Below are positions 1 to 64,000 of a DNA stretch of 64,000 nucleotides, one piece after another. The notes under the pieces were generated by a model that worked only from the letters and a program-made list of their open reading frames with translations, searched no databases and was not told the origin of the DNA. Position numbers and translations under genes: made by a program. Position 1 is the stretch's first letter. Every line of letters starts with the position of its first letter. This DNA is from Fibrobacter sp. (GTDB taxonomy: Bacteria > Fibrobacterota > Fibrobacteria > Fibrobacterales > Fibrobacteraceae), in contig JAKSIH010000011.1 in assembly GCA_024398935.1 (NCBI GenBank), forward strand, positions 1 to 64,000. The letters run 5' to 3'.

Positions 1-1628
1 TGAATGTTCCTTGGGATATGCTTGTGCAGCCGTCCTGGACAAAGGATGAAGTGACTCTTTCTCCCAAGCGCGTTGCAAAGTTCACATGGGAAGTGAAGGG
101 CGACCTCAAGGGTACACAGCCTTCTCCCAACTATCTGGACATTGACGATGTTCGCTGCGATGGCCTTGCCATCAAGCCCGCTGTTGCAAAGCCTGCAAGT
201 TCCAGCTCCTCCGCCAAGTCTTCCTCCAGCTCTGCAATCCGCTCTTCTAGCTCCGTTGCAAAGTCTTCCAGCTCCATTGCAAGCAGCAGCTCTGTGAAGT
301 CCTCTAGTAGCGTGGCAGTTTCCTCCTCCAGTGTGGTGAAGTCCAGCTCTAGCGTTGCCGCCGGCATGAAGGTGACTGGTAACCTGACCCAGACTGTTGC
401 CAAGGATAGCCCGTTTGGAACCATCACCATTACAGGTGTAAATTCCTTCAATCGCGATTCCTGGAACCTGTCCTTCCTGACCATCGAAAACAAGAACGGC
501 ACGGTGACTGTTGCCGGTACCGTTCCCAGCTGGGCAAACTCCGGTTCTGAAACTCTGACCATCAACGGCGAAAAGGTTGTCATCAAGCTGACCGTCGCAG
601 AAGCCGGTACCGTTTCCAGCTCCAGCCAGGTCGTGGTTTCCAGCAGCTCTGCAGAAAAGCCTGCTTCCTCCAGTGCTGTAAATCCTGTCTCCTCTTCCAG
701 CACTCCCGTGGTTGCTGCACCCGCCGGCATGGTGGATGACTTCGAAGATGGCGACAATCAGGCCTACACCAGCGGCTACTGGTTTGCCTATAACGACAAG
801 GGCGACAAGGGTGCTTCCACCTTCTCTAACGAAGCCGATGCCGAAAACGGTGGCTATGTGGTTATCTTCCCGGCAACCAACGGCTCTACCACCATGGGCG
901 GCCTCAAGGACATCAAGCTGGATCAGGGCGACAACGAATACGACCCGTATGTGGCTCTCGGCCTGAACCTTGCCGAAGAAGACGAAGCCTACGATCTTTC
1001 CAGCTGCAAGGCTATCTCCTATGACTACATCGGTGCTGCTCACAACTTCAAGGCAATTCTCGCTGGCGACGGCAAGGGTGCCGTGACCGCCTATGATCGC
1101 CACACCGTAGCAGTTCCCGCTTCCACCTCCTGGACAACCGCTTCCATCGCATGGACCGACCTGGAACAGGCTGGCTGGGGTGATGAAGTTGCCCTTAGCA
1201 AGTCCAAGGTTTCCGCCTTCCACTGGGAAGTGAAGGGTGATGCCGCTGTTCCCAACTACCTCTATGTGGATAACTTCAAGTGCGAAGGCCTGAAGGTCGT
1301 TGCTCCTGCAAGCAGTTCTTCTTCCGTCAAGCCGGGCTCCTCCAGCTCCGTGAAGCCGACCAGCAGCAGTGGCATTACCATTAGCCCCTTGGCAATTACT
1401 CCTATGGTTAGCGGTCTGCAGCTTAACGCTAAGCTCTCCGGCCGTACTCTCCAGGTCTCTGGCGCAAGCCTCATGAACGTGGATGTGTTCGACATGCAGG
1501 GCCGTCCCATGATGAACTTCCGCGGTGTTCAGGGCGAAGTTTCCCTGGAAAGCCTGCCCACTGGTAACTATGTGGTTCGCGTTCGCGCTGGTTCTTCTAA
1601 CATGACAAAGAGAATTACAGTGAAGTAA
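1..1628 (+). CDS. Secreted carbohydrate-binding modular protein, C-terminal part (5' end outside window)
   Basis: The reading frame is already open at base 3 and no start with a ribosome site is visible, so this is the C-terminal part of a longer protein. Visible modules are the tail of a CBM11/CIA30-like beta-sandwich (EVKGD, then NYLDIDDVRCDG), a long serine-rich linker, an Ig-like domain of about 80 residues, a second serine linker, and a full second copy of the sandwich opening DDFEDGD and closing NYLYVDNFKCEG. After another linker comes a C-terminal domain of about 65 residues (VDVFDMQGR, then LPTGNYVVRV) ending TKRITVK, which resembles type IX-type sorting domains. Paired carbohydrate-binding modules usually accompany a catalytic domain, presumably upstream of the window. 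A terminator follows the stop. Family-level placement is good; the enzymatic role cannot be seen here. Confidence 0.85.
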   Translation, partial: NVPWDMLVQPSWTKDEVTLSPKRVAKFTWEVKGDLKGTQPSPNYLDIDDVRCDGLAIKPAVAKPASSSSSAKSSSSSAIRSSSSVAKSSSSIASSSSVKSSSSVAVSSSSVVKSSSSVAAGMKVTGNLTQTVAKDSPFGTITITGVNSFNRDSWNLSFLTIENKNGTVTVAGTVPSWANSGSETLTINGEKVVIKLTVAEAGTVSSSSQVVVSSSSAEKPASSSAVNPVSSSSTPVVAAPAGMVDDFEDGDNQAYTSGYWFAYNDKGDKGASTFSNEADAENGGYVVIFPATNGSTTMGGLKDIKLDQGDNEYDPYVALGLNLAEEDEAYDLSSCKAISYDYIGAAHNFKAILAGDGKGAVTAYDRHTVAVPASTSWTTASIAWTDLEQAGWGDEVALSKSKVSAFHWEVKGDAAVPNYLYVDNFKCEGLKVVAPASSSSSVKPGSSSSVKPTSSSGITISPLAITPMVSGLQLNAKLSGRTLQVSGASLMNVDVFDMQGRPMMNFRGVQGEVSLESLPTGNYVVRVRAGSSNMTKRITVK

Positions 1629-1655
1629 AAGAATCGCTTAAAAAGCGAAACATTG

Positions 1656-1685
1656 ACACCCGTCGGAAACGATGGGTGTTTTTTT
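1656..1685 (+). terminator. Rho-independent terminator
   Basis: A 10-bp stem (ACACCCGTCG with CGATGGGTGT, one G-T wobble) with a GAAA loop is followed by seven T residues, 28 bases after the stop codon of the upstream modular protein. Confidence 0.9.
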
Positions 1686-1728
1686 GTGTGATTTAGGTTT
1701 CGTCCTTTATTTGAGGCTCAAAAATGCG

Positions 1729-1757
1729 TTGGAAAATTGGATAAAAAAACATATATT
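1729..1757 (+). promoter_or_regulatory. Predicted sigma70-type promoter
   Basis: TTGGAA, a 17-base spacer and TATATT lie 30 bases before the ATG at 1787, between the upstream terminator and the next secreted protein gene. Spacing and position fit a housekeeping promoter. Predicted by eye only. Confidence 0.5.
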
Positions 1758-1786
1758 CCAACTTGGATTATTTTATTGGAGCTTGT

Positions 1787-4700
1787 ATGAAAAATTGGCT
1801 TGGTTTTGCCGCCGTGGCACTTTCCGTTTGCGCAATGCCTTCCCTGGCAGCCTTTAGCGAAAGCAGCTTTAACTATGGCGTCATGTGGGAGGGCGCCAAA
1901 AAACTTTCCGACTTTACGGGACTTTCCCATATTGCAATGTATGCAGGTGATGGCTCAAGAGATGTTTACAACCCCTATTGGGAAGGAGACATGCTCAGAA
2001 AGTGCAAGGAAAAGGGCCTGACTCCTGTTTTTTACGCTTATATCATTGCTGAATGGGATAAGCATTACGGCCGTTCCGACTGCGATATGGGCAGCCCAAA
2101 CCACTGTACCCACGGTGCCGACCTGATTCGTAACCATTGGGACGAAATTATTGGCCGCTACAAAGATTTGGCCAATGGCGTAAAAAATGATTATGGAACC
2201 AGCGGAACGTCCATCTGGCTCATTGAACCAGACTTTTTCCAGTATTCAGTCTCTGGCGATGCCCACGACACCCGCTTCAGTCAGGTCGGTGGCGGCATTC
2301 CCGATAAGGATCTCGCCGGCAAGTACTTTAACGATATCGTAGCAGCCATTAAGGGCATTCTGCCCAACGCAAAGATTGGCGTCGATATTTCCCCGTGGTT
2401 GAACGAAGGTCTTAAATCCTGGTACGACAACTTTGACAAGAGCAAGGTGGATTACCTCTTCAATTCCGGTGGACGTACCCAGGGTGACCAGAGCCGCATT
2501 CGTAACGACAACAACAACATGCTGACCTGGGCACAGGCTAGCTCCTATATGGGCGGCAAGAAGATTATCGCTGATGACGGCTACGGTGTTGGCGGTGGCG
2601 CCGAGAACAATTATGGTGAATGGCTGGTCAGTTCCAATTTGAACGCCCGTATTGCAGACGGCGTTATTGGTCTTACCCTGAAGGATCCGGGCAACGACTT
2701 CTACACTTTTGCAAAGACTAATCCCATTGCCCTGAGCGGGTCTTCCAATCAGGCCAGCTCCAGTTCTTCCGCAAAAAGCAGTAGTTCTGTTGCAAGTTCC
2801 AGTAGCGTAGGGTCCAGTTCCAGCGTTGCTTCTTCCAGCTCGGTAGCAATTTCCGGCAGTCCTGTTGCTGGCAACTGTATCGCCTATGTTGCAGGTACCG
2901 GCGGTTATGCCGATCACTGCTACAACTCTGGTTTGACTGGTATGGCTGCAGGAAAGTGCTACACCTTGAATCCTGCTCGCGATCCCAAGACCCAGTGGGT
3001 AAACAACAATGCTGCCGAAACATACTGGTGGGTTGAAACCAGCTGCGGTGAAGCTCCTACCAGTAGCTCTGCTGCCTCTTCCAGCTCCGTTGCCGAAAGT
3101 AGCTCCAGCGTTCCTGTGGTAACAACCTTCGTTCCGGCCGCTGCAAATACGGTTCAGAACATTGTTGCAGGCCAGGCCATCGAGCCTATCGTCTACAAGT
3201 ACGAAAACGCCACCAACATTTCTGCGACCGGTTTGCCGAAGGGCCTTTCCGGCGTTCTTGATCAGACCGCCAAGACTTACACCATTAGCGGAACTGTTGA
3301 TGCGGCGCTTGGCGATCATGATTACACTTATGTTATTACTGTAACCGGCGTGGATGAAAATACCTCTGCAACGGGAACCATCAAGGTGGCTCATAAGCCT
3401 GTGGTAACAACCTTTGTTCCGGTCGCTGCAAATACGGTTCAGAACATTGTTGCAGGCCAGGCCATCGAGCCTATCGTCTACAAGTACGAAAACGCCACCA
3501 ACATTTCTGCGACCGGTTTGCCGAAGGGCCTTTCCGGCGTTCTCGATCAGACCGCCAAGACTTACACCATTAGCGGAACTGTTGATGTGGCCTTGACCAC
3601 CAGTGATTACGAGTACACCATCACCGTAACTGGCGTGGATGAGAATACTTCTGCAACAGGAACCATCAAGGTGACCCGCGCGCCGATTGTCACCGCCGTC
3701 ACTTTGACCGGTGGTAGTGCAGAACAGTCTGTTGTTGCGGGTAATGCCATCGAACCCATTGTCTATAACCTTGCAAATGCAACCAATGTAAAGGTGACGG
3801 GTTTGCCGCAGGGTCTTACTGTTCAATTAGATCAGACCGCCAAGACTTATACCATTAGCGGAACCGTGGACGCGGCCTTGACCACCAGTGATTACGAGTA
3901 CACCATCACCGTAACTGGCGTGGATGAGAATACTTCTGCAACAGGAACCATCAAGGTGACCCGCGCTCCGATTGTAACTTCGTTCACGACTACAGGAAAA
4001 ACGGAACAGTCCGTTGTTGCTGGTAGCTCTATCGAGCCTATTGTCTATACTTACTCCAATGCAACTGGCTTCAAGATCTCCGGCTTGCCGAAGGGCCTTA
4101 CCGCAGTTCTTGATCAGGATGCAAAGACCTATACCATCAACGGAACCGTGGATCCGTCCTTGGGAACTGATGACTACGAATATACCGTGGAAGTTTCCGG
4201 TCTCGATAACAATGTGACTGTAACAGGTGTCATCAAGGTTTCTCGACTGCCGGTGGTTACCACTTTTGCTCTGGTCAAGGAAAATTCCGTTCAGGAAGTT
4301 GTTGCGGGTAATGCCATCGAAGACATTGTCTATCGTTATGAAAATCTGAAAACATTGAAGATTTCCGGCTTGCCTGTGGGGCTGAAGGCTGTTCTCGATC
4401 AGAATGCAAAGACTTACAAGGTGACCGGTACGGTGGATCCGTCCTTGGGAACTCACGATTACAATTATACCATCGAAGTTACGGGAACTGATGAAAATCT
4501 TGTGGTGAAGGGAACCATCAAGGTCAAGCGTGCTCCTGTGGTAACTGAATTTGTCTTGGCTAGTGGCGATTTGGAACAGTCCGTCGTTGCAGGCGAAGCT
4601 ATTGAACCGATTGTATTCAACTTTAAGAATGCAGTTGAAATTAGCGTAAAGGATTTGCCCAAGGGATTGTCTGGTACACTGAATGAATCTGCCAAGACCT

Positions 4701-5665
4701 ATACCATTAGCGGTACTGTTGACGCGGCACTTTCTACCCATGACTACGCATTCTCTATTGCAGTAACTGGTGTCGACGAAAACACTTCTGCAAACGGTGT
4801 TATCAAGGTGACGGAAGCTCCCAAGTCTAGCAGCAGCGAAGAGGTTGTGGTCAGCTCCAGCTCTGAGCAGCCTGCAGAATCTTCTTCTAGCGAAGAAGTG
4901 ATTGTGTCCTCCTCCAGCGAGGAACAGCCTGTTGAATCCAGCAGTAGCGAACAGGTCGTTGTCTCCAGCAGCTCTGAAGAACCCGCAGTTAGCAGCAGTT
5001 CTCAGGTCATCGATCCCGTCGAGGAGTCCAGCAGTTCCGAAGAACCAGTGGTTTCCAGCTCCAGCAGCGAACCTGTGGTGGCATCTTCCTCCAGCGAAGT
5101 CCCGCAGCAGTCCTCCTCCAGCGAACAGCCTGCACAGTCTTCCTCCAGCGAAGCGGTTGTGGTCAGCTCCAGCTCTGAGCAGCCTACAGAATCCTCTTCT
5201 AGCGAAGAAGTGATTGTGTCCTCTTCCAGCGAGGAACAGCCTGTTGAATCCAGCAGTAGTGAACAGCCGACGCAGTCTTCCTCCAGCGAAGAACCCGCAG
5301 TTAGCAGCAGTTCTCAGGTCGTCGATCCCGTCGAGGAATCCAGCAGTTCCGAAGAACCTGCAACTTCCAGCAGTTCCTTCGAATCTCCGGAAATCAGCAG
5401 CTCTTCTGCAGATCCTTTCGCAATCGCCTCTGCTGTCCGTCCTAACTTCAATATGGGCTATGTTCGTAACGTGCTGACGGTTTCTGCAAACAAGACCTCT
5501 ATCAAGATTCAGATCTTTGATATGATGGGCCATGTGGTAGAATCTCATAGCGAATATGTTACCGGCGCACTCTCCTTGGATTTGAACAGACTGGATCGCG
5601 GAAACTACATTGTCCGCGTCTCCAGCGGAAGTCTTGCAAGGACCATGCGTATCGCGGTGAAGTAA
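1787..5665 (+). CDS. Large secreted modular protein: putative glycosidase-like domain, cysteine-rich module, six Ig-like repeats, sorting domain
   Basis: The start at 1787 has GGAG five bases upstream and begins a signal peptide (MKNWLGF, cleavage after SLAA); the longer in-frame ORF adds only eight unlikely residues. Residues 25-320 form a probable TIM-barrel-like catalytic domain (motifs SIWLIEPDF, GVDISPWL, IIADDGYGVGGG) that I cannot assign to a numbered family. A serine linker follows, then a module of about 60 residues with four cysteines (361-423). Next come six Ig-like repeats of 95 residues (one of 94), each with the pattern VVAG, AIEPIVY, GLP.GL, TYTISGTVD and GTIKV. A Ser/Glu-rich linker of about 200 residues leads to a C-terminal sorting domain (QIFDMMG, LDRGNYIVRV) like that of the preceding gene. 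Likely cell-surface or secreted and acting on plant polysaccharide; the substrate is unknown. It has its own promoter and terminator. Confidence 0.85.
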   Translation: MKNWLGFAAVALSVCAMPSLAAFSESSFNYGVMWEGAKKLSDFTGLSHIAMYAGDGSRDVYNPYWEGDMLRKCKEKGLTPVFYAYIIAEWDKHYGRSDCDMGSPNHCTHGADLIRNHWDEIIGRYKDLANGVKNDYGTSGTSIWLIEPDFFQYSVSGDAHDTRFSQVGGGIPDKDLAGKYFNDIVAAIKGILPNAKIGVDISPWLNEGLKSWYDNFDKSKVDYLFNSGGRTQGDQSRIRNDNNNMLTWAQASSYMGGKKIIADDGYGVGGGAENNYGEWLVSSNLNARIADGVIGLTLKDPGNDFYTFAKTNPIALSGSSNQASSSSSAKSSSSVASSSSVGSSSSVASSSSVAISGSPVAGNCIAYVAGTGGYADHCYNSGLTGMAAGKCYTLNPARDPKTQWVNNNAAETYWWVETSCGEAPTSSSAASSSSVAESSSSVPVVTTFVPAAANTVQNIVAGQAIEPIVYKYENATNISATGLPKGLSGVLDQTAKTYTISGTVDAALGDHDYTYVITVTGVDENTSATGTIKVAHKPVVTTFVPVAANTVQNIVAGQAIEPIVYKYENATNISATGLPKGLSGVLDQTAKTYTISGTVDVALTTSDYEYTITVTGVDENTSATGTIKVTRAPIVTAVTLTGGSAEQSVVAGNAIEPIVYNLANATNVKVTGLPQGLTVQLDQTAKTYTISGTVDAALTTSDYEYTITVTGVDENTSATGTIKVTRAPIVTSFTTTGKTEQSVVAGSSIEPIVYTYSNATGFKISGLPKGLTAVLDQDAKTYTINGTVDPSLGTDDYEYTVEVSGLDNNVTVTGVIKVSRLPVVTTFALVKENSVQEVVAGNAIEDIVYRYENLKTLKISGLPVGLKAVLDQNAKTYKVTGTVDPSLGTHDYNYTIEVTGTDENLVVKGTIKVKRAPVVTEFVLASGDLEQSVVAGEAIEPIVFNFKNAVEISVKDLPKGLSGTLNESAKTYTISGTVDAALSTHDYAFSIAVTGVDENTSANGVIKVTEAPKSSSSEEVVVSSSSEQPAESSSSEEVIVSSSSEEQPVESSSSEQVVVSSSSEEPAVSSSSQVIDPVEESSSSEEPVVSSSSSEPVVASSSSEVPQQSSSSEQPAQSSSSEAVVVSSSSEQPTESSSSEEVIVSSSSEEQPVESSSSEQPTQSSSSEEPAVSSSSQVVDPVEESSSSEEPATSSSSFESPEISSSSADPFAIASAVRPNFNMGYVRNVLTVSANKTSIKIQIFDMMGHVVESHSEYVTGALSLDLNRLDRGNYIVRVSSGSLARTMRIAVK
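3113..4819 (+). repeat. Six tandem 285-bp units encoding Ig-like domains
   Basis: Units start at 3113, 3398, 3683, 3968, 4250 and 4535, each 285 bp except the fourth (282 bp). Units 1 and 2 are almost identical over their first 190 bases, while units 2 and 3 are almost identical over their last 100 bases. Unit 2 is therefore a mosaic of its neighbours. Confidence 0.95.
4820..5420 (+). repeat. Ser/Glu linker with internal 312-bp duplication
   Basis: The linker coding sequence repeats blocks of four or five serines alternating with Glu, Gln, Pro and Val. The segment beginning GGTTGTGGTCAGCTCC at 4843 recurs at 5155 with few changes over roughly 110 bases, an offset of 312 bp (104 codons), so the linker grew by in-frame duplication. 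Confidence 0.85.
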
Positions 5666-5690
5666 CTTTCACCCGTTTCAAAAGCATTAG

Positions 5691-5717
5691 ACGTCCTGCC
5701 TTTGGCGGGACGTTTTT
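5691..5717 (+). terminator. Rho-independent terminator
   Basis: A 10-bp stem (ACGTCCTGCC with GGCGGGACGT, one wobble), a TTT loop and a T tract at 5713-5717 lie 26 bases after the stop of the large modular protein. Confidence 0.88.
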
Positions 5718-5857
5718 CTTTGTACTGTTTTTTCTTTGCTTTGATTTGGGTTTACGGGATGTCGTTTTCCCGCTCTTTCTTTTTTATCTCATCAAGGTCA
5801 TGGTAAAATATTTTCAGGTTGCAACTCCTTTGGAATAGTATTTTTTATCTTTGGCCC

Positions 5858-6586
5858 ATGACTTTTTCAAAAGGTGTAAAAGACGGCTTGCCCATTGGAA
5901 TCGGCTACTTTGCCGTGTCCTTTGCCTTTGGCATTAAGGCCGGTGCCGCACTGAATTCCTGGCTTCTGGCCACTTTTATTTCCATGACCAATCTGACTTC
6001 CGCCGGTCAGTTTGCAGGGCTTCAGATTATGTCTAGCGCTACAGGTACCTTGATCGAACTTGCCATTGCGAGTTTCTTCATCAACCTTCGCTATTCCCTT
6101 ATGGCTATCTCCCTTTCCCAGAAAGTGTCACCTAGCTTTACCACATCCAGGCGACTTCTTCTTGCAACGGGAATTACGGACGAAATTTATGCAGTGTCCA
6201 TGGCCCAAAAGGAAAAGGTGAATCCCATCTATTTTCTGGGACTTATGACTCTTCCGTATATCGGCTGGAGTGGCGGAACCCTGACGGGAGCCGTATGCGG
6301 CCAGATTCTCCCGACCATGGTCGTAAATGCCCTGGGCGTCGCTCTCTATGGCATGTTCATTGCCATTGTGGTTCCACCGATGAAGAGTAGCCGTCCCACC
6401 TTGATCGCTGTTTTCATTGCAGTGGCTCTTAGCTTCGCCTTCTTCTATGTCCCATTCCTGAAGGAAAACGTGAGCACTGGCTTTGCCATTATTATTTGCG
6501 CCGTGGTGGCATCCCTCGTGTGTGCAAAACTTTTTCCGCTGTCTTCAAACGCAACGGAATCTGTCGATGGTAAGGAGGTCAAATGA
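5858..6586 (+). CDS. azlC: AzlC family branched-chain amino acid exporter, large subunit
   Basis: A 242-residue inner membrane protein with about six hydrophobic segments. The N-terminus GVKDGLPIGIGYFAVSFAFG is the family's hallmark opening, and the EIYAV motif in the second cytoplasmic region is also typical. The family exports branched-chain amino acids or analogues together with a small AzlD partner, which here starts inside the stop codon of this gene (ATGA). The ATG at 5858 is preferred over an upstream TTG because the family consensus begins right after it; no clear ribosome site is visible. A 137-base leader after the previous terminator presumably carries the promoter. The transported amino acid is inferred from the family. 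Confidence 0.9.
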   Translation: MTFSKGVKDGLPIGIGYFAVSFAFGIKAGAALNSWLLATFISMTNLTSAGQFAGLQIMSSATGTLIELAIASFFINLRYSLMAISLSQKVSPSFTTSRRLLLATGITDEIYAVSMAQKEKVNPIYFLGLMTLPYIGWSGGTLTGAVCGQILPTMVVNALGVALYGMFIAIVVPPMKSSRPTLIAVFIAVALSFAFFYVPFLKENVSTGFAIIICAVVASLVCAKLFPLSSNATESVDGKEVK

Positions 6587-6894
6587 TTGACTTCAAGACT
6601 TATATTCAGTTTCTTGCCGTGATGGCCGGGGTGACTTACCTGCTCCGTGCAGTTCCCTTTATTTTGCTGAAAAAGGAATTGACCAATCCCTTCTGGAAAT
6701 CTTTCCTGGCCTACATTCCCTATACGGTGCTCGCGGCCATGACGGTTCCTGCCATTTTCTATGCGACTGAATCCAGGCTCTCGGGCATTTGTGCCCTGGT
6801 GACCGCAGTCATCGCGTCCCTGCTTGGGCGTGGTCTCGTTGTGGTGGCGACGGTTGCCTGCATTACCGTACTTGTAGTGGATGGATTTCTATAA
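6583..6894 (+). CDS. azlD: AzlD family branched-chain amino acid exporter, small subunit
   Basis: A 103-residue protein with three to four membrane segments, the usual AzlD size. It contains the family pattern TYLLRAVPF near residue 20 and the FLAYIPYTVLAAM stretch. It overlaps azlC by four bases (ATGA), and AAGGAGG lies just upstream within azlC, so the two subunits are translationally coupled. It is expected to form the exporter with AzlC in the inner membrane. The GNAT-like or NAT-like gene that follows begins 12 bases after the stop and is probably co-transcribed. Confidence 0.9.
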   Translation: MIDFKTYIQFLAVMAGVTYLLRAVPFILLKKELTNPFWKSFLAYIPYTVLAAMTVPAIFYATESRLSGICALVTAVIASLLGRGLVVVATVACITVLVVDGFL

Positions 6895-6906
6895 AGGATA
6901 ATGACA

Positions 6907-7764
6907 ATGCTACAAGAACAGTGGAAAAAGATAAACGAGCTCTGTGATAAGCTGTCAAAGGTTACCTACGAAAACCTGACCAAGATTATCCGCCTGAATA
7001 AGACGGGTAGTTCCACTGCGGCACAAAAGCTGGACGACAGTTTTGAAAATGATGTGGATTCCTGGATGGGCGGGGGCACCTGTTTCAGCATGACCTGGTA
7101 CCTGTTCCAGAGCCTCCGGGATATGGGACTGAAGCCCCGCCTGGTTATGGGCCACAAGCGCAAGGAACGAAACATCCACTGCGCCCTGGTCCTTCCCGAT
7201 GAAACGCCTGATGCCTCCGCCGGCATTTCTCGGGCGACCGCCTCTTCGCTTGCCATTTCTCCTTCGCCGGTTGGTATCGGCTGTACAGAATATCTCTTTG
7301 ATCCAGGTTACCTGATTTTCGAACCGCTTCCTATCCCTTTGCCGCCCCCCTTCGGCGCAGGCGCTACGGTGTTTCCCCTGGTTCCCAACTGCGTCCGTCT
7401 GGTTCGCACCACCATGGATTCCATGGAACTCTGGACCGGCGGCGCCCTTCAGGACAACGGCAGCCTGACTGCACCTATGAAGCTTCGCTTTGATTATCCG
7501 CTGGAAGGAGTTTCAGTTGAAGAGTTTAAACAGCACTGGAACGAAAGCTTCTATCGCGAGATGATGAACTATCCGGTCCTTAACCGCCTGGACCGTGAAA
7601 AGGGAATCCAGTATTACTACCAGAAGGGCAACCTGGTGACCCGCGACGCTAGCGGTTCCCGTATGGAGCGCATCGACCCCTCTCTTCGGGTCGAAACCTT
7701 AAGCCGGGTTTTCGGACTTTCTCCGGAACTTGTAGAAAATGCGCTAGGTATTCTGGAAAAGTAA
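6907..7764 (+). CDS. Arylamine N-acetyltransferase-like (transglutaminase-fold) protein
   Basis: A 285-residue cytosolic protein, a size typical of arylamine N-acetyltransferases (about 280). A plausible catalytic triad is visible in family order: Cys59 in GGGTCFSM, His91 in NIHCALV and Asp132 in LFDPGY. Known enzymes move acetyl or other acyl groups from CoA to amines through the cysteine. About 20 extra residues lie between the His and the Asp compared with the compact classical enzymes. ATG codons occur at 6901 and 6907; AAAGGA at 6893-6898 sits eight bases from the second, which is preferred. It follows azlD by 12 bases and so is probably part of an azlCD operon, hinting that substrate modification and export are linked. 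Overall similarity to classical enzymes looks low, so the substrate is unknown. Confidence 0.65.
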   Translation: MLQEQWKKINELCDKLSKVTYENLTKIIRLNKTGSSTAAQKLDDSFENDVDSWMGGGTCFSMTWYLFQSLRDMGLKPRLVMGHKRKERNIHCALVLPDETPDASAGISRATASSLAISPSPVGIGCTEYLFDPGYLIFEPLPIPLPPPFGAGATVFPLVPNCVRLVRTTMDSMELWTGGALQDNGSLTAPMKLRFDYPLEGVSVEEFKQHWNESFYREMMNYPVLNRLDREKGIQYYYQKGNLVTRDASGSRMERIDPSLRVETLSRVFGLSPELVENALGILEK

Positions 7765-7821
7765 ACTGAAAAGTGTCACAAATTTTATATATTCAGTACA
7801 AGGTTTAACATTGGAGTTCTT

Positions 7822-8310
7822 ATGAAAAAGTTTATCGCCGCCCTGGCAGCCGCTGCAACTCTCTCTATCATGACTGCATGTGGCGCTTCCAAGCTGGAAT
7901 TGCAGGAAATGTCTTCTCAGTGTGATGTGAACGTGGAAATCCGTCAGGTGCTGAATGACTCCATCAGTCTCTTTGTGGGAAACACCCTCTACCTGAACGC
8001 CAAGCAGATGGTTCCCGACGAAATGTATCCCCTGCTGGTCAGTACCCGCGACCCCTCTGATTTCCAGAAACCTACCGCAACGGATATCATCAATACCGAC
8101 GAAGACCTGCTGAATTACTTGCGTCGCGTGGCTCCTGCCATGGTTCAGGTCGGACTTGTTATCGGAGAATCTGCCGCTAACGAAATCGGTTTCGAGGAAT
8201 CCGACGCTATCAAGAAGATGACCGCAATCTTCAAGAAGATGGAAGGCGGCTCCCTGATCCTCTTCCACGAAAAGTCCGGCGAAATCACCGACGGCAAGAA
8301 GCTGTTCTAA
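7822..8310 (+). CDS. Predicted lipoprotein of unknown function
   Basis: A 162-residue protein with a lipoprotein signal peptide: MKKF, a hydrophobic Ala-rich stretch and a lipobox (MTAC, acylated Cys at about residue 20). The mature part is hydrophilic and mixed alpha/beta with no motif I can name. TTGGAG lies eight bases before the ATG, and TATATT at 7788-7793 could be a -10 box, although no convincing -35 precedes it. It stands alone between the azlCD group and the convergent MATE gene. Probably anchored in an envelope membrane; no function can be assigned from the sequence. Confidence 0.75.
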   Translation: MKKFIAALAAAATLSIMTACGASKLELQEMSSQCDVNVEIRQVLNDSISLFVGNTLYLNAKQMVPDEMYPLLVSTRDPSDFQKPTATDIINTDEDLLNYLRRVAPAMVQVGLVIGESAANEIGFEESDAIKKMTAIFKKMEGGSLILFHEKSGEITDGKKLF

Positions 8311-8345
8311 TTAAAGATGTAAGTGGTGAACTTGTAAATAAATTT

Positions 8346-8369
8346 GAGGAGGAAGCTCCGCTTCCCCTC
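8346..8369. terminator. Possible bidirectional terminator hairpin between convergent genes
   Basis: GAGGAGGAAGC and GCTTCCCCTC form an imperfect GC-rich stem with a short loop in the 60-base gap between the lipoprotein stop and the convergent MATE stop. No strong T tract follows on either strand, so termination is only suggested. Confidence 0.35.
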
Positions 8370-8370
8370 A

Positions 8371-9756
8371 TTACTTCATCCTCTTCCATTCCTGACGTAG
8401 CATGAACAGTCCGATAAAGGCTGTTCCTACGTCAGCCACGGGCTGGGCGAAGAACACGCCCTTCAGTCCAAGGAACGGGGGAAGAATGAGCAAGAACGGA
8501 ATAAACAGAATCAATTGACGGCAGGCGTTCAGGAACATGGATTTGCCTGCCTTTCCTGTACCCTGGAAAAAGCTTCCTGCAATCATTCCGCAGGGAACCA
8601 TGAATATGGTGCAGGTGAAAATTCGCATGGCTTTGGCTGCCACTTCCTGCATTCTTAAATCGTCGGGGGCGAAGGGTGCCACGAAGGCTTCCGCTTGCCA
8701 CTGCACCAAAATCCAGGCGATGAACATGAAACCAAGAGAATAGATGTAGGCAAATTTCACAACGCCCTTGACGCGGTCGTAAAGTTTTGCGCCGTAGTTG
8801 TAGCCTGTAATGGGCTGGGTGCCGTTCACGAATCCAAGCAATGGCAGCACTATGATGGAAACCACGCTGTTCAAGATGCCGAAGGCGGAAATGGCCATGT
8901 CGCCTCCGCTCATGGTGGCGGTGGATTCCAGACTCTTGTTTCCGTAGGTGGTGAGGCTCCAGGCAAGAATGGCGTTCATCAGGCTATTGCAAATCTGCAT
9001 CACGGAAGGCGGCAACCCCAGAATGTAAATCTTGCGAACGTAGGGGAGGCGCAGCTTCATGTAGCGGCGGTTGATCTTTACCGGCGTGGTCTTCTTCAGG
9101 AAGAAGTGGGTAATCAGGAGGCTGCTCACCAGCTGAGAACAGATGGTGGCCCAGGCGGCGCCTTCAATCCCCCAGTGCAGTTGCATAATGAAGATGTAGT
9201 CCAGGACCACGTTGGTTACCGCACCGATGATTTCTCGGAACATGGCGGTCTTGGGGTGGCCCATGGAGCGGATAAAGTGGTTCATGCCCGGGGCCACCGT
9301 CTGGAATACGCAACCCAGCAAAATAATCCGCATGTAGCTGCTGGCCACCGGCAAAGTCTGGTCGCTGGCGCCGAACAGTCGCAGCAGCGGTTCCATGAAA
9401 ATTTCACCAAAGGCAAAGGCGCCCAATGCCATGATAATCAGTAGTACAAAGGAGTTGTTCAGGATGATGGCCGCCTGCTGGTATTTCTTTTCGCCCAGTC
9501 GGATAGAGAACAGGGTGTTGCCGCCCACGCCTACGATCATGGACATTGCCATGATGAACAACATGATGGGAAAGCATAGGGTGATGCCTGCGATGCCGAG
9601 GCTTCCCACGCCCTGACCCACAAAAAAACGGTCCACTATATTATATAGAGCGTTCACCACCATACTGATGATGGCTGGTACAGAAAATTGCAGGACCAGT
9701 TTTGGGATGCTGGCGGTGCCGAAGGAATTCAGTCTGTCAGAGTGCAATTGCGTCAT
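8371..9756 (-). CDS. MATE family efflux transporter
   Basis: A 461-residue inner membrane protein with 12 hydrophobic segments in two homologous halves. The N-terminal half has the MATE pattern VPAIISMVVNALYNIVDRFFVG, and the second half has GFVNGTQPITGYNYGA, the conserved region after transmembrane segment 7. Members exchange Na+ or H+ for drugs or metabolites. The start at 9756 (MTQLHSD) is chosen over a GTG nine codons upstream, which has no properly spaced ribosome site; the choice is uncertain. It is transcribed alone, convergent with the lipoprotein gene, and REP-like hairpins lie immediately upstream. Subfamily (NorM, DinF or MepA type) cannot be settled by eye, though the sequence reads most like MepA-type proteins. 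Confidence 0.9.
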   Translation of the reverse strand: MTQLHSDRLNSFGTASIPKLVLQFSVPAIISMVVNALYNIVDRFFVGQGVGSLGIAGITLCFPIMLFIMAMSMIVGVGGNTLFSIRLGEKKYQQAAIILNNSFVLLIIMALGAFAFGEIFMEPLLRLFGASDQTLPVASSYMRIILLGCVFQTVAPGMNHFIRSMGHPKTAMFREIIGAVTNVVLDYIFIMQLHWGIEGAAWATICSQLVSSLLITHFFLKKTTPVKINRRYMKLRLPYVRKIYILGLPPSVMQICNSLMNAILAWSLTTYGNKSLESTATMSGGDMAISAFGILNSVVSIIVLPLLGFVNGTQPITGYNYGAKLYDRVKGVVKFAYIYSLGFMFIAWILVQWQAEAFVAPFAPDDLRMQEVAAKAMRIFTCTIFMVPCGMIAGSFFQGTGKAGKSMFLNACRQLILFIPFLLILPPFLGLKGVFFAQPVADVGTAFIGLFMLRQEWKRMK

Positions 9757-9824
9757 TTCGGGGCGCAAGATAGAAAAATGCACCCCCTAATGAAAGGGTG
9801 GACGTCCCCACCCGCGCCCACTAC

Positions 9825-9897
9825 TGTCATTCCCGCGAAAGCGGGAATCCAGCAACCTTGCCAAGAGAATGTTCAGATGCTCGGTCAAGCCGAGCAT
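9825..9897. repeat. Two REP-like intergenic palindromes
   Basis: TTCCCGC-GAAA-GCGGGAA at 9830-9847, inside a longer TGTCATTCCCGCGAAAGCGG context, is the widespread extragenic palindrome type seen in several bacterial genomes. A second hairpin, ATGCTCGG-TCAAG-CCGAGCAT at 9877-9897, follows 29 bases later, and GAGCATGACAAAG is partly repeated after it. Both lie between the MATE and FHA genes. Confidence 0.75.
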
Positions 9898-9940
9898 GAC
9901 AAAGCGCGGTGACACGAGCATGACAAAGTGCTATCGGTCT

Positions 9941-10765
9941 TTACCCGCAGAGAACCTTGTTCCCGCCGGATTCCTTGGCGGTTTCCAGCAATCGCTTGCT
10001 TTCGGTAACCATTTCCTGGATGGTGGCGATGTTTTCCCCCTGTTTGCTGAGGAGCCCCACGGATACGGAGACAGGAACTACGCTGTCCTTCCAGGAGAAA
10101 CGGTTCTTTTCTACGGCGGCCCGGATCTTGTCCGCGATTTTCCTTGCGTCGTCGGGGCTAATCCCTGTCATGAGGATGACGAACTTTCCTTCGCTGTAGC
10201 GGGCCAGCAGGTCCGTATCCCTCTTTTCTTCCTTCAGGATGCGGGCGATTTCCTTGAGAATCAGTTCGGAACTTTGGGCCCCCAGCGATTCTCCCAGCTG
10301 TTCCAGATGGTCCGTTTCCACCATGAGTATATTTATGTAGAGGCTGTTCTTTTTTGCCAGGATGATTTCACCCAGGCTCCGGTTCATGAAAGTCCTGTAG
10401 TTGCTTACGCCGGTCTGGTCGTCCAGAGTGGAGGCTTCATAGATTTTCAGGTCAAAAATGCCGTTCAGGGGGTTGTTCATTTCCAGCTTGAGCACCATGG
10501 AACCCACCTGGAGACGGTTGTCTTCCCCAAGGGCGAAACTCTGGATGGGATTGCCGTCCACATAGGTGCCGTTGGTACTGTCCAAATCTTGAACATACAC
10601 CTGAGACCCGTCAAAGCTGACGGCGCAGTGCTTGCGGCTGACCAGTTCGTCTTCCAGTTTAATGTCTGCTTCCTGGCCTCGGCCCAGTATTGCTGTGCCC
10701 ACTTCTAGGGGGAACTGTTTAAACATTTTCTGGGGATAGAGAACGACTAGATGGGGTTGGGACAT
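9941..10765 (-). CDS. FHA domain plus degenerate GGDEF domain signalling protein
   Basis: A 274-residue soluble protein. Residues 1-95 form an FHA phosphothreonine-binding domain: GRGQEADI, SRKHCAV and STNGTYVDG carry the Gly-Arg, Ser-His and Asn-Gly signature residues. Residues 115-270 have the length and fold pattern of a GGDEF domain (DDQTGVSNYRTF near its start, VSVSVGL near its end). The active-site loop reads RYSEGKF where RYGGDEF is expected, and the usual metal-site DIDHFK is ETDHLEQ. A diguanylate cyclase without the GGDEF residues should be inactive, so this is probably a phosphopeptide-reading or nucleotide-binding effector. It is monocistronic on the minus strand with a clear ATG at 10765. 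The FHA call is strong; catalytic loss is inferred from the motif. Confidence 0.88.
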   Translation of the reverse strand: MSQPHLVVLYPQKMFKQFPLEVGTAILGRGQEADIKLEDELVSRKHCAVSFDGSQVYVQDLDSTNGTYVDGNPIQSFALGEDNRLQVGSMVLKLEMNNPLNGIFDLKIYEASTLDDQTGVSNYRTFMNRSLGEIILAKKNSLYINILMVETDHLEQLGESLGAQSSELILKEIARILKEEKRDTDLLARYSEGKFVILMTGISPDDARKIADKIRAAVEKNRFSWKDSVVPVSVSVGLLSKQGENIATIQEMVTESKRLLETAKESGGNKVLCG

Positions 10766-11117
10766 GGTTACTCCGAAAATTCTTCGTCCAAAAATCTAAC
10801 ATATTCTCACTGGTTTTCTGCAGGGGATTCTGGAAATTTCATCCCTTTTTGTATTCACTGCAAGGGTAAGAATTGCCGAAAAATTGAAAACTTTTGTTAA
10901 TGTAAAATAATGTAAACGGGAACGCTGGTAGAATTGTGTGATTTTAGGCACGAAAGGGGGCTTTATCAACATTCTGTATACAGGACAAACCAGATTTTTT
11001 TCTTAAATTGATAAAAAAATTGGCATTTCTTTAAAGAAAAGAATAGATTTCAACGCGGTGTGGCGTTTCAGAAAGGCCGGTCTTTCTGCTATGCCGATGT
11101 TGGAAGGAAAACCATCG
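10766..11117. other. 352-base gene-free region between divergent genes
   Basis: No credible gene is seen. It separates the minus-strand FHA gene from the plus-strand fibro-slime gene and should hold both promoters. On the plus strand TTGAAA at 10884 and AATAAT at 10906 are spaced 16 bases apart, a weak promoter candidate. A perfect 7-bp hairpin, CAGAAAG-GCCGGT-CTTTCTG, lies at 11069-11088, 30 bases before the chosen start, in what would be the leader. Confidence 0.6.
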
Positions 11118-14100
11118 ATGGAAACAACGATTATGAAAAACACGAAGAATACCTTGCTAAAATGGGTTTTGGGCATTGGAATGCTTCTCGCCGGTGCCCA
11201 GAGTGCGTTCGCTCTGCAGTGCGAGGGTAACATCTATATTAAGGCTCCCGCAACCTGGGACATGGTGACCCTCGAAGCGGGTGGTATGTTCCCGAAACTT
11301 TCCATTGGAACTTCCGGATGGTACGAAGCCAAGGCTGCCGCTGTCGGTCAGGGTCAGAGTTTCCGTGTAAACAGTACCGGTACTTCCTACCCCGCACAGT
11401 GGATTGACAAGGTCGGCTACGATGTTGCCAATAATGAAAGTCAGAATGCAGACGCATTTACTTGCGACGATCTTGCCGCCGGCGATCTCTACATTTACGA
11501 AAATCCGGCTGAACCGGGTAAGACCGCCTATAGTAACAATCCTCCCGACGCAAAATACCTTTTCGTCATGATTCCGCCGGACTACGAAGACTGGATGTCC
11601 TCTGTCCCCATGGTCAGTATGGATGGTGGTAAGACCGGTAAGCCCCTGACTGCCGTGGCCGACAAGTGCGGCTGGTACAGCTATGTGTGGTTCAACGAAA
11701 CCATTACCGATGACGTGGTCCTCTTCCGCGACGATGACCTGGAACGCGAAGACATGATCGGTGCCAAGGGTAACTGGGAAACTGCTGCCGTTGCAACTCC
11801 CATTCCGCTGGGAACCTTCTTCGAAGCCTATGGCACAGACACCTTGTTCTTCGTTCCCGACCAGGATCAGTTCCTCTCCGATGGTGACAATGGCTGGTAC
11901 ACCACCTTCCCCGAAGGTGTGGAAGGTACCTGCTCCTATACCATGGCCGCTATTATCTATGATACCGATGCTTCTCTCCATCCGGCCTTCTCCTGTTATT
12001 CTCAGGGTGGCGAAGGCTGCCAGACGGGTGCCCAGGGTATTCCTGCGACCACTGCCGTTACCGCTGTAAATCGCTGCATCGGTGTGACTACGGGCATTGT
12101 GAACCAGTATCTTGATCCCAATGTTCCCCAGAAGATGCGTAAGCCCACGCTGAGTACTTTCGGCGCCAACTGCTTCATTAATGAGGGCCTTTTCAACCAG
12201 CTGTTCAATTACACTCAGGGTGTCAATGAAAAGAGCTGCTACAATATGCCCTTCTCCCGTTCCGAAGACGGCAAGTGGGAATTCGACTCCGACTTCTTCG
12301 TCAGTGATGGTGTGAAGGTGCCGGGTGGTTTCTATCCTGTAGAAACCACAGACAACGCTGCAATTCTTGCTGCGGATCCCAACCAGGTGCCGGTGCCTGC
12401 TGCCCGTACCAAGCGAGGTGCAGAAGGTGCTGTGTTCTACGGCCCCGCACTTCGTGAAAATCACGCCACCGAAGGCATTCCTCTGATTGACGTGTTCTGT
12501 AACAGCTCCAGCTGGAAGGGCGGTACCGATTGCGAAGGTCTCTTTGCCGATGGCGATGGCACCGATGCCGCAGTCAGGACATTCTACAAGCTTCCCGCAA
12601 ATAACAACTGCGTTCTTGGCTGGTCTTGCCCGGACAAGGCTCCCAAGGGTTGGACCTTCTATAAGGATGGTACCGAAACTGTTGTGAAGACAGGTGGTGG
12701 TCCCCGTTGGACTGCTAGTCGTAACCAGCACTACTGCTTCGAATCCCATGCAAAGTTTACCCACAAGCCGGGCCTGAAGTTTAACTTCCGTGGTGACGAT
12801 GACATTTGGGTGTTCATCGACTATACTCTGGCTGTGGACCTGGGTGGTACCCACCTTGCAGCTCCTGGCTATGTCAACCTGGATAACTTCAAGGGCTACG
12901 GTGGCCGCGCCCTGGAAGTCGGTCAGCAGTACGATATTGATATCTTCTTCTGCGACCGTCGTACCACCATGTCTAACGTCCGTATCAAGACTAACATGTA
13001 CATTAAGCAGACCGTGGCTATCGAATTTTCCAAGACTAAGGATAAGGCTACGGGAAACATTGGCTACGAAATGTGCTACACCAAGTCCGGTGACGGTTCC
13101 TGTGCAGGTGCCATGTCCGGTGAAGGCGCTGATGAATTGCGCTGCTGCGGCGAAGAAATCGCAAGCGTTTGCGGTGTCCAGTTGGCATACTATCTGGTTC
13201 CGGGTAGCACGTTCAGCCTGGAAACAGCCGAACTTCTTACCCCGGGTCGCATGAACAAGGGCGGTATCGACCTGACCGATGTTTCTGCACCTAAGGTCAA
13301 CAAGGATAAGACAAACCTGCCTCCGGGACGCTGGACCCTGTTCGCCTTCGCCGAAGGCAAGGCCAAGAAGGTGGAAACCTTCCGTACCGCCGGTAAGGTG
13401 GACGTGATGTTCAAGACCCCCACCTCTGTGCTTGACTCCAACGGTGACGTGATCAAGGGCCTGAACTACACCTTTGTCGGTCAGGAACTGGCCGGTCAGC
13501 CGGTGCCCGTCTATATTACCGCTCTCATTGATGATGCAACGACTGGTGACTTGAGCCTTTCTCCCACCGATGCTATGGGTGTTTCCTATGCTCTGGAAAC
13601 TTCTGCCGGCCTGAGCCTGTTCCAGAAGGAACTGGATGGTTCTCTCTCCCCGATTCTTCCCAGCGCTTCCCGCACTATCGGTGAATCCGGTGTGGATACC
13701 GTCTATGCTACAGTGAACTTTGCTGCCATGACTGCTAACGAGCAGGCCTACACCATTAATGTAAAGAGCTCTACGACTACTCCGGCATCCATTAGCTTCT
13801 ATGTGCCGTACCTGTCCTTCTCCGATTCCGCCTACACTAAGAATCTTAAGGGCGAACAGCCCCTGGCTAATGGTGAATTCGAGGAATACTGGGTGGGTAG
13901 CTTCTATGACTTCTACCTGATTGCCATGACTCCGTCTGGCACCCTCTGCGAAAAGTGCAACTTCAACGTGACGCTTGGTTCTGAAACTTCTCCCCGCATC
14001 GAAGCTCAGGCTTCTGCAGAGCTGAAGATTGAAGGCGGTAAGGGCAAGATCTCTATCCGCTCCCTGAAGGAATACCGCTGGGATACCGATCCTTCCATCC

Positions 14101-15635
14101 ACAATCCCGCTACTATCAAGGTGATTGCCGCGGACAATGGTGTTGTGAAGGCAGAGTACTCTCCGGTCTACTTCCGTGAACCGCCGGTACCCTATCCCGT
14201 ACTTACCGACATCTTTGACGTACATGGTGCAACTCCGGAAAATGAAATGAACATTCCTTCTGCATACTTCAGCAGCAGCACCGAATACCTGGATGGTGTG
14301 GGTGACTCTGCCGCCGTGTACTACAACCGTCCGATTCATAAGGACTCCCTGCCGTCCTTCGTCTGCTTCCTGTGGGATGAACCTTCTGCCCAGAAGCTGA
14401 ACCCCTTTGAGCTGAAGATTTCCAATAAGGAAATGGACTCCGTGATGTACTGTAACGATTATGTGGATCTCTCCAAGATCTCCTGTGTCGGTACTCCGGC
14501 TGCCGATGGCTACTGCACCGCCCGTATCGATATCGGTGGTCTCGCTCTTTCCAAGAGCCCGAAGACCGGTGGAAGCGGTAAGGTATTCTCCTGGGCCAAG
14601 TTCATGGACAAGGGTAAGGAAGTGACCCAGAGCTTTGATGGTGATATTACCGACCGTATGGCTCCGATCATCATTTCCGCACGCGTGGTCAAGGCTGGCG
14701 ATAATATGGACCGTATGATGCTGGAAATGTCTGAACCGGTTGCAAACCAGCAGTTCGCTACTTCCTCCTTTACGTTCTATCTGAACTCTGCAACATCCCT
14801 TACTGAAGATCAGCGCTTCAAGTCCGACGTGACCGCTCTGGACGTGTCTGACAAGTCTGCTCGAATTACCGCCATCTATGTGTCCGATGGAACTTCCAAC
14901 ACTCCGCACGTAGGCGACTACATCCGCTTCAGCGGCGACATTACCAACGTGTTCTGGAAGGACACCGCAAACATCGATGTTCCGGGTAGCGATACTCTTC
15001 GCGTTGCCGGTGATGCTGCATACAACTGGAATGCTCCTACCGCATACAACGAAACAAATCGTCTGCCTTCTCCCTGGGTACCCATCAACGGTGAAGCTGA
15101 AGTGACCGTGAAGGAAGTGACCTTCGCTCATACGGGTAATGCTCCTGCCGGCGAAAATGTTCCCATGGTTCAGGTCTATCCGTTCTCTACGACCAAGAGC
15201 TACGAAGATGTTGTTGACTCTGTAGGCGGTGTCGCTGGTCACTTTGTCCAGTCCGATATGTTCGCCCTGATTAACTCCGACACCCTGTACTACGACTACT
15301 TTAGCAAGAACCCGCAGGAACTGGACAATGTATACTTCTTCTATAACGTGGAATACTACACCAATCTGGGTGGCTTCGTAGGTAGCCAGAGCGGTAAGAT
15401 CAAGTGTAAGGATGAAACCGTCTTCGGTGTGGGCAAGAACTGTATGGATGCCGGTCGCAACTTCTTCATCGCCTGGAACATGCGTTCCGATGAAGGCCGC
15501 GAAGTTGCAACGGGTGCCTACATCAGCAAGCTCCAGTCCTACATCAAGCTGGGCAAGAAGTTCGGCAAGAAGAACTCTCTGGATAGAACTTCTGTCTGGG
15601 GTGTGAGAAGATCCTCTACTCCTTACAAGGATTAA
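11118..15635 (+). CDS. Fibro-slime domain surface protein
   Basis: A 1505-residue secreted protein. The start at 11118 (METTIMKN) has GGAAGGA nine bases upstream; the ATG at 11133 is the alternative. A signal peptide ends near SAFALQC. Residues of about 490-635 form the fibro-slime domain, a PA14-related fold typical of Fibrobacter: FNFRGDDDIWVFID, LAVDLGGTH and QQYDIDIFFCDRR are its characteristic motifs. The N-terminal 480 residues contain paired cysteines and repeated blocks beginning around phrases such as YLFVMIPPDYEDW. The region at 1180-1330 looks Ig-like (DRMAPIIISARVV), and the last 60 residues (AWNMRSDEGREVATGAYIS) resemble a FlgD-type Ig domain rather than the sorting domain of the two upstream proteins. 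Fibro-slime proteins are associated with adhesion to plant fibre; that role is inferred. A strong terminator follows. Confidence 0.9.
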   Translation: METTIMKNTKNTLLKWVLGIGMLLAGAQSAFALQCEGNIYIKAPATWDMVTLEAGGMFPKLSIGTSGWYEAKAAAVGQGQSFRVNSTGTSYPAQWIDKVGYDVANNESQNADAFTCDDLAAGDLYIYENPAEPGKTAYSNNPPDAKYLFVMIPPDYEDWMSSVPMVSMDGGKTGKPLTAVADKCGWYSYVWFNETITDDVVLFRDDDLEREDMIGAKGNWETAAVATPIPLGTFFEAYGTDTLFFVPDQDQFLSDGDNGWYTTFPEGVEGTCSYTMAAIIYDTDASLHPAFSCYSQGGEGCQTGAQGIPATTAVTAVNRCIGVTTGIVNQYLDPNVPQKMRKPTLSTFGANCFINEGLFNQLFNYTQGVNEKSCYNMPFSRSEDGKWEFDSDFFVSDGVKVPGGFYPVETTDNAAILAADPNQVPVPAARTKRGAEGAVFYGPALRENHATEGIPLIDVFCNSSSWKGGTDCEGLFADGDGTDAAVRTFYKLPANNNCVLGWSCPDKAPKGWTFYKDGTETVVKTGGGPRWTASRNQHYCFESHAKFTHKPGLKFNFRGDDDIWVFIDYTLAVDLGGTHLAAPGYVNLDNFKGYGGRALEVGQQYDIDIFFCDRRTTMSNVRIKTNMYIKQTVAIEFSKTKDKATGNIGYEMCYTKSGDGSCAGAMSGEGADELRCCGEEIASVCGVQLAYYLVPGSTFSLETAELLTPGRMNKGGIDLTDVSAPKVNKDKTNLPPGRWTLFAFAEGKAKKVETFRTAGKVDVMFKTPTSVLDSNGDVIKGLNYTFVGQELAGQPVPVYITALIDDATTGDLSLSPTDAMGVSYALETSAGLSLFQKELDGSLSPILPSASRTIGESGVDTVYATVNFAAMTANEQAYTINVKSSTTTPASISFYVPYLSFSDSAYTKNLKGEQPLANGEFEEYWVGSFYDFYLIAMTPSGTLCEKCNFNVTLGSETSPRIEAQASAELKIEGGKGKISIRSLKEYRWDTDPSIHNPATIKVIAADNGVVKAEYSPVYFREPPVPYPVLTDIFDVHGATPENEMNIPSAYFSSSTEYLDGVGDSAAVYYNRPIHKDSLPSFVCFLWDEPSAQKLNPFELKISNKEMDSVMYCNDYVDLSKISCVGTPAADGYCTARIDIGGLALSKSPKTGGSGKVFSWAKFMDKGKEVTQSFDGDITDRMAPIIISARVVKAGDNMDRMMLEMSEPVANQQFATSSFTFYLNSATSLTEDQRFKSDVTALDVSDKSARITAIYVSDGTSNTPHVGDYIRFSGDITNVFWKDTANIDVPGSDTLRVAGDAAYNWNAPTAYNETNRLPSPWVPINGEAEVTVKEVTFAHTGNAPAGENVPMVQVYPFSTTKSYEDVVDSVGGVAGHFVQSDMFALINSDTLYYDYFSKNPQELDNVYFFYNVEYYTNLGGFVGSQSGKIKCKDETVFGVGKNCMDAGRNFFIAWNMRSDEGREVATGAYISKLQSYIKLGKKFGKKNSLDRTSVWGVRRSSTPYKD

Positions 15636-15652
15636 CTTCTACAAGGTTCTTT

Positions 15653-15688
15653 AAAAGGATGGCAGGTAAAGCTGCCATCCTTTTTTTT
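15653..15688 (+). terminator. Rho-independent terminator
   Basis: A 13-bp perfect stem (AAAAGGATGGCAG with CTGCCATCCTTTT) with a six-base loop runs into a T tract to 15688, just after the fibro-slime gene. Confidence 0.95.
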
Positions 15689-15712
15689 ACCTGAATTACT
15701 ATATTTGTCGCC

Positions 15713-16120
15713 ATGAAAAAGTTTATTGCCGCTTTCTGCGTTTCGCTGTCCCTGGTCTGGGCGGGTGATCCCACGGATATGGATTCCCTGTTCCAGGGTA
15801 TGGAATATAAGCCTGAACTGAGCTCCGCTCTTAGGGATACGACTTCCAGTCAGAACATGCCTGCAGCCAAGTCATCCAAGAAGGATGCCAAGGGTGACGG
15901 ACTCTATGTCCTGCAGTTCGAGGCTGTTGCCGATTTCGATGCGGCTCAGCGTCGCAAGGCCCAGCTTTCCGCAAGCACTGGCTACACAATCAACGTAGTG
16001 TATGACGCTCCGTTCTATAAGCTTCGCGGTGGTGGATGGAGTTCCAAGAAGGCTGCCGAAGACAAGGCCCGTGAATTGTCGGTCTACAATATCAATGCCT
16101 TTGTCGTGAAACTGCGATAG
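15713..16120 (+). CDS. Small secreted SPOR-like domain protein
   Basis: A 135-residue protein with a signal peptide (MKKFIAAFCVSLSLVWA). After a short Ser/Lys-rich linker, residues 63-133 follow the SPOR pattern: YVLQFEAVADFDAA, a middle strand with YKLRGGGWSSKKAAEDKA, and a closing strand FVVKL. SPOR domains bind denuded peptidoglycan strands at division sites in known cases. No ribosome site precedes the ATG. TATATT at 15700-15705 lies only seven bases before it, so the transcript could be nearly leaderless, or expression could come from read-through of the preceding terminator. A bidirectional terminator follows. The domain call is by pattern and moderately secure. Confidence 0.7.
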   Translation: MKKFIAAFCVSLSLVWAGDPTDMDSLFQGMEYKPELSSALRDTTSSQNMPAAKSSKKDAKGDGLYVLQFEAVADFDAAQRRKAQLSASTGYTINVVYDAPFYKLRGGGWSSKKAAEDKARELSVYNINAFVVKLR

Positions 16121-16142
16121 CCACCCCCGTTTTGCAAAAAAG

Positions 16143-16168
16143 AAAAGCGAAGCACCTGCTTCGCTTTT
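16143..16168. terminator. Bidirectional rho-independent terminator
   Basis: AAAAGCGAAGCA and TGCTTCGCTTTT form a near-perfect palindrome flanked by A runs on one side and T runs on the other. It sits exactly between the convergent SPOR and helicase genes and can serve both. Confidence 0.9.
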
Positions 16169-16170
16169 TT

Positions 16171-19100
16171 CTATTCCAGGAGTCCCAGGGCCTGCTTGAG
16201 GTTGTGTTCGTCCATCGAGGCCGGCATCTTGGACCGTTCCTCGGGAGCGACATAGGCAAGCTTTCGTTCGGAATCGGGCCGGCCTGACCGATTCCTCGGT
16301 ACGACCTCACCCGGTTTTAGGGAGTAGAAGAAGGGACCGGTCTTGACGAATCGCTTTTTCTGAAGCCCCTGGTTGATCGCTTCTGTCAATGCCTGCTGGA
16401 TGATGGGACCTGCCCGGTCGACATGGTGCAGTTCCAGAACACGGCTTTTTAGAATATCCTGGTGAATGGGGGATTCGCGATCGATGTAGAACTTGACCTG
16501 CGTGATAAGGGCTGCTACAGGCAATTCCGCAATAGGCTTGTCGTGAGGGGTTCCTTCGATTTTCGGGTGCTGAACCTGGTAGGGAACGACCATGGCGCTG
16601 GAGGATTTTTCAAAGACTTCGTCGTCGCTATCTTCATCCTGGGGGGCTGGAGGTGGTGGTGCGACACTTTGCTCGATGGCGATTGTTGCGACCAGGTGAC
16701 CGATTTCGTCCTGTCTTGCCATGTGCCAGAAGGGTAGCCACAGGTTGAGGACCTTCCAGCCCAATTGTTTGAGCAGCGTGGGCCTGATGTATTCGCGATC
16801 TTCCACGGAGGTGCGGAAACGTTCTGTCGTGCAGTCGTCCTCGATGAGCGCAAGAAAGTGGTTGGGGTTGTTGGCATCCACGACGACAGGGCCCAGACTG
16901 ATCCCGCCGCGATTGAGGGATTCCTCCGCCTGGATCTGTTCGGCCCCCAGGGACTCGATGACCTGCGGCCTGATTACGGAGGGGGCAAGGGAACTGTTGG
17001 TTTCGCAGCTAAAGTTCTTGGCCTGCAGGTAGGATATCCATGTCCAGAACAGATTCTGCTTGGCGCTTCCCTGCTTGGACAGGTCCGACTCGGATATATA
17101 GACCCAGGTTTCATTCTTGGCCAGGGTTGTGCAGACGGATATCTTCCGGTCTGCAACGATGCTTGTTCCCCCTTCAGCCTCGGCGCAGACAAGTAGCACG
17201 TCGCGGTAACGGTCGACTGCTCTTTCCGGAGTCTTTATGAAGTAACGGATATTCAGGTTCTGCTGATTGAAGAATCGTGCCGCGGGGGAATCTGCCATAA
17301 GCATTGCCCGGATGGCGGATTCGATTTCGTGGCAGGTTGCCTGATGGAACGCGATGATGCCGAGGGTCTTTCCGGGATTCTTTTCTGCATGGCGGATTGC
17401 CGCCTGGGCAATGGAGAGAACCTTGTCCTGGACCGTTTTAAGGTGAATGCCTTTAAAGGTTTCACGAGTGGGTGCGCTGAATAGCTTGATTCCACGATTG
17501 TAGATATGCCTGTTGGCGAAATCCACCAGGGCGGGGTCTCCGTAGAATGAACTTGCGAACCAGAGTTCCCGTGTGGGAATGCCCTTGCGGAGAGCCGTTG
17601 TCAGGACACTTTCTACGAAAAGGGGCGTGTGGCTGAGCGGCTGTTCCTGGTAGGCGTCGAAGGGCTGCTTTTCCAGGGGTGGATTGTGGGGGTCGCCTAC
17701 AAGGATGACCTTTTCCGCCTGCATGATCCCGGGGAGGGCGCCTACGACAGAGATGCTGTCCGCGTCGAGAATGATTGCCAGGTCAAAATGCCTTTCGGCA
17801 AGGTTGAAAGTCTCGTTCAGGTGGGCAACTGTCAGAAGTTCCGGGTGCTGTTCGACGGTTTCGTGGAATTCACGGAAGTTGGCGTTGCCGAACGAATCCA
17901 GCAGGTCCCTGTATTCCTTTGCCTTTTTAGCCCTTGCCTTCGGGCTTACGGTAAACAGGGAAGGGCAACTCCTGGTCGCGTTCTGGATTGTATGGGCGGT
18001 CCAGTACTGGGTTACCTGCTGAAGAACGTCCTTGTTTACGTTGTCTGTGTCCTGGATGAATTTTAGCAGGCCGGGACAGTTGTACTTCTCGAATTTCTTG
18101 AACAGGGCCGTTAATTGGACATGGATGTCCAGGTTTTCCCAGTTCTCGCTCCAGGACTTAATTGCATCCAGCCACTTTTCGATGCTGAGGCTCTCCAGGG
18201 GAGTCTCCAGACACATGTCCTTTGAAATCTGGCTGATATTGGATTGCAGTTTTTGGACTGCTGCAAAATAATCGGAAAGCTTTGGCAGGTGCTCCTTGAA
18301 CAGGTGCCATTGCTCTAGTATCTGTAGGAGCTGCTCGAACTTGACCGTGCCCTTGTATTTTTTTCGGAAGTCATAAACATACTGGATTTTTGATTCAAGT
18401 TCGTTCCAGTTGGACCGCTCATAGAGCCAGTCCTTGCCTAGGAGACGGTTTCCCAGGACGGAACTTTCCTTGTAGGCTCGTTTATGCTCCTGGTGTTCCA
18501 AAAGCTTGTCGATCAGTTCAAGGAGGGCGTCATCGGAGCCTACGGCTCTTGGATTTCGCAGGACCTTCAGTAGTTTCTTGCGGGAACTCCTATATCGGTC
18601 GGACAGTCCCTTTAGGGCGATTTTCTGGCTTTCCGCAAAATCATCGCGGGCGGCGAGAATGTTCTCATCCACTGCGTTATCGGTGTAGACCTCGGAAGTT
18701 GTCCTGCGGTATTCTGCCCACTTGGCTCCCGCCTTGGGAAGGTTCAGCAGGGTATCCTTGTAGGAATCCCAATTGTTGGAGCGGAGTTCCCATTGCTCGA
18801 AGGAGGGCGTATCCTGGTCGAAGCTTTCCTGGATGAGTTTTAAAATTTCTGCAAGGTTTGCAAGTAAGGTTCCTGCAGGAAACAGACCCGCATTTTCCAT
18901 AATGGAAATGATTGCGTCCAGTTCCGTTACGCTGTTGGCGGCTTCGCTCAGTTCGTTAGCGAGCTTGACTTTCTGGTCTGTGGAGAGGCTTGGGACATGT
19001 ACGGTCTGGAATGCCTTGTGAGCCTCAAATCCCTTCTGCTCGAAGTAAAGACGGATCAGTTCCTGTAAATCTGCCTTTAGGTCCTGGTAGCTCTGGTAGT

Positions 19101-20286
19101 CCAGTTGGAGGATTCCCTGGAAGAAGGAGTCGGGATACTTTACCTTTGAGGGCTTGGTATTTGCAAGTTCGTTCAGAAGGTCTCCCAGCAGGACTCCCGA
19201 GGGCTGAAGCGGCTTGTTGACTGCGTCGTAGTAGTCTACCGCATCCTTGCGCATGGTTCTGAGCTTTGCCTCTAGAACGCTTCGTTCAGGACTCTGGTAG
19301 TTACGGAAAGGAGGATTCCAGGTGTTTTTAAATGAGCTTGCGGAGACGGTTCTGCGGGAAACCACCAGGACGGACTTTCCCTTTGAAACGGTCTCTGCCA
19401 CAATGTTGGTAACGACCTTGTACTTGGCAGTCCCCGGTAGGGACTGGATGGCATAGGCCTTGGTTGCGTCGTTTAGCGCGTCCAGGGTGACCTTGCTGGT
19501 ATGGGAATCCGTAACATAGGGGAAATGGTAGTCTGCCGGAGAAAACAGGTGGTCCACGTCGCTGTTTTCAAAAAGGGATTCCTGGACTTCAAAGCCGTTT
19601 TCCGTAAGAAGCGCCGAAAGGGTGGAGCTTGCGTCTACCTTCTTTTCGTTAAATCCCCTTTCGAACCAGTTTCGGGAGAGGAGACGGGTGGTGTTGAAGA
19701 ATCCCAGGCAAATTCCATGACGGGTGAATTTCCAGTTGCGGACAGTCGCTATGGCCTTCTCGAAAAGGGAATAGTAGAGCTTGATGCTGAACAGACCGTT
19801 GATGACAGCATCCTCTGCCTTGGGCAGGGGGGAGGGAAGGACATCCTTGAGCCGCTCCCTGAGGACCACGTTTTCGATGGGAGGGCGGCTGGATAGGGTT
19901 AGGGTGTTCTTGCTGTTATCGAAGTCTACGGGGACAAGGAGGGCTGGGGCAAGGGCGTTGCCGTCCCACTTGAGAAAGCCAAGGACCAGGTAAAGGTCTG
20001 TCTCTCCAAAATCCTCTGCCTTTTCCCGGAGTACCATGGAAAATGAGTCCAGCTGGTACAGCTTCTGCTGGGCCGTGTAGGTGGCGCCAGTGGGAAAGAA
20101 GGATTCCAGAGGAAGAGGCCCCTTGGACTGCAACCACTTTTCCAGAAACAAATCTCCCGCTTCCATGATCAGGGGGGACTGAAAATCGCCCTTGGAGGAA
20201 AAATTCAGCAAGCGGTCACTGGAATTGAATATGGAAACTTCCTGACGGAGCTTCGAAAGGGTTGCAGAAGGGGACGCTGGAGACAT
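16171..20286 (-). CDS. Giant DUF4011/DUF3320-type helicase-nuclease protein with degenerate motifs
   Basis: A 1371-residue protein laid out like DUF4011-SF1 helicase-endonuclease-DUF3320 proteins: an N-terminal DUF4011-like region (about 1-250), helicase core halves around 275-330 and 790-1080, a Vsr/MTES_1575-like nuclease region near 1140-1200 (LLKQLGWKVLNLW), and a DUF3320-like segment at 1250-1330. Key motifs are eroded. Walker A reads LPGTAKYK where GPPGTGKS is expected. The Walker B region reads IILDADS instead of a DEAS-type sequence. Motif VI reads SVCTTLAK where NVALTRAR-like residues, including the arginine finger, are expected. The nuclease ECDG position reads LIEDDC. Family members are large DNA-acting enzymes linked to genome defence. 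The frame is intact over 4.1 kb, so the protein is kept, but probably not as a normal ATPase. It is monocistronic; the ATG at 20286 has only a weak upstream purine tract. Confidence 0.75.
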   Translation of the reverse strand: MSPASPSATLSKLRQEVSIFNSSDRLLNFSSKGDFQSPLIMEAGDLFLEKWLQSKGPLPLESFFPTGATYTAQQKLYQLDSFSMVLREKAEDFGETDLYLVLGFLKWDGNALAPALLVPVDFDNSKNTLTLSSRPPIENVVLRERLKDVLPSPLPKAEDAVINGLFSIKLYYSLFEKAIATVRNWKFTRHGICLGFFNTTRLLSRNWFERGFNEKKVDASSTLSALLTENGFEVQESLFENSDVDHLFSPADYHFPYVTDSHTSKVTLDALNDATKAYAIQSLPGTAKYKVVTNIVAETVSKGKSVLVVSRRTVSASSFKNTWNPPFRNYQSPERSVLEAKLRTMRKDAVDYYDAVNKPLQPSGVLLGDLLNELANTKPSKVKYPDSFFQGILQLDYQSYQDLKADLQELIRLYFEQKGFEAHKAFQTVHVPSLSTDQKVKLANELSEAANSVTELDAIISIMENAGLFPAGTLLANLAEILKLIQESFDQDTPSFEQWELRSNNWDSYKDTLLNLPKAGAKWAEYRRTTSEVYTDNAVDENILAARDDFAESQKIALKGLSDRYRSSRKKLLKVLRNPRAVGSDDALLELIDKLLEHQEHKRAYKESSVLGNRLLGKDWLYERSNWNELESKIQYVYDFRKKYKGTVKFEQLLQILEQWHLFKEHLPKLSDYFAAVQKLQSNISQISKDMCLETPLESLSIEKWLDAIKSWSENWENLDIHVQLTALFKKFEKYNCPGLLKFIQDTDNVNKDVLQQVTQYWTAHTIQNATRSCPSLFTVSPKARAKKAKEYRDLLDSFGNANFREFHETVEQHPELLTVAHLNETFNLAERHFDLAIILDADSISVVGALPGIMQAEKVILVGDPHNPPLEKQPFDAYQEQPLSHTPLFVESVLTTALRKGIPTRELWFASSFYGDPALVDFANRHIYNRGIKLFSAPTRETFKGIHLKTVQDKVLSIAQAAIRHAEKNPGKTLGIIAFHQATCHEIESAIRAMLMADSPAARFFNQQNLNIRYFIKTPERAVDRYRDVLLVCAEAEGGTSIVADRKISVCTTLAKNETWVYISESDLSKQGSAKQNLFWTWISYLQAKNFSCETNSSLAPSVIRPQVIESLGAEQIQAEESLNRGGISLGPVVVDANNPNHFLALIEDDCTTERFRTSVEDREYIRPTLLKQLGWKVLNLWLPFWHMARQDEIGHLVATIAIEQSVAPPPPAPQDEDSDDEVFEKSSSAMVVPYQVQHPKIEGTPHDKPIAELPVAALITQVKFYIDRESPIHQDILKSRVLELHHVDRAGPIIQQALTEAINQGLQKKRFVKTGPFFYSLKPGEVVPRNRSGRPDSERKLAYVAPEERSKMPASMDEHNLKQALGLLE

Positions 20287-20330
20287 GCCCTGAATATAAT
20301 TTTTTTACGGGGGAAAATTTCGCTGTAGGC

Positions 20331-21245
20331 CTACAAAGTATGTACAATTATTCCAATTGCTTCGTCCAGGGGGAGGGGGGAGGAATCCGAGGCGAGATTT
20401 GCCTTGAAAAGGACCCGTCCCAGGAGTTCTTCCGGGGAGACTCCCGCTTCCTTGTCCTGGCGGATACTGTGTGCCAGTTCCCGCTTTGAAAGCTTTTTGC
20501 CGGTGGAATCCACGATGAGTCCGTGGTGCAGGTAGAGCGGGGAATGGTAATCCCTGGAAATGTTTCCGATGCCTCCTGCGTATTGGCAGATTTTCTGGCT
20601 TAGAAGGATTTGCCTTGCGGTGGAGTTGCGGATGTCTTCTCCCCGGACAATGTGGGTGATGTTCTGTTCCTGGTCGTCTACGCAGACACAGAACTGGTAG
20701 GTGAAAAATCCGTCCCGGTCCTGGATGGGGAAATCACCGCATTGGCTAGCGGGTTTTTCGATGAAGTGTCCAAGACGGCAGTCATTCCATTCTATTATTT
20801 TGTCTGAAGTCCTGAACCGCAGGTTGTGGGGATTGGCGTATCTTTCGTCGGTGGCGCCTCCATCCTGTTTGCTGCACTTCCCCTGATAGATGATTTCCCC
20901 TGTTTCGCTACGGGGATTTTCCGCTTCCAGCTGTTTTCTGCTGCAGGTACAGGGGTAGGTCAGGCCAGCCTCGGTCAGCTTCTCTAGAACACTGCGGTAT
21001 ATTTCCTGGCGGTCGCTCTGGATGCTTTCGCTCTGGTATTCAAACCCAAGCCAGTCCAGGTCTTCCCTGATGCCGTCGATATAGGCCTGCCGCGTGCGTC
21101 CCCGGTCGTGATCCTCGATTCTCAGGTGAATATGGAGATTCCATTTTTTCGCAGCGGCCCATACATACAGCGCTGACAGCAGGTGACCTTCGTGCAGGTA
21201 TCCTGTAGGGCTTGGCGCGAACCGAACTTTTCCGGAATAGTCCAT
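20331..21245 (-). CDS. gluQ: Glutamyl-Q tRNA(Asp) synthetase
   Basis: A 304-residue class I synthetase-like protein lacking the anticodon-binding half of GluRS, the size of GluQ (YadB). It has RFAPSPTGYLHEGH (the HxGH nucleotide motif) at residues 8-21, the GluQ zinc site CTC near residue 99 with a Tyr and Cys about 20 residues later (YQGKC), and KKLSKR as the KMSKS motif near residue 255. The enzyme attaches glutamate to the queuosine base of tRNA-Asp in the cytosol, without needing tRNA-Glu. It is transcribed alone on the minus strand, 45 bases upstream of the helicase start. The first ATG fits the family N-terminus. Confidence 0.93.
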   Translation of the reverse strand: MDYSGKVRFAPSPTGYLHEGHLLSALYVWAAAKKWNLHIHLRIEDHDRGRTRQAYIDGIREDLDWLGFEYQSESIQSDRQEIYRSVLEKLTEAGLTYPCTCSRKQLEAENPRSETGEIIYQGKCSKQDGGATDERYANPHNLRFRTSDKIIEWNDCRLGHFIEKPASQCGDFPIQDRDGFFTYQFCVCVDDQEQNITHIVRGEDIRNSTARQILLSQKICQYAGGIGNISRDYHSPLYLHHGLIVDSTGKKLSKRELAHSIRQDKEAGVSPEELLGRVLFKANLASDSSPLPLDEAIGIIVHTL

Positions 21246-21379
21246 GATATGCCTGAAAAATATGGGTGAGTGTTCTGCGTCACAAGATAAAAACTTTGTG
21301 GAAAGGTCTGGACTTTAAACAGCCCTCTTCAGGGATTCGGAATACACGTAGTAGGGTTGTTTTTTCTAATTTGATAGCG

Positions 21380-22951
21380 ATGCGTAACAAAAATTCAGTT
21401 TCTGGAAAGATGGTTGCTTGCAGGGCCATGGCCCCGCTTGCTGTTTTAGGACTAGCCCTGTTTGGTTGTTCTTCTGCGCCAGCCCCTCAGGCAGATCCTG
21501 TAAAGGCGGAGCCGGTCGTCTCCGTTCCCGCGGAGATTCCTTCTGCCGAAACTTCTGCCGAATCTTCTGCAGAAACGGCTAGCGCAAATGTCTTGCCTGC
21601 TAGCTACAAGGATGTCCTGTTTCCCGAATTTGTCTATGTGGCGCCCCATCCCAGGGACTACCGGGTTGAAGTTGCCCCGGGGATTGTTGGCTATATCGCC
21701 AGCGACCGGTCCCTTCCCCTGGTGAATTTTACGGTTTACTTTGAAGAGTCTAGCCTGCCGACTACCTTGAAGGACGAGGCGGCATCTTCTATGGTGAGTT
21801 CCATGCTCCGTCGCGGTGCAGGTGGGGGAATCTCTCCCCACGACCTGGATGATTCCCTGGAATTTATCAGTGCAGGCATAAGCACGTCTGCCGGTACATA
21901 TTCCTCCATGTTCGACATAGACTGCCTTTCCAAGGATTTTAAGAACATGCTGGATCTGTCAAAAAAGGTTTTGACAGCACCTGCCTTTGACAAGGATCAG
22001 CTTGAAATCGTGAAGGCGAGCTTCGTGACGTCCTACGACCGCCGTTATGATACTCCGGCAAAAGTTCTTTCCGCCCTGAAGGCGAAGGTCAATTACGCTC
22101 CGAACCTGAGACTGTGGGATGCCACTGCTGAAGAGTACAAGGCCGTTACCCCCGAGGATGTAAGGCGCCTTGCCGCAGGGACTTTTTCCTCCAGGAAAAT
22201 CGTGTTTGCCCTTTCCGGCGATGTGGATCGGGATTCCTCTATCGCCATGCTTAAGGACTTTTTTGCGGACTGGAAGGTGGAACCTGCTCCCCAGACGGTA
22301 AAGCCGGAACCGTTGAGTTTCCTGCGTAAGCCGGGAATCTATGTGGTGGACAAGGATATTACCCAGGCAAATATCTCCATGAACCAGCCTTTCGTGAAGC
22401 GCCCCCACGAGGATTACTATCCTGCTGCGGTGGCAAGCTTTATCCTGGGTGGTGGCAGCTTTACCAGCCGTCTGATGAACCGCGTTCGCAGTGATGAAGG
22501 TCTGGCTTACTCGATTTACAGTAGCGTTGGAAATGATTACCGTGATACATCCATGGTGACTATTGCCCTGCAGACCAAGGTGGAATCCGTAGACTTTGCC
22601 CTGAAGTTGATTTATGAGGAAATAGAAAAGCTGGCCAAGGAAGGCCCTTCGGAAGAGGAACTGGTCCAGGCAAAGAAGGCGATTATTGAAAGCCTGCCCA
22701 GCCTTTTTGACAGTCCTTCTTCTACTGCGATTATCTTCGCCAAGGGTGAACTTCTCGGAAAGTCCCAGGATCATTACCTGGACTATGTGAAGGAAGTCAA
22801 TGCTGTGACACCGGAACAGGTCAAGGCGATGATAGCGAAATACTTCAGTAGGGATAAGATGACGATTTCCGTCGTGGCACCTGTTTCAAAGCTGGATGCC
22901 CTGAAACCGTTCACGGTGATCCCGCTGGACAGTCTTGAATTTAGAAACTAG
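21380..22951 (+). CDS. M16 peptidase-like lipoprotein lacking the HxxEH zinc motif
   Basis: A 523-residue protein. The start at 21380 gives a 30-residue lipoprotein signal with lipobox LFGC; the reading frame extends upstream, but that part has no signal or ribosome site. The mature protein has two M16 (insulinase/MPP) halves. The position of the zinc motif, normally HxxEH, reads AASSMVSSML, so the metal ligands are absent. The second half keeps the substrate-side signature GGGSFTSRLMNRVRSDEGLAYS with the conserved Arg and Tyr. Bacterial M16B enzymes often work as a catalytic plus a non-catalytic pair, and this looks like the non-catalytic type; no catalytic partner lies nearby. The next gene starts 11 bases later with GGAGG overlapping this stop, so they form an operon. 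Probably anchored in the envelope. Confidence 0.85.
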   Translation: MRNKNSVSGKMVACRAMAPLAVLGLALFGCSSAPAPQADPVKAEPVVSVPAEIPSAETSAESSAETASANVLPASYKDVLFPEFVYVAPHPRDYRVEVAPGIVGYIASDRSLPLVNFTVYFEESSLPTTLKDEAASSMVSSMLRRGAGGGISPHDLDDSLEFISAGISTSAGTYSSMFDIDCLSKDFKNMLDLSKKVLTAPAFDKDQLEIVKASFVTSYDRRYDTPAKVLSALKAKVNYAPNLRLWDATAEEYKAVTPEDVRRLAAGTFSSRKIVFALSGDVDRDSSIAMLKDFFADWKVEPAPQTVKPEPLSFLRKPGIYVVDKDITQANISMNQPFVKRPHEDYYPAAVASFILGGGSFTSRLMNRVRSDEGLAYSIYSSVGNDYRDTSMVTIALQTKVESVDFALKLIYEEIEKLAKEGPSEEELVQAKKAIIESLPSLFDSPSSTAIIFAKGELLGKSQDHYLDYVKEVNAVTPEQVKAMIAKYFSRDKMTISVVAPVSKLDALKPFTVIPLDSLEFRN

Positions 22952-22962
22952 GAGGAATTGCG

Positions 22963-24015
22963 ATGAACCTTCTGAATGTTAGCTTTAAAGTTGCCAGCGC
23001 CATCTTGCTGTGCGCGTTTACTGCCTTTGCTTCCGAGGAGTCCTCCGGTGAAAAGACCCTGGCAGTCCAGAAAGCCGCCCAGGCGAAGGAGCGGACGGTC
23101 TCCATGACCCGTAGCGACCTGCGCAACAAGCTGGGCGACGATGATTTGAAGTCCCTTTGTTCCGGCATGAAAAAATGCCTGGATATCGATGTCCCCGGTT
23201 GTGATGAGGCGGACAAGAAACCCTTGAAGCGCATCAAGTACGACGGGGAGTTCTGCGGAGTCTACAAGGAAATTGTGAAGCGCGGCTACGGTACCGACAT
23301 GAACAATGTTATGGCTCCTGAAATCTTTGCTAGGCTTGGTCGCCAGTACAGGGCTATTTATGTGAACGAGGGAACGCTTCCCCTTGACCAGAACGTGATT
23401 AGCTACCTGTTTGACAATATGCCTTTTACGGCCCAGCTGATTAATGCCTACCTGGAAACCAACTACAGCCTTGAGTATGCGAGCAAGGACAGGAGGTTTT
23501 TCAATGGAAGTAATGGCGGTTCCCTTTCTGGGGAATTTTATTGGGCCCTGCAGGATAGCGCTGGCGCAAAGCTTGGCTTGCGTGACCTTTTCTTTGGCTA
23601 TGGTCATGCCAAGATCTTAAAGTGGTCCCTGACGGGGACTGCCATCGCCTTCCTGGACATGGATCCCCTTCCGGGAAAGAAACTTAAATACAAACTAACG
23701 GCAATCGTGTTCCCGGGAAATTCCGTATTGAATTCCATTATGCAGATGAAGGTCTTCAAGAATGTGGTGAACGAAAAGCTGGACGAGATTGTCGGCGATA
23801 TCAACAAGGCCGCTGGCAGCTATTTCGGCGGAAACAAGGAACCTATACTGAAGAACGCTACATTGAAATCCCAGGAAAATGTACAGTACGTTCTTGACTT
23901 TGAGACTGTTGTCAATGGCGCCCCCTGGAAGCTTGGTGATTTTGAAAAGTTGCAGAAGGAACGTGCCAAGGCTAAAAATGCGGCAACGCCCTTGAAAGTG
24001 GAAATTCAAAAATAA
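22963..24015 (+). CDS. Secreted or periplasmic protein of unknown function
   Basis: A 350-residue protein with a signal peptide (MNLLNVSFKVASAILLCAFTAFA). GGAGGAATTGCG precedes the ATG at good spacing. Five cysteines fall between residues 65 and 100, and the rest is mixed alpha/beta with a hydrophobic beta-rich stretch around 210-260 (GTAIAFLDMDPLPG, KLTAIVFPGN). A charged C-terminus ends KVEIQK. I recognise no domain. It sits between the M16-like lipoprotein (11 bases upstream) and trmH (16 bases downstream), so it is probably co-transcribed and may work with the M16-like protein in the envelope. Confidence 0.75.
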   Translation: MNLLNVSFKVASAILLCAFTAFASEESSGEKTLAVQKAAQAKERTVSMTRSDLRNKLGDDDLKSLCSGMKKCLDIDVPGCDEADKKPLKRIKYDGEFCGVYKEIVKRGYGTDMNNVMAPEIFARLGRQYRAIYVNEGTLPLDQNVISYLFDNMPFTAQLINAYLETNYSLEYASKDRRFFNGSNGGSLSGEFYWALQDSAGAKLGLRDLFFGYGHAKILKWSLTGTAIAFLDMDPLPGKKLKYKLTAIVFPGNSVLNSIMQMKVFKNVVNEKLDEIVGDINKAAGSYFGGNKEPILKNATLKSQENVQYVLDFETVVNGAPWKLGDFEKLQKERAKAKNAATPLKVEIQK

Positions 24016-24031
24016 TGTTGGAGAATCTAAA

Positions 24032-24691
24032 ATGAGCGAAAATAAGGAAAGTCTGGAATCTCTGCTAGCTCGTGTGACTGACCGACGTAAGGAACTTCTG
24101 ACCTCGGTGGTGGATCGCCGCACGAGGCATTTCTGCATGGTCCTGGAAGATCTTTTTGATCCCCACAACATTTCTGCCGTGATTCGTACCGCTGAAGTTT
24201 TCGGACTTCAGGATGTCCACATTATTGAAGAGGACAACGCCTACAGCGTGAACAAGTCTATTCTGAAGGGGTCCTACAAGTGGATGAACCTCTACCTGTA
24301 CAAGAAGCGGATGCTCTGCATGGAAAAGCTTCGCGCCAAGGGTTATAAGATTGCCGTTGCCAGCACGAATACCACCAATTCCGTTCTGGACCTGGACCTG
24401 AGCCAGCCTACGGCATTCTATCTGGGAAGCGAGTTCCATGGTAACCATCCGGACACGCTGGCCCACGCCGATTACGAATTTAAGCTTCCCCAGTACGGCA
24501 TTACCGAATCCATGAACGTCTCCGTTGCAGGGGGTGTCCTCATGACCTACCTGGATGTGTTCATGCAGAAGGAAGGCCGTGAAAAGTTCCTGTTGCCCAA
24601 GGATGAGCGGGACGCCTTGCTCCATGACTGGCTGGACCGGCATGTAAATGGTATTGAAAATAACAGCCCAATAACGCGAATAGAAGGATAA
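24032..24691 (+). CDS. trmH: TrmH-type SPOUT tRNA/rRNA 2'-O-methyltransferase
   Basis: A 219-residue protein with the three SpoU/TrmH motifs in order: DPHNISAVIRTAEVFG (motif 1, residues 39-54, with the catalytic Arg), FYLGSEFHGN (motif 2) and LPQYGITESMNVSVAGGVL (motif 3, the knotted SAM site). The length and short N-terminal helix fit tRNA (Gm18) 2'-O-methyltransferase TrmH better than the longer RlmB, which has an L30e-like extension. It uses S-adenosylmethionine in the cytosol. GGAG precedes the ATG. It lies 16 bases after the secreted orphan gene, and an 84-base gap separates it from the MlaD-like gene. The exact RNA target is inferred. Confidence 0.88.
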   Translation: MSENKESLESLLARVTDRRKELLTSVVDRRTRHFCMVLEDLFDPHNISAVIRTAEVFGLQDVHIIEEDNAYSVNKSILKGSYKWMNLYLYKKRMLCMEKLRAKGYKIAVASTNTTNSVLDLDLSQPTAFYLGSEFHGNHPDTLAHADYEFKLPQYGITESMNVSVAGGVLMTYLDVFMQKEGREKFLLPKDERDALLHDWLDRHVNGIENNSPITRIEG

Positions 24692-24775
24692 TCCCCTCTT
24701 TTATGGGGTGAATTTGGTCTCTATTTCAAGTATGGCTTTCCGCTTTTTTTTGAGAAAAGCTAGATTGAGTTGCAA

Positions 24776-25696
24776 ATGAAAAAGTATTCTGCATTGTATT
24801 TTTCTGTAGGGCTTGTCGTTATCCTGGCCCTTGTCATTTTGGTTTTTGGAATCTTCTTCCTGAACGAGAAGGATCCGAGAGAGACCTTCAATACCTACTA
24901 TCTGCGTTTTACTCAGGTCAGTACCCTTGTTCTTGACGACCCTGTAAAGGTCAACGGCGTAAAGCTGGGCAAGGTGGAAAACATCGAGCTTGCGGGGCAT
25001 CGCGTTGTGGTGACCATCCGCTTGCGTACGGATGTAAAGATTCCCAAGGATTCCGAAATCCGCGTCCAGAACATCGGTATTATGGGTGAACGCCAGATCG
25101 GTATGATTCTTGGCGATGCAACGGAGTATTACGCTCCGGGCGATACGGTTACGGGCCAGTTTGATGCCGGTATTGCGGAGGCCCTGGGCCTTGCCGGCGA
25201 AGTCTGCGATAGTACCAAGGTCCTGCTGGAATCGGTAAAGCAGGCCCTGAACCAGACCATCGTAAATCCGGAATTCCAGGAAAGGTTCAAGACCCTCCTG
25301 GTAAAGGCCGAGGCTCTGGAAGACCGGACCATGAAACTTCTGAACACCACCGACCCCCAGATTAAGAAGAGCCTTGACGGCTTGAACCAGGTGACGGCTA
25401 AGGTGAATGAACTTGTTGACGGCGTGAAGCCTCCCATCGACAACATGTTTGCAAATACCGAGAAGGTCATGGGTAATGCAAACAATCTGATGGGTGAACT
25501 GGAAGGCGTTACGAAACACCTGGATGAACTGCTCAATACGGTGCAGACGAAGCTGGAATCCAAGGATAACACCGCCGGTATTTTGCTGAACGACAGGGCC
25601 CTGCACGATGATTTGGTAAAGACCATCCATTCTGCCGATAGCCTGTTCCGCGTCATCCTGAAGGATGGCCTGGATGTCAATGTGGATATTTTCTGA
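24776..25696 (+). CDS. MlaD/Mce-domain lipid-transport protein
   Basis: A 306-residue protein with one N-terminal membrane helix (about residues 6-29) followed by an MCE domain at 38-115: VSTLVLDDPVKVNGVKLGKV and NIGIMGERQIGMILG are the hallmark strands. The remaining 190 residues are predicted helical, with heptad-like Leu/Val spacing and many Asn and Lys, as in Mce proteins that form periplasmic tunnels. Family members bind phospholipids or other lipids for an MlaEF-type ABC transporter. No mlaE or mlaF is nearby, so the partner is elsewhere or this acts alone. The ATG at 24776 is used in preference to a TTG two codons earlier. HPr begins eight bases after the stop. Confidence 0.9.
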   Translation: MKKYSALYFSVGLVVILALVILVFGIFFLNEKDPRETFNTYYLRFTQVSTLVLDDPVKVNGVKLGKVENIELAGHRVVVTIRLRTDVKIPKDSEIRVQNIGIMGERQIGMILGDATEYYAPGDTVTGQFDAGIAEALGLAGEVCDSTKVLLESVKQALNQTIVNPEFQERFKTLLVKAEALEDRTMKLLNTTDPQIKKSLDGLNQVTAKVNELVDGVKPPIDNMFANTEKVMGNANNLMGELEGVTKHLDELLNTVQTKLESKDNTAGILLNDRALHDDLVKTIHSADSLFRVILKDGLDVNVDIF

Positions 25697-25704
25697 GGAA
25701 AAAG

Positions 25705-25977
25705 ATGATAGTTAAAACATTGGTGGTCACTAATAAACTGGGTATTCACGCTCGTCCTGCAGGCATGATTGTCGATATTACGGGACAGGCCCAGAGTGAT
25801 GTCTCTATTGTATTTGAAGGCTCCAAGGCTAATGCGAAGAGCATCCTGAATGTGATGATGCTCGCCATTCCTGCCGGTTCCGAAGTAAAGTTTGAAATTG
25901 ACGGTGAGGATGCCGAAAACGTAGCCTCCCAGCTGGAAGCCCTGTTTAATGACCACTTCAACGAAGAACCCTGCTAA
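25705..25977 (+). CDS. ptsH: Phosphocarrier protein HPr
   Basis: A 90-residue cytosolic protein. It has His15 in GIHARPAG, the site phosphorylated by Enzyme I, and Ser46 in NAKSILNVM, the site used by HPr kinase for regulation in many bacteria. It relays phosphate from Enzyme I to sugar permeases or regulators. GAGGAAAAAG precedes the ATG. It overlaps ptsI by 29 bases, so the two are translationally coupled. No sugar-specific Enzyme II gene is in the window. Confidence 0.97.
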   Translation: MIVKTLVVTNKLGIHARPAGMIVDITGQAQSDVSIVFEGSKANAKSILNVMMLAIPAGSEVKFEIDGEDAENVASQLEALFNDHFNEEPC

Positions 25978-27769
25978 TCAGCAACAACCGGAACGCTCGG
26001 TCCTGACGGGCGTTCCCGCTTCACCCGGCTTTGCAATGGGCCGGGTTTTTCCGGTAATTAACCGGGAAGTTTCTGTCGTCGAGGAGACTCTTCCCGAAAG
26101 CCGCCTCGCTGATGAAGAACAGCTGTTTCTGAAAGCAATCAATAAGACTTCCAAGGAAATTGCCCAGATTAAGGAAATTTCCGAAGGCCGTACCGGAGTT
26201 AAGGATAGCCTGATTTTCGCTACCCACCTGATGATCCTTCAGGATCCGGGGCTGGTCAATGGGATTATTGAAAAGATTCGCACGGACCACAAGAATGCCC
26301 GCTGGGCGGTTCATGTGGTTCTGGGCGCCTATATCGAAAAGTTCGAGTCCATCAACTCCGCCGCGATGCGGGATAAGGCAACGGACCTGCGGGACCTGTA
26401 TAATCGCCTGATGGCCGCCATGGAAGACTCCGGACCTGTGCTGGAGGATGTGGCTGCCGAAGAGGGGGTGATTCTCGTAGGGCACGAACTTCTGCCCAGC
26501 CTGCTCATGTCCCTAAAGCCGGGACAGGTCAGCGGTCTTGTGATGGATACGGGTGGCCGAACCAGCCATGTGGCCATCCTTGCAAGGTCTCTGCAGATTC
26601 CCCTTGTGTCCGGTCTTCGTAATAGTGCCGCATTGGTAAAGCCCAATGACATACTCATCGTAGACGGTTCCAATGGAACGGTCATCGTCAACCCCAACGA
26701 AGATGACATCAGGGAATTCCACAAGCGTCAGGAAGTTTTTGAACGCCAGCGTCGCGAACTGTTTACCATGCGACAGCTGGAACCCATGACCCGTGATGGC
26801 AAGTATATCACGCTCCATGCAAATATCGAATTGCCTGCGGAAGCGGACAAAGTAACGGACTTCGGGGCTACGGGCATCGGCCTGTACCGTTCCGAGTTCC
26901 TGTTCCTGCGGAAGGGTGCTCCTACCCAGGATGAACAGCGGGACGCCTACCGTTACATCCTCGAGACGATGGCTCCCTGCCCGGTCATGATCCGTACTCT
27001 GGATGCAGGGGGAGACAAACTGGTTAGCGGCATTAATGCGGTGAGCGAATCCAATCCCTTTATGGGCTGGCGATCCATTCGCGTCTGCCTTGACCGCGAA
27101 GATATCTTCTGCACCCAGCTGAGGGCCTTGCTCCTTGCGAATACCAAGGGGAACCTGCGAATCCTTCTGCCCATGATATCCAGCATGCAGGAACTTCGCC
27201 GGGCCAAGGCTTGCATCAAGCGCTGCCGCGATGAAGTGGAAGCTTCCGGAAAGAAGTGCGCCAAGGTGAAAGTGGGTGTCATGATCGAAGTGCCCGCTGC
27301 GGTGATGATTGTGGACAAGCTTGCCAAGGAAGTGGATTTCTTCAGCATCGGTACTAACGACTTGATCCAGTTCACCCTGGCTGTTGACCGTACCAACGAA
27401 TTGATTACGGACATGTTCCAACCCCATCATCCGGCTGTGCTTAGCATGATCTATCAGACGGTCCAGGCAGCACATCGTGAAGGAATCCCCGTGGCGGTCT
27501 GCGGCGAAATGAGTGCCGACCCCATGAGCGTTTTGCTGCTGGTGGGACTTGGAATTGACGAACTTTCCATGACTCCCTGGAGTGTCATGTCCACAAAGAA
27601 GATCATCCGTTCCATTAACTTCGAGGACGTTCGCGATACGGCCCTTACGGTTCTCCAGATGGATGACGCAGAAAGTGTGAATGCCTACTTACGCAAGAAG
27701 TATGCACAGACAATTACCGATCTTGGCATCTCAAGCTTTGTAGGTCAAGTTGAAAAAAACGGAAAATAA
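25949..27769 (+). CDS. ptsI: PTS Enzyme I (phosphoenolpyruvate-protein phosphotransferase)
   Basis: A 606-residue protein of normal family length (about 570-600). The active-site region GGRTSHVAILARS near residue 205 carries the phosphorylated His. The PEP-binding barrel has the typical GIGLYRSEFLF, the IRTLDAGGDK motif, SIGTNDLIQF and the CGEMSADP cysteine loop. It takes phosphate from PEP and passes it to HPr in the cytosol. The ATG at 25949 lies inside ptsH; no in-frame start occurs between it and the conserved N-terminal GVPASPGFAMG, so the 29-base overlap is real. The first 15 residues are polar and extra compared with E. coli. The transglycosylase gene begins seven bases after the stop. 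Confidence 0.97.
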   Translation: MTTSTKNPANQQQPERSVLTGVPASPGFAMGRVFPVINREVSVVEETLPESRLADEEQLFLKAINKTSKEIAQIKEISEGRTGVKDSLIFATHLMILQDPGLVNGIIEKIRTDHKNARWAVHVVLGAYIEKFESINSAAMRDKATDLRDLYNRLMAAMEDSGPVLEDVAAEEGVILVGHELLPSLLMSLKPGQVSGLVMDTGGRTSHVAILARSLQIPLVSGLRNSAALVKPNDILIVDGSNGTVIVNPNEDDIREFHKRQEVFERQRRELFTMRQLEPMTRDGKYITLHANIELPAEADKVTDFGATGIGLYRSEFLFLRKGAPTQDEQRDAYRYILETMAPCPVMIRTLDAGGDKLVSGINAVSESNPFMGWRSIRVCLDREDIFCTQLRALLLANTKGNLRILLPMISSMQELRRAKACIKRCRDEVEASGKKCAKVKVGVMIEVPAAVMIVDKLAKEVDFFSIGTNDLIQFTLAVDRTNELITDMFQPHHPAVLSMIYQTVQAAHREGIPVAVCGEMSADPMSVLLLVGLGIDELSMTPWSVMSTKKIIRSINFEDVRDTALTVLQMDDAESVNAYLRKKYAQTITDLGISSFVGQVEKNGK

Positions 27770-27776
27770 AAAGAAC

Positions 27777-30143
27777 ATGAATCGATTCCTCCTGATTCTG
27801 CTGGGGCTCTGCTCCGCAGGTGTGTTTGCTGTGTCCCAGACTTTAAGTTCTTCTTCTATGGATGCTCCGTCCTCCTCTGCAGAAAGTGCTGGTGAAGTTA
27901 CCGACAGTTCCGTTGCGGCATCGTCTGTAGAAGTTCCAGTTGCAGGGAATCCCTTTGAAAAGCTGGAACAGATCGATCCGAAGGTGTTCCAGGATGTGGA
28001 GGTCCGCTATAACCGTGTGAAGGCTGCAAGTGAAGATCCTTCACAGTCGAAAAATATCCGGGACTTTGCAACTGCGGCCATGTTCTTCTACAAGGGGGAC
28101 TGGGAAAATTCCTATGCAGCCTACGATTCCCTTCGCGGAAGGGATGCCTTTTTGGACGGAAGCGTAATCCTACGCATGGCGACCGCCAAGTTTAAGCTGG
28201 GGGAATATGCGAAGATGCGTGAAACCCTGGCTTTGAACAAGTCCCTGGAAAAGAATGCGGTCTGGGCTCGTCAGGCGGACCTTCTGCGTATTCAGTCGGT
28301 TGCCCTGGAACAGGGTGTTTCTGACAAGGCCCAGGCAGACTCCCTGAAAGCCTTTATCGCAAAGTATCCCAAGACCGATGAGTCCGCACCCTTCAAGTAT
28401 CGGTATGCCCGGTACATGGAGCAGTTCAAGAATACCAAGGAAGCCAAAAAGGTTTACATGCAGTTGCTGACCAGCGCTGCCTACAAGGACTCTGCCTTCG
28501 CCTCCATCAAGAGGCTTCGCAGTGAGCGGATTTCTCCCGAGTCCCTGAACGAGAAAGTCGCCTATGCAAAAATTGCCTGCGGCAAGGAAGAATCTTCTGC
28601 CTGCCTGGCCCTTCTGGATTCCATCAGCATCCTGGATATGGAACAACTGAAGAAGAAGCCGGAAAGTGCAGTACCCCTGCCGGAGGATTCTCTCCAGAGC
28701 AAGCTTCCTGCAAGTACCCTTTCCATGGCAGACCGTATCGCCCTGTGGGAAAAGCGGGCTACCGTCCTTCGCAATTTGGGACGTGAAGACGATGCTATCA
28801 AACAGTACTGCTTCCTGGTGGACTCCGTGGAACATCGCAAGGACTGGATCGAGACCGCCCTGAAGCGCATGCGTACGGTAAACTCCACCAAGTATGCAAA
28901 GACCATCCGCCGTTACGACCCCATGCTTCAGGTGGTTAGCAAGTATAGCAAGAGCACCGGCGATAACCTCTGGCGTCGAGGCTTTGATTACGAACAGGCC
29001 GAAAAGTTTGACAGCGCCTTGACCTGCTATAAGGAACTGTCCGACAAGCGTTATGGCAAGAGTAGTTTCCGCCAGTGGGCAAAATTCCGTATGGGTTTTG
29101 TTTACTTCAAACAGGAAAATTGGGCCAAGGCCGAATCCATGTTCAAGGAGGCCATGAAGGAAAATGACCGCTGGAGTAGCAGCGGCGCCCGGATGTTCCT
29201 TGGGGATTCCTACATGAAGCAGGGGAAGGATTCCCTGGCCCGTGAAGCCTATCTGGACTGCATCAGGGATTTTCCGCTGTCTTCCTATGCGCATCGTAGC
29301 CGGGTAAAGCTACTGGAAAATAAACTGATGGATTCTGCCCAGGTGCCTTTCGCCCATGGCATAGAAATGTCTCCGGAAGAAACCTTGAAATGGATTCGCA
29401 ATGCCCAGAATGCAGGGAAGGCCGATTCCAGCTATAGTCCGGAACGCTATGAGCGCATCAAGGCCCTGTTCCTCTACGGGTTCAGCGAACACGCTTTCAA
29501 CCTGTATGACGAAGCCCGGAAAAAGAACGCAAAGCGTCTGGATTTCCTTTACGAATATGGCTTGCTGTTCTACGATATGGGTGAAATTGCCGCGGGCTAC
29601 CGCCTTGCCCGCCAGTTCCAGGCAAACATTGACCGTCGCCTTCTGCTGGAGCCTCCTATGGGCGTGCTTCATTACCTGTATCCCACGCCCTTCAAGGAAC
29701 AGGTGAAGTTCCATGCAGGAGACCGCATTGACCCGTTCTTTGTCTATAGCGTCATGCGTCAGGAATCCATTTTCAATTTTGAGATTGTTTCTCCCGCAGG
29801 TGCCTGTGGCCTGTTGCAGATTATGCCCTCTACGGGCAAGATGCTTGCAAAGCAGGAAGGTCTTGCTGAGTTTGACCCGAAACAGCTGTATAACCCTTAC
29901 CTGAATATTCGCCTGGGGACCCGCTACCTGGTGGACCTGAAGGCCACTTACAAGGATGACTACATGTATGTGCTGGGTAACTACAATGCAGGTCCCAAGC
30001 CCACGAAGCGTTGGCAGGCTGCAAGCGGTCACCTTCCCTGGGATGTCCGATCTGAGGAAATCAGCTATCGCGAAACCCGCGACTATGTAAAGCGTGTTAT
30101 GGGCAACTACTGGATCTATCAGGAAATCTACGACAAACTTTAG
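27777..30143 (+). CDS. Slt-type lytic transglycosylase with TPR-like helical region
   Basis: A 788-residue protein with a signal peptide (MNRFLLILLGLCSAGVFA), then a Ser/Ala-rich spacer. Residues 70-640 form a TPR-like helical array (several blocks such as AYDSLRGRDAF and AESMFKEAMKENDRW), like the superhelical ring of E. coli Slt70. Residues 655-785 form the SLT catalytic domain: VMRQESIF with the catalytic Glu, PAGACGLLQIMP, GTRYL and NYNAGP. Such enzymes cleave peptidoglycan glycan strands to 1,6-anhydro products in the periplasm. The ATG at 27777 is chosen because it begins the signal peptide; a TTG nine codons upstream extends the frame. It follows ptsI by seven bases. A short-repeat tract lies after the stop. 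Confidence 0.92.
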   Translation: MNRFLLILLGLCSAGVFAVSQTLSSSSMDAPSSSAESAGEVTDSSVAASSVEVPVAGNPFEKLEQIDPKVFQDVEVRYNRVKAASEDPSQSKNIRDFATAAMFFYKGDWENSYAAYDSLRGRDAFLDGSVILRMATAKFKLGEYAKMRETLALNKSLEKNAVWARQADLLRIQSVALEQGVSDKAQADSLKAFIAKYPKTDESAPFKYRYARYMEQFKNTKEAKKVYMQLLTSAAYKDSAFASIKRLRSERISPESLNEKVAYAKIACGKEESSACLALLDSISILDMEQLKKKPESAVPLPEDSLQSKLPASTLSMADRIALWEKRATVLRNLGREDDAIKQYCFLVDSVEHRKDWIETALKRMRTVNSTKYAKTIRRYDPMLQVVSKYSKSTGDNLWRRGFDYEQAEKFDSALTCYKELSDKRYGKSSFRQWAKFRMGFVYFKQENWAKAESMFKEAMKENDRWSSSGARMFLGDSYMKQGKDSLAREAYLDCIRDFPLSSYAHRSRVKLLENKLMDSAQVPFAHGIEMSPEETLKWIRNAQNAGKADSSYSPERYERIKALFLYGFSEHAFNLYDEARKKNAKRLDFLYEYGLLFYDMGEIAAGYRLARQFQANIDRRLLLEPPMGVLHYLYPTPFKEQVKFHAGDRIDPFFVYSVMRQESIFNFEIVSPAGACGLLQIMPSTGKMLAKQEGLAEFDPKQLYNPYLNIRLGTRYLVDLKATYKDDYMYVLGNYNAGPKPTKRWQAASGHLPWDVRSEEISYRETRDYVKRVMGNYWIYQEIYDKL

Positions 30144-30177
30144 AAATGAAAAATGAAAGATGAAAAATGAAATATGA

Positions 30178-30254
30178 TTCATCCTTCATCCTTCATCCTT
30201 CATCCTTCATCCTTCACTCTTAATTCTTCACTCTTAATTCTTCACTCTTAATTC
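30178..30254 (+). repeat. Short tandem repeats upstream of the EamA transporter
   Basis: Five perfect copies of TTCATCC (30178-30212) are followed directly by three perfect copies of TTCACTCTTAATTC (30213-30254), ending three bases before an ATG. The preceding 30 bases (ATGAAAAATGAAAGATG) are a degenerate partial complement of the heptamers. Perfect short repeats of this kind can change copy number by slippage. Confidence 0.95.
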
Positions 30255-30257
30255 ATA

Positions 30258-31091
30258 ATGTTGTTTTTGTTGCTGACAATCGGTCCTGCGTTTCTTTTTG
30301 CCTGCGGAAATATTCTGGAAAAATCCGGAATATCTACAGTGGGCAAGAAAACCGGGGGCGTATCTAGGCCCTGGCAGTTCCTTAAGGGCGTGGTTACCAA
30401 TGGTTACTGGTGGCTAGGCCTTGCCTGTTCCGGTCTTGCAACTTTTGGCTACTATATCGCCATGGCCCGTTATGATCTGAGCCAGGTCCAGCCCATGATG
30501 GTTCTAAACCCGGTGCTTACAGCCTTGATGGGCTTTGTAATTTTGAAGGAGGTCTTGACTCGCCGTATTGTTGTGGCAATTTGTTTTGTTGTGGCAGGCC
30601 TTCTTTATTCTGTAGAATCCTTAGGTGGTTCCTCCAGCATCCAGAATGTGAATATGCTCTGGATTTTTGCCGGAGTGACTTGTGGAATCACCTTTCTTGT
30701 CCATCTGCTCTGCCGGAACCGCGAGATTGCGGATTCCCTGATCATGGGGGTGGGCTTTGGGGTTTCCGCCGCCTTCTACAAGAGCCTCGCCATGGATTTT
30801 GACCTGGATAACATTACCTTTTCTTCTGTTTGTGACCTGCTACTGGACCTAAGGACGCTGGGCTACATTGCAACCTATGGCATTGCCTTTATCTATTCTC
30901 AGGTGTCCTTTTCCCGCGGGCGCGCCCTTTTTATCATTCCCTTCAGCGCTGCAGTCGGTGCTGCAATTCCCACGGTGGCGGGGGCCGTGGTCTTTTCCGA
31001 AGCGTTCCCCCTGGGAAAAATTGTTTCTGTGGGACTGGTCCTGATCGGGGCGGCGTTGTTCACGGTGCGTGGAACTGGCAAAAAGGCTTGA
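30258..31091 (+). CDS. EamA/DMT-superfamily membrane transporter
   Basis: A 277-residue inner membrane protein with about nine to ten hydrophobic segments arranged as two repeats. DMT features include YDLSQVQPMMVLNPVLTALMG at the end of the first repeat and a Gly-rich AVGAAIPTVAGAVVFSEAF stretch in the second, the usual EamA halves. Members move metabolites, amino acids or drugs; the substrate is unknown. The ATG at 30258 follows the tandem repeats directly, and no Shine-Dalgarno sequence is visible because the upstream bases are repeat sequence. Expression could therefore depend on repeat number. A strong promoter for the next gene overlaps its stop codon. Confidence 0.85.
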   Translation: MLFLLLTIGPAFLFACGNILEKSGISTVGKKTGGVSRPWQFLKGVVTNGYWWLGLACSGLATFGYYIAMARYDLSQVQPMMVLNPVLTALMGFVILKEVLTRRIVVAICFVVAGLLYSVESLGGSSSIQNVNMLWIFAGVTCGITFLVHLLCRNREIADSLIMGVGFGVSAAFYKSLAMDFDLDNITFSSVCDLLLDLRTLGYIATYGIAFIYSQVSFSRGRALFIIPFSAAVGAAIPTVAGAVVFSEAFPLGKIVSVGLVLIGAALFTVRGTGKKA

Positions 31092-31116
31092 TCCCGGTCG
31101 CATTAACGCGTATAAT
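31088..31116 (+). promoter_or_regulatory. Predicted strong sigma70-type promoter
   Basis: TTGATC, a 17-base spacer and a perfect TATAAT overlap the stop codon of the EamA gene and lie 74 bases before the CotH lipoprotein start. This is the best promoter match seen in the window. Confidence 0.6.
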
Positions 31117-31189
31117 CCAACTTGTAAGCCCCTGGTAGCCCCTTTTTTCGGAATTAGCATATATATTTGGGGCAATGGGATGTCTTTTT

Positions 31190-33979
31190 ATGAAAAAACA
31201 TCTTTTTTTGTCGTTGTACGGGATTGTGGCTTCAACCCTGTGTCTTTTGACGTCCTGTTCCAACGAGCATGTTTTTGCGCCTAGGGATTTTGGCCCTCCT
31301 GCGGAAGATTCGCCATCGGCGCCTGTGGTTCCCTTTGTGGGAGGCCCCCTGATTTTTACCGAGATAGATCCCACGAATCTTGTCTATGAGGATCATGAGG
31401 GGAGCGATGGGGGATGGGTTGAAATTTTTAATACCTCCAGCGAACCGGTAAACCTGCTGGGAAAGTCGTTGACCAATTCCCTGGAAAAGCCCGCAAAATG
31501 GACTTTTGGAAATGTGGTTGTCCCGCCCCTGGGATTTACCCTGGTCTTCCTGTCCGGGAAGGACCTTCCCGACTTTGTCGCCCCGTCGGATTCTTCCGAC
31601 ATGATTGGTCCCGGCTGCTGGAGCTGGACGGATAGCCAGGCGGAGCCTGTGGCAGGTTTCAGCTATGCGAAATTCCTTCCGGGACAGAGCAAAATTTGCT
31701 TTAAGGAAAATTCCCGGCGCCATTTTGGTTCCTCGATGAAGTTTGGCGATAATGCGGAGCTGGGGTGGACTTCCATTTCCGTTTTTGTGGGAACGGGAAA
31801 TTCCAGTTCCGAGGACGCTATCGATATATCCTCTGCAAATGAAATCCTGATGCACGCCTATATCACCAAGGACCGTAAGGTTTCGTTCAGGTTGGCTCAG
31901 CCCGATGTGGAAGACTGGCAGGGCTACGAGGTGATTTTTACGGGAACGGGGGATTCGTCTACGGTCTACCGGGCGGCCTTGCCTGTGGGAAAGACTCTTC
32001 CGGACCTTTCCAATATCTATGGCACCCGGATGAGCCCTGCGTCCAACGAGAATCAGGAAGTAACCGTAAAAGTGTTTGATTATATCGTCCGCAATCGCGG
32101 CCATGAGCCCCATGCCTCCTTCAAGTCCAAGAAAACGGGCGGGAGCTTGTATCTGATGGATGAGAATTCTGCCATCATGGATTCTCTGCGGTATCCTGAA
32201 ATCCCTGTAGGAAAAAGCTGGTCCATGGGGTCGGTGGTGGGTGACGATCCCTCTGCAGTAAGCTTTGGCTTTGCGGAACCTACCCCCTATGGTTTTACTG
32301 TCGGGACCGTGTTTCCCGCAAGGTCTCCCGCCCTGGATACCCTTGCGGAGCTGCCACCCTCGGGATTTTACCAGGAGCCTTTCGCGGTATTCTTCCCGGA
32401 GGGAAACCATATCCACTGTGAGCTGGGTGGAAAGCTTCCTTCGGAGAATAGTCCTGAAGTAAATGTTCTTGGCTTCGAGAAGACAACTGTTGCCCGGTGT
32501 GCAAGCTTTGTTCCGGGAGCCCTTCCCGGCGAGGTAATGAACCGGACCTACATCTTTGAGCAGGCTCCTACTGTTCCTGCGGTGTTTCTCACGGGCGACC
32601 CGGGTTCCCTTTTTGACCCGGATTCCGGAATATATGAAGAGGGACCCTTTGCCCAGGAGGAAAATCCCCATTTCGGGGCGAACTACTGGCTTGACAAGGA
32701 AATTCCCGTCTTTGTGGAATTGCTGGAAAAGGGCGAGAATGCTCCGGCCTTTGCGGAAAATGCGGGATTGGAAATTTTTGGAAACTATAGCCGTGCAAAT
32801 GCCAAAAAGTCCGTGGCAATAACCTTCAGGGAAAAGTATGGGAGTAAGCGGCTGAAGTACCCCCTGTTCCCGGAGTTCCCGGAATTGACATCCTTCAAGG
32901 GCTTTGTCCTTCGAGATAATGGAAGCAATTTTGGACATGACTATATCCGTGATATGCTGGCGACTTCCATTACCGAAGGCCTTGGGGTGGATTACCAGCG
33001 TGGCCGGGCCTCTGTCGTGTTCTATAACGGGGTTTACTACGGAATCCATAACATCCGGGAACGCTCCACGGAATACTATTTTGAAACCCACTATGGCATG
33101 GACCCGAAATCCATAGATTTGCTGAAGGCGGGAAATGATGCCTCTACAGGTTCTTCTACGGAATACCAGGCCATGATGGACTGGCTGGAAGACCACCACC
33201 TGGATACGGACGAAAATTACCAGGTCGTAGCGTCACAGATTGATGTGGGCAATTTCATGAGCTATATGCAGGCGGAACTATTTGCGGACAATAGGGACTG
33301 GCCCAGCAACAACCTGAAGAAGTGGCGCTCGTCGAGTCCGAAGACCTTGTGGAAATGGTTTATGTACGATACGGATTTTGGCTTTGGATCCGGGATGAGT
33401 TCCTTCAAGGGAAACATCTTTGAGTTTGCTACCGCGGAAGATGGGGATTCCTGGCCCAACGGGCCTGCCTCCACGTTACTGCTCCGTAGGCTTCTGGAAA
33501 ATCCGTCCTTTAAGGTGGCCTTTATCAACCGCATGACCACGCTTCTTTCCATGAATTTTGAAAGTTCGCGAATCCTTGCGCGCATTGACAGGCTTATGGC
33601 GGAAATTTCCGGGGAGACTGCCCGTGACCAATCCCGCTGGGGACATAGTAGAAAACGCTTTGAGGACCAGCTTGGCGTGATCAGGAACTTCGCCCAGGAA
33701 AGACAGGGCGTCATTCTGGAGGAAATGCGGGAATTCTTTGGGATGGGAGCTTCCGCGCCCGTAACGTTGTCCGCTGTGGGACCCGGTACGGTGGTCGTGC
33801 ATGGACTTCCCCTGGACCGTCCGGCGATGACCATAAACTTCTTTGAAAAATTCCCTGTGACCGTTTCTGCGGAATCGGCTGCAGGGGGTGTTTTTGTGCA
33901 GTGGAGCGATGGGGAGGTTTCTCCGGTAAGGACTTTTGTTCCGGGGGAGACGACCCGTCTCGAGGCTATTTTCAAGTAG
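31190..33979 (+). CDS. Lipoprotein with lamin-tail domain and CotH-type kinase domain
   Basis: A 929-residue protein. The ATG at 31190 starts a lipoprotein signal (MKKHLFLSLYG, lipobox LTSC); GGGA nine bases upstream supports it over the ATG at 31175. Residues of about 50-220 read as a lamin-tail domain (FTEIDPTNLV, GGWVEIFNTSSEPVNL, LGFTLVFLSGKD). Residues of about 500-850 form a CotH kinase domain: GLEIFGNYSR, FVLRDNGSNFGHDYIRD, GIHNIRERST, LFADNRDW and the metal-site MYDTDFGFG. CotH proteins phosphorylate serine on secreted proteins in Bacillus spores; Gram-negative members are mostly uncharacterised. A beta-rich tail of about 90 residues closes the protein (VFVQWSDGE). It is probably surface- or periplasm-anchored, and serine-rich secreted proteins encoded elsewhere in the window are conceivable targets. 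It has its own promoter. Confidence 0.85.
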   Translation: MKKHLFLSLYGIVASTLCLLTSCSNEHVFAPRDFGPPAEDSPSAPVVPFVGGPLIFTEIDPTNLVYEDHEGSDGGWVEIFNTSSEPVNLLGKSLTNSLEKPAKWTFGNVVVPPLGFTLVFLSGKDLPDFVAPSDSSDMIGPGCWSWTDSQAEPVAGFSYAKFLPGQSKICFKENSRRHFGSSMKFGDNAELGWTSISVFVGTGNSSSEDAIDISSANEILMHAYITKDRKVSFRLAQPDVEDWQGYEVIFTGTGDSSTVYRAALPVGKTLPDLSNIYGTRMSPASNENQEVTVKVFDYIVRNRGHEPHASFKSKKTGGSLYLMDENSAIMDSLRYPEIPVGKSWSMGSVVGDDPSAVSFGFAEPTPYGFTVGTVFPARSPALDTLAELPPSGFYQEPFAVFFPEGNHIHCELGGKLPSENSPEVNVLGFEKTTVARCASFVPGALPGEVMNRTYIFEQAPTVPAVFLTGDPGSLFDPDSGIYEEGPFAQEENPHFGANYWLDKEIPVFVELLEKGENAPAFAENAGLEIFGNYSRANAKKSVAITFREKYGSKRLKYPLFPEFPELTSFKGFVLRDNGSNFGHDYIRDMLATSITEGLGVDYQRGRASVVFYNGVYYGIHNIRERSTEYYFETHYGMDPKSIDLLKAGNDASTGSSTEYQAMMDWLEDHHLDTDENYQVVASQIDVGNFMSYMQAELFADNRDWPSNNLKKWRSSSPKTLWKWFMYDTDFGFGSGMSSFKGNIFEFATAEDGDSWPNGPASTLLLRRLLENPSFKVAFINRMTTLLSMNFESSRILARIDRLMAEISGETARDQSRWGHSRKRFEDQLGVIRNFAQERQGVILEEMREFFGMGASAPVTLSAVGPGTVVVHGLPLDRPAMTINFFEKFPVTVSAESAAGGVFVQWSDGEVSPVRTFVPGETTRLEAIFK

Positions 33980-34114
33980 GTGCCGAAAGCGGAATTGAGA
34001 ACATTTGGAGAACGAAAAAAAGGGGCTGACGGGCCTGGAAATCGCGGGAATGGCGTTTTGATATTGTTTTAAGATGGAAATAGGTTATCTTTGAAATTGG
34101 TGTAAGAGAAAATC

Positions 34115-35347
34115 ATGAAACCGTTAAGCGATCGTACTAGCCATTTTACCGAGTCCGTTATCCGTTACATGACGCGCATAGCCTATGCCTGCGGGGCGGT
34201 CAACCTGTCACAGGGCTTTCCCGATTTCGACCCGCCTACCGCGCTACAGAATCGCCTGAAGGAAGTTGCTTCTGCGGGTCCTCATCAGTATGCGCTAACG
34301 ATTGGTGCAAAAAATTTCCGGGAAGCGGTTAGCCGCAAGCAGGAGCGTTTCAGTGGCCTGCGCTATGACCCGGAAAGGGAAATGGTCATTACCTGCGGAA
34401 GTACCGAGGCGATGATGATTACCATGATGTCTATCTGTAATCCTGGCGACAAGGTGGTAATCTTTTCCCCCTTTTACGAGAACTATACCGCTGATACGAT
34501 TTTAAGCGGCGCAACGCCCGTTTATGTTCCCCTTTCCCCCGAGGATTTTTCCTTTGACCCCAATGTTCTTGAAGATGCGATGAGGCAGCCCGGTGTCAAG
34601 GCGTTGATCCTTTGCAATCCGTCAAATCCCAGCGGAAAGGTTTTTACCCGCCAGGAGCTGCAGGTAATCGCGGATCTTGCAATCAAGTATGATTTATATG
34701 TGGTTACGGATGAGGTTTATGAACATATCGTTTTTGCCCCCAATGTTCATACGGCCATGGCGACCCTGCCTGGGATGCGGGAACGGACCATCGAATGTTC
34801 CAGCCTGTCCAAGACTTATTCCATAACGGGATGGCGCCTCGGCTATATCCTTGCCCCGGAACCCATCATGGAGCGGATCAAGAAGGTGCATGACTTTACG
34901 GTCGTGGGAGCGGCGTCACCCCTGCAGGAAGTGGGGGTCGTCGCCATGAACTTTGACGATTCCTATTACAGAGAATTGCAGACCCACTATACACACATGA
35001 AGGACCTTTTTACAAGGGGCCTCCGGGATCTGGGCTTTTCGTTCAAGGAGCCGCAGGGGACTTACTTCGTGATGGTCGATATCTCCGAATTTGGTTATGA
35101 CCGCCGGATGGCCAATGGCGAGTTTGGGGCTGTTTCCGGTATCGGCATGAGCGGCTCGGGGGCGGTCCGGCCCGATGAACTGTTCTGTATGGACCTAGCC
35201 CGTAAGGTGGGCGTTGCCGCTGTTCCTGGATCAAGTTTTTTCCGGGAGCCGGTAAATCACCTGATCCGCTTCCATTTTGCAAAGAAGGATGAAACCTTGA
35301 TTGAAGCCTTGAACCGGCTGGAAAAGGTCCGTAAGCTTTTGAAATAG
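34115..35347 (+). CDS. PLP-dependent class I aminotransferase
   Basis: A 410-residue fold-type I enzyme. It has NLSQGFPDFDPP near the N-terminus, CGSTEAM for cofactor phosphate binding, LCNPSNPSGKV, VTDEVYEH, and SSLSKTYSITGWRLGY with the Schiff-base Lys near residue 235. This combination is closest to the YbdL (methionine) and kynurenine/glutamine transaminase group rather than AspC. An unusual insertion of about 20 residues (GEFGAVSGIGMSGSG) lies near residue 335. It is cytosolic, probably acting in amino acid metabolism. It stands alone, with 135 bases upstream and 136 bases downstream without genes. The exact amino donor cannot be told from the sequence. Confidence 0.9.
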   Translation: MKPLSDRTSHFTESVIRYMTRIAYACGAVNLSQGFPDFDPPTALQNRLKEVASAGPHQYALTIGAKNFREAVSRKQERFSGLRYDPEREMVITCGSTEAMMITMMSICNPGDKVVIFSPFYENYTADTILSGATPVYVPLSPEDFSFDPNVLEDAMRQPGVKALILCNPSNPSGKVFTRQELQVIADLAIKYDLYVVTDEVYEHIVFAPNVHTAMATLPGMRERTIECSSLSKTYSITGWRLGYILAPEPIMERIKKVHDFTVVGAASPLQEVGVVAMNFDDSYYRELQTHYTHMKDLFTRGLRDLGFSFKEPQGTYFVMVDISEFGYDRRMANGEFGAVSGIGMSGSGAVRPDELFCMDLARKVGVAAVPGSSFFREPVNHLIRFHFAKKDETLIEALNRLEKVRKLLK

Positions 35348-35430
35348 GAATTGGGTAGGGTACGGATGAATGTGTATTTTATGTGCTTCGAATGTGATAA
35401 AAATCTTATTGGTGTGAGCGAATGTACTTC

Positions 35431-35458
35431 TTGCCGCCTTTAGAATATATTCTATAGT
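35431..35458 (+). promoter_or_regulatory. Predicted promoter of the exopolysaccharide operon
   Basis: TTGCCG, a 16-base spacer and TATAGT lie 26 bases before the ATG of the UDP-glucose dehydrogenase gene. It is the only gap upstream of the operon's 12 closely spaced genes and so the likely main promoter. Confidence 0.5.
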
Positions 35459-35483
35459 GAAATTTATCTAGATTTGGTCCATT

Positions 35484-36854
35484 ATGAGTTTTACTACTAA
35501 GATCCTTTGCATTGGCGCGGGCTATGTCGGTGGCCCCACTATGACTGTTATCGCCGACAAGTGCCCCGATGTCAAGGTGACTGTGGTTGATATTAACCAG
35601 TCCCGTATTGATGCCTGGAATAGCGAAAACCTCCCTATTTTTGAACCTGGTCTGGATGACGTGGTGAAGCGCGCCCGTGGCCGTAATCTGTTTTTCAGCA
35701 CTGATATTCCCGCAGCCATCAAGGAAGCGGACATTATTTTCGTTTCCGTGAATACTCCCACCAAGACTTTCGGTCATGGTGCCGGTAAGGCCTCCGATCT
35801 CCAGTACTGGGAAAAGACCGCACGCAATATCCTGGATATTGCCGACGAGGGCAAGATCATCGTGGAAAAGTCCACCCTGCCTGTCCGTACCGCAGCCGCC
35901 ATGGAGCGCATCCTGAATTCTAACGACAAGGGACTTCACTTCGAAGTGCTTTCCAATCCGGAATTCCTTGCCGAAGGTACTGCAATCCAGGACCTGTTCG
36001 AACCGGACCGTGTTCTTATCGGTAGCCATCAGACCGAATCCGGTCTTGCCGCCTGCCAGAAGCTGGTGGATGTGTATGCCCACTGGGTTCCCCGTGACCG
36101 CATCCTGACTACCAACCTGTGGAGTTCCGAACTGACCAAGCTGACCGCTAACGCATTCCTTGCCCAGCGAATCAGCTCCATCAACTCCATTAGCGCCCTC
36201 TGTGAACGTACCGGTGCCGACGTGGATGAAGTTGCCTACGTGATGGGCAAAGATCGCCGTATCGGTCCCAAGTTCCTGAAGGCATCCATCGGTTTCGGCG
36301 GCTCCTGCTTCAAGAAGGATATTCTGAACCTGGTGTACCTGTGTGGCTACTACGGCCTCCCTGAAGTTGCCGCCTACTGGGAAAGTGTGGTGAAGATTAA
36401 CGAATGGCAGACCCACCGCGTGGTGGACCGCATGCTGGAAACCATGTTCAATACCATTGCCGGCAAGAAGATTGCCGTGTTCGGTTTTGCGTTTAAGGCA
36501 AATACCGGCGATACCCGTGAAAGCCCCGCCAACCTGGTGGTGCGCGATTTGCTGGCCGAACATGCGGTGCCGGTCGTAACGGATCCGAAGGCTATTCCCG
36601 ATGCCAAGCGTGACCTGAAGGACGTGCTGGAACAGGTTCAGTTCGAGGAAGACGCCTACAAGGCTGCTGAAGGTGCCCACGCTGTGGTGGTCTGCACCGA
36701 ATGGAAGTGCTTTGCCGAACTGGACTGGAAGCGCATCTACAGCTCCATGGCAAAGCCGGCTTTCGTATTTGATGGCCGTAACATTTTGGATGCCGACGCC
36801 CTTCGCAAGATTGGCTTCGAGGTGACTAGCATCGGCAAGGGGAAAGCGGAGTAG
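35484..36854 (+). CDS. ugd: UDP-glucose 6-dehydrogenase, animal-type
   Basis: A 456-residue NAD-dependent enzyme that oxidises UDP-glucose to UDP-glucuronate. It has the N-terminal Rossmann motif [46 protein letters not shown], and FGGSCFKKD with the catalytic Cys near residue 275, then [16 protein letters not shown]. Across its length it reads like the animal enzyme (for example [43 protein letters not shown]) rather than the shorter bacterial Ugd types. It is the first gene of the exopolysaccharide operon; an AlgD-like dehydrogenase begins five bases after its stop. It should supply glucuronate units. The family call is very secure; the animal-like affinity is from remembered consensus. Confidence 0.95.
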
Positions 36855-36859
36855 TTTGT

Positions 36860-38173
36860 ATGACCTCTATTAGCATATTCGGGCTTGGCTATGTAGGCTG
36901 CGTAGGCATTGCTTGTCTCGCTAAGCTTGGACATAAGGTGATTGGTTGCGACGTGGACTGCAATAAGGTGGCCCGCATTGCAAAGGGCTTGCCTACTATC
37001 GTTGAACGCGATATTGATGAACTGATGAAGGAAGGCTTTGACGCGGGTCGAATTTCTGCTACGATCTCTGCAGACGAAGCCGTTGCGAAGTCTGAAATTT
37101 CCTTTTTGTGCGTTGGCACTCCCAATGCACAGGATGGTCGTCTGGATACAAGTTATTTGCTGTCTGCGGCCCGTTCCATAGGTCTAGCCCTTCGCTCCAA
37201 GTCCAAGTTCCATACCGTGATTATCCGTAGTACGGTTCCTCCCGGAACGAACGAGCAGATTACCGAGATGCTGGAAAAGGTTTCCGGCAAGCGCGCCGGA
37301 ATTAATTTTACCGTGGTCTCCAATCCGGAATTCCTCCGCGAAGGCATGGCTGTTTCCGACTTCCTGAATCCGACTATTACGGTTCTCGGCTGCGAAGACC
37401 GCAGGACCCTGAATCGTCTTCGCGAAATCTATGCGCCTCTGGGAAGCGAAATTGTGGAAGTGGCTCCCAAGGTGGCTGAAATTATCAAGTTTGTGAACAA
37501 TTCCTACCACGCCCTGAAGGTGACTTTCGGAAATGAAATTGGAGCCATCTGCAAAAAGTTGGACATCGATAGCCATCAGGTCATGGACTTGTTCTGCAAG
37601 GATACCCAACTGAATATTTCTCCCTATTACTTCAAGCCTGGTTTTGCATATGGAGGATCCTGCCTCCCCAAGGACTTGAAGGGGCTGAATTTCCTGGCGA
37701 AGTCCAACCAGGTGGATGTTCCTGTCCTTGCGTCCATTGACCATAGTAACATTCTCCATATCCAGAGAGTGATGGACCGCATTCAGGAAATTGGTGTGCG
37801 TTCCATCGGCATTATCGGTCTTACCTTTAAGGCGGGTACCGATGACTTGCGCAATTCCGCGGCCATCAAGCTTGCCGAGTTGATTTTGGGCAAGGGCTGT
37901 TCCCTGCGCATCTATGACCGCTATCTGAATATTGCCCGCGAGACCGAGACCAACCAGCAGGAGCTGAAGAGAAGAATTCCTCATTTGCTGCCTCTTCTGG
38001 AACAGGATATCGAGAATGTCTTCGACAAGACTGCCCTGGTTATTGCGACTGTCCGTAATCCGGATCTTCCTGACTTGGTCCGTAAGTACCCCGATGTCCA
38101 TTTCCTGGACCTGGTCCGCATGAAGGATCCCTCTATTGAAACCCTCCCGAATTACGAGGGCTTCTGCTGGTAG
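36860..38173 (+). CDS. AlgD-like nucleotide-sugar (GDP-mannose or UDP-sugar) dehydrogenase
   Basis: A 437-residue protein of the UDP-glucose/GDP-mannose dehydrogenase superfamily. The order of motifs matches Pseudomonas AlgD closely: ISIFGLGYVGCV, SFLCVGTPN, VIIRSTVPPGT, NPEFLREG, WHA-like NSYHALKVTFGNEIG, FAYGGSCLPKDLK with the catalytic Cys, and GLTFKAGTDDLR. AlgD makes GDP-mannuronate for alginate. It differs from the preceding Ugd, so the operon has two dehydrogenases of different lineages and probably makes two uronic acids. The ATG at 36860 follows the ugd stop by five bases; the next gene starts three bases after its stop. Substrate (GDP-mannose versus a UDP-sugar) is an inference from resemblance. 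Confidence 0.88.
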   Translation: MTSISIFGLGYVGCVGIACLAKLGHKVIGCDVDCNKVARIAKGLPTIVERDIDELMKEGFDAGRISATISADEAVAKSEISFLCVGTPNAQDGRLDTSYLLSAARSIGLALRSKSKFHTVIIRSTVPPGTNEQITEMLEKVSGKRAGINFTVVSNPEFLREGMAVSDFLNPTITVLGCEDRRTLNRLREIYAPLGSEIVEVAPKVAEIIKFVNNSYHALKVTFGNEIGAICKKLDIDSHQVMDLFCKDTQLNISPYYFKPGFAYGGSCLPKDLKGLNFLAKSNQVDVPVLASIDHSNILHIQRVMDRIQEIGVRSIGIIGLTFKAGTDDLRNSAAIKLAELILGKGCSLRIYDRYLNIARETETNQQELKRRIPHLLPLLEQDIENVFDKTALVIATVRNPDLPDLVRKYPDVHFLDLVRMKDPSIETLPNYEGFCW

Positions 38174-38176
38174 CTT

Positions 38177-39382
38177 ATGGCTGAACTGTTTGGGAAAAAA
38201 GTCTGTATTGTTGTAGAAAACCTGCCGGTGCCTTTTGATAGGCGCGTATGGCAGGAGGCCACGTCCCTTCACGAGGCTGGTGCGGAGGTTACGGTCATTT
38301 GTCCCCAGACAAAGAAGTACCCTCTGGCTTACGAGGAACTGGATGGCATCAAGATCTACCGCCATCCTCTTCCCGAGGCGAATAGGACCTTGGACTATTT
38401 CAAGGAATACCTTTGCGCCCTGTATCATGAGACCCGCTTGCTGTGGAAGGTTTTTCGCAAGCAGGGTGTTCAGGATGTAATCCATGCCTGCAATCCTCCA
38501 GACTTGATCTTTATCGCAGCACTTCCGTTCTTTGCGATGACCCGTTGCAAGTTCCTGTTCGACCATCACGATATTAATCCGGAACTCTGGATTGCCAAGT
38601 TCGGCAAGAAAGGCCTGGGATACCGTGCCATGCTTCTGGTGGAACGGCTGACCTACCATTTTGCCAAGCACGCCATTGTGACCAACGAGTCCTATAAGGA
38701 AATCGCCATGCGTCGCGGAAAGAAGAAGGCTTCCGACGTGACCGTGGTGCGCAGTGGCCCGAACATTCAGAAACTGAAGGTGGGGCCTGCCAAGGAAGAG
38801 GTGAAGAAGGGCTTTAAGCACCTGGTAGGCTATATCGGCGTGATGGGCAAGCAGGAAGGCATTGACCTTTTGCTGAAGTCTGTTGACTATATCGTGAACA
38901 GGAAGGGTCGTAAGGATATCCGCTTCTGCATCATGGGTGGGGGACCTTCTCTTGAGGAACTCCGCCAGCTGAACGAATCCATGGGCCTTACGGAATATGT
39001 GGAATTCCCGGGACGCGTTTCCGACGAATACCTGGCCGATGTCCTGAACACGGCGGATGTCTGCGTCAATCCGGATTTGCCTTCGGAAATGAACGACAAG
39101 TCTACCATGAATAAGATCATGGAATATATGGCTTTCGGCAAACCCATTGTGCAGTTTACCCTGAAGGAAGGTAAGTTCAGCGCCCAGGAGGCGTCCCTCT
39201 ATGCGGAAAATACCAGCACCGAGGACTTTGCGGAAAAGATCCTGTGGCTCCTGGAAAATCCGGAAAAGGCTGCAGAAATGGGCCGCTTCGGACGTAAACG
39301 CGTTGAAACGGAACTGAGCTGGGACTACGAACGTCCAAAGCTCATTGGCGCCTACAAGAAATTGCTGAAGATCAAAGACTAG
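38177..39382 (+). CDS. GT4-type glycosyltransferase
   Basis: A 401-residue GT-B glycosyltransferase. The N-terminal half has VENLPVPFDRRVWQEA, the pattern of WcaL/WbuB-type GT4 enzymes, and FDHHDINPELW. The C-terminal GT4 domain has GYIGVMGKQEGID, CIMGGGPSLEEL and VNPDLPSEMNDKSTMNKIMEYMA, the donor-binding region with its Glu. It transfers a nucleotide sugar onto a lipid-linked acceptor at the cytosolic membrane face. It starts three bases after the AlgD-like gene, and its stop shares bases with the GTG start of the heparinase-like gene (TAGTG). Confidence 0.92.
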   Translation: MAELFGKKVCIVVENLPVPFDRRVWQEATSLHEAGAEVTVICPQTKKYPLAYEELDGIKIYRHPLPEANRTLDYFKEYLCALYHETRLLWKVFRKQGVQDVIHACNPPDLIFIAALPFFAMTRCKFLFDHHDINPELWIAKFGKKGLGYRAMLLVERLTYHFAKHAIVTNESYKEIAMRRGKKKASDVTVVRSGPNIQKLKVGPAKEEVKKGFKHLVGYIGVMGKQEGIDLLLKSVDYIVNRKGRKDIRFCIMGGGPSLEELRQLNESMGLTEYVEFPGRVSDEYLADVLNTADVCVNPDLPSEMNDKSTMNKIMEYMAFGKPIVQFTLKEGKFSAQEASLYAENTSTEDFAEKILWLLENPEKAAEMGRFGRKRVETELSWDYERPKLIGAYKKLLKIKD

Positions 39383-41313
39383 TGTCTATCTCCTGGTACA
39401 TCAAACGCATTAAGACATTTTCTGCCCGGGAAATCCTGTATAGGGTTCGGCAGAGGGTTCAGACCCATTATCTAGACAGGAAGATTTATCAGAAGGAAAC
39501 CCCGGACATGGCTTCGGAGGTTTCTTCTGCATTGATAGACGATGGAAATGCCCACCTGATGTACCCGATCTTTGAATCGGCGGTGGATATTTACAAGCCC
39601 ATTGACTGGCACCTGGACTTGTCCTCGAAGAGACGCTTCCCGAAGTCCTTTGCCCACAAGATCAATATCCGTTCCGATGAATTTGGCAGCGCGAAGCATG
39701 TGTGGGAAGTGAACCGTCTGTTGTTCCTGACTCGTATTGCGGTAATGTACAGCGAAACCCAGGACAAGAATTTCCTGGACCTGTTTATCTACCATGTGAC
39801 TTCCTGGAAGAGGGAAAACCCCTATATGCACGGGGTGAACTGGTACAGCAATATCGAGGTGAATATCCGCCTGATAAACTGGGCCTACTGCTGGAAGCTG
39901 TTGGATGGGGAAAACCTGCAGAAGGAATGTCCTGCCTTTGACGAGTTTGTCAGGAACATCTGGATGCCGCTGGTCTATGACCATGCGGATTATTCCTTCA
40001 AGCATCCGTCCCTGTATTCCTCGGCCAACAACCACCTGGTTTCTGAATATGCGGGTCTGTTCATTGCGGCCTGCTGCTGGGACATTCCGGAACGCGAGAG
40101 CCGCCTGCGCTATGCCCAGAAGGGACTGGAACGGGAAATCCTCTTGCAGAATTCTCCTGACGGGGTGAACCGGGAGGAGGCGGCGGAATATATCCAGTTC
40201 ATCGATGACTTTTTCCTGCTGGCGGCCGTGGCGGGAAACCGGGCGGGGCATCCGTTCTCGGAAAAATACTGCGATAGGCTGCACAGGATGGCGGGCTACC
40301 TGAACGCCATGCTGGACGTGAACTACAACTATCCCATGTACGGTGACGGGGACGACGGCTTTTTGCTGCGTCCCGATGCCGGCGGCCACTTCAACAATTT
40401 CAGGTCCCTGCTGACGGCGTTCGCTACATTCTTCAACGATTCCGGGTTGAAACGTTCCGATGCCGCCTGGGACGACAAGAATGAACTGATTTTTGGCGAC
40501 TGTGGACGCAAGGCTTTTAGTGACCTTGATGCCCGGGGCGACAATCCCGATGCAAATGCGTTTTTCCCGGAGAGCGGCCATTATATTTTTCGGAAAGTCT
40601 CCGCTTGCGATGGGGGCTGTCGGAAGAAGGTTCGCAAGGAAACCTACCTGCATTTCGACGCAGCCCCTCTTGGTTTTTTGAGCATTGCCGCCCATGGCCA
40701 TGCCGATGCACTGAGTTTTATTCTCCATGTCGACGGATGTCCCGTAATGGTTGATTCCGGGACCTTTACCTACCACACCCATAAGGAATGGCGAAAGTAC
40801 TTTATGGGAACCATTTCCCACAACACGATTCGCGTTAACGGTATGGACCAGGCGACCCAGGCGGGACCCACCATGTGGCTGAACCACTTTAGGAGCAAAA
40901 CGCTTCTTGCAGAAAGTGATTCTGTTCTTGCAAACCACAATGGCTATGACAAGTTGGGCGTGACGCCTTCTCGTACCGTGGAATTCAACAGGGATCAGGA
41001 AGAATTTGTCATTAGGGATTCCCTGAAAGGGAATACGTCCTATAAGGTGGAAGTACCCTTCCATTTCCATCCCGATGCTGAAATTCGGGAAGTGTCCAAG
41101 GGAGTATTCGAAGCTTCCGTAGCGGGGGCCCGTAAGGTCCGCGTCACTACGGATTCTAGCCTGGATTACCGCATTGCCTGTGGCGAGGAAAGTCCTATGC
41201 TGGGCTGGTATTCGGACCATTTCGGGGAAAAGGTTCCCTGCAAGGTCCTTTATGCGAGCCTGGAGTGTAAGGGCAATGTGAATTTTGAGACAAAGGTAAA
41301 GGTACTTTCATGA
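39382..41313 (+). CDS. Heparinase II/III family protein (uronate polysaccharide lyase-like)
   Basis: A 643-residue protein with an alpha-toroid N-terminal domain (about 1-330) and a C-terminal beta-sandwich (about 400-640). NNHLVSEYAG (residues 215-224) supplies the probable catalytic His. SIAAHGHADALSF and VDSGTFTYHTHKEWR are hallmark sequences of heparinase II/III-type lyases, including the metal-side His residues. Family members cleave uronic acid polysaccharides by beta-elimination. No signal peptide is seen, so it may act in the cytosol or be exported by another route. It begins with GTG at 39382, the TAGTG overlap with the previous stop, and overlaps the next gene by four bases (ATGA). 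A lyase within a biosynthesis operon suggests trimming or release of the polymer, as AlgL does for alginate. Confidence 0.85.
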   Translation: MSISWYIKRIKTFSAREILYRVRQRVQTHYLDRKIYQKETPDMASEVSSALIDDGNAHLMYPIFESAVDIYKPIDWHLDLSSKRRFPKSFAHKINIRSDEFGSAKHVWEVNRLLFLTRIAVMYSETQDKNFLDLFIYHVTSWKRENPYMHGVNWYSNIEVNIRLINWAYCWKLLDGENLQKECPAFDEFVRNIWMPLVYDHADYSFKHPSLYSSANNHLVSEYAGLFIAACCWDIPERESRLRYAQKGLEREILLQNSPDGVNREEAAEYIQFIDDFFLLAAVAGNRAGHPFSEKYCDRLHRMAGYLNAMLDVNYNYPMYGDGDDGFLLRPDAGGHFNNFRSLLTAFATFFNDSGLKRSDAAWDDKNELIFGDCGRKAFSDLDARGDNPDANAFFPESGHYIFRKVSACDGGCRKKVRKETYLHFDAAPLGFLSIAAHGHADALSFILHVDGCPVMVDSGTFTYHTHKEWRKYFMGTISHNTIRVNGMDQATQAGPTMWLNHFRSKTLLAESDSVLANHNGYDKLGVTPSRTVEFNRDQEEFVIRDSLKGNTSYKVEVPFHFHPDAEIREVSKGVFEASVAGARKVRVTTDSSLDYRIACGEESPMLGWYSDHFGEKVPCKVLYASLECKGNVNFETKVKVLS

Positions 41314-42377
41314 TAGAACAGATCCGTCATATTGGGCCAGCTCTCTATGTCCAGGGCGGGATTAGTTCTGTGCTGGTAAGCTACAGGAATCTTTTCAATC
41401 TTCCCGAGAAGTTCTTTATCTCGAGCTACAATGGCTCTTTCGTAAAGTCCTTGCCTATCCTATTCCTGCTCTGTCTGAGACTTTTGCTTTGTCCGGAAAA
41501 GGGTATCAAGTTTTACCAGATTCACACTTCCTTCAATGGAAGCTTTATCCGGAAATATTTGATTAGTCTTTGCCTGAGGATTCGGGGAAAGAAGTACATG
41601 GCCCACATTCATGGCAGCCGGTTTAAGGAATTTTGCAGCAAGGCGTCCTGGCCCCTGAAGTCCTTTATCCGCAGTTATTTTCGCCATTCCGCGCTGGTCA
41701 TTTGCATTACGCCCGATATGCAGGAATTCCTGGATGAATTTGTGGGTAAGGGCGTCTGTCGTTTTGTGATTATCCCGAATCCCTGTCAGACTATTGCGGA
41801 AAAGCCGGTGGACCTGGCTTCCCACGCAAAGCCCGTGAAAATCGTTTTTTCCGGCCGTTATGGACATCGCAAGGGTGTCTATGACCTGATAGAGGCGTTT
41901 TCCCGCGCAAGGTTTGACGTTCCTGCAGAAATGTATCTGTACGGCGATGGGGAAGTGGACAAGGTCCGCGAAACTGCAGCAGCCTCTCCGAAGGCAAACT
42001 TTATTCATGTTTCCGGCTGGCTCACTCATGGGGATTACCTGAAGCGCCTTGAGGAGTACGACTTGCTGGTGCTGCCATCCTATGCGGAGACCTTCGGCAT
42101 GAGCCTGGTCGAGGCCATGGGGCTTGGCATTCCCGTCATATCCACGTTCTCCGGCGGCGTGCCCTACGTGGTGGCGGATGGAAAAGATGGCTTTTTGGTA
42201 GAAGCCGGCGATATCGATGCCCTTGCCCGTAGAATGGAAACGCTGGTGAACGACCTGCCCCTGCGGGCAAAGATGGGACTTGCTTCCTGGAATTCCTGTG
42301 TTGAAAAGTTTGCGGGAAATGTGATTTTGAATTTGCTTGAAAACGGCTATAGCAGCCTGAGATCCGGCCATGCTTAG
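41310..42377 (+). CDS. GT4-type glycosyltransferase
   Basis: A 355-residue GT-B enzyme. The N-terminal acceptor domain has GGISSVL and YMAHIHGS. The donor domain has IVFSGRYGHRKGVYDLIEA, YLYGDGEVD and the EX7E motif region LPSYAETFGMSLVEAMGLG. Retaining GT4 enzymes use nucleotide-activated sugars. It overlaps the heparinase-like gene by ATGA and the polymerase gene by eight bases, so the three are translationally linked. The sugar transferred is unknown. Confidence 0.92.
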   Translation: MIEQIRHIGPALYVQGGISSVLVSYRNLFNLPEKFFISSYNGSFVKSLPILFLLCLRLLLCPEKGIKFYQIHTSFNGSFIRKYLISLCLRIRGKKYMAHIHGSRFKEFCSKASWPLKSFIRSYFRHSALVICITPDMQEFLDEFVGKGVCRFVIIPNPCQTIAEKPVDLASHAKPVKIVFSGRYGHRKGVYDLIEAFSRARFDVPAEMYLYGDGEVDKVRETAAASPKANFIHVSGWLTHGDYLKRLEEYDLLVLPSYAETFGMSLVEAMGLGIPVISTFSGGVPYVVADGKDGFLVEAGDIDALARRMETLVNDLPLRAKMGLASWNSCVEKFAGNVILNLLENGYSSLRSGHA

Positions 42378-43719
42378 TGTTTTCGTTTTGTTGCTGTTCT
42401 TTGCCCTGTTCGGTGCAATGCTTCTGGGAAACAAGGAGCAGTCCTTTACATGGGTGTTCGTGAGCCTTGTGCTGTTTCCGCCCTGCATCTATTTTACCCA
42501 GAATCCTCAAGTCTCCCCCCAGCAGGTTTTTCTGTACGCCTTTTTTGGGGTGAGCCTCCTGTGGAATCGCAGTACCCTGATGGAGGGCATTTTTAAGAAT
42601 CCTCTCCGGATTCCCCTGTTCCTGCTGTTGTGTTCCCTGATGGCGACGGCGGTGCTGAATGGCGAAGGTGGCAAGGGGTGCTATAATGCCCTGCGCTATT
42701 ACATGGAAAATTATGCCTACTTGATAGTTGCCTATGTGGGTGGCCTTTGTTACAAGAGCATAAACCTTGAGAGAAAATGGTTTTACCCCATTGTGGCGCT
42801 TTTCATTCTGGGAATGATTGAATATGCCCTTAAGAGCAATTTTATTTTTCCCCTGATATGTAAGGCTTTTCCCTTCTATGATGGCTATTATGATTTGAAT
42901 AGTGTAGTCTCGGCCTCGCGAAGCTACCGGTCCCGAATTTTTATTACGACGACACATCCCACGGTTCTGGGAAGTTTTCTGTGCGGTGCTGTTCTGATGC
43001 TGGTTTGTAGGCTGAAGGATTTGCCCTGGCCCAAGTCAAGGACTTTCTGTGCTGTTGGAGGCCTGCTTTTACTGATTGTCTTTTCTGGATCGAGAACGGC
43101 CTTGGTTTGCGTATTGATAGGCCTGTTCCTGTATGGATTCCTGAAAGCTGGAATCCGCATGAAATTTTTGATTTTGGTGGTTGCCGCTTTTGCTGTGGCA
43201 GGATTTGCCTCAAAGATGGTGGAGAAATTTTCCGTGGAAGGGGAAGGCAGTTCCGTGAGCATGCGTCAGGAACAGTTGCTGTTTTCCTACCTGCAGTTCA
43301 TGAAGAGTCCGATTTATGGCAATGGCGTTCGCTACACCAGCAAGTATGTGATGGAACGCGACACCTATAATGACCGTGTGACGGATTCGGAAATCGGAGG
43401 CCTGGAATCGGTTATCTTTTTCCAGCTGATCGACTATGGCTTTGTAGGAATAGCTTCCTATATCCTGCTGTTCATGATTGCCTTTATCTATTTCTTTAGG
43501 CGACGGCGGTTCTCCCACGGAATGGCGGGACTTCTTATTTCAATCAGCTTCTTTATCTTCGCTTGTCTTTCTGGTGAAATTGGCGGTAACAATACCTTTG
43601 CCTACATGTTGATGGGTTACTGTATGGGCGCCGTAAAAATCGATGAGGAGGACGAGGAAAAATCTGAAGAACTTAAGGGCGATGAGTCCGAGAAGGAAGA
43701 TAGGGAGGCGCTGTCATGA
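42370..43719 (+). CDS. Wzy-like O-antigen/exopolysaccharide polymerase or ligase
   Basis: A 449-residue inner membrane protein with about 11 hydrophobic segments. It carries a periplasmic-loop type region with the O-antigen ligase/polymerase signature FSGSRTALVC and IYGNGVRYTS near residues 240-320. Wzy proteins join lipid-linked repeat units in the periplasm. The last 27 residues are a strikingly acidic tail (DEEDEEKSEEL) after the final membrane segment. It overlaps the genes on both sides (8 and 4 bases). With the Wzx-like flippase on the opposite strand at 51-52 kb, this suggests a Wzx/Wzy route, although ligase activity cannot be excluded. Confidence 0.85.
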   Translation: MLSVFVLLLFFALFGAMLLGNKEQSFTWVFVSLVLFPPCIYFTQNPQVSPQQVFLYAFFGVSLLWNRSTLMEGIFKNPLRIPLFLLLCSLMATAVLNGEGGKGCYNALRYYMENYAYLIVAYVGGLCYKSINLERKWFYPIVALFILGMIEYALKSNFIFPLICKAFPFYDGYYDLNSVVSASRSYRSRIFITTTHPTVLGSFLCGAVLMLVCRLKDLPWPKSRTFCAVGGLLLLIVFSGSRTALVCVLIGLFLYGFLKAGIRMKFLILVVAAFAVAGFASKMVEKFSVEGEGSSVSMRQEQLLFSYLQFMKSPIYGNGVRYTSKYVMERDTYNDRVTDSEIGGLESVIFFQLIDYGFVGIASYILLFMIAFIYFFRRRRFSHGMAGLLISISFFIFACLSGEIGGNNTFAYMLMGYCMGAVKIDEEDEEKSEELKGDESEKEDREALS

Positions 43720-44579
43720 AAAAATTCTCCGTGGTAATTACCACCAGGAATCGTCACGCTCTTCTGGAAAAGGCTATACAGAGTGTCCTTGCGCAGACAA
43801 CGGGTGATCTGGAGTGCATTGTTGTAGATGATGCGTCCACCGACGAAACGCAGGAACTCTATTCCCGGGATCCACGAGTGGTTTATGTTCGCATAGACGC
43901 AAAGGATTCCCACGGGGGAAATTATGCCCGTAATCAGGGAATCGCCCATGCGACGGGTGAGTTTATCGCTTTTCTGGATGATGATGATGAATGGCTGCCC
44001 AACAAGCTGGAAAGGCAGCTGGCCCTCTTTGAAAAGCATCCCGGCTCCGTTATCTTCTGTGGACGCACTTTTAAGAAAGTCTCCGGCGAGGGAACGAACC
44101 TTCGTACGAGCATCCCGCCCAAAAAACACGAAGGGGACCTGTCCCGGCTGATCCGCACCACCTATGTGACATCGACATCCTGCCTGTTCTTTCCGAGAGC
44201 TCTTCTGGAAAAAGTCGGAAATTTTGATGAGCGTCTGACTTTCTGGCAGGAGTATGAACTTTGCATTCGTCTGGCCCAGGTGGCGGAATTTTATTTTGTG
44301 CCGGAAGCCCTGGTCATCTGTCTGGATGAAGTGAACAACAAGGCTCGCGTTTCCAACAAGGTCTTGAACTGGAAGGAAAATACTTCCTACATCCGTAATA
44401 AGCATAAGGCGCTGTACGACGACCTTACCTTCAAGGAAAACTGGGCCTACCATGCCACCCTGATGAAGGATGCGTTTCGCCGTCATCAACGTGCGGGGAA
44501 AAAGTTCAAGGCCTTCTACTATGGTGTGTTACGCCTAGTGGTGGAGTATATTCCAACTCGAATCCTTCATCTTTTTTGA
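43716..44579 (+). CDS. GT2-type glycosyltransferase
   Basis: A 287-residue GT-A family 2 enzyme. It opens with FSVVITTRNRHALLEKAI, has VVDDASTDET for nucleotide binding, NYARNQGI, and FLDDDDEW with the metal-binding DxD-type acidic cluster, then the acceptor-side WQEYELCIRL. It is a cytosolic, membrane-associated sugar transferase. It starts within the stop of the polymerase gene (ATGA), and the next gene is eight bases downstream with GAGGTGAG as its ribosome site. Confidence 0.93.
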   Translation: MKKFSVVITTRNRHALLEKAIQSVLAQTTGDLECIVVDDASTDETQELYSRDPRVVYVRIDAKDSHGGNYARNQGIAHATGEFIAFLDDDDEWLPNKLERQLALFEKHPGSVIFCGRTFKKVSGEGTNLRTSIPPKKHEGDLSRLIRTTYVTSTSCLFFPRALLEKVGNFDERLTFWQEYELCIRLAQVAEFYFVPEALVICLDEVNNKARVSNKVLNWKENTSYIRNKHKALYDDLTFKENWAYHATLMKDAFRRHQRAGKKFKAFYYGVLRLVVEYIPTRILHLF

Positions 44580-44587
44580 GGTGAGAA

Positions 44588-45691
44588 ATGAGCCAGAAAA
44601 CAGTTTGCTTCTATCCGTCCAATCAAAAAAGAACAAACCATTTTTTGTTCAACCTTTCGAATCTTCTGGAGACTTCGGGCCAATTTAGGTGTGTGGGCTA
44701 CAAGGAAATCCAGAAGGAAAATCCGAAACAGTTGTTTAAGGCGGATGTCTACCATATCAACTGGTTTGACCAGAGCAAGGATGTAGTTTCCTTCTTGAAG
44801 CGTGTCTATTTTTTGGTTGCTCTCAAACTGCGGGGCAAGAGAATTGTGTGGACGATCCATAACATCGTGTCCCATGCCAAGACTCCCTTTTACAACAAGA
44901 TCCTCTTTAAGCTTCTGGCAAAATTTTCAAATGTCATCCATGTGATGTGCAAGGACACGGTATCCATTGCCAAGCTGGAAAAATATGCGGACAAGGTGAA
45001 GTTGGTTCCCCATGGGGATTATTACGGTTCCTATCCGGAGAGCGACCTTGATGTCCATGACCGTTACAGCGTTGAAAAATCCCGTCCGATTTTTCTGTTT
45101 TCGGGAGCTATTCAGCCTTATAAGAATATTGAAGTTCTGGTGAAGGCTTTCAAGAAAACTTTTGGTTCTTCCGAACCTGTTTCTGGGGAGTCCTGTCCCG
45201 AATCGGGAGCCTGCCCGAAGCCTGTGCTTTTGATCTGCGGCAAGGTGGAGCCGGAACCCTATAAGGATTCGATCCAGCAGCTGATTGCCGGGGCGGAAAA
45301 TGTGAAATTCGATCCTGGATTTATTCCCGACGATTTGCTTGCCGCCTACATCAAGTCTGCCGGCGTGCTTACGGTTCCCTACAGCTATCGCTCCTCCCTG
45401 AATTCGGGAACGGTCCCGCTGGCCTTCTCCTACGGGAAGACCTTGATCTGTCCGGATATTGCCTGCGTGAAGGATATCTGCGAAAAGACCGATTGTCTGT
45501 ACAGCTACCATTATGAGACGGAAGAGGAACATGCGGAGGTCCTTTCCCGGAAAATGATGGAGGCCTATAGGGACCTGCTGGACGGAAAAATTGCTGAAAA
45601 GGAAAAACTGGCGGTAGAGTATATGGCCGGAAATTCCTGGAAGGCCCATGAGAAGGAATGGCTGTCCCTGTATGGAGCTGAATCATGCTGA
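44588..45691 (+). CDS. GT4-like glycosyltransferase
   Basis: A 367-residue GT-B type enzyme. The N-terminal half has ADVYHINWFDQSKD and RIVWTIHNIVSH, the acceptor-domain pattern of beta-mannosyl or glucuronosyl transferases such as GumK relatives. The C-terminal half has FLFSGAIQPYKNIEVLVKAF and LLICGKVEPEPY, with a short unusual insertion rich in Ser, Glu and Pro near residue 200 (SSEPVSGES). It sits eight bases after the previous GT2 gene and overlaps the next by seven bases. Donor and linkage are unknown. Confidence 0.85.
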   Translation: MSQKTVCFYPSNQKRTNHFLFNLSNLLETSGQFRCVGYKEIQKENPKQLFKADVYHINWFDQSKDVVSFLKRVYFLVALKLRGKRIVWTIHNIVSHAKTPFYNKILFKLLAKFSNVIHVMCKDTVSIAKLEKYADKVKLVPHGDYYGSYPESDLDVHDRYSVEKSRPIFLFSGAIQPYKNIEVLVKAFKKTFGSSEPVSGESCPESGACPKPVLLICGKVEPEPYKDSIQQLIAGAENVKFDPGFIPDDLLAAYIKSAGVLTVPYSYRSSLNSGTVPLAFSYGKTLICPDIACVKDICEKTDCLYSYHYETEEEHAEVLSRKMMEAYRDLLDGKIAEKEKLAVEYMAGNSWKAHEKEWLSLYGAESC

Positions 45692-46632
45692 CCTTCATTC
45701 TCCTGGACTATAAATCTGCAGAGGCGACTTTAAAGTGCGTCTCCCACTTTATCGAGAAATGCCGAAAGACTCCCGATGAAATTTCCTTCGTGATGGTGGA
45801 CAACAGCGTCGATGATGAAAACTTTGGCAAGCTGTCCAAGGGTTTTCAGACGGTAGCAAGTCTGACATACGAAGGTTCTATTCTGGAAGAAAAAAGCGAA
45901 AATGGCTATCGGATTTTCCTGTGGAAAAATTTGGAAAATGCCGGATACGCCCGCGGAAACAATGCCGGTGCAAAAATCGCGGCCCAGTTCCTGAAAAGCG
46001 ACTATCTGCTTTTCTCCAACAACGACTTGCTGATCCTGGATGATTTTTTAGATGTTGACGCCCTAATCGAGGAATCGAGGAAGCCGAAGGTGGCCATTGT
46101 GGGGCCGTCCATCGTAGGGCGTGATGGAAAACCCCAGAATCCCTACTTTGAAAAGTCCTTTTTCCTGCGCTGGGGTCTTGAAAATCTCTGTTATCCCTTC
46201 GCCCGTTTCCTTCCCAAAAAGTGGACCTCCGGAGACCTGCAGGAAACCTTTGAAAGGAATCCGGTGTTTAGGGTGATGGGTTCGTTCTTCCTGATTCGCC
46301 GGGAACTCTTTGAAGAAGTGGACTGCTTCGATCCCAATACGTTCCTGTTTGCAGAAGAGCTGATCCTTTCCAGGAAACTTCACGACAGGGGATATGTGAC
46401 CCATTATGTTCCCTCGGTACATTTGCTTCACAATCACTCTGAAATCATTAACAAAAAGTTTGATTTTTCAAAACGCCTCATGATCCGCTTTAATTCTGAA
46501 TCCTATTATTATAGGAACTATGCCGGAGTTGGGGCATTTCAAGTTTTTGCAGTCCGCTTGATTTTAAAATCTTATATATTGAGAAAGAAGTTGTTTAAGA
46601 AGGTGAAGAATCTTTTGAAGGGCTCTAAGTAG
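45685..46632 (+). CDS. GT2-type (rhamnosyltransferase-like) glycosyltransferase
   Basis: A 315-residue GT-A protein of the WbbL/rhamnosyltransferase-like group: FILLDYKSAEATLKCV, MVDNSVDDEN, ENAGYARGNN (the NxGfaxgnN motif), LFSNNDLLI as the DxD-equivalent, and the downstream FAEELILSRKL. The C-terminal 50 residues are basic and aromatic, typical of peripheral membrane attachment. It overlaps the previous gene by seven bases, and the next GT2 gene starts six bases after its stop. Confidence 0.9.
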   Translation: MLTFILLDYKSAEATLKCVSHFIEKCRKTPDEISFVMVDNSVDDENFGKLSKGFQTVASLTYEGSILEEKSENGYRIFLWKNLENAGYARGNNAGAKIAAQFLKSDYLLFSNNDLLILDDFLDVDALIEESRKPKVAIVGPSIVGRDGKPQNPYFEKSFFLRWGLENLCYPFARFLPKKWTSGDLQETFERNPVFRVMGSFFLIRRELFEEVDCFDPNTFLFAEELILSRKLHDRGYVTHYVPSVHLLHNHSEIINKKFDFSKRLMIRFNSESYYYRNYAGVGAFQVFAVRLILKSYILRKKLFKKVKNLLKGSK

Positions 46633-46638
46633 GTTTTT

Positions 46639-47742
46639 ATGAGTGCTGTGGTTTCTGTTGTTATTCCTGTCCATAACGGTGAGAAGTATCTGAGGGAATG
46701 CCTGGATACCGTGGTGGGGCAGACTCTGAAGGAACTGGAAATCATTTGCGTCAACGACGGAAGCACCGACGGCTCCCTTGCTATTCTGGAAGAATACGCC
46801 GCTCGCGATGCCCGTGTGAAAATTGTTTCCCAGGAAGCGTCTAACGCGGGGCACGCCCGTAACACGGGACTTGCAGAAACTACAGGAAAATATCTTTCTT
46901 TCCTGGATGCGGATGACTGGTTTGAACTGGATATGCTACAGTCCATGGTCTCGCTTGCGAAAGAGACGGATGCGGATGTTGTCTTTTGCAAGGCGGCAAC
47001 CTTCAACCAGAAAACCGGAGTGCAGTCCACCAAGTCTTTCTCCCTGAAGGAACGGCTAGTGCCCAAGGGAAAGGTATTTTCCTTTGCGGACATTCGCGAA
47101 GACGCTTTTCAGTTTTGTAGGACCGCTGCCTGGGATAAACTGTACAAGGCCTCCTTCGTCAAGGCGGAAGGCTTGCAGTTCCAGGAACAGCCCCGCATGA
47201 ATGACTGCTTTTTCTCTACCATGGCTAATGTCCGTGCTAGGAAAATGGCGGTGTGCAACAAGACCTTCATTCACTACCGCATTAACACGGGGACTTCCAT
47301 TACGTCGATTTCTCCGGACATCGCCTATCCCTGCACGTTGAACACTTTCGGCAAGCTGCAGAAGGCCATGCGTCCCGAGGAACTTTCCCTGGTGGAAAAA
47401 TCCTGGAAAAACTTTGTCCTGAAGAATGTGGTGAACGAAATCGCCACCTTCTCGGAAGATATTGCCTACAGGTATTACACCCTGTTGAAGCAAAATGATT
47501 TTGGCCTGAAGGGAATGAAGGGCTCTGAAATTTATGACCGATTCCTCTACCACATGTACGACAAATATCTGGATAAGGACTGGACGGAGGAATCTTTCAA
47601 GGTCGCCTTTGCGGATTACCTGAAGGAATATCGCGCAAAGAAAAAGCAGGCCAACTGGAAAAAGTCTCTCGGCGGTTTAGTCTGCCTCCTGCGTTCCCAT
47701 AGTTTAGCAAGCCTGCTTCGACAGTTCAGAAACTCACGGTAG
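46639..47742 (+). CDS. GT2-type glycosyltransferase
   Basis: A 367-residue GT-A enzyme with a textbook family 2 N-terminus: VSVVIPVHNGEKYLRECLDT, CVNDGSTDGS, GHARNTGL and SFLDADDWFE. The C-terminal 170 residues are variable and helical, ending in a basic Leu-rich stretch that may bind the membrane. AGG lies eight bases before the ATG. It is the last of six glycosyltransferases in the operon; a PL8-like lyase follows three bases after the stop. Confidence 0.93.
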   Translation: MSAVVSVVIPVHNGEKYLRECLDTVVGQTLKELEIICVNDGSTDGSLAILEEYAARDARVKIVSQEASNAGHARNTGLAETTGKYLSFLDADDWFELDMLQSMVSLAKETDADVVFCKAATFNQKTGVQSTKSFSLKERLVPKGKVFSFADIREDAFQFCRTAAWDKLYKASFVKAEGLQFQEQPRMNDCFFSTMANVRARKMAVCNKTFIHYRINTGTSITSISPDIAYPCTLNTFGKLQKAMRPEELSLVEKSWKNFVLKNVVNEIATFSEDIAYRYYTLLKQNDFGLKGMKGSEIYDRFLYHMYDKYLDKDWTEESFKVAFADYLKEYRAKKKQANWKKSLGGLVCLLRSHSLASLLRQFRNSR

Positions 47743-47745
47743 GAA

Positions 47746-49680
47746 ATGATGATTTGCAATAGACTGATTCTCGCTATTTTCCTGGCGGTGTCCTGTTCTA
47801 TGGCAAATTTCCTGGATACCCTTTTCTTTCGGCTGAAAGTGGATTATTCCTCGGAGGTTTCCGAGAAAGATGTTTCAGCTCTGTTGCTTGAGCAACGCCT
47901 TGACGGAACATGGCCTGGTCCTGAGTACCATAAGAAGGGGCACACGCCTATAGAGCATCTGAAAAAGGCTAGGACGTTGGCGGAATCCTACGAACATTCC
48001 TGCATGGATTCCTCTGAAGGGAAAAACGCTTCGGAACTAGAGCGCTGTGGCGTCGTAAGGGCAGCCCTGGAAAAGTCGCTGTATTACTGGTTTATCCGTA
48101 GGAATGATTTTGTAAGCGATAACTGGTGGATGAATGAAATTGGAATTCCCAGAGAACTAGCTACCATTGCATTCTTGACTTGGAATGAAATTTCCGTCTC
48201 GTTGAGACCTTTGATGATTGAATCCTTTCCGCAGGAGCCTAGCGGGAATGGTGCAAACCGAACATGGATTTCTGAACTGGTTGTAGTCCGAGGTATTCTT
48301 GAAGGTAGGGATTCCCTAGTGCGTCGGGGGTTGAGAACCATCGAGGAAACTATGAAGGTGACGGGTCAGGAGGGGCATCAAAGGGATCATTCCTATTTTA
48401 TGCATGGAAACCTTCTGTATAACGGTGGATACGGAAAAATCGCCTTGTCTATTGCTGCAAGATGGGCCGCTCTCTGCCGGGGCACACCTTATGCCTTTGA
48501 TCGCGAAAACATCACTGCCATGACGGACCTTGCCCTGGAGGGAAACCGCTGGATGATGTGGAGGGGGATGGTGGACCCCATGGTCCTGGGTCGTGAAATT
48601 TCCCGCAGGGGCGGCAATAAGGAAGCCTCTGCCTATGGGCGCATCATCGACAATTTACTGCAGGTCGATTCTTCCCGCGGGTCCGAATACCGCGCCTGGC
48701 GTGGGGAAATTTCTGGAGAAAATCACCTGTCGGGTTGCCGTTACTTTGAACGGGGACAGCTGATGGTCTGCCGCAGTGGGGAATATTTCGTATCTCTCAG
48801 GATGTCCTCGAAAAATACCGTTGGCAGTGAAAGCATCAACCGGGAAAATCGAAAGGGGTTCTGGCTTGGTGCGGGTGTACTTTCGGTTTACCGCCATCCC
48901 GATGATTTCAGGAATATCTATCCCCTGTGGAACTGGGGAATGCTTCCTGGCGTTACGTCGTCTGGCGACGGAACGCAAAATGAAAAGCGGGTGACGAACA
49001 GAAGTGAAATGGTAAACGGCCTGACGGATGGTTCTGACGGTGTTGCGACCATGATGCTTGACTATGGAAGCGTGACCGCACGGAAGGTCTGGATTTTTCT
49101 GGAGGGGACTGTAGTGGCCCTCGGAAACGGGATTGCGGAAACCTCGGGAAAGGAAACTTTTACGACGGTGGACCAGCGGCTAGTTCATTCCGAGGTGATT
49201 GTAGAACATGGGAACGGACTGGTCGAGACGCTTCCCGAGAACAAGGCTGTTGTATCCCGGAGACTCTGGCACGATGAAATTGCATACACCGACCTGGATG
49301 GCAATGGGTTTTCGGCAGTGTTCCTCCCGCAGGCTGGAAACTGGAAAAGTATAGGGACCGAGAAGGCCGAGGAGTCTGCAAAGGTCCTGAAAATCTGGGA
49401 AAGTCACGGTCGGAATCCCCGCGCGGCATCTTACGCCTATCAGGTGGATCTGCCTGTGCCCCGGGAGAAATTCCGCGGGGGAATGCCGGAGAAGGTCCGT
49501 GTCCTCCAGAATGATTCCGTCGCGCAAGTTGTTTACGATGAACGCCGTGGTGTGTTTGCGGGCTCGATTAACGCTTCCGTCGACATCACATTCCAGAATG
49601 AAAAATTATCCTTTGAAAGCCCCTGCGTTTTTATTCAAAAAGATGGTGCAAGAAAAGTTAAGAAGCTGACGTCTTCCTAG
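47746..49680 (+). CDS. PL8-like polysaccharide lyase, secreted
   Basis: A 644-residue protein with a signal peptide (ILAIFLAVSCSMA). The alpha-toroid part has NWWMNEIGIPRELA, DHSYFMHGNLLYNGGYGKI with the His and Tyr expected for catalysis, and REISRRGGNKEAS with the conserved Arg. This is the order seen in polysaccharide lyase family 8 (hyaluronan, chondroitin and xanthan lyases). The C-terminal half is beta-sandwich. Family enzymes cut next to uronic acids by beta-elimination in the periplasm or outside. It starts at ATG 47746 or, with better spacing to TAGGA, at 47749. It is the last gene of the operon and the second lyase-family gene in it. Length is shorter than many PL8 enzymes (700-800). 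Confidence 0.82.
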   Translation: MMICNRLILAIFLAVSCSMANFLDTLFFRLKVDYSSEVSEKDVSALLLEQRLDGTWPGPEYHKKGHTPIEHLKKARTLAESYEHSCMDSSEGKNASELERCGVVRAALEKSLYYWFIRRNDFVSDNWWMNEIGIPRELATIAFLTWNEISVSLRPLMIESFPQEPSGNGANRTWISELVVVRGILEGRDSLVRRGLRTIEETMKVTGQEGHQRDHSYFMHGNLLYNGGYGKIALSIAARWAALCRGTPYAFDRENITAMTDLALEGNRWMMWRGMVDPMVLGREISRRGGNKEASAYGRIIDNLLQVDSSRGSEYRAWRGEISGENHLSGCRYFERGQLMVCRSGEYFVSLRMSSKNTVGSESINRENRKGFWLGAGVLSVYRHPDDFRNIYPLWNWGMLPGVTSSGDGTQNEKRVTNRSEMVNGLTDGSDGVATMMLDYGSVTARKVWIFLEGTVVALGNGIAETSGKETFTTVDQRLVHSEVIVEHGNGLVETLPENKAVVSRRLWHDEIAYTDLDGNGFSAVFLPQAGNWKSIGTEKAEESAKVLKIWESHGRNPRAASYAYQVDLPVPREKFRGGMPEKVRVLQNDSVAQVVYDERRGVFAGSINASVDITFQNEKLSFESPCVFIQKDGARKVKKLTSS

Positions 49681-49760
49681 AAAGCGTTATTTGCCAATAG
49701 CGATATGGAATTGCAACCAGAATCATAAAGACGAAGCAGATTACCGTATAAAGAATGGAC

Positions 49761-51035
49761 TTATTTATTGCTAGGAAAGAAAAAATCCTTAATGCGCTGG
49801 GTGGCGTTTGCATCAATATCCTTGATGAAAAGTTGACGTAAAAACTGACGCTTTTGCTTTTCGGGGTCTTTCCCCCCGGAAATTTCACGGATGGCGTTTT
49901 GCAGGCCGCTCATATCATAGGTCATGTGACCTGCACAGACAGACTCAATGGGCTCGATAAAGAACCCGCGGGTTGCCCTGTATTGTTCTATATCGTAGAA
50001 ATAGTAGATGATGGGACGGTCCAGGTACAAAAAATCGTAGACAGTGGTGGTGTAGTCCGTAATGATGCTGTCTGAAATGCAAAGCAGGGGATTGAGGCTT
50101 GTCTTGATGCTCTTGGCCAAATCCTTGTAGAAGAGAACATGCTTGCTTGCTTCCTTGGAAATGACGGAAGTCTGGGCATCCTGAATGGGATGGACCTTGG
50201 CGATGATCAGCGTTTCCGTTTCTGCCAGAGTCTTTTCTAGACTTTCCAGTTCTTCGGGTGTGACATGCCCCCAGATGGAGCGCGTGGTTGCCTTGGAAGC
50301 GTCGAAGAATTCACGGACGGAATTTTCGTAGTCCCTGTGGGTGGGCACGTAGGTAATGAGGTGCTTGAACTTGAAACCGACCAGTTCTTCGATTTGTTGT
50401 CTTAGGTCGGAGTGGTCCTTAAAGAGTATGTCGTTACGCGGGAATCCCAGGGAGAGAAAGTTGGAGTAGAAATGGCAGTTGTCTAAGGCGATAAACTTGG
50501 AGCTAATATCCGAGATGGAGAGGTGATAGTCATAAAGACGGTGCATCTCCTCCTGTTCTTTCAGCATCTTTTCGTAACCGCCGTGGTTGTCCCAGCGGTG
50601 AAATTCATTCTTGATGAGTCCGCCAAAATAGTTGAGGCAGATAATTCTTTGGTTTGGAGCTCTGTACTGAATGCGGGTATAATCGGAATCCGTAAATACG
50701 GTATAGCACCTGGAAATGGCCAGTCGGGTTCCCTTATGGTCCCTGAAACGGACGAAACGGATTCGCTCCGGATGAAAATCCTTGCAGTAGTCCTTGTAGG
50801 ATTGTAGCCTTTCGTCCTGGTAATAGAGAACATAGAACTGGTAGTCGTTGAATCTTTCATCGCGGACCATATCGTTGAAAAGACAGAGAACATTGTCGGA
50901 TTCACCGTTCAGGATGTCGTAACCGTCCAGGCGGCAGTTTTCGTGAGGGTAGAAGAATACGGCCTTCGGATTCTTTTTCGTTACCTTGTTCTTGAAACGC
51001 TTTACAGCCAATTTTAAGTTGTCAATGAGTTTCAT
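49761..51035 (-). CDS. CDP-glycerol glycerophosphotransferase family protein (TagB/TagF-like)
   Basis: A 424-residue GT-B-like enzyme without a signal peptide. The C-terminal part has the family signature: ITYVPTHRD, AKVHP (His probably catalytic), ISDSIITDYTTTVYDF, then RPIIYYFYDIEQYRATRGFF. Family members transfer glycerol-phosphate from CDP-glycerol when priming or polymerising teichoic acid; others transfer ribitol phosphate. It is the last gene of the minus-strand operon and its start overlaps the flippase stop by 14 bases. Together with the cytidylyltransferase of the same operon it implies a CDP-polyol donor. The actual donor could be a modified glycerol. Confidence 0.88.
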   Translation of the reverse strand: MKLIDNLKLAVKRFKNKVTKKNPKAVFFYPHENCRLDGYDILNGESDNVLCLFNDMVRDERFNDYQFYVLYYQDERLQSYKDYCKDFHPERIRFVRFRDHKGTRLAISRCYTVFTDSDYTRIQYRAPNQRIICLNYFGGLIKNEFHRWDNHGGYEKMLKEQEEMHRLYDYHLSISDISSKFIALDNCHFYSNFLSLGFPRNDILFKDHSDLRQQIEELVGFKFKHLITYVPTHRDYENSVREFFDASKATTRSIWGHVTPEELESLEKTLAETETLIIAKVHPIQDAQTSVISKEASKHVLFYKDLAKSIKTSLNPLLCISDSIITDYTTTVYDFLYLDRPIIYYFYDIEQYRATRGFFIEPIESVCAGHMTYDMSGLQNAIREISGGKDPEKQKRQFLRQLFIKDIDANATQRIKDFFFPSNK

Positions 51036-52473
51036 TTTTCTTCTTCTTGATTTTAGCCTTGAACAGTTCCAGCAATTCCTGCATGTCGGGGTTCTTGCGG
51101 AGCAGCAACCAGTAGAGGAATAGCGAAAGGCTTGCTCCGAGAATGATGGTTACAAGATGGGGTAGTTCCCAATAGGTCAGGAGGTAGGCTGGAATACAGG
51201 CGATAATGCAGCGCACCAGGTAAGGGGAGAAATCCTTTACCTGCTGGACATATCCCAGGTGGAAAAGTTTCCCTGTATAGTAGGTGTTGATGAACACGGC
51301 AATCTGGTTATATAGCAGTTTGGACAGGCAGATGGCAAGGACTCCGTAGGGAATGGCGCAGAGCAGAATCCCGATGGAGATGGTCTTCTTGATGATTTCC
51401 AACTTCAGGAATAAATCGGAACGTCCCTTGACTTTGAGCAGGTTCAGGTTAATGGTGCTGAGATGGTCGAACATACTGGAAAATGCGAAGGCGTGCAGGT
51501 AGATGACTGCTTCTGACCACTTGTCCGTAAGGCAGAGCAGGATGATGGGTTCCGCCAGGGCGCAGAGAATACCCGAGATAATAAAAATGCTCAGGGAGGT
51601 GATGCGAATGTACTTGCGGTAGACGCGGACCAGCTGTTCTTCGTCATCCTGGATTTTTGCAAGGATGGGGTAAGTGACGGTCTGCAGCACTCCGTTGATT
51701 GTATTGCCAGGCAGGTCCGCGAAGTGGGAACCGCGGGAGTAGAAACCTAGGTCCTTTGCGGAGTAGAACTTGCCGATGGCGAAGGTGGTCATGTTTCTGT
51801 AAATCGTATGCAGAAGTCCGGCGGCAAGGAGACGGCTGCCGAAGGAGCCCAGGCGCTTGAAGGATTCCTTGCTGAAGCCCGCTCTTGGATACCAGCGACA
51901 GATGTAACAGATGAAAACCAGGTTGATGACGGCTGCGATGATTTGCTGATAGACCAGAGCCCAGACACCGAATCCTGTATAGGCAAATGCAACACCGCTA
52001 ATGCCGCCAATGAGGGTTGCGCTTACTTTGCGTTTTGCCAGGGATTTGAAATCCAGCTTGATGTTCAGCATGGAAACCTGGACCGCCATGATGGCGTTGA
52101 TGACCAAGGTTCCCGCTTGAACTCTAAGGATGGGGCAGAGAATAGGAATCTTGAAAAAGTCTGCTACCCAGGGCGCTGCAAAGAACAGCGATATATAGAC
52201 TGTAACAGAGATGGCCAGGTTGAAGTAAAAGACCGTGCTGAAGTCTTTTTCCGTAGGGTCCTTGGTACGGATCAGGGCGGAACTGAAACCGCTGTCGATG
52301 AACGCCTGGGAAATTTCAAAGAAAATGGCCAGCAGTCCAATTGTTCCATAATCCGAGGGGAGCAGCAGGCGGGCCATGACTACGCCAAGCAGGAACTGGA
52401 TTCCCTGTACGGAAATCCTTTCGATGAAGTTCCACTTGGAACCGCTAATCGTCTGCTGCTTGATGGAGGCCAT
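51022..52473 (-). CDS. Wzx-like polysaccharide flippase
   Basis: A 483-residue inner membrane protein with about 12 to 14 hydrophobic segments. The N-terminus SGSKWNFIERISVQGIQFLLG and MARLLLPSDYGTIGL are hallmarks of the RfbX/WzxC-type polysaccharide exporters, as is the SRGSHFADLPGNTINGVLQTV segment. It flips lipid-linked glycan units across the inner membrane. It lies nine bases after licD. The C-terminus is a short basic stretch (KIKKKKN). It may serve this operon, the convergent exopolysaccharide operon, or both, since that operon has a polymerase but no flippase. Confidence 0.92.
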   Translation of the reverse strand: MASIKQQTISGSKWNFIERISVQGIQFLLGVVMARLLLPSDYGTIGLLAIFFEISQAFIDSGFSSALIRTKDPTEKDFSTVFYFNLAISVTVYISLFFAAPWVADFFKIPILCPILRVQAGTLVINAIMAVQVSMLNIKLDFKSLAKRKVSATLIGGISGVAFAYTGFGVWALVYQQIIAAVINLVFICYICRWYPRAGFSKESFKRLGSFGSRLLAAGLLHTIYRNMTTFAIGKFYSAKDLGFYSRGSHFADLPGNTINGVLQTVTYPILAKIQDDEEQLVRVYRKYIRITSLSIFIISGILCALAEPIILLCLTDKWSEAVIYLHAFAFSSMFDHLSTINLNLLKVKGRSDLFLKLEIIKKTISIGILLCAIPYGVLAICLSKLLYNQIAVFINTYYTGKLFHLGYVQQVKDFSPYLVRCIIACIPAYLLTYWELPHLVTIILGASLSLFLYWLLLRKNPDMQELLELFKAKIKKKKNETH

Positions 52474-52482
52474 GGGCTTTGC

Positions 52483-53310
52483 CTAACGGTTCTTCCAGTA
52501 GAACTTGATAAAGGACTGGTGGGGTTCCCGCTGGTCCTCCGGAGGGAGTTGCATGTAGTCTCCATAGACGGCGCGGAGGTTTAGGTCGTAGTCTTTCATC
52601 ACGTAGAACTGAGCGTCCTCGAATTTCAGGAGCCGTCTTTCGTCAAAAGCACTTACGGGAATGTGCTCCACGGGACCGTTGTCCATGACGGCTAGCTGAG
52701 ACCAGTAGTTTGCGGTTTCAAAAGGAATCCTTCGGATTTTCTCGTTGTATTCCTTCTGCATGCGATGACCGCCTAGACCATTTTTTTGCCGCCACTTGTT
52801 GCGGAGCAGTTTCAACTTGTTCTTGAGTCCCTTGCAGTGCGAAATTCTCTTGAACTGAATTTTCTTGGGGATAATGCGTTCCCATTCCTGGTGCAGTTCC
52901 TTGTAGAGAGCTGCAAATTCCTGAGGGTCGTCAGGGACACCGTCCAGAGGGAACACGTCAATCCACACGCCTGCCGGCTGGGCAATCCAGTGACCGTTCT
53001 TTGCTATGGTTTCCCTGTTGTCGAACACGCGGGCATAGGCGATGAGGCTGTCGTACTTGCAGCCTTCTCCAAAGAAGGCCAACTGGAACTTTTCCGACTT
53101 GAAGGTCTTGATAAAACGCTCATAGTCGGGACGGGGCATGCAGATGTCGATGTCGTTATCCCAGGGAATAAAGCCCTGATGCCGTACGGCTCCAATCAAG
53201 GTCCCGTATGCCAAAGAATACCTGATGTTTTCCCTTTCGCAGAATTGGTGGACTTCCTTCAGGATGCCCAGGGAAAAATCGTGGAGTTCGTCGTTAGTCA
53301 GTTCCCGCAT
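52483..53310 (-). CDS. LicD family phosphotransferase
   Basis: A 275-residue protein of the LicD/fukutin-like nucleotidyltransferase fold. YGTLIGAVRHQGFIPWDNDIDI carries the GxxG(A)VRH motif and the metal-binding DxD (DNDID) at about residues 48-55; WIDVFPLDGVPDD follows as usual. LicD enzymes transfer phosphorylated head groups such as phosphocholine from CDP donors onto glycans. The ATG at 53310 shares bases with the stop of the aminotransferase gene (TAATG), which fixes the start; a long upstream open extension is discarded. The linked CDP-forming enzyme suggests the donor is made in the same operon. Confidence 0.92.
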   Translation of the reverse strand: MRELTNDELHDFSLGILKEVHQFCERENIRYSLAYGTLIGAVRHQGFIPWDNDIDICMPRPDYERFIKTFKSEKFQLAFFGEGCKYDSLIAYARVFDNRETIAKNGHWIAQPAGVWIDVFPLDGVPDDPQEFAALYKELHQEWERIIPKKIQFKRISHCKGLKNKLKLLRNKWRQKNGLGGHRMQKEYNEKIRRIPFETANYWSQLAVMDNGPVEHIPVSAFDERRLLKFEDAQFYVMKDYDLNLRAVYGDYMQLPPEDQREPHQSFIKFYWKNR

Positions 53311-54383
53311 TAGATGAAGCCTTTCTTCTGCAGGTCTTTGAACGCATCCACCAGCTTGTCGTAGTCTGCGTTGGTCAAGGCACCGATGTGACCGACTCGG
53401 AAAATGGTATCCTTCATGTCGCCACCGTTGGGGCAAATCCACATGCCGTATTCGTCCTTAATCTTTAGGAAGATGTCGTTGGCGGAGGCGGTCGTGGGGT
53501 GAAGAGGAGTTACCGCATTGGATAGTGATTCGGAAACAATCTCGAAGGGAAGGCCCTTGATTTGTTCGCGGAAATAATTCGCGAGAGCCGCGGTTCGTTT
53601 GATTTCGGCTTCTACACCGCCATTTGCCTTGATTTCCAGAAGTCGTGCATGGATTTGACGGAGAATGCCTACCGCGGGGGTCCAGGGCGTCTGGCCGCGT
53701 TCGGCGTTCTTTAGGGCAAGCTTAAGATCCAGATACTGGCACTTGCATTTGGTTTCCTCGACGCGCTTCAATGCTCTTGGGGAAAGTGCCATGACGGAAA
53801 TTCCCGGAGGACAGGCGAGAGCCTTCTGGGAGCCGGTTATCATGATGTCTGCCCCCAGTTCTTCCATGTGAAAGGGGTCGGCGAGGAAAGTGCTAATGCA
53901 GTCTACGATCAGGAACAGGTTGTTGCGTTTGCAGAAATCACTTATGAGGTCCATGTCGTAATGGACTCCGGTAGAGGTCTCGTGCTTGTTCACGACGAAG
54001 GTGGTGTAGCCCTTGCCTTCAAATTCCTTAAGGTGTTCTGGCTTCAGGGCCTTGCCTGCCGGGAGTTTTACCTCGGAAAAGGGGATTTCGTGAAGTTCGC
54101 AGAGCTCCACAAAGCGGTGACCGAAGCTACCTCCGTTGATGACGATGGCCTTGTCCTTGGGTGTTAAGGTGTTCATGATGGCGGTTTCCATGCCGGCAGA
54201 ACCGGAACCTGTTATGAACACAACCCGGGAATCTTCGGATGCGTAGGCAAACTTTTTGACCAGAGTTTCGTTTTCCAACATGAGCTGGGAGAATTCTGCG
54301 GTACGGAAATAAGGGACCTGTTCTGCACCGATGGCGCGGACTGCTTCGCTAGACTGTACAGGACCCACGGTAAAGTTAATCAT
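53310..54383 (-). CDS. Class V aminotransferase (AGXT/PhnW-like)
   Basis: A 357-residue PLP enzyme of the serine-glyoxylate/2-aminoethylphosphonate-pyruvate transaminase group. It has [13 protein letters not shown] at the N-terminus, [14 protein letters not shown] for cofactor binding, [18 protein letters not shown] with the Asp, and [12 protein letters not shown] with the Schiff-base Lys near residue 190. The start at 54383 has GAAGG nine bases upstream; an upstream open extension of about 110 codons is out of family and rejected. PhnW-like enzymes act on phosphonates, but no phosphonate synthesis gene (PepM, Ppd) is in the window. Its operon partners are a cytidylyltransferase fusion and LicD, so it may aminate an intermediate of a CDP-linked head group. 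The substrate is inferred. Confidence 0.88.
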
Positions 54384-54406
54384 AAAAATGCCTTCTTTGT
54401 AGTTTT

Positions 54407-55750
54407 TTAAATTTCGAAAAAGTTCTTGTGCTCGCTGAACTGTTCCATAATTTCTGCCATGCAGATACTTTCCCTGCGGCGAAGTCTTGCGGAACTGAAG
54501 CGATGGTTGTAAATGCAACTGATAAATTCCTGGATTTCGTAGCGCAGGCCGAAACCGTCCCACTTGTAGAAGAATTTCTTGTTGTCGTTCTGGTTTTCGT
54601 AACGGAGCTCGAAGTAGTCTGTTTTCCACCAGGGGGCGGGAACGTAGGCGTATCCCTTTGTTCCCGAAATTACAAGGTCGCCCTCGGTCTTTACGCCAAG
54701 TCCCACCTTGAAGGAACATACCGCCTTGGGATATCTCATGACGCCCTTGGTGTGAATGTCTACGCCGTTTTCCATGCGGGAGAAAAGTTCCAGGTTCTGG
54801 TAGTTGATGCCCATTAATTTAAGGATGGGAAGCAGCGGGTAGGATCCCTGCTCGAACATGGCACCGCCGGCTTGCTTTGGGTCAAATTCGCGACCGCTCT
54901 TGTCCAGCAACTGGGAAAGAGATGCTTCTATGTCCACCACGTCGCCAATGAGGCCTGACTTGATCATTACCATCAGGTGGTTGAATGCGGGGCAATGTGC
55001 CGTCTTGTTGGCTTCCATCAGGATGACGCCCTGTTCTTCGGCCAGCTGGTACAGTTCCTTGGCTTCGGCTCCCTTTAGGACCATGGGGGTTTCGCATAGA
55101 ACATGCTTTCCCGCAAGGAGCGTTGTCCTGATATTTTCATAGTGAGCAAGATGGGGGGTGGCAATATAGACTGCGTCCACATGGTCATAAAAATTCTGGA
55201 GATTTTCATAGGCGTTCACACCGTTGAATTCTTCAGCGAAGCTTTTGCTTTTGGCCGGGTCCAGGTCGTAGCATGCAATCACGGATACGCCGCTAACCAC
55301 ATCCGCTTCCATCGGGAAACGTCGAGCGACACGGCCACAGCCAAGAATACCCATCTGGACAATGTCCTGGGATTCTGCTCTAAGCATAGTGGAGGAAATA
55401 CCTTCGGTACGGGGGAGGTACACCACCTGGCAAAATTCGTTGAGGTAATCGAATTTACCTTCCCAGTCGCTACCAATGGCAAAAATGTCCACATTGTATC
55501 TCTGGATGTCGTCAATCTTTTGTCCGACGTAGTCCTCGATAATAATCTGGTCGGCAAGACCCGTGGCGCGTACGGCATCTACGCGTTCCAGAACATTGTT
55601 GCGAACGTTCAGCTTACCGCGGTCACGGTCAAAGTTGTCGTTGGTCACGCCTACAATGAGGTAGTCCCCGAGAGCCTTGGCACGCTTGAGCAAATTGATG
55701 TGTCCCTGGTGCAAAAGGTCGTAAGTTCCGTAGGTGATTACTTTTTTCAT
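54407..55750 (-). CDS. Fused TagD-type cytidylyltransferase and Gfo/Idh/MocA oxidoreductase
   Basis: A 447-residue bifunctional protein. Residues 1-135 are a glycerol-3-phosphate cytidylyltransferase-type domain: [17 protein letters not shown] with the HxGH motif (residues 14-17), then RDRG and [11 protein letters not shown] with the family ISST motif. After a linker of under ten residues, residues 145-447 are an NAD(P)-dependent Gfo/Idh/MocA oxidoreductase: [13 protein letters not shown] as the Rossmann Gly motif, YIATPHLAH, and [14 protein letters not shown] where the family has EKP. The start ATG at 55750 gives the exact TagD N-terminus; TATATT at 55794-55789 on this strand could be a -10 box. 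TagD enzymes make CDP-glycerol from CTP and glycerol 3-phosphate. The fusion couples activation and oxidation of one substrate. It precedes the aminotransferase by 23 bases. Confidence 0.9.
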
Positions 55751-55821
55751 TTTGACCCTAGATAAGTATGAGACTGAACTTTCCCGCAAATATACAAAAT
55801 GGAGTTGGTCTCAATATTTTT

Positions 55822-57714
55822 TTACGGCATCAAAAGATTCTTGTCGAGCACCCAAACCCACGAATTCATGGCGTCCAAAAGGGCCTTGGCTTCCGCAGAG
55901 ACATCTTTGTCCATTTTTTGCTCGGCAATAAATCCGCCGATAGTTTCTGTGGTGTCCCAGTTAACGGTTTTGCTTTGGAACCTGGCGTGAGCAAATGCCT
56001 TGTTTCCCGATTGGGCGAAGACTGCTATGCTGTCCTTGCGCATAATGGCATCGTGGTGCCTAAAGGAGAAGGTGGGGGATGCTTCGTCTGAAAAAAGATT
56101 GTGTCCCACAAAATGGTTGGTCGCCTGGATGCCAAGCTGTTCTAGGATGGTGGGGGCGAAATCCACATGGGAAACGGGTCTTGTTACAGACAAACTTTCT
56201 GGAATGCCTGCGCCCGCCCAGATGAACGTGGTCCAGGTATAGGTACTGTTGGCTTCACCCAGTTCGTCGCTTTTCTTTTGTGCCTTGGCGTTTGCTATGG
56301 AGTGGTCTCCCGTGACAATGATAATTGTCTTGTCTGCACGAGGACCTTTTTCGATGGCGTCTAGAACAATTCCTATGGCACTGTCCAGGTAGGCTACCGC
56401 CTGACCATAGCGTTCGTCGGAGGTTTTTGCAGGAGTTGCATAGGATTTAGGAACGTTAAAGGGGGTGTGGGTGACGAAATTGATCCACTCGAAATAGAGG
56501 GGCTTGTCCTGAGGGCGGTTTTCGTACATCTCCTTGAACCGGTTTGCCAGAGGAATGTCCGTATTGACTTTCGGGTTGTATTCGTGAACGTCAAACCATT
56601 TTTCGAACCAGGGGGAGAAATTGTCAAAGCTGGGTTCGGCCGCACTAAGTACAATCCTGTGGTAGCCCGCCTCTCCCAAAATTTCCGGGAGGGCTCGGGA
56701 TTTTACATTCATCAGGCTGCTCAAGAATATCTTGTTGGGATGGCTCCAGATGCCAAGCTGTAGTCCGAGCATTCCCTCCGTAGAGGGGTATCCTACGCTG
56801 TAAGTGTAGGGAAACGAGGTTCCCCTCTGGCTAAGTCTACAGAGGTTTGGCATCCGGGAACAGTTCTTGCCGATTCTAAAATCTCCAACCCAGCCGCGGA
56901 AACTTTCCAGGGATAGCAAGATAACATCCTTCTTTTCCGAGAGCGGCTTTGTCTTGAAGGATTCCATCAATTCACCTTCATGCTCGACAAGATGGTAAAA
57001 GGGGTAGTCGGCCTGTGGATTACCTCCCAGCAGGGCAATTCCATTTTCAAAGTTCTCTGGTTTTATGCTGTGCTTTTTCTGATATTCCAGATCTTCAAGA
57101 AGGGTGATGTAGGGAGGCTGAATTCGTTGCCAGCGGATATGACAGGCTTTGATAAAGTGATGGGAGTTCCCTGTCACGAAGGCAAGAGCTGTTGCCAGTC
57201 CTATAAAGGTCAGGGAAGGAATCTTTCCTGATTTCTGAAACACTTTTTTTCGAAGCGTCCAGACCAGGAGAAAACCGGTAAGCACAATGATGGCGATGGC
57301 TACCGCGAAATTCCAGAGTCCCTCGGAAACGATATTTACGAACAGGGTCGGTTCCAGTTTGGATACGGAATAGGTGGAGAGAAAGGATAATGTCAGGTGT
57401 TGACCCATCCAGCGCATAATCTGGTCATTGATTCCGCAAAGGATCAGGTAGGCCATGGTCAGAATGGATACGGTAACAAACCAGACTTGCTGAAAATTTT
57501 TCCTGATAAAAATTCCTAGGGAGAACAAGGCTGCTGTCAGGCCGAATGCGGCGAAGTCCGCGATAGCTGCGGTACTGAGGCCAAGCAGAGGCCGCTCTAC
57601 GAAAGGCCCTCCCGATGGCGTATCCCAGAAATACAGCTGAAGAAGTTGTAAAAGCCTGGCTCCATAGGATACTGCAAAAAAAATCAGGAAGTACAATTTG
57701 ACATTAAACTTCAT
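55822..57714 (-). CDS. LtaS/MdoB-like phosphoglycerol transferase (sulfatase fold)
   Basis: A 630-residue membrane protein. Five transmembrane helices lie in the first 185 residues, then a large extracytoplasmic sulfatase-fold domain (about 260-630). VILLSLESFRGW carries the first metal-site acid, GYPSTEGMLG the likely nucleophile Thr near residue 313, and VTGDHS the conserved Asp-His near residue 466. This is the architecture of lipoteichoic acid synthase and of the MdoB/OpgB enzymes that move phosphoglycerol from phosphatidylglycerol onto glycans in the periplasm. Phosphoethanolamine transferases are a related alternative. It is 71 bases upstream of the fusion gene and may lead the operon. 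Its start lies only 89 bases from the divergent SppA gene. Confidence 0.87.
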   Translation of the reverse strand: MKFNVKLYFLIFFAVSYGARLLQLLQLYFWDTPSGGPFVERPLLGLSTAAIADFAAFGLTAALFSLGIFIRKNFQQVWFVTVSILTMAYLILCGINDQIMRWMGQHLTLSFLSTYSVSKLEPTLFVNIVSEGLWNFAVAIAIIVLTGFLLVWTLRKKVFQKSGKIPSLTFIGLATALAFVTGNSHHFIKACHIRWQRIQPPYITLLEDLEYQKKHSIKPENFENGIALLGGNPQADYPFYHLVEHEGELMESFKTKPLSEKKDVILLSLESFRGWVGDFRIGKNCSRMPNLCRLSQRGTSFPYTYSVGYPSTEGMLGLQLGIWSHPNKIFLSSLMNVKSRALPEILGEAGYHRIVLSAAEPSFDNFSPWFEKWFDVHEYNPKVNTDIPLANRFKEMYENRPQDKPLYFEWINFVTHTPFNVPKSYATPAKTSDERYGQAVAYLDSAIGIVLDAIEKGPRADKTIIIVTGDHSIANAKAQKKSDELGEANSTYTWTTFIWAGAGIPESLSVTRPVSHVDFAPTILEQLGIQATNHFVGHNLFSDEASPTFSFRHHDAIMRKDSIAVFAQSGNKAFAHARFQSKTVNWDTTETIGGFIAEQKMDKDVSAEAKALLDAMNSWVWVLDKNLLMP

Positions 57715-57743
57715 GGACCAAATTTAAAAAAAGAGAAAGAAAT

Positions 57744-57928
57744 CGTTGGGGAAATTCCAACGCCCGATATGGAGGTAAATGAAATTTTTTAAGTTGTACC
57801 TTGATGAAATTTTTGAGAAACAAGACGTTTGGATTTTGCTGGTCTCACGTTTTTCTTGCGTTGTTGGCCTACGCTTCCGTATCCCTTGCCTATCTTCCCG
57901 GAGAATCGGGATTTGTCTCCCTGGATAA
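57744..57928 (+). other. Leader region with hairpin, strong ribosome site and out-of-frame 49-codon ORF before sppA
   Basis: A 6-bp hairpin (CGTTGG at 57744-57749, CCAACG at 57757-57762) is followed by GGAGG at 57771-57775 and an ATG at 57779. That ATG opens a 49-codon frame (MKFFKLYLDEIF...) ending with TAA at 57926-57928, overlapping the first 125 bases of the SppA gene in another frame. The SppA ATG at 57804 has no Shine-Dalgarno sequence of its own. A regulatory leader or a frameshift site are both possible. Confidence 0.45.
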
Positions 57929-60143
57929 CGAGCACGGCATCTGGGGAAATCCCGCTAGCGTGTCCGCGTTTGATTCCAGGGGCTTTCTGCTGGGATATGA
58001 TTTTGACGACGGTACGACGGATATTCGCATGGGCGGAAATCTGGGGAGCCTGGCCGCCGGTTTCGACTATCGTTTTGGCGATGGCGGGATGGATGAGTCC
58101 CGCTGGAACATTTCCCATTCCGTAGAAATGTTCGACCGCGCCTTTTTCTGGGGTAACCGTATTACGGCCTTGAGGAGTGCGGACTTCAAGGGTACGGAAT
58201 GGAGCTACGATCTCGGCGTCCTCCTGAGGCCGGTAAATTTTCTGTCCCTAGGGTATTCCTGCGATAACCTACTATTTGTAGGTCCGGAATCGCAGAAAAG
58301 GATACAGAACCTGGGTGCGACTCTCCGGGTGGGCAATTCCTTCAGCGTCAGTTATGATGTTGAAAATTTTGAAAATCATCGACTGCTCCTGGAAATGGAA
58401 GCCTATGGCTTTCGCTTCGGATTCAAGTTCCCCGTCTATGGGGATGATGACGAATGGCGTCTGACCTTCTCTACGTCCCTGGGCGGGTACAGCAACCTGG
58501 CCTTGCATGTCTATGACGATCTTCTGCCTAAGGGAGGTGTCCTTTCCTACCATTCTTCCCGCAGTCCGAGAACATCCATGCGGGGAAAAATCATCCGCGT
58601 CCCCCTGGATATGGAGGTGAAGGAAACTGCTGAAGATGTTCCCTTCATGGGGCGGCGCTCCATAAACATCTGGTCCGTCCGTAACCTGTTCGAGCATCTG
58701 TATCAGGACCCTTCCTGCGGGTTAGTGATTCTAGACTTCTCGGGCTACCGCGGCAATATGGGAATCTCCAGCGAAATCGACATTGCGGTTCAGAAACTGA
58801 AGGCCAAAGGCGGTATGGTTATTTCCTATGTGGATGATATTCGTCCTGCGGTTCTTATGGCTTCCGCCCACGCAGACCGGATCGTGGCGGAACCGTCCGC
58901 TCACCTGAACTGGCGAGGCCTTGGAGGGGACATCCTCTATTACAAGGGCCTGTTCGATAAGCTTGGTGTAAAGGTGGAGTTCCTCCGCCATGGAAAGTAC
59001 AAGTCCGCGGTCGAGCCCTACATTGCGGATTCCATGTCCGTAGAGGCGCGTAGCAACATGGATTCCCTCTATCAGAACATCTGGTGGATGATGGCCCAGC
59101 AGATGGCCTTGCGTATGCCTGGGGAAGTAGAAAAAAATCATAAGTTCCTGGATTCCCTGGCGTCTAATCCGGTGGTTACGGCTGCTGCTGCCCAGAAGGC
59201 CCATCTGGTTGATACCCTTCTCTACATCGACCAGGTTCCCGCCTATGCCCTCAAGACTTTCTTTGGATTTGACGCTCCTTTCGCCTACGCCTCCACATGG
59301 CATCCCAATGAAACTAAAGTTTTTGACGAAAGCTGGAAACGGCGCAAGGAAATAGCCGTACTGAATATCGACGGCACCATTGACGGCCGTATGGAAAGGT
59401 CCGTCATGGAAAAGCTCAGGGAACTGCCCGGATCTTCCGCGGAAGCCCTGATCGTCCGCATTTCCTCGCCGGGCGGTAGCGCTATCGCATCTGATAAAAT
59501 CTGGGGCGCTCTTCGCCATGTAAGTGAACTGGGAATTCCCGTGGTTGCAAGCATAGGAAGCATGGGCGCTTCGGGCGGCTACTACATTGCCTGCGGTGCA
59601 GACTTTATAATTTCGGAGCCTATGGCTATCGTGGGGAGCATCGGTATCTATGGCGGTAAGGTGGATGCCTCCGGCTTGCTTTCCAAGCTGGGCGTTCGCA
59701 GCGAACCGGTAAAAACCCACGAATACGCCGATGCGACAACCTTTGGCCGCCCCTGGAGTGAAGTGGAAAAGTCCGCCCTGCAGGAATACATGGATGACTT
59801 CTACAACCGCTTTACCGGAGTGGTTTCTTCCGCTACGAAAATTCCTCAGACTACGGTGGATTCCCTTTATGGAGGCGGTCGCGTCATGACCGGATTCCAG
59901 GCTCAGGAGGCTGGACTGGTTCATGCCCTGGGCGGCCTGGATGAGGCCATTGTCGCCGCGAGGGAACTTGCCGGTATCGGTTCTTCTGTGGATGTGTATA
60001 TCCGCCAGCTGGATACGGACATGGAATTCGGAATACCTTCCTTTGACGCCGGGGCGAACCTGAATTCCGCTCTGGAAATCCTTTCGGACCTGGAACGGAT
60101 TCAGCTGTGGGCTATTGACCCGCTATTCTGGGGAATTGAGTAA
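57804..60143 (+). CDS. sppA: SppA-type S49 peptidase with extra N-terminal beta-rich domain
   Basis: A 779-residue protein with a signal peptide (cleavage near SLAYLPG). Residues 25-250 are beta-rich with alternating aromatic and Gly residues (GFLLGYDFDDG, RMGGNLGSLAAGFDYRFG), resembling an outer-membrane barrel-like domain. The rest has the two tandem S49 halves of 67K SppA: the general-base Lys region RHGKYKSAVEPY near residue 400, then the second half with SSPGGSAIASDKI and the nucleophile Ser in GSMGASGGYYIACGA near residue 590. SppA degrades leftover signal peptides at the membrane. The barrel-like extension suggests outer-membrane attachment. The ATG at 57804 lacks a ribosome site; see the leader entry. 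The next gene overlaps its stop (TAATG). Confidence 0.88.
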   Translation: MKFLRNKTFGFCWSHVFLALLAYASVSLAYLPGESGFVSLDNEHGIWGNPASVSAFDSRGFLLGYDFDDGTTDIRMGGNLGSLAAGFDYRFGDGGMDESRWNISHSVEMFDRAFFWGNRITALRSADFKGTEWSYDLGVLLRPVNFLSLGYSCDNLLFVGPESQKRIQNLGATLRVGNSFSVSYDVENFENHRLLLEMEAYGFRFGFKFPVYGDDDEWRLTFSTSLGGYSNLALHVYDDLLPKGGVLSYHSSRSPRTSMRGKIIRVPLDMEVKETAEDVPFMGRRSINIWSVRNLFEHLYQDPSCGLVILDFSGYRGNMGISSEIDIAVQKLKAKGGMVISYVDDIRPAVLMASAHADRIVAEPSAHLNWRGLGGDILYYKGLFDKLGVKVEFLRHGKYKSAVEPYIADSMSVEARSNMDSLYQNIWWMMAQQMALRMPGEVEKNHKFLDSLASNPVVTAAAAQKAHLVDTLLYIDQVPAYALKTFFGFDAPFAYASTWHPNETKVFDESWKRRKEIAVLNIDGTIDGRMERSVMEKLRELPGSSAEALIVRISSPGGSAIASDKIWGALRHVSELGIPVVASIGSMGASGGYYIACGADFIISEPMAIVGSIGIYGGKVDASGLLSKLGVRSEPVKTHEYADATTFGRPWSEVEKSALQEYMDDFYNRFTGVVSSATKIPQTTVDSLYGGGRVMTGFQAQEAGLVHALGGLDEAIVAARELAGIGSSVDVYIRQLDTDMEFGIPSFDAGANLNSALEILSDLERIQLWAIDPLFWGIE

Positions 60144-61294
60144 TGCTCTATATTGTCCTTACGGTTCTTGGCTGTCTTTTTATATCGGCCTTCTGCTCGG
60201 TGACTGAAGCGTCCTTCTATAGTGTACCCCCTGCAGCCATAGAACTGCTGGAAAAACAGAAAAAGTTCACGGCGAAGTATATGACGCACGTGAAGGACAA
60301 CATCGACCGCTATATCGCCTCGGTCCTTGTGGTAAATACCATCGCAAATACGGTGGGTGCGTCTTTGGCGACTGCACTTGCGGTAAGGAACTTGCCGCCT
60401 GCAGGTCAGGTGGCCCTGCCTATCATTCTTACCATCCTGATCCTTCTTTTTGGAGAAATTACGCCTAAGACATTGGGTGTGAAGCAGGCCAAGGTGGTGG
60501 CCCCGCTGGTGGCGGTCCCGTTCTACTACATCACGAAGATCCTTTCCTTCACGGGACTTATCTGGCTATGCCTAACCCTTACAAAGCACTGGACCCGTAA
60601 GGATGAGGAACAGAAGGAAGTGAGTATCGACGATATCAATAGCCTTGTGAGTCTGGGCCTTCGGGAGGATGTCATTGATAGGCAGCAGTCCGTCGTCATC
60701 AAGAATATACTTGCGCTAAAGTCCATCCCGGTCCGTAAGGTCATGACGCCCCGTCAGGTGGTGTTCTCCCTGTCTGCGGACCAGTCCATCGGGGAGACCT
60801 TGGACGAGCGGGGGAACTGGCCCTTCTCCCGCATTCCGCTGTACGAAAAAAACAAGGACAACTGGATCGGCGTCATTCTCCGTCGGGATGCCTACAACAA
60901 GCTTGCCGAAGGTCTCCGCGACATAAAGCTTCGCCAGCTTATGCGGCCCATCCAGCTGATTCCCGATTCCCTCACCCTGGACAAGTTGCTGCTCCGCTTT
61001 CTAAAGCAGCGTGGACACATCGTTGGCGTCGTGGATGAATGGGGCGCTATTGCAGGCGTTGTCAGTCTGGAAGATGTACTGGAAGAAATTCTGGGCCGCG
61101 AAATCGTGGACGAGTACGACGAATCCGTGGACCTGCAGGAATCCGCCCGCAGGCGATCCAAGGCTCTTGCCAGCATGCGGGAACAGCGCCGTGCCGTGAC
61201 CCGCTCTACCGCAGCCCTTGCTCGGGAAAGCATCGCCACCCGCGAGATGCCTGCCGTTAGGGACGTTCCTTCTGTCGATAAATCCAAGAAATAA
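60143..61294 (+). CDS. CNNM (DUF21) and CBS domain membrane protein
   Basis: A 383-residue inner membrane protein. Residues 1-150 form the CNNM/DUF21 domain with three to four hydrophobic helices (SVTEASFYSVPPAAIE and LFGEITPKTLG are family hallmarks). Residues 185-320 hold a CBS pair (VRKVMTPRQVV, SRIPLYE, GVVDEWGAIAGVVSLEDVLEEILG). Members of this HlyC/CorC-like group act in Mg2+ or Co2+ handling; the older hemolysin name is not supported. No CorC_HlyC C-terminal domain follows; instead there is a basic, Arg/Ala-rich tail. It overlaps the sppA stop (TAATG), so the two are coupled. Confidence 0.93.
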   Translation: MLYIVLTVLGCLFISAFCSVTEASFYSVPPAAIELLEKQKKFTAKYMTHVKDNIDRYIASVLVVNTIANTVGASLATALAVRNLPPAGQVALPIILTILILLFGEITPKTLGVKQAKVVAPLVAVPFYYITKILSFTGLIWLCLTLTKHWTRKDEEQKEVSIDDINSLVSLGLREDVIDRQQSVVIKNILALKSIPVRKVMTPRQVVFSLSADQSIGETLDERGNWPFSRIPLYEKNKDNWIGVILRRDAYNKLAEGLRDIKLRQLMRPIQLIPDSLTLDKLLLRFLKQRGHIVGVVDEWGAIAGVVSLEDVLEEILGREIVDEYDESVDLQESARRRSKALASMREQRRAVTRSTAALARESIATREMPAVRDVPSVDKSKK

Positions 61295-61304
61295 GAGAAT
61301 TGTT

Positions 61305-62498
61305 ATGCCGAAATCCGCCTATTTTCCTGCCATTGACGGTTTACGCCTTCTTGCTTCTTTGAACATCGTGTTTTTGCATCTGGCCTCTTCTGCGGCATTC
61401 GGCTATGCTGCGAAGTATACATGGCTAAAGCCCATTGTTAGCGGTCCCGCGTTCTCTGCCGGGTTGTTCTTCGTTCTCGCGGGTTTTCTCTTTGCTTCCA
61501 AGTTCAGCGATCCCGACCGTCGCATTGCCGTGGTGCCCTTCATGTTCAGCCGCATTGCAAAACTCTATAGGCTTCACTTCATCTGCACCATTATCATGTT
61601 TGTAGCCGTAGTCTTTAAGCTCTCCGGAATGACCACCCTGCCGGAAAATGTTAGCGACATCGGGACTGCCTTCGTGAACGGCTTGCATAACATGACGCAT
61701 CCCATTCGCAGTCTCCTTTTGCACCTGACGCTTACCTGGTCCCTGGTACCTGAACTCGGAATGAAGCTGAATGAACCTTCCTGGGCCCTGACCGGATTTT
61801 TTATCTGCTATGCCTTTACGCCGGCGGCCGCCAGGTTCTTTTTCAAAATCAAGAACGTAAAGCTTCTGTGGCTGCTTTTTGCACTGACCTTCATTCCTGG
61901 AATCGTGCAGGGAATTCTCTTTGGGTGTACCCACCTTTATTCCCCGGAATATGGAATACGCTTCCGGTATTTCCATATGTTTCCCGCCATGCACCTGTGC
62001 GAATATTTTTTCGGCATGATCATTTTCCGGCTGTATCAGGAACGGCAATTTGATTTTCTGTACAAGAACTTTGTGGCGGGAGTTTGCCAGGCGGTGCTGC
62101 TTATCGCCCTGTATATCACCTGCTATGCGGGGCAGAACTGGGTGCAGCATCAGGCGGTCTACTTTATTGTTCGGCATTCTATACCCATCCTCATTAGCGG
62201 CCTGTTCATTATGAGCCTCATTCCCGCCAAGGGTTTCCTTGCTCGGATTTTCTGCATTCCCATCGTGCGCACCATAGGCCGGGCATCCTTTTATCCCTAC
62301 CTTCTGCACCTGCCCCTGATTACCATCGGCTGGGGTGTGACCAACGCCCTGGGCTGGCAGAAATTCAATATGAATTCTCCCTTTGCCACGTTGCTCCTGG
62401 TGGTCATCCTGTATACGGCAAGCCCTCTTTATCTGCATTTCAAGACAAAAAGAAAAAAGGCGAAATTGGCGGCGCAGGCAAGTGCTGCAGAAAAATAG
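61305..62498 (+). CDS. Acyltransferase 3 family membrane protein
   Basis: A 397-residue inner membrane protein with about ten hydrophobic segments. The N-terminus YFPAIDGLRLLASLNIVFLHL is the acyltransferase-3 signature with the catalytic His, and SRIAKLYRLHF is the usual Arg-rich motif after segment 2 or 3. Members O-acylate sugars or other envelope molecules. The ATG at 61305 fits the family N-terminus; the frame extends upstream into the previous gene, but that extension is rejected. It follows the CNNM gene by ten bases. Given the polysaccharide genes 12 kb away, glycan acetylation is plausible but not shown. Confidence 0.88.
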   Translation: MPKSAYFPAIDGLRLLASLNIVFLHLASSAAFGYAAKYTWLKPIVSGPAFSAGLFFVLAGFLFASKFSDPDRRIAVVPFMFSRIAKLYRLHFICTIIMFVAVVFKLSGMTTLPENVSDIGTAFVNGLHNMTHPIRSLLLHLTLTWSLVPELGMKLNEPSWALTGFFICYAFTPAAARFFFKIKNVKLLWLLFALTFIPGIVQGILFGCTHLYSPEYGIRFRYFHMFPAMHLCEYFFGMIIFRLYQERQFDFLYKNFVAGVCQAVLLIALYITCYAGQNWVQHQAVYFIVRHSIPILISGLFIMSLIPAKGFLARIFCIPIVRTIGRASFYPYLLHLPLITIGWGVTNALGWQKFNMNSPFATLLLVVILYTASPLYLHFKTKRKKAKLAAQASAAEK

Positions 62499-62596
62499 AG
62501 TACAACCTGTAGAAACTTTGCCACGCGGGTAAATGATTGTTTACGCAAATTGGCTTGTAAACAAGGTTTTGAAACCGATTTATTACAATGGGGCGC

Positions 62597-62625
62597 TTCA
62601 CGAAAAGGGCGTCTCATTTTATATT
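62597..62625 (+). promoter_or_regulatory. Predicted promoter of the GH8 gene
   Basis: TTCACG, a 17-base spacer and TATATT lie 43 bases before the ATG at 62669. The short leader contains a GTTGTT/AACAAC hairpin (62642-62656) just before the AAGGAAAG ribosome site. Confidence 0.45.
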
Positions 62626-62668
62626 TAGGAACATAGGATGGGTTGTTTTTAACAACAAGGAAAGAACA

Positions 62669-64000
62669 ATGAAGAATATCTTCAAGATTGCAATGGGTAC
62701 TGCACTCTTGGCCGCAACTACCACGATGGCCGCTCCCCAGTATCCGTTCCCTCAGAATATGGCAAGCCCCAACGGCTATACGGTTCCGTTTGCCACGACC
62801 AGCGTGATCCAGGAACACTTTGATATCTGGAAAAAGGCCTGGTATCAGGACAAGGGCGATGGTTCCGCATGGATCCTCTCTCCGGAAGGCACCTGCTCTA
62901 CAGTTTCCGAAGCTATCGCCTATGGTATGTTGATCACGGTGTATATGGATAATAGCACCAACAACACCCAGGCCATGTTCGACAAGCTGTACAAGACATG
63001 GAAGAATAATGCTCCCGCTAATGGCGGTATGCACTGGCGTATCGGCTGCAGTGGCGGTACCGGCTCCGCAACGGACTCCGACATCGATGCTGCCCTCGCC
63101 CTGGTCATGGCTTCCAAGCAGTGGAACAACACCCAGTACCTGAATGACGCCAAGGCCCTCATCAGCTGGATTGAAACTAACGACTTTAACGGTTCTCAGC
63201 TGAAGCCCGGTAGCAACTGGAACGACGCTTTCAACCCCAGCTACGCAGGTCTTGCAAACTTCAAGCTGTTCGAAATGGTTACCGGAAAGTCTTCCTGGGC
63301 GACCCACCGTTCCGATGTTGCCAAGGACTTGCTGGCTTGCCAGAACTCCACCACGGGTCTCGTTGCAGACTGGTGTTCCTGGAGCGACCATAAGCCCACC
63401 AAGACCAGCGCTTCCGTGGCTCAGTCCGAAGCCGCCGGCTTCTTTGACGATGCCGCCCGTACTCCCTGGCGTACCGCTTGGGCTTACTACTGGTATGGTG
63501 ACGCTGATGCCCTGAAGTTCAATACCAAGGTGTCCGGCTGGCTGATGCCCGCTACCAAGACTGCCAGCGGCATTAACTCCGGTTACTATGTCAATGGTGA
63601 AGCTGAACTTTCCGACAAGCGTCGCTTTGTCTCCTCTACCTTCTCTGGCGGCCTCGGTCTTGCTACTTCCTCCATGGCAAGCGACCAGACTGCAAAGAAC
63701 TACATGGAAACAGTCTATAAGGTTCTTGCCAACCAGACCAGCTGCTCTACTGCAAATGGTTGCGGCGAAGGTTCTGTGACGGGTGAAAAGTACTATCCCT
63801 CTACCTTGAACCTCCTTTACCTGCTTCTCATGACTGGTAACATGCCTAACCTCTACGACATGACTGGCTTTACCAAGTTCACACCGGATCCTAGCCTCAT
63901 GCGTTCTTCCGATTCCGGCGTAGAAGGTACTCAGATGGCCCGTGGTGATTCCACGGTCGGTATTTCCGGCTTCTGGAACTGGGGTGCCTACCACGACAAG
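62669..64000 (+). CDS. Secreted glycoside hydrolase family 8 enzyme (3' end outside window)
   Basis: The first 444 residues of a protein whose frame is still open at the window edge. A signal peptide (MKNIFKIAMGTALLAATTTMA) is followed by a GH8 (alpha/alpha)6-barrel domain: EGTCSTVSEAIAYGM, with the Glu that serves as general acid, and ATDSDIDAALALVMA, matching the second conserved Asp region. WNDAFNPSYAG and WRTAWAYYWYG are typical barrel motifs. GH8 enzymes cut beta-1,4-glucan, xylan or chitosan chains; Fibrobacter is known for several. AAGGAAAG lies five bases before the ATG. The C-terminal part, possibly with linkers and a sorting domain, is not visible. The substrate is open. Confidence 0.92.
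   Translation, partial: MKNIFKIAMGTALLAATTTMAAPQYPFPQNMASPNGYTVPFATTSVIQEHFDIWKKAWYQDKGDGSAWILSPEGTCSTVSEAIAYGMLITVYMDNSTNNTQAMFDKLYKTWKNNAPANGGMHWRIGCSGGTGSATDSDIDAALALVMASKQWNNTQYLNDAKALISWIETNDFNGSQLKPGSNWNDAFNPSYAGLANFKLFEMVTGKSSWATHRSDVAKDLLACQNSTTGLVADWCSWSDHKPTKTSASVAQSEAAGFFDDAARTPWRTAWAYYWYGDADALKFNTKVSGWLMPATKTASGINSGYYVNGEAELSDKRRFVSSTFSGGLGLATSSMASDQTAKNYMETVYKVLANQTSCSTANGCGEGSVTGEKYYPSTLNLLYLLLMTGNMPNLYDMTGFTKFTPDPSLMRSSDSGVEGTQMARGDSTVGISGFWNWGAYHDK

Follow-up and report, generated by a model that had tools for sequence, protein, structure and literature searches.

CDP-activated head groups, among them ribitol, glycerol, choline and ethanolamine, govern the interactions of bacterial capsules and teichoic-like polymers with host organisms and phages. 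In the CDP-ribitol synthase Acs1/Bcs1 the cytidylyltransferase (CT) is of the IspD type and the reductase of the SDR type. Pairs of a Gfo/Idh/MocA oxidoreductase (Gfo) and an aminotransferase acting on a nucleotide-activated sugar are known from GnnA/GnnB and WbpB/WbpE, which use UDP-sugars, are encoded by separate genes and have aminotransferases of the DegT type. In Haemophilus a fused reductase-CT makes CDP-ribitol, according to a passage of PMC4873967 which cites Follens 1999, and HS5.18/HS5.17 and Mnp1/Mnp2 convert CDP-6-fructose to CDP-glucitol or CDP-mannitol (PMC10918830). LicD proteins move phosphate along with the head group (PMC4873967), and Cj1437, a PLP enzyme of Campylobacter, makes serinol phosphate from dihydroxyacetone (phosphate) (PMC12409886).

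The window analysed here, a stretch of 64,000 nucleotides from a gut Fibrobacter genome that is 82.6% complete, carries a TagD-like CT joined to a Gfo oxidoreductase in one chain. The fusion and the genes around it have the following features:

54407-55750, minus strand: CT-Gfo fusion gene, an open frame of 447 aa supported by Pfam and conserved at full length in 80 loci
55373-55750, minus strand: TagD-like CT domain, residues 1-126 (PF01467, 66 bits; PDB 1coz/2b7l, E ~1e-35)
54410-55360, minus strand: Gfo/Idh/MocA oxidoreductase domain, residues 131-447 (PF01408 and PF22725; fold matches)
55325-55351, minus strand: NAD(P)-binding motif GILGCGRVA, residues 134-142, intact (sequence and alignment)
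55085-55093, minus strand: ETP, residues 220-222, replacing EKP (sequence)
54839-54841, minus strand: Tyr304, the usual catalytic Tyr/His position, assigned by alignment and kept in 79/80 of the clade
55822-57714, minus strand: LtaS/YejM-like sulfatase-superfamily membrane protein (PF00884; LtaS and YejM models below cut-off)
53310-54383, minus strand: class-V aminotransferase of 357 aa, the partner gene (PF00266)
52483-53310, minus strand: LicD-family phosphotransferase, abutting the aminotransferase end (PF04991, 161 bits)
51022-52473, minus strand: Wzx/TuaB-type flippase (PF13440, 307 bits)
49761-51035, minus strand: CDP-glycerol glycerophosphotransferase-like protein (PF04464, 151 bits)

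The fusion gene and its neighbours

A single uninterrupted frame had been placed at 54407-55750 by the preliminary description, and the coordinates proved right on reading the ORFs; the strand, which it left unstated, is minus. The frame check puts the ATG at 55750 and the stop at 54407, and the plus-strand frame over the same interval is interrupted by stops. Both domains that had been named were recovered, all Pfam matches exceeding their cut-offs: CTP_transf_like at residues 5-125 (66 bits, cut-off 21), GFO_IDH_MocA at 132-246 (79.7 bits, cut-off 24) and GFO_IDH_MocA_C3 at 260-368 (36.6 bits, cut-off 27). An AlphaFold2 model built from 22 family sequences (mean pLDDT 90.3, pTM 0.76) has two well-formed domains, the last CT helix spanning residues 120-127 and the first Gfo strand 131-136, so that the linker is about five residues, in keeping with the fewer than ten first supposed.

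The best structural matches of the CT half are TagD/TarD (1coz, 2b7l), and the motifs H14-x-x-H17 (HxGH) and RTEGISST, which are near-invariant across the fusions, together with the PF01467 match agree with the TagD-type HxGH/ISST domain that had been described. Its score against TIGR01518 (TagD) is 118.4 bits, under the equivalog cut-off of 165.4. It is the sole GCT-like match in the window's genome at the completeness given above. It stands beside a PF04464 enzyme, which needs such a donor, and this counts in favour of the cassette proposed below.

The Gfo half, the only Gfo match in the same incomplete genome, finds its best folds in 3e9m, dimeric dihydrodiol dehydrogenase and KijD10. The GxGxxA dinucleotide motif is present as GCGRVA, and the lysine of the family's EKP motif (PF01408) is replaced, the protein reading ETP. 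This replacement, already remarked on in the preliminary description, turned out to be a property of the whole clade to which the window belongs (ETP in 70/80, EIP in 10/80), while EKP is found in 24 mostly Bacillota fusions. In the same clade the NAD motif, PHxxH, RE and Tyr304, whose catalytic role we presume from relatives, are nearly invariant even though identity over the Rossmann domain is only 53-61%, which indicates that this half is under selection and is probably active. We did not accept that the window's Gfo half is dead, given this conservation of NAD and active-site residues. Lys249 was considered as a substitute for the lost Lys221 and rejected as a specific explanation, because EKP-containing fusions also have Lys (or Arg) at 249.

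On the minus strand the genes are ordered as LtaS-like protein, fusion, class-V aminotransferase, LicD, flippase and PF04464 phosphotransferase. The LtaS/YejM-like gene, upstream of the fusion on its strand, is presumably a member of the operon; such a gene also adjoins the fusion at one other locus (L014). A CDP-linked surface-polymer setting for the fusion is supported. The aminotransferase matches PDB 3f0h with 507 bits, and it is nearest to the PhnW/BhcA models, all below their cut-offs; against the PhnW models it scores 116 bits for TIGR02326 (cut-off 401) and 150 bits for TIGR03301 (cut-off 361). The entry 3f0h is titled only 'Aminotransferase', and the fusion-linked family may give it a context. 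A polysaccharide lyase family 8-type protein is encoded at 47746-49680, convergent with the cassette.

Distribution of the fusion and exchange of its partners

The fusion is spread over three bacterial phyla, and we examined 123 examples from Fibrobacterota, Bacteroidales and Lachnospirales. The best 80 matches of a species-level genome scan were all full-length fusions of Fibrobacter and Bacteroidales with 69-86% identity, the isolates Xylanibacter muris and Prevotella sp. MGM1 being among the hosts. The abundance of the fusion in Bacteroidota is that seen in these best 80 matches and nowhere else, a phylum-wide scan with a strict cut-off having found no further fusion in 295 additional Bacteroidota genomes. 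Within the window's own genus the distribution is patchy. More distant fusions (about 46-58% identity) occur in Bacillota, apparently Lachnospirales, an assignment derived partly from the gene content of the loci. Roughly a tenth of the sampled Lachnospirales-type genomes gave a match (23/246 and 20/200), some of which are the oxidoreductase alone.

In a tree of CT domains every fused CT falls into one clade, which a long branch separates from the stand-alone TagDs, with a single change between the fused and the separate state; neither this tree nor the genome scan yielded a detached relative of the fused CT. As far as sampled, the fusion thus appears to have arisen once. The preliminary description would have been undermined had the homologues always been separate genes, and they are not: in this family the fused form is the norm, and the search for it elsewhere together with its neighbours found it conserved in the 80 loci and in the distant Bacillota. 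An assembly chimera or a chance joining of frames might be suspected in a window drawn from a fragmented draft genome, but dozens of independent genomes, isolates included, encode homologues of full length, which rules it out and leaves it a practically negligible probability. The bifunctional architecture is real and conserved, and it is apparently undescribed, no description of a CT-Gfo fusion having been found in the literature searched. One locus (L170:581-2455) encodes a triple fusion of 624 aa, in which a second TagD-like cytidylyltransferase precedes the CT and Gfo domains.

The most informative feature, overlooked by the preliminary description, is the partner gene. In Bacteroidales and Fibrobacter the fusion adjoins nearly always exactly one of four kinds of partner: a class-V aminotransferase, as in the window, a HisC-type aminotransferase, or a member of either of two SDR families, both retaining the GxxxGxG and YxxxK motifs. 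The partner lies mostly directly downstream, often with a 4-nt overlap, and the kinds are almost mutually exclusive (co-occurrence was seen at one locus, L080). The partner class switches 22 times on the fusion tree. Beyond the partner stand LicD or CDP-glycerol-type phosphotransferases, and LicD/PF04464 genes lie near 75 of the 123 fusions. Aminotransferase and SDR loci are split by position 297 alone (A vs S), which is uninformative; a GNAT acetyltransferase accompanies 3/35 aminotransferase loci against 0/88 others, and no SDR locus. At L186:6711-11879 an NAD-dead fusion is flanked by genes for a thiamine-diphosphate enzyme and for an iron-containing alcohol dehydrogenase, which may represent a fifth kind of partner.

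The fusions fall into three groups according to their residues. Group I, mostly Bacillota, has EKP intact and, save for two fusions, no aminotransferase or SDR partner; its members are sometimes followed by another Gfo gene or by one for a glycerophosphodiester phosphodiesterase (GDPD). In the EKP fusions that do have a partner (L176 and L184) Tyr304 is lost instead. Group II, also mostly Bacillota, adjoins an aminotransferase in most cases and has lost the NAD motif, including GxGxxA, as well as PHxxH, RE and Tyr304, despite which the C-terminal elements K-x-E-G, P-W-W and E-x-R-Y-E are largely retained. Group III, comprising Fibrobacter (with the window) and Bacteroidales, has Thr or Ile in place of Lys221 with the other NAD and active-site residues near-invariant, and a partner is present at every locus but L045, where the contig ends. 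The loss of Lys221 traces to a single event below groups II and III. A partner accompanies none of the 21 fusions with the Lys221/Tyr304 pair intact and 97 of the 102 in which it is broken (Fisher p = 3e-19 over 123 fusions), the rows being related by descent, so that only about three independent changes lie behind the table and a sign test restricted to independent pairs does not reach significance.

The class-V aminotransferases beside the NAD-dead fusions of group II are 54-73% identical to those of group III, and one HisC-type pair, beside an NAD-dead and an NAD-intact fusion, is 81% identical. At most group II loci the neighbouring genes included no further oxidoreductase. A stand-alone second Gfo gene with EKP intact directly follows the fusion at L102, L161, L164, L168 and L182, where a divergent TagD-like gene and a PF04464 gene are found further downstream. 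Proteins of about 830-860 aa recur beside partner-less fusions (L183:4763-7312, L105, L163, L164, L168, L176, L181); the L183 copy is without any Pfam match, and the C-terminal part of the L105 copy is TagF-like by eye. Some relatives (L165, L193) have a flagellin-like gene nearby.

A proposed cassette for CDP-linked head groups

The explanation that we tentatively prefer, while giving it somewhat less than an even chance, is a modular cassette for CDP-linked head groups in which the partner would set the chemistry, the CT activate, LicD transfer, and the Gfo half be an altered ancestral carbonyl reductase. It starts from what the sequence shows, namely the fusion, the gene order, the exchange of partners, the residue pattern and the orthologous aminotransferases beside NAD-dead fusions, and for the substrate, the direction and the order of steps it might run as follows. 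The CT half would use CTP to attach CMP to a small phospho-alcohol or amino-alcohol, most probably one of the three-carbon glycerol type; we infer the latter from the TagD-like CT, the PF04464 neighbours and the GDPD links of the Gfo relatives. The partner would perform the carbonyl chemistry which decides the product, an aminotransferase giving an amine and an SDR an alcohol. In the window the aminotransferase would aminate a carbonyl compound drawn from general metabolism, the natural guess being conversion of dihydroxyacetone phosphate to serinol phosphate, and LicD or glycerophosphotransferase-type enzymes would place the head group on a surface glycan as a phosphodiester.

Since orthologues of this aminotransferase serve NAD-dead fusions, the fused oxidoreductase is probably not the source of its carbonyl substrate; taken with the lack of an adjacent oxidoreductase at most group II loci, this points to general metabolism as the source. 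Orthology at this level is no proof of an identical substrate. The Gfo half may descend from a carbonyl reductase that did the carbonyl step itself in partner-less ancestors. Intact-pair fusions lack an aminotransferase or SDR that could use up an oxidised product, which suggests that the ancestral reaction was the reduction of a carbonyl to an alcohol, as it is in the fused CDP-ribitol synthases (PMC4873967) and in the pairs making CDP-glucitol and CDP-mannitol (PMC10918830). The family lysine would then have been lost in the window's lineage when exchangeable partners took over. Here the Gfo half still appears to bind NAD and may keep some altered redox or binding role; this possible role in group III is the weakest point of the proposal. 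A stronger version, which we consider unlikely, has the Gfo half giving up catalysis and serving as a binding or scaffold domain of a widespread CDP-headgroup synthase, whose interchangeable partners would diversify LicD-transferred head groups (for example CDP-serinol versus stereoisomeric CDP-glycerols) on gut-bacterial surface glycans. Close Gfo relatives are fused to, or precede, a GDPD: fusions of about 590-660 aa lacking a cytidylyltransferase were seen at L195:5848-7833, L196:6029-7906 and L197:5949-7805, with others at L198:5131-7047 and L199:5954-7720, and Pfam confirms the architecture for L195, L197 and L198.

The preliminary description supposed that the fused oxidoreductase may oxidise a CDP-activated polyol. 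In its fuller form the Gfo half would oxidise a CDP-polyol or polyol phosphate to a carbonyl, to be aminated by an aminotransferase or reduced again by an SDR with a different stereochemical outcome, on the pattern of the UDP-sugar Gfo/aminotransferase pairs. The conserved NAD motif and Tyr304 of the window's clade, the nearly constant aminotransferase or SDR partner in it, and a fold resembling that of GnnA and KijD10, whose substrates are nucleotide sugars, speak for this. It is unsupported as originally stated, because the orthologous aminotransferases adjoin NAD-dead fusions, most with no other oxidoreductase in the adjacent genes, and because the fusions with Lys and Tyr intact have no neighbouring aminotransferase or SDR to use an oxidised product. 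Such an oxidation is possible, but less likely than chemistry supplied by the partner, and we regard it as rather improbable.

A synthase resembling Acs1/Bcs1, in which an active Gfo half reduces a ketose phosphate or CDP-ketose to a polyol, the CT activates and the aminotransferase serves another step, has precedents in the Haemophilus enzyme and in Campylobacter HS:5 and Mnp1/Mnp2, where activation precedes the reduction of CDP-fructose (PMC10918830), and it would suit the partner-less EKP fusions. The window protein, however, is without the EKP lysine, and its aminotransferase belongs to a tightly linked set which interchanges with SDRs, so that we think this model distinctly unlikely. Much less probable still is a phosphonate head group, for which a PhnW-like transaminase would make aminoethylphosphonate, the CT activate it as in PntC systems and LicD transfer it. 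PF01467 and LicD do occur in phosphonate clusters (PMC6697681) and PhnW/BhcA are the nearest models of the window's aminotransferase, but the PhnW scores are far under cut-off, and PEP mutase is missing from 19/21 fusion-bearing genomes, which disfavours phosphonates: it is absent from the window's incomplete genome and from 18/20 others, among the negatives being four Fibrobacter genomes listed as 99-100% complete.

Comparison with known systems

If the exchange of partners works as we propose, the neighbouring gene would predict the head group chemistry, and the family would record a bifunctional enzyme losing one activity to a neighbour. The swappable gene sets that accompany the fusion probably serve to decorate surface sugars with unusual phosphate groups.

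The CT half resembles TagD/TarD (1coz, 2b7l) over its full length and shares HxGH and RTEGISST with them, a conserved R44-G-K46 corresponding to K44-Q-K46 of TagD. It differs in reading GSDW for GDDW and in the lack of conservation at the position of TagD Trp74; unlike TagD it forms a separate clade on a long branch, is joined to an oxidoreductase and falls below the TIGR01518 cut-off. With Acs1/Bcs1 the fusion has in common an oxidoreductase and a cytidylyltransferase in one chain for a CDP-alditol. The combination of a TagD-type CT with a Gfo-type oxidoreductase and an exchangeable partner gene sets it apart: by Pfam, PF01467 is its only CT match, with no IspD-type CT (PF01128), and the chain has a Gfo-type domain in place of an SDR-type reductase. 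HS5.18/HS5.17 and Mnp1/Mnp2 likewise use a CT and an oxidoreductase on an open-chain CDP-linked sugar (PMC10918830), but as separate genes and with PF01128 and PF01370. GnnA is also a fold match of the window's Gfo half, and GnnA/GnnB and WbpB/WbpE differ from the fusion in having no CT domain. The PntC/aminoethylphosphonate pathway similarly brings together a class-V transaminase, nucleotidyl activation and LicD (PMC6697681), but requires the PEP mutase that most fusion hosts lack. The known kind to which this locus belongs is that of a CT plus an oxidoreductase for CDP-linked head groups, and what is distinctive here is the exchangeable partner.
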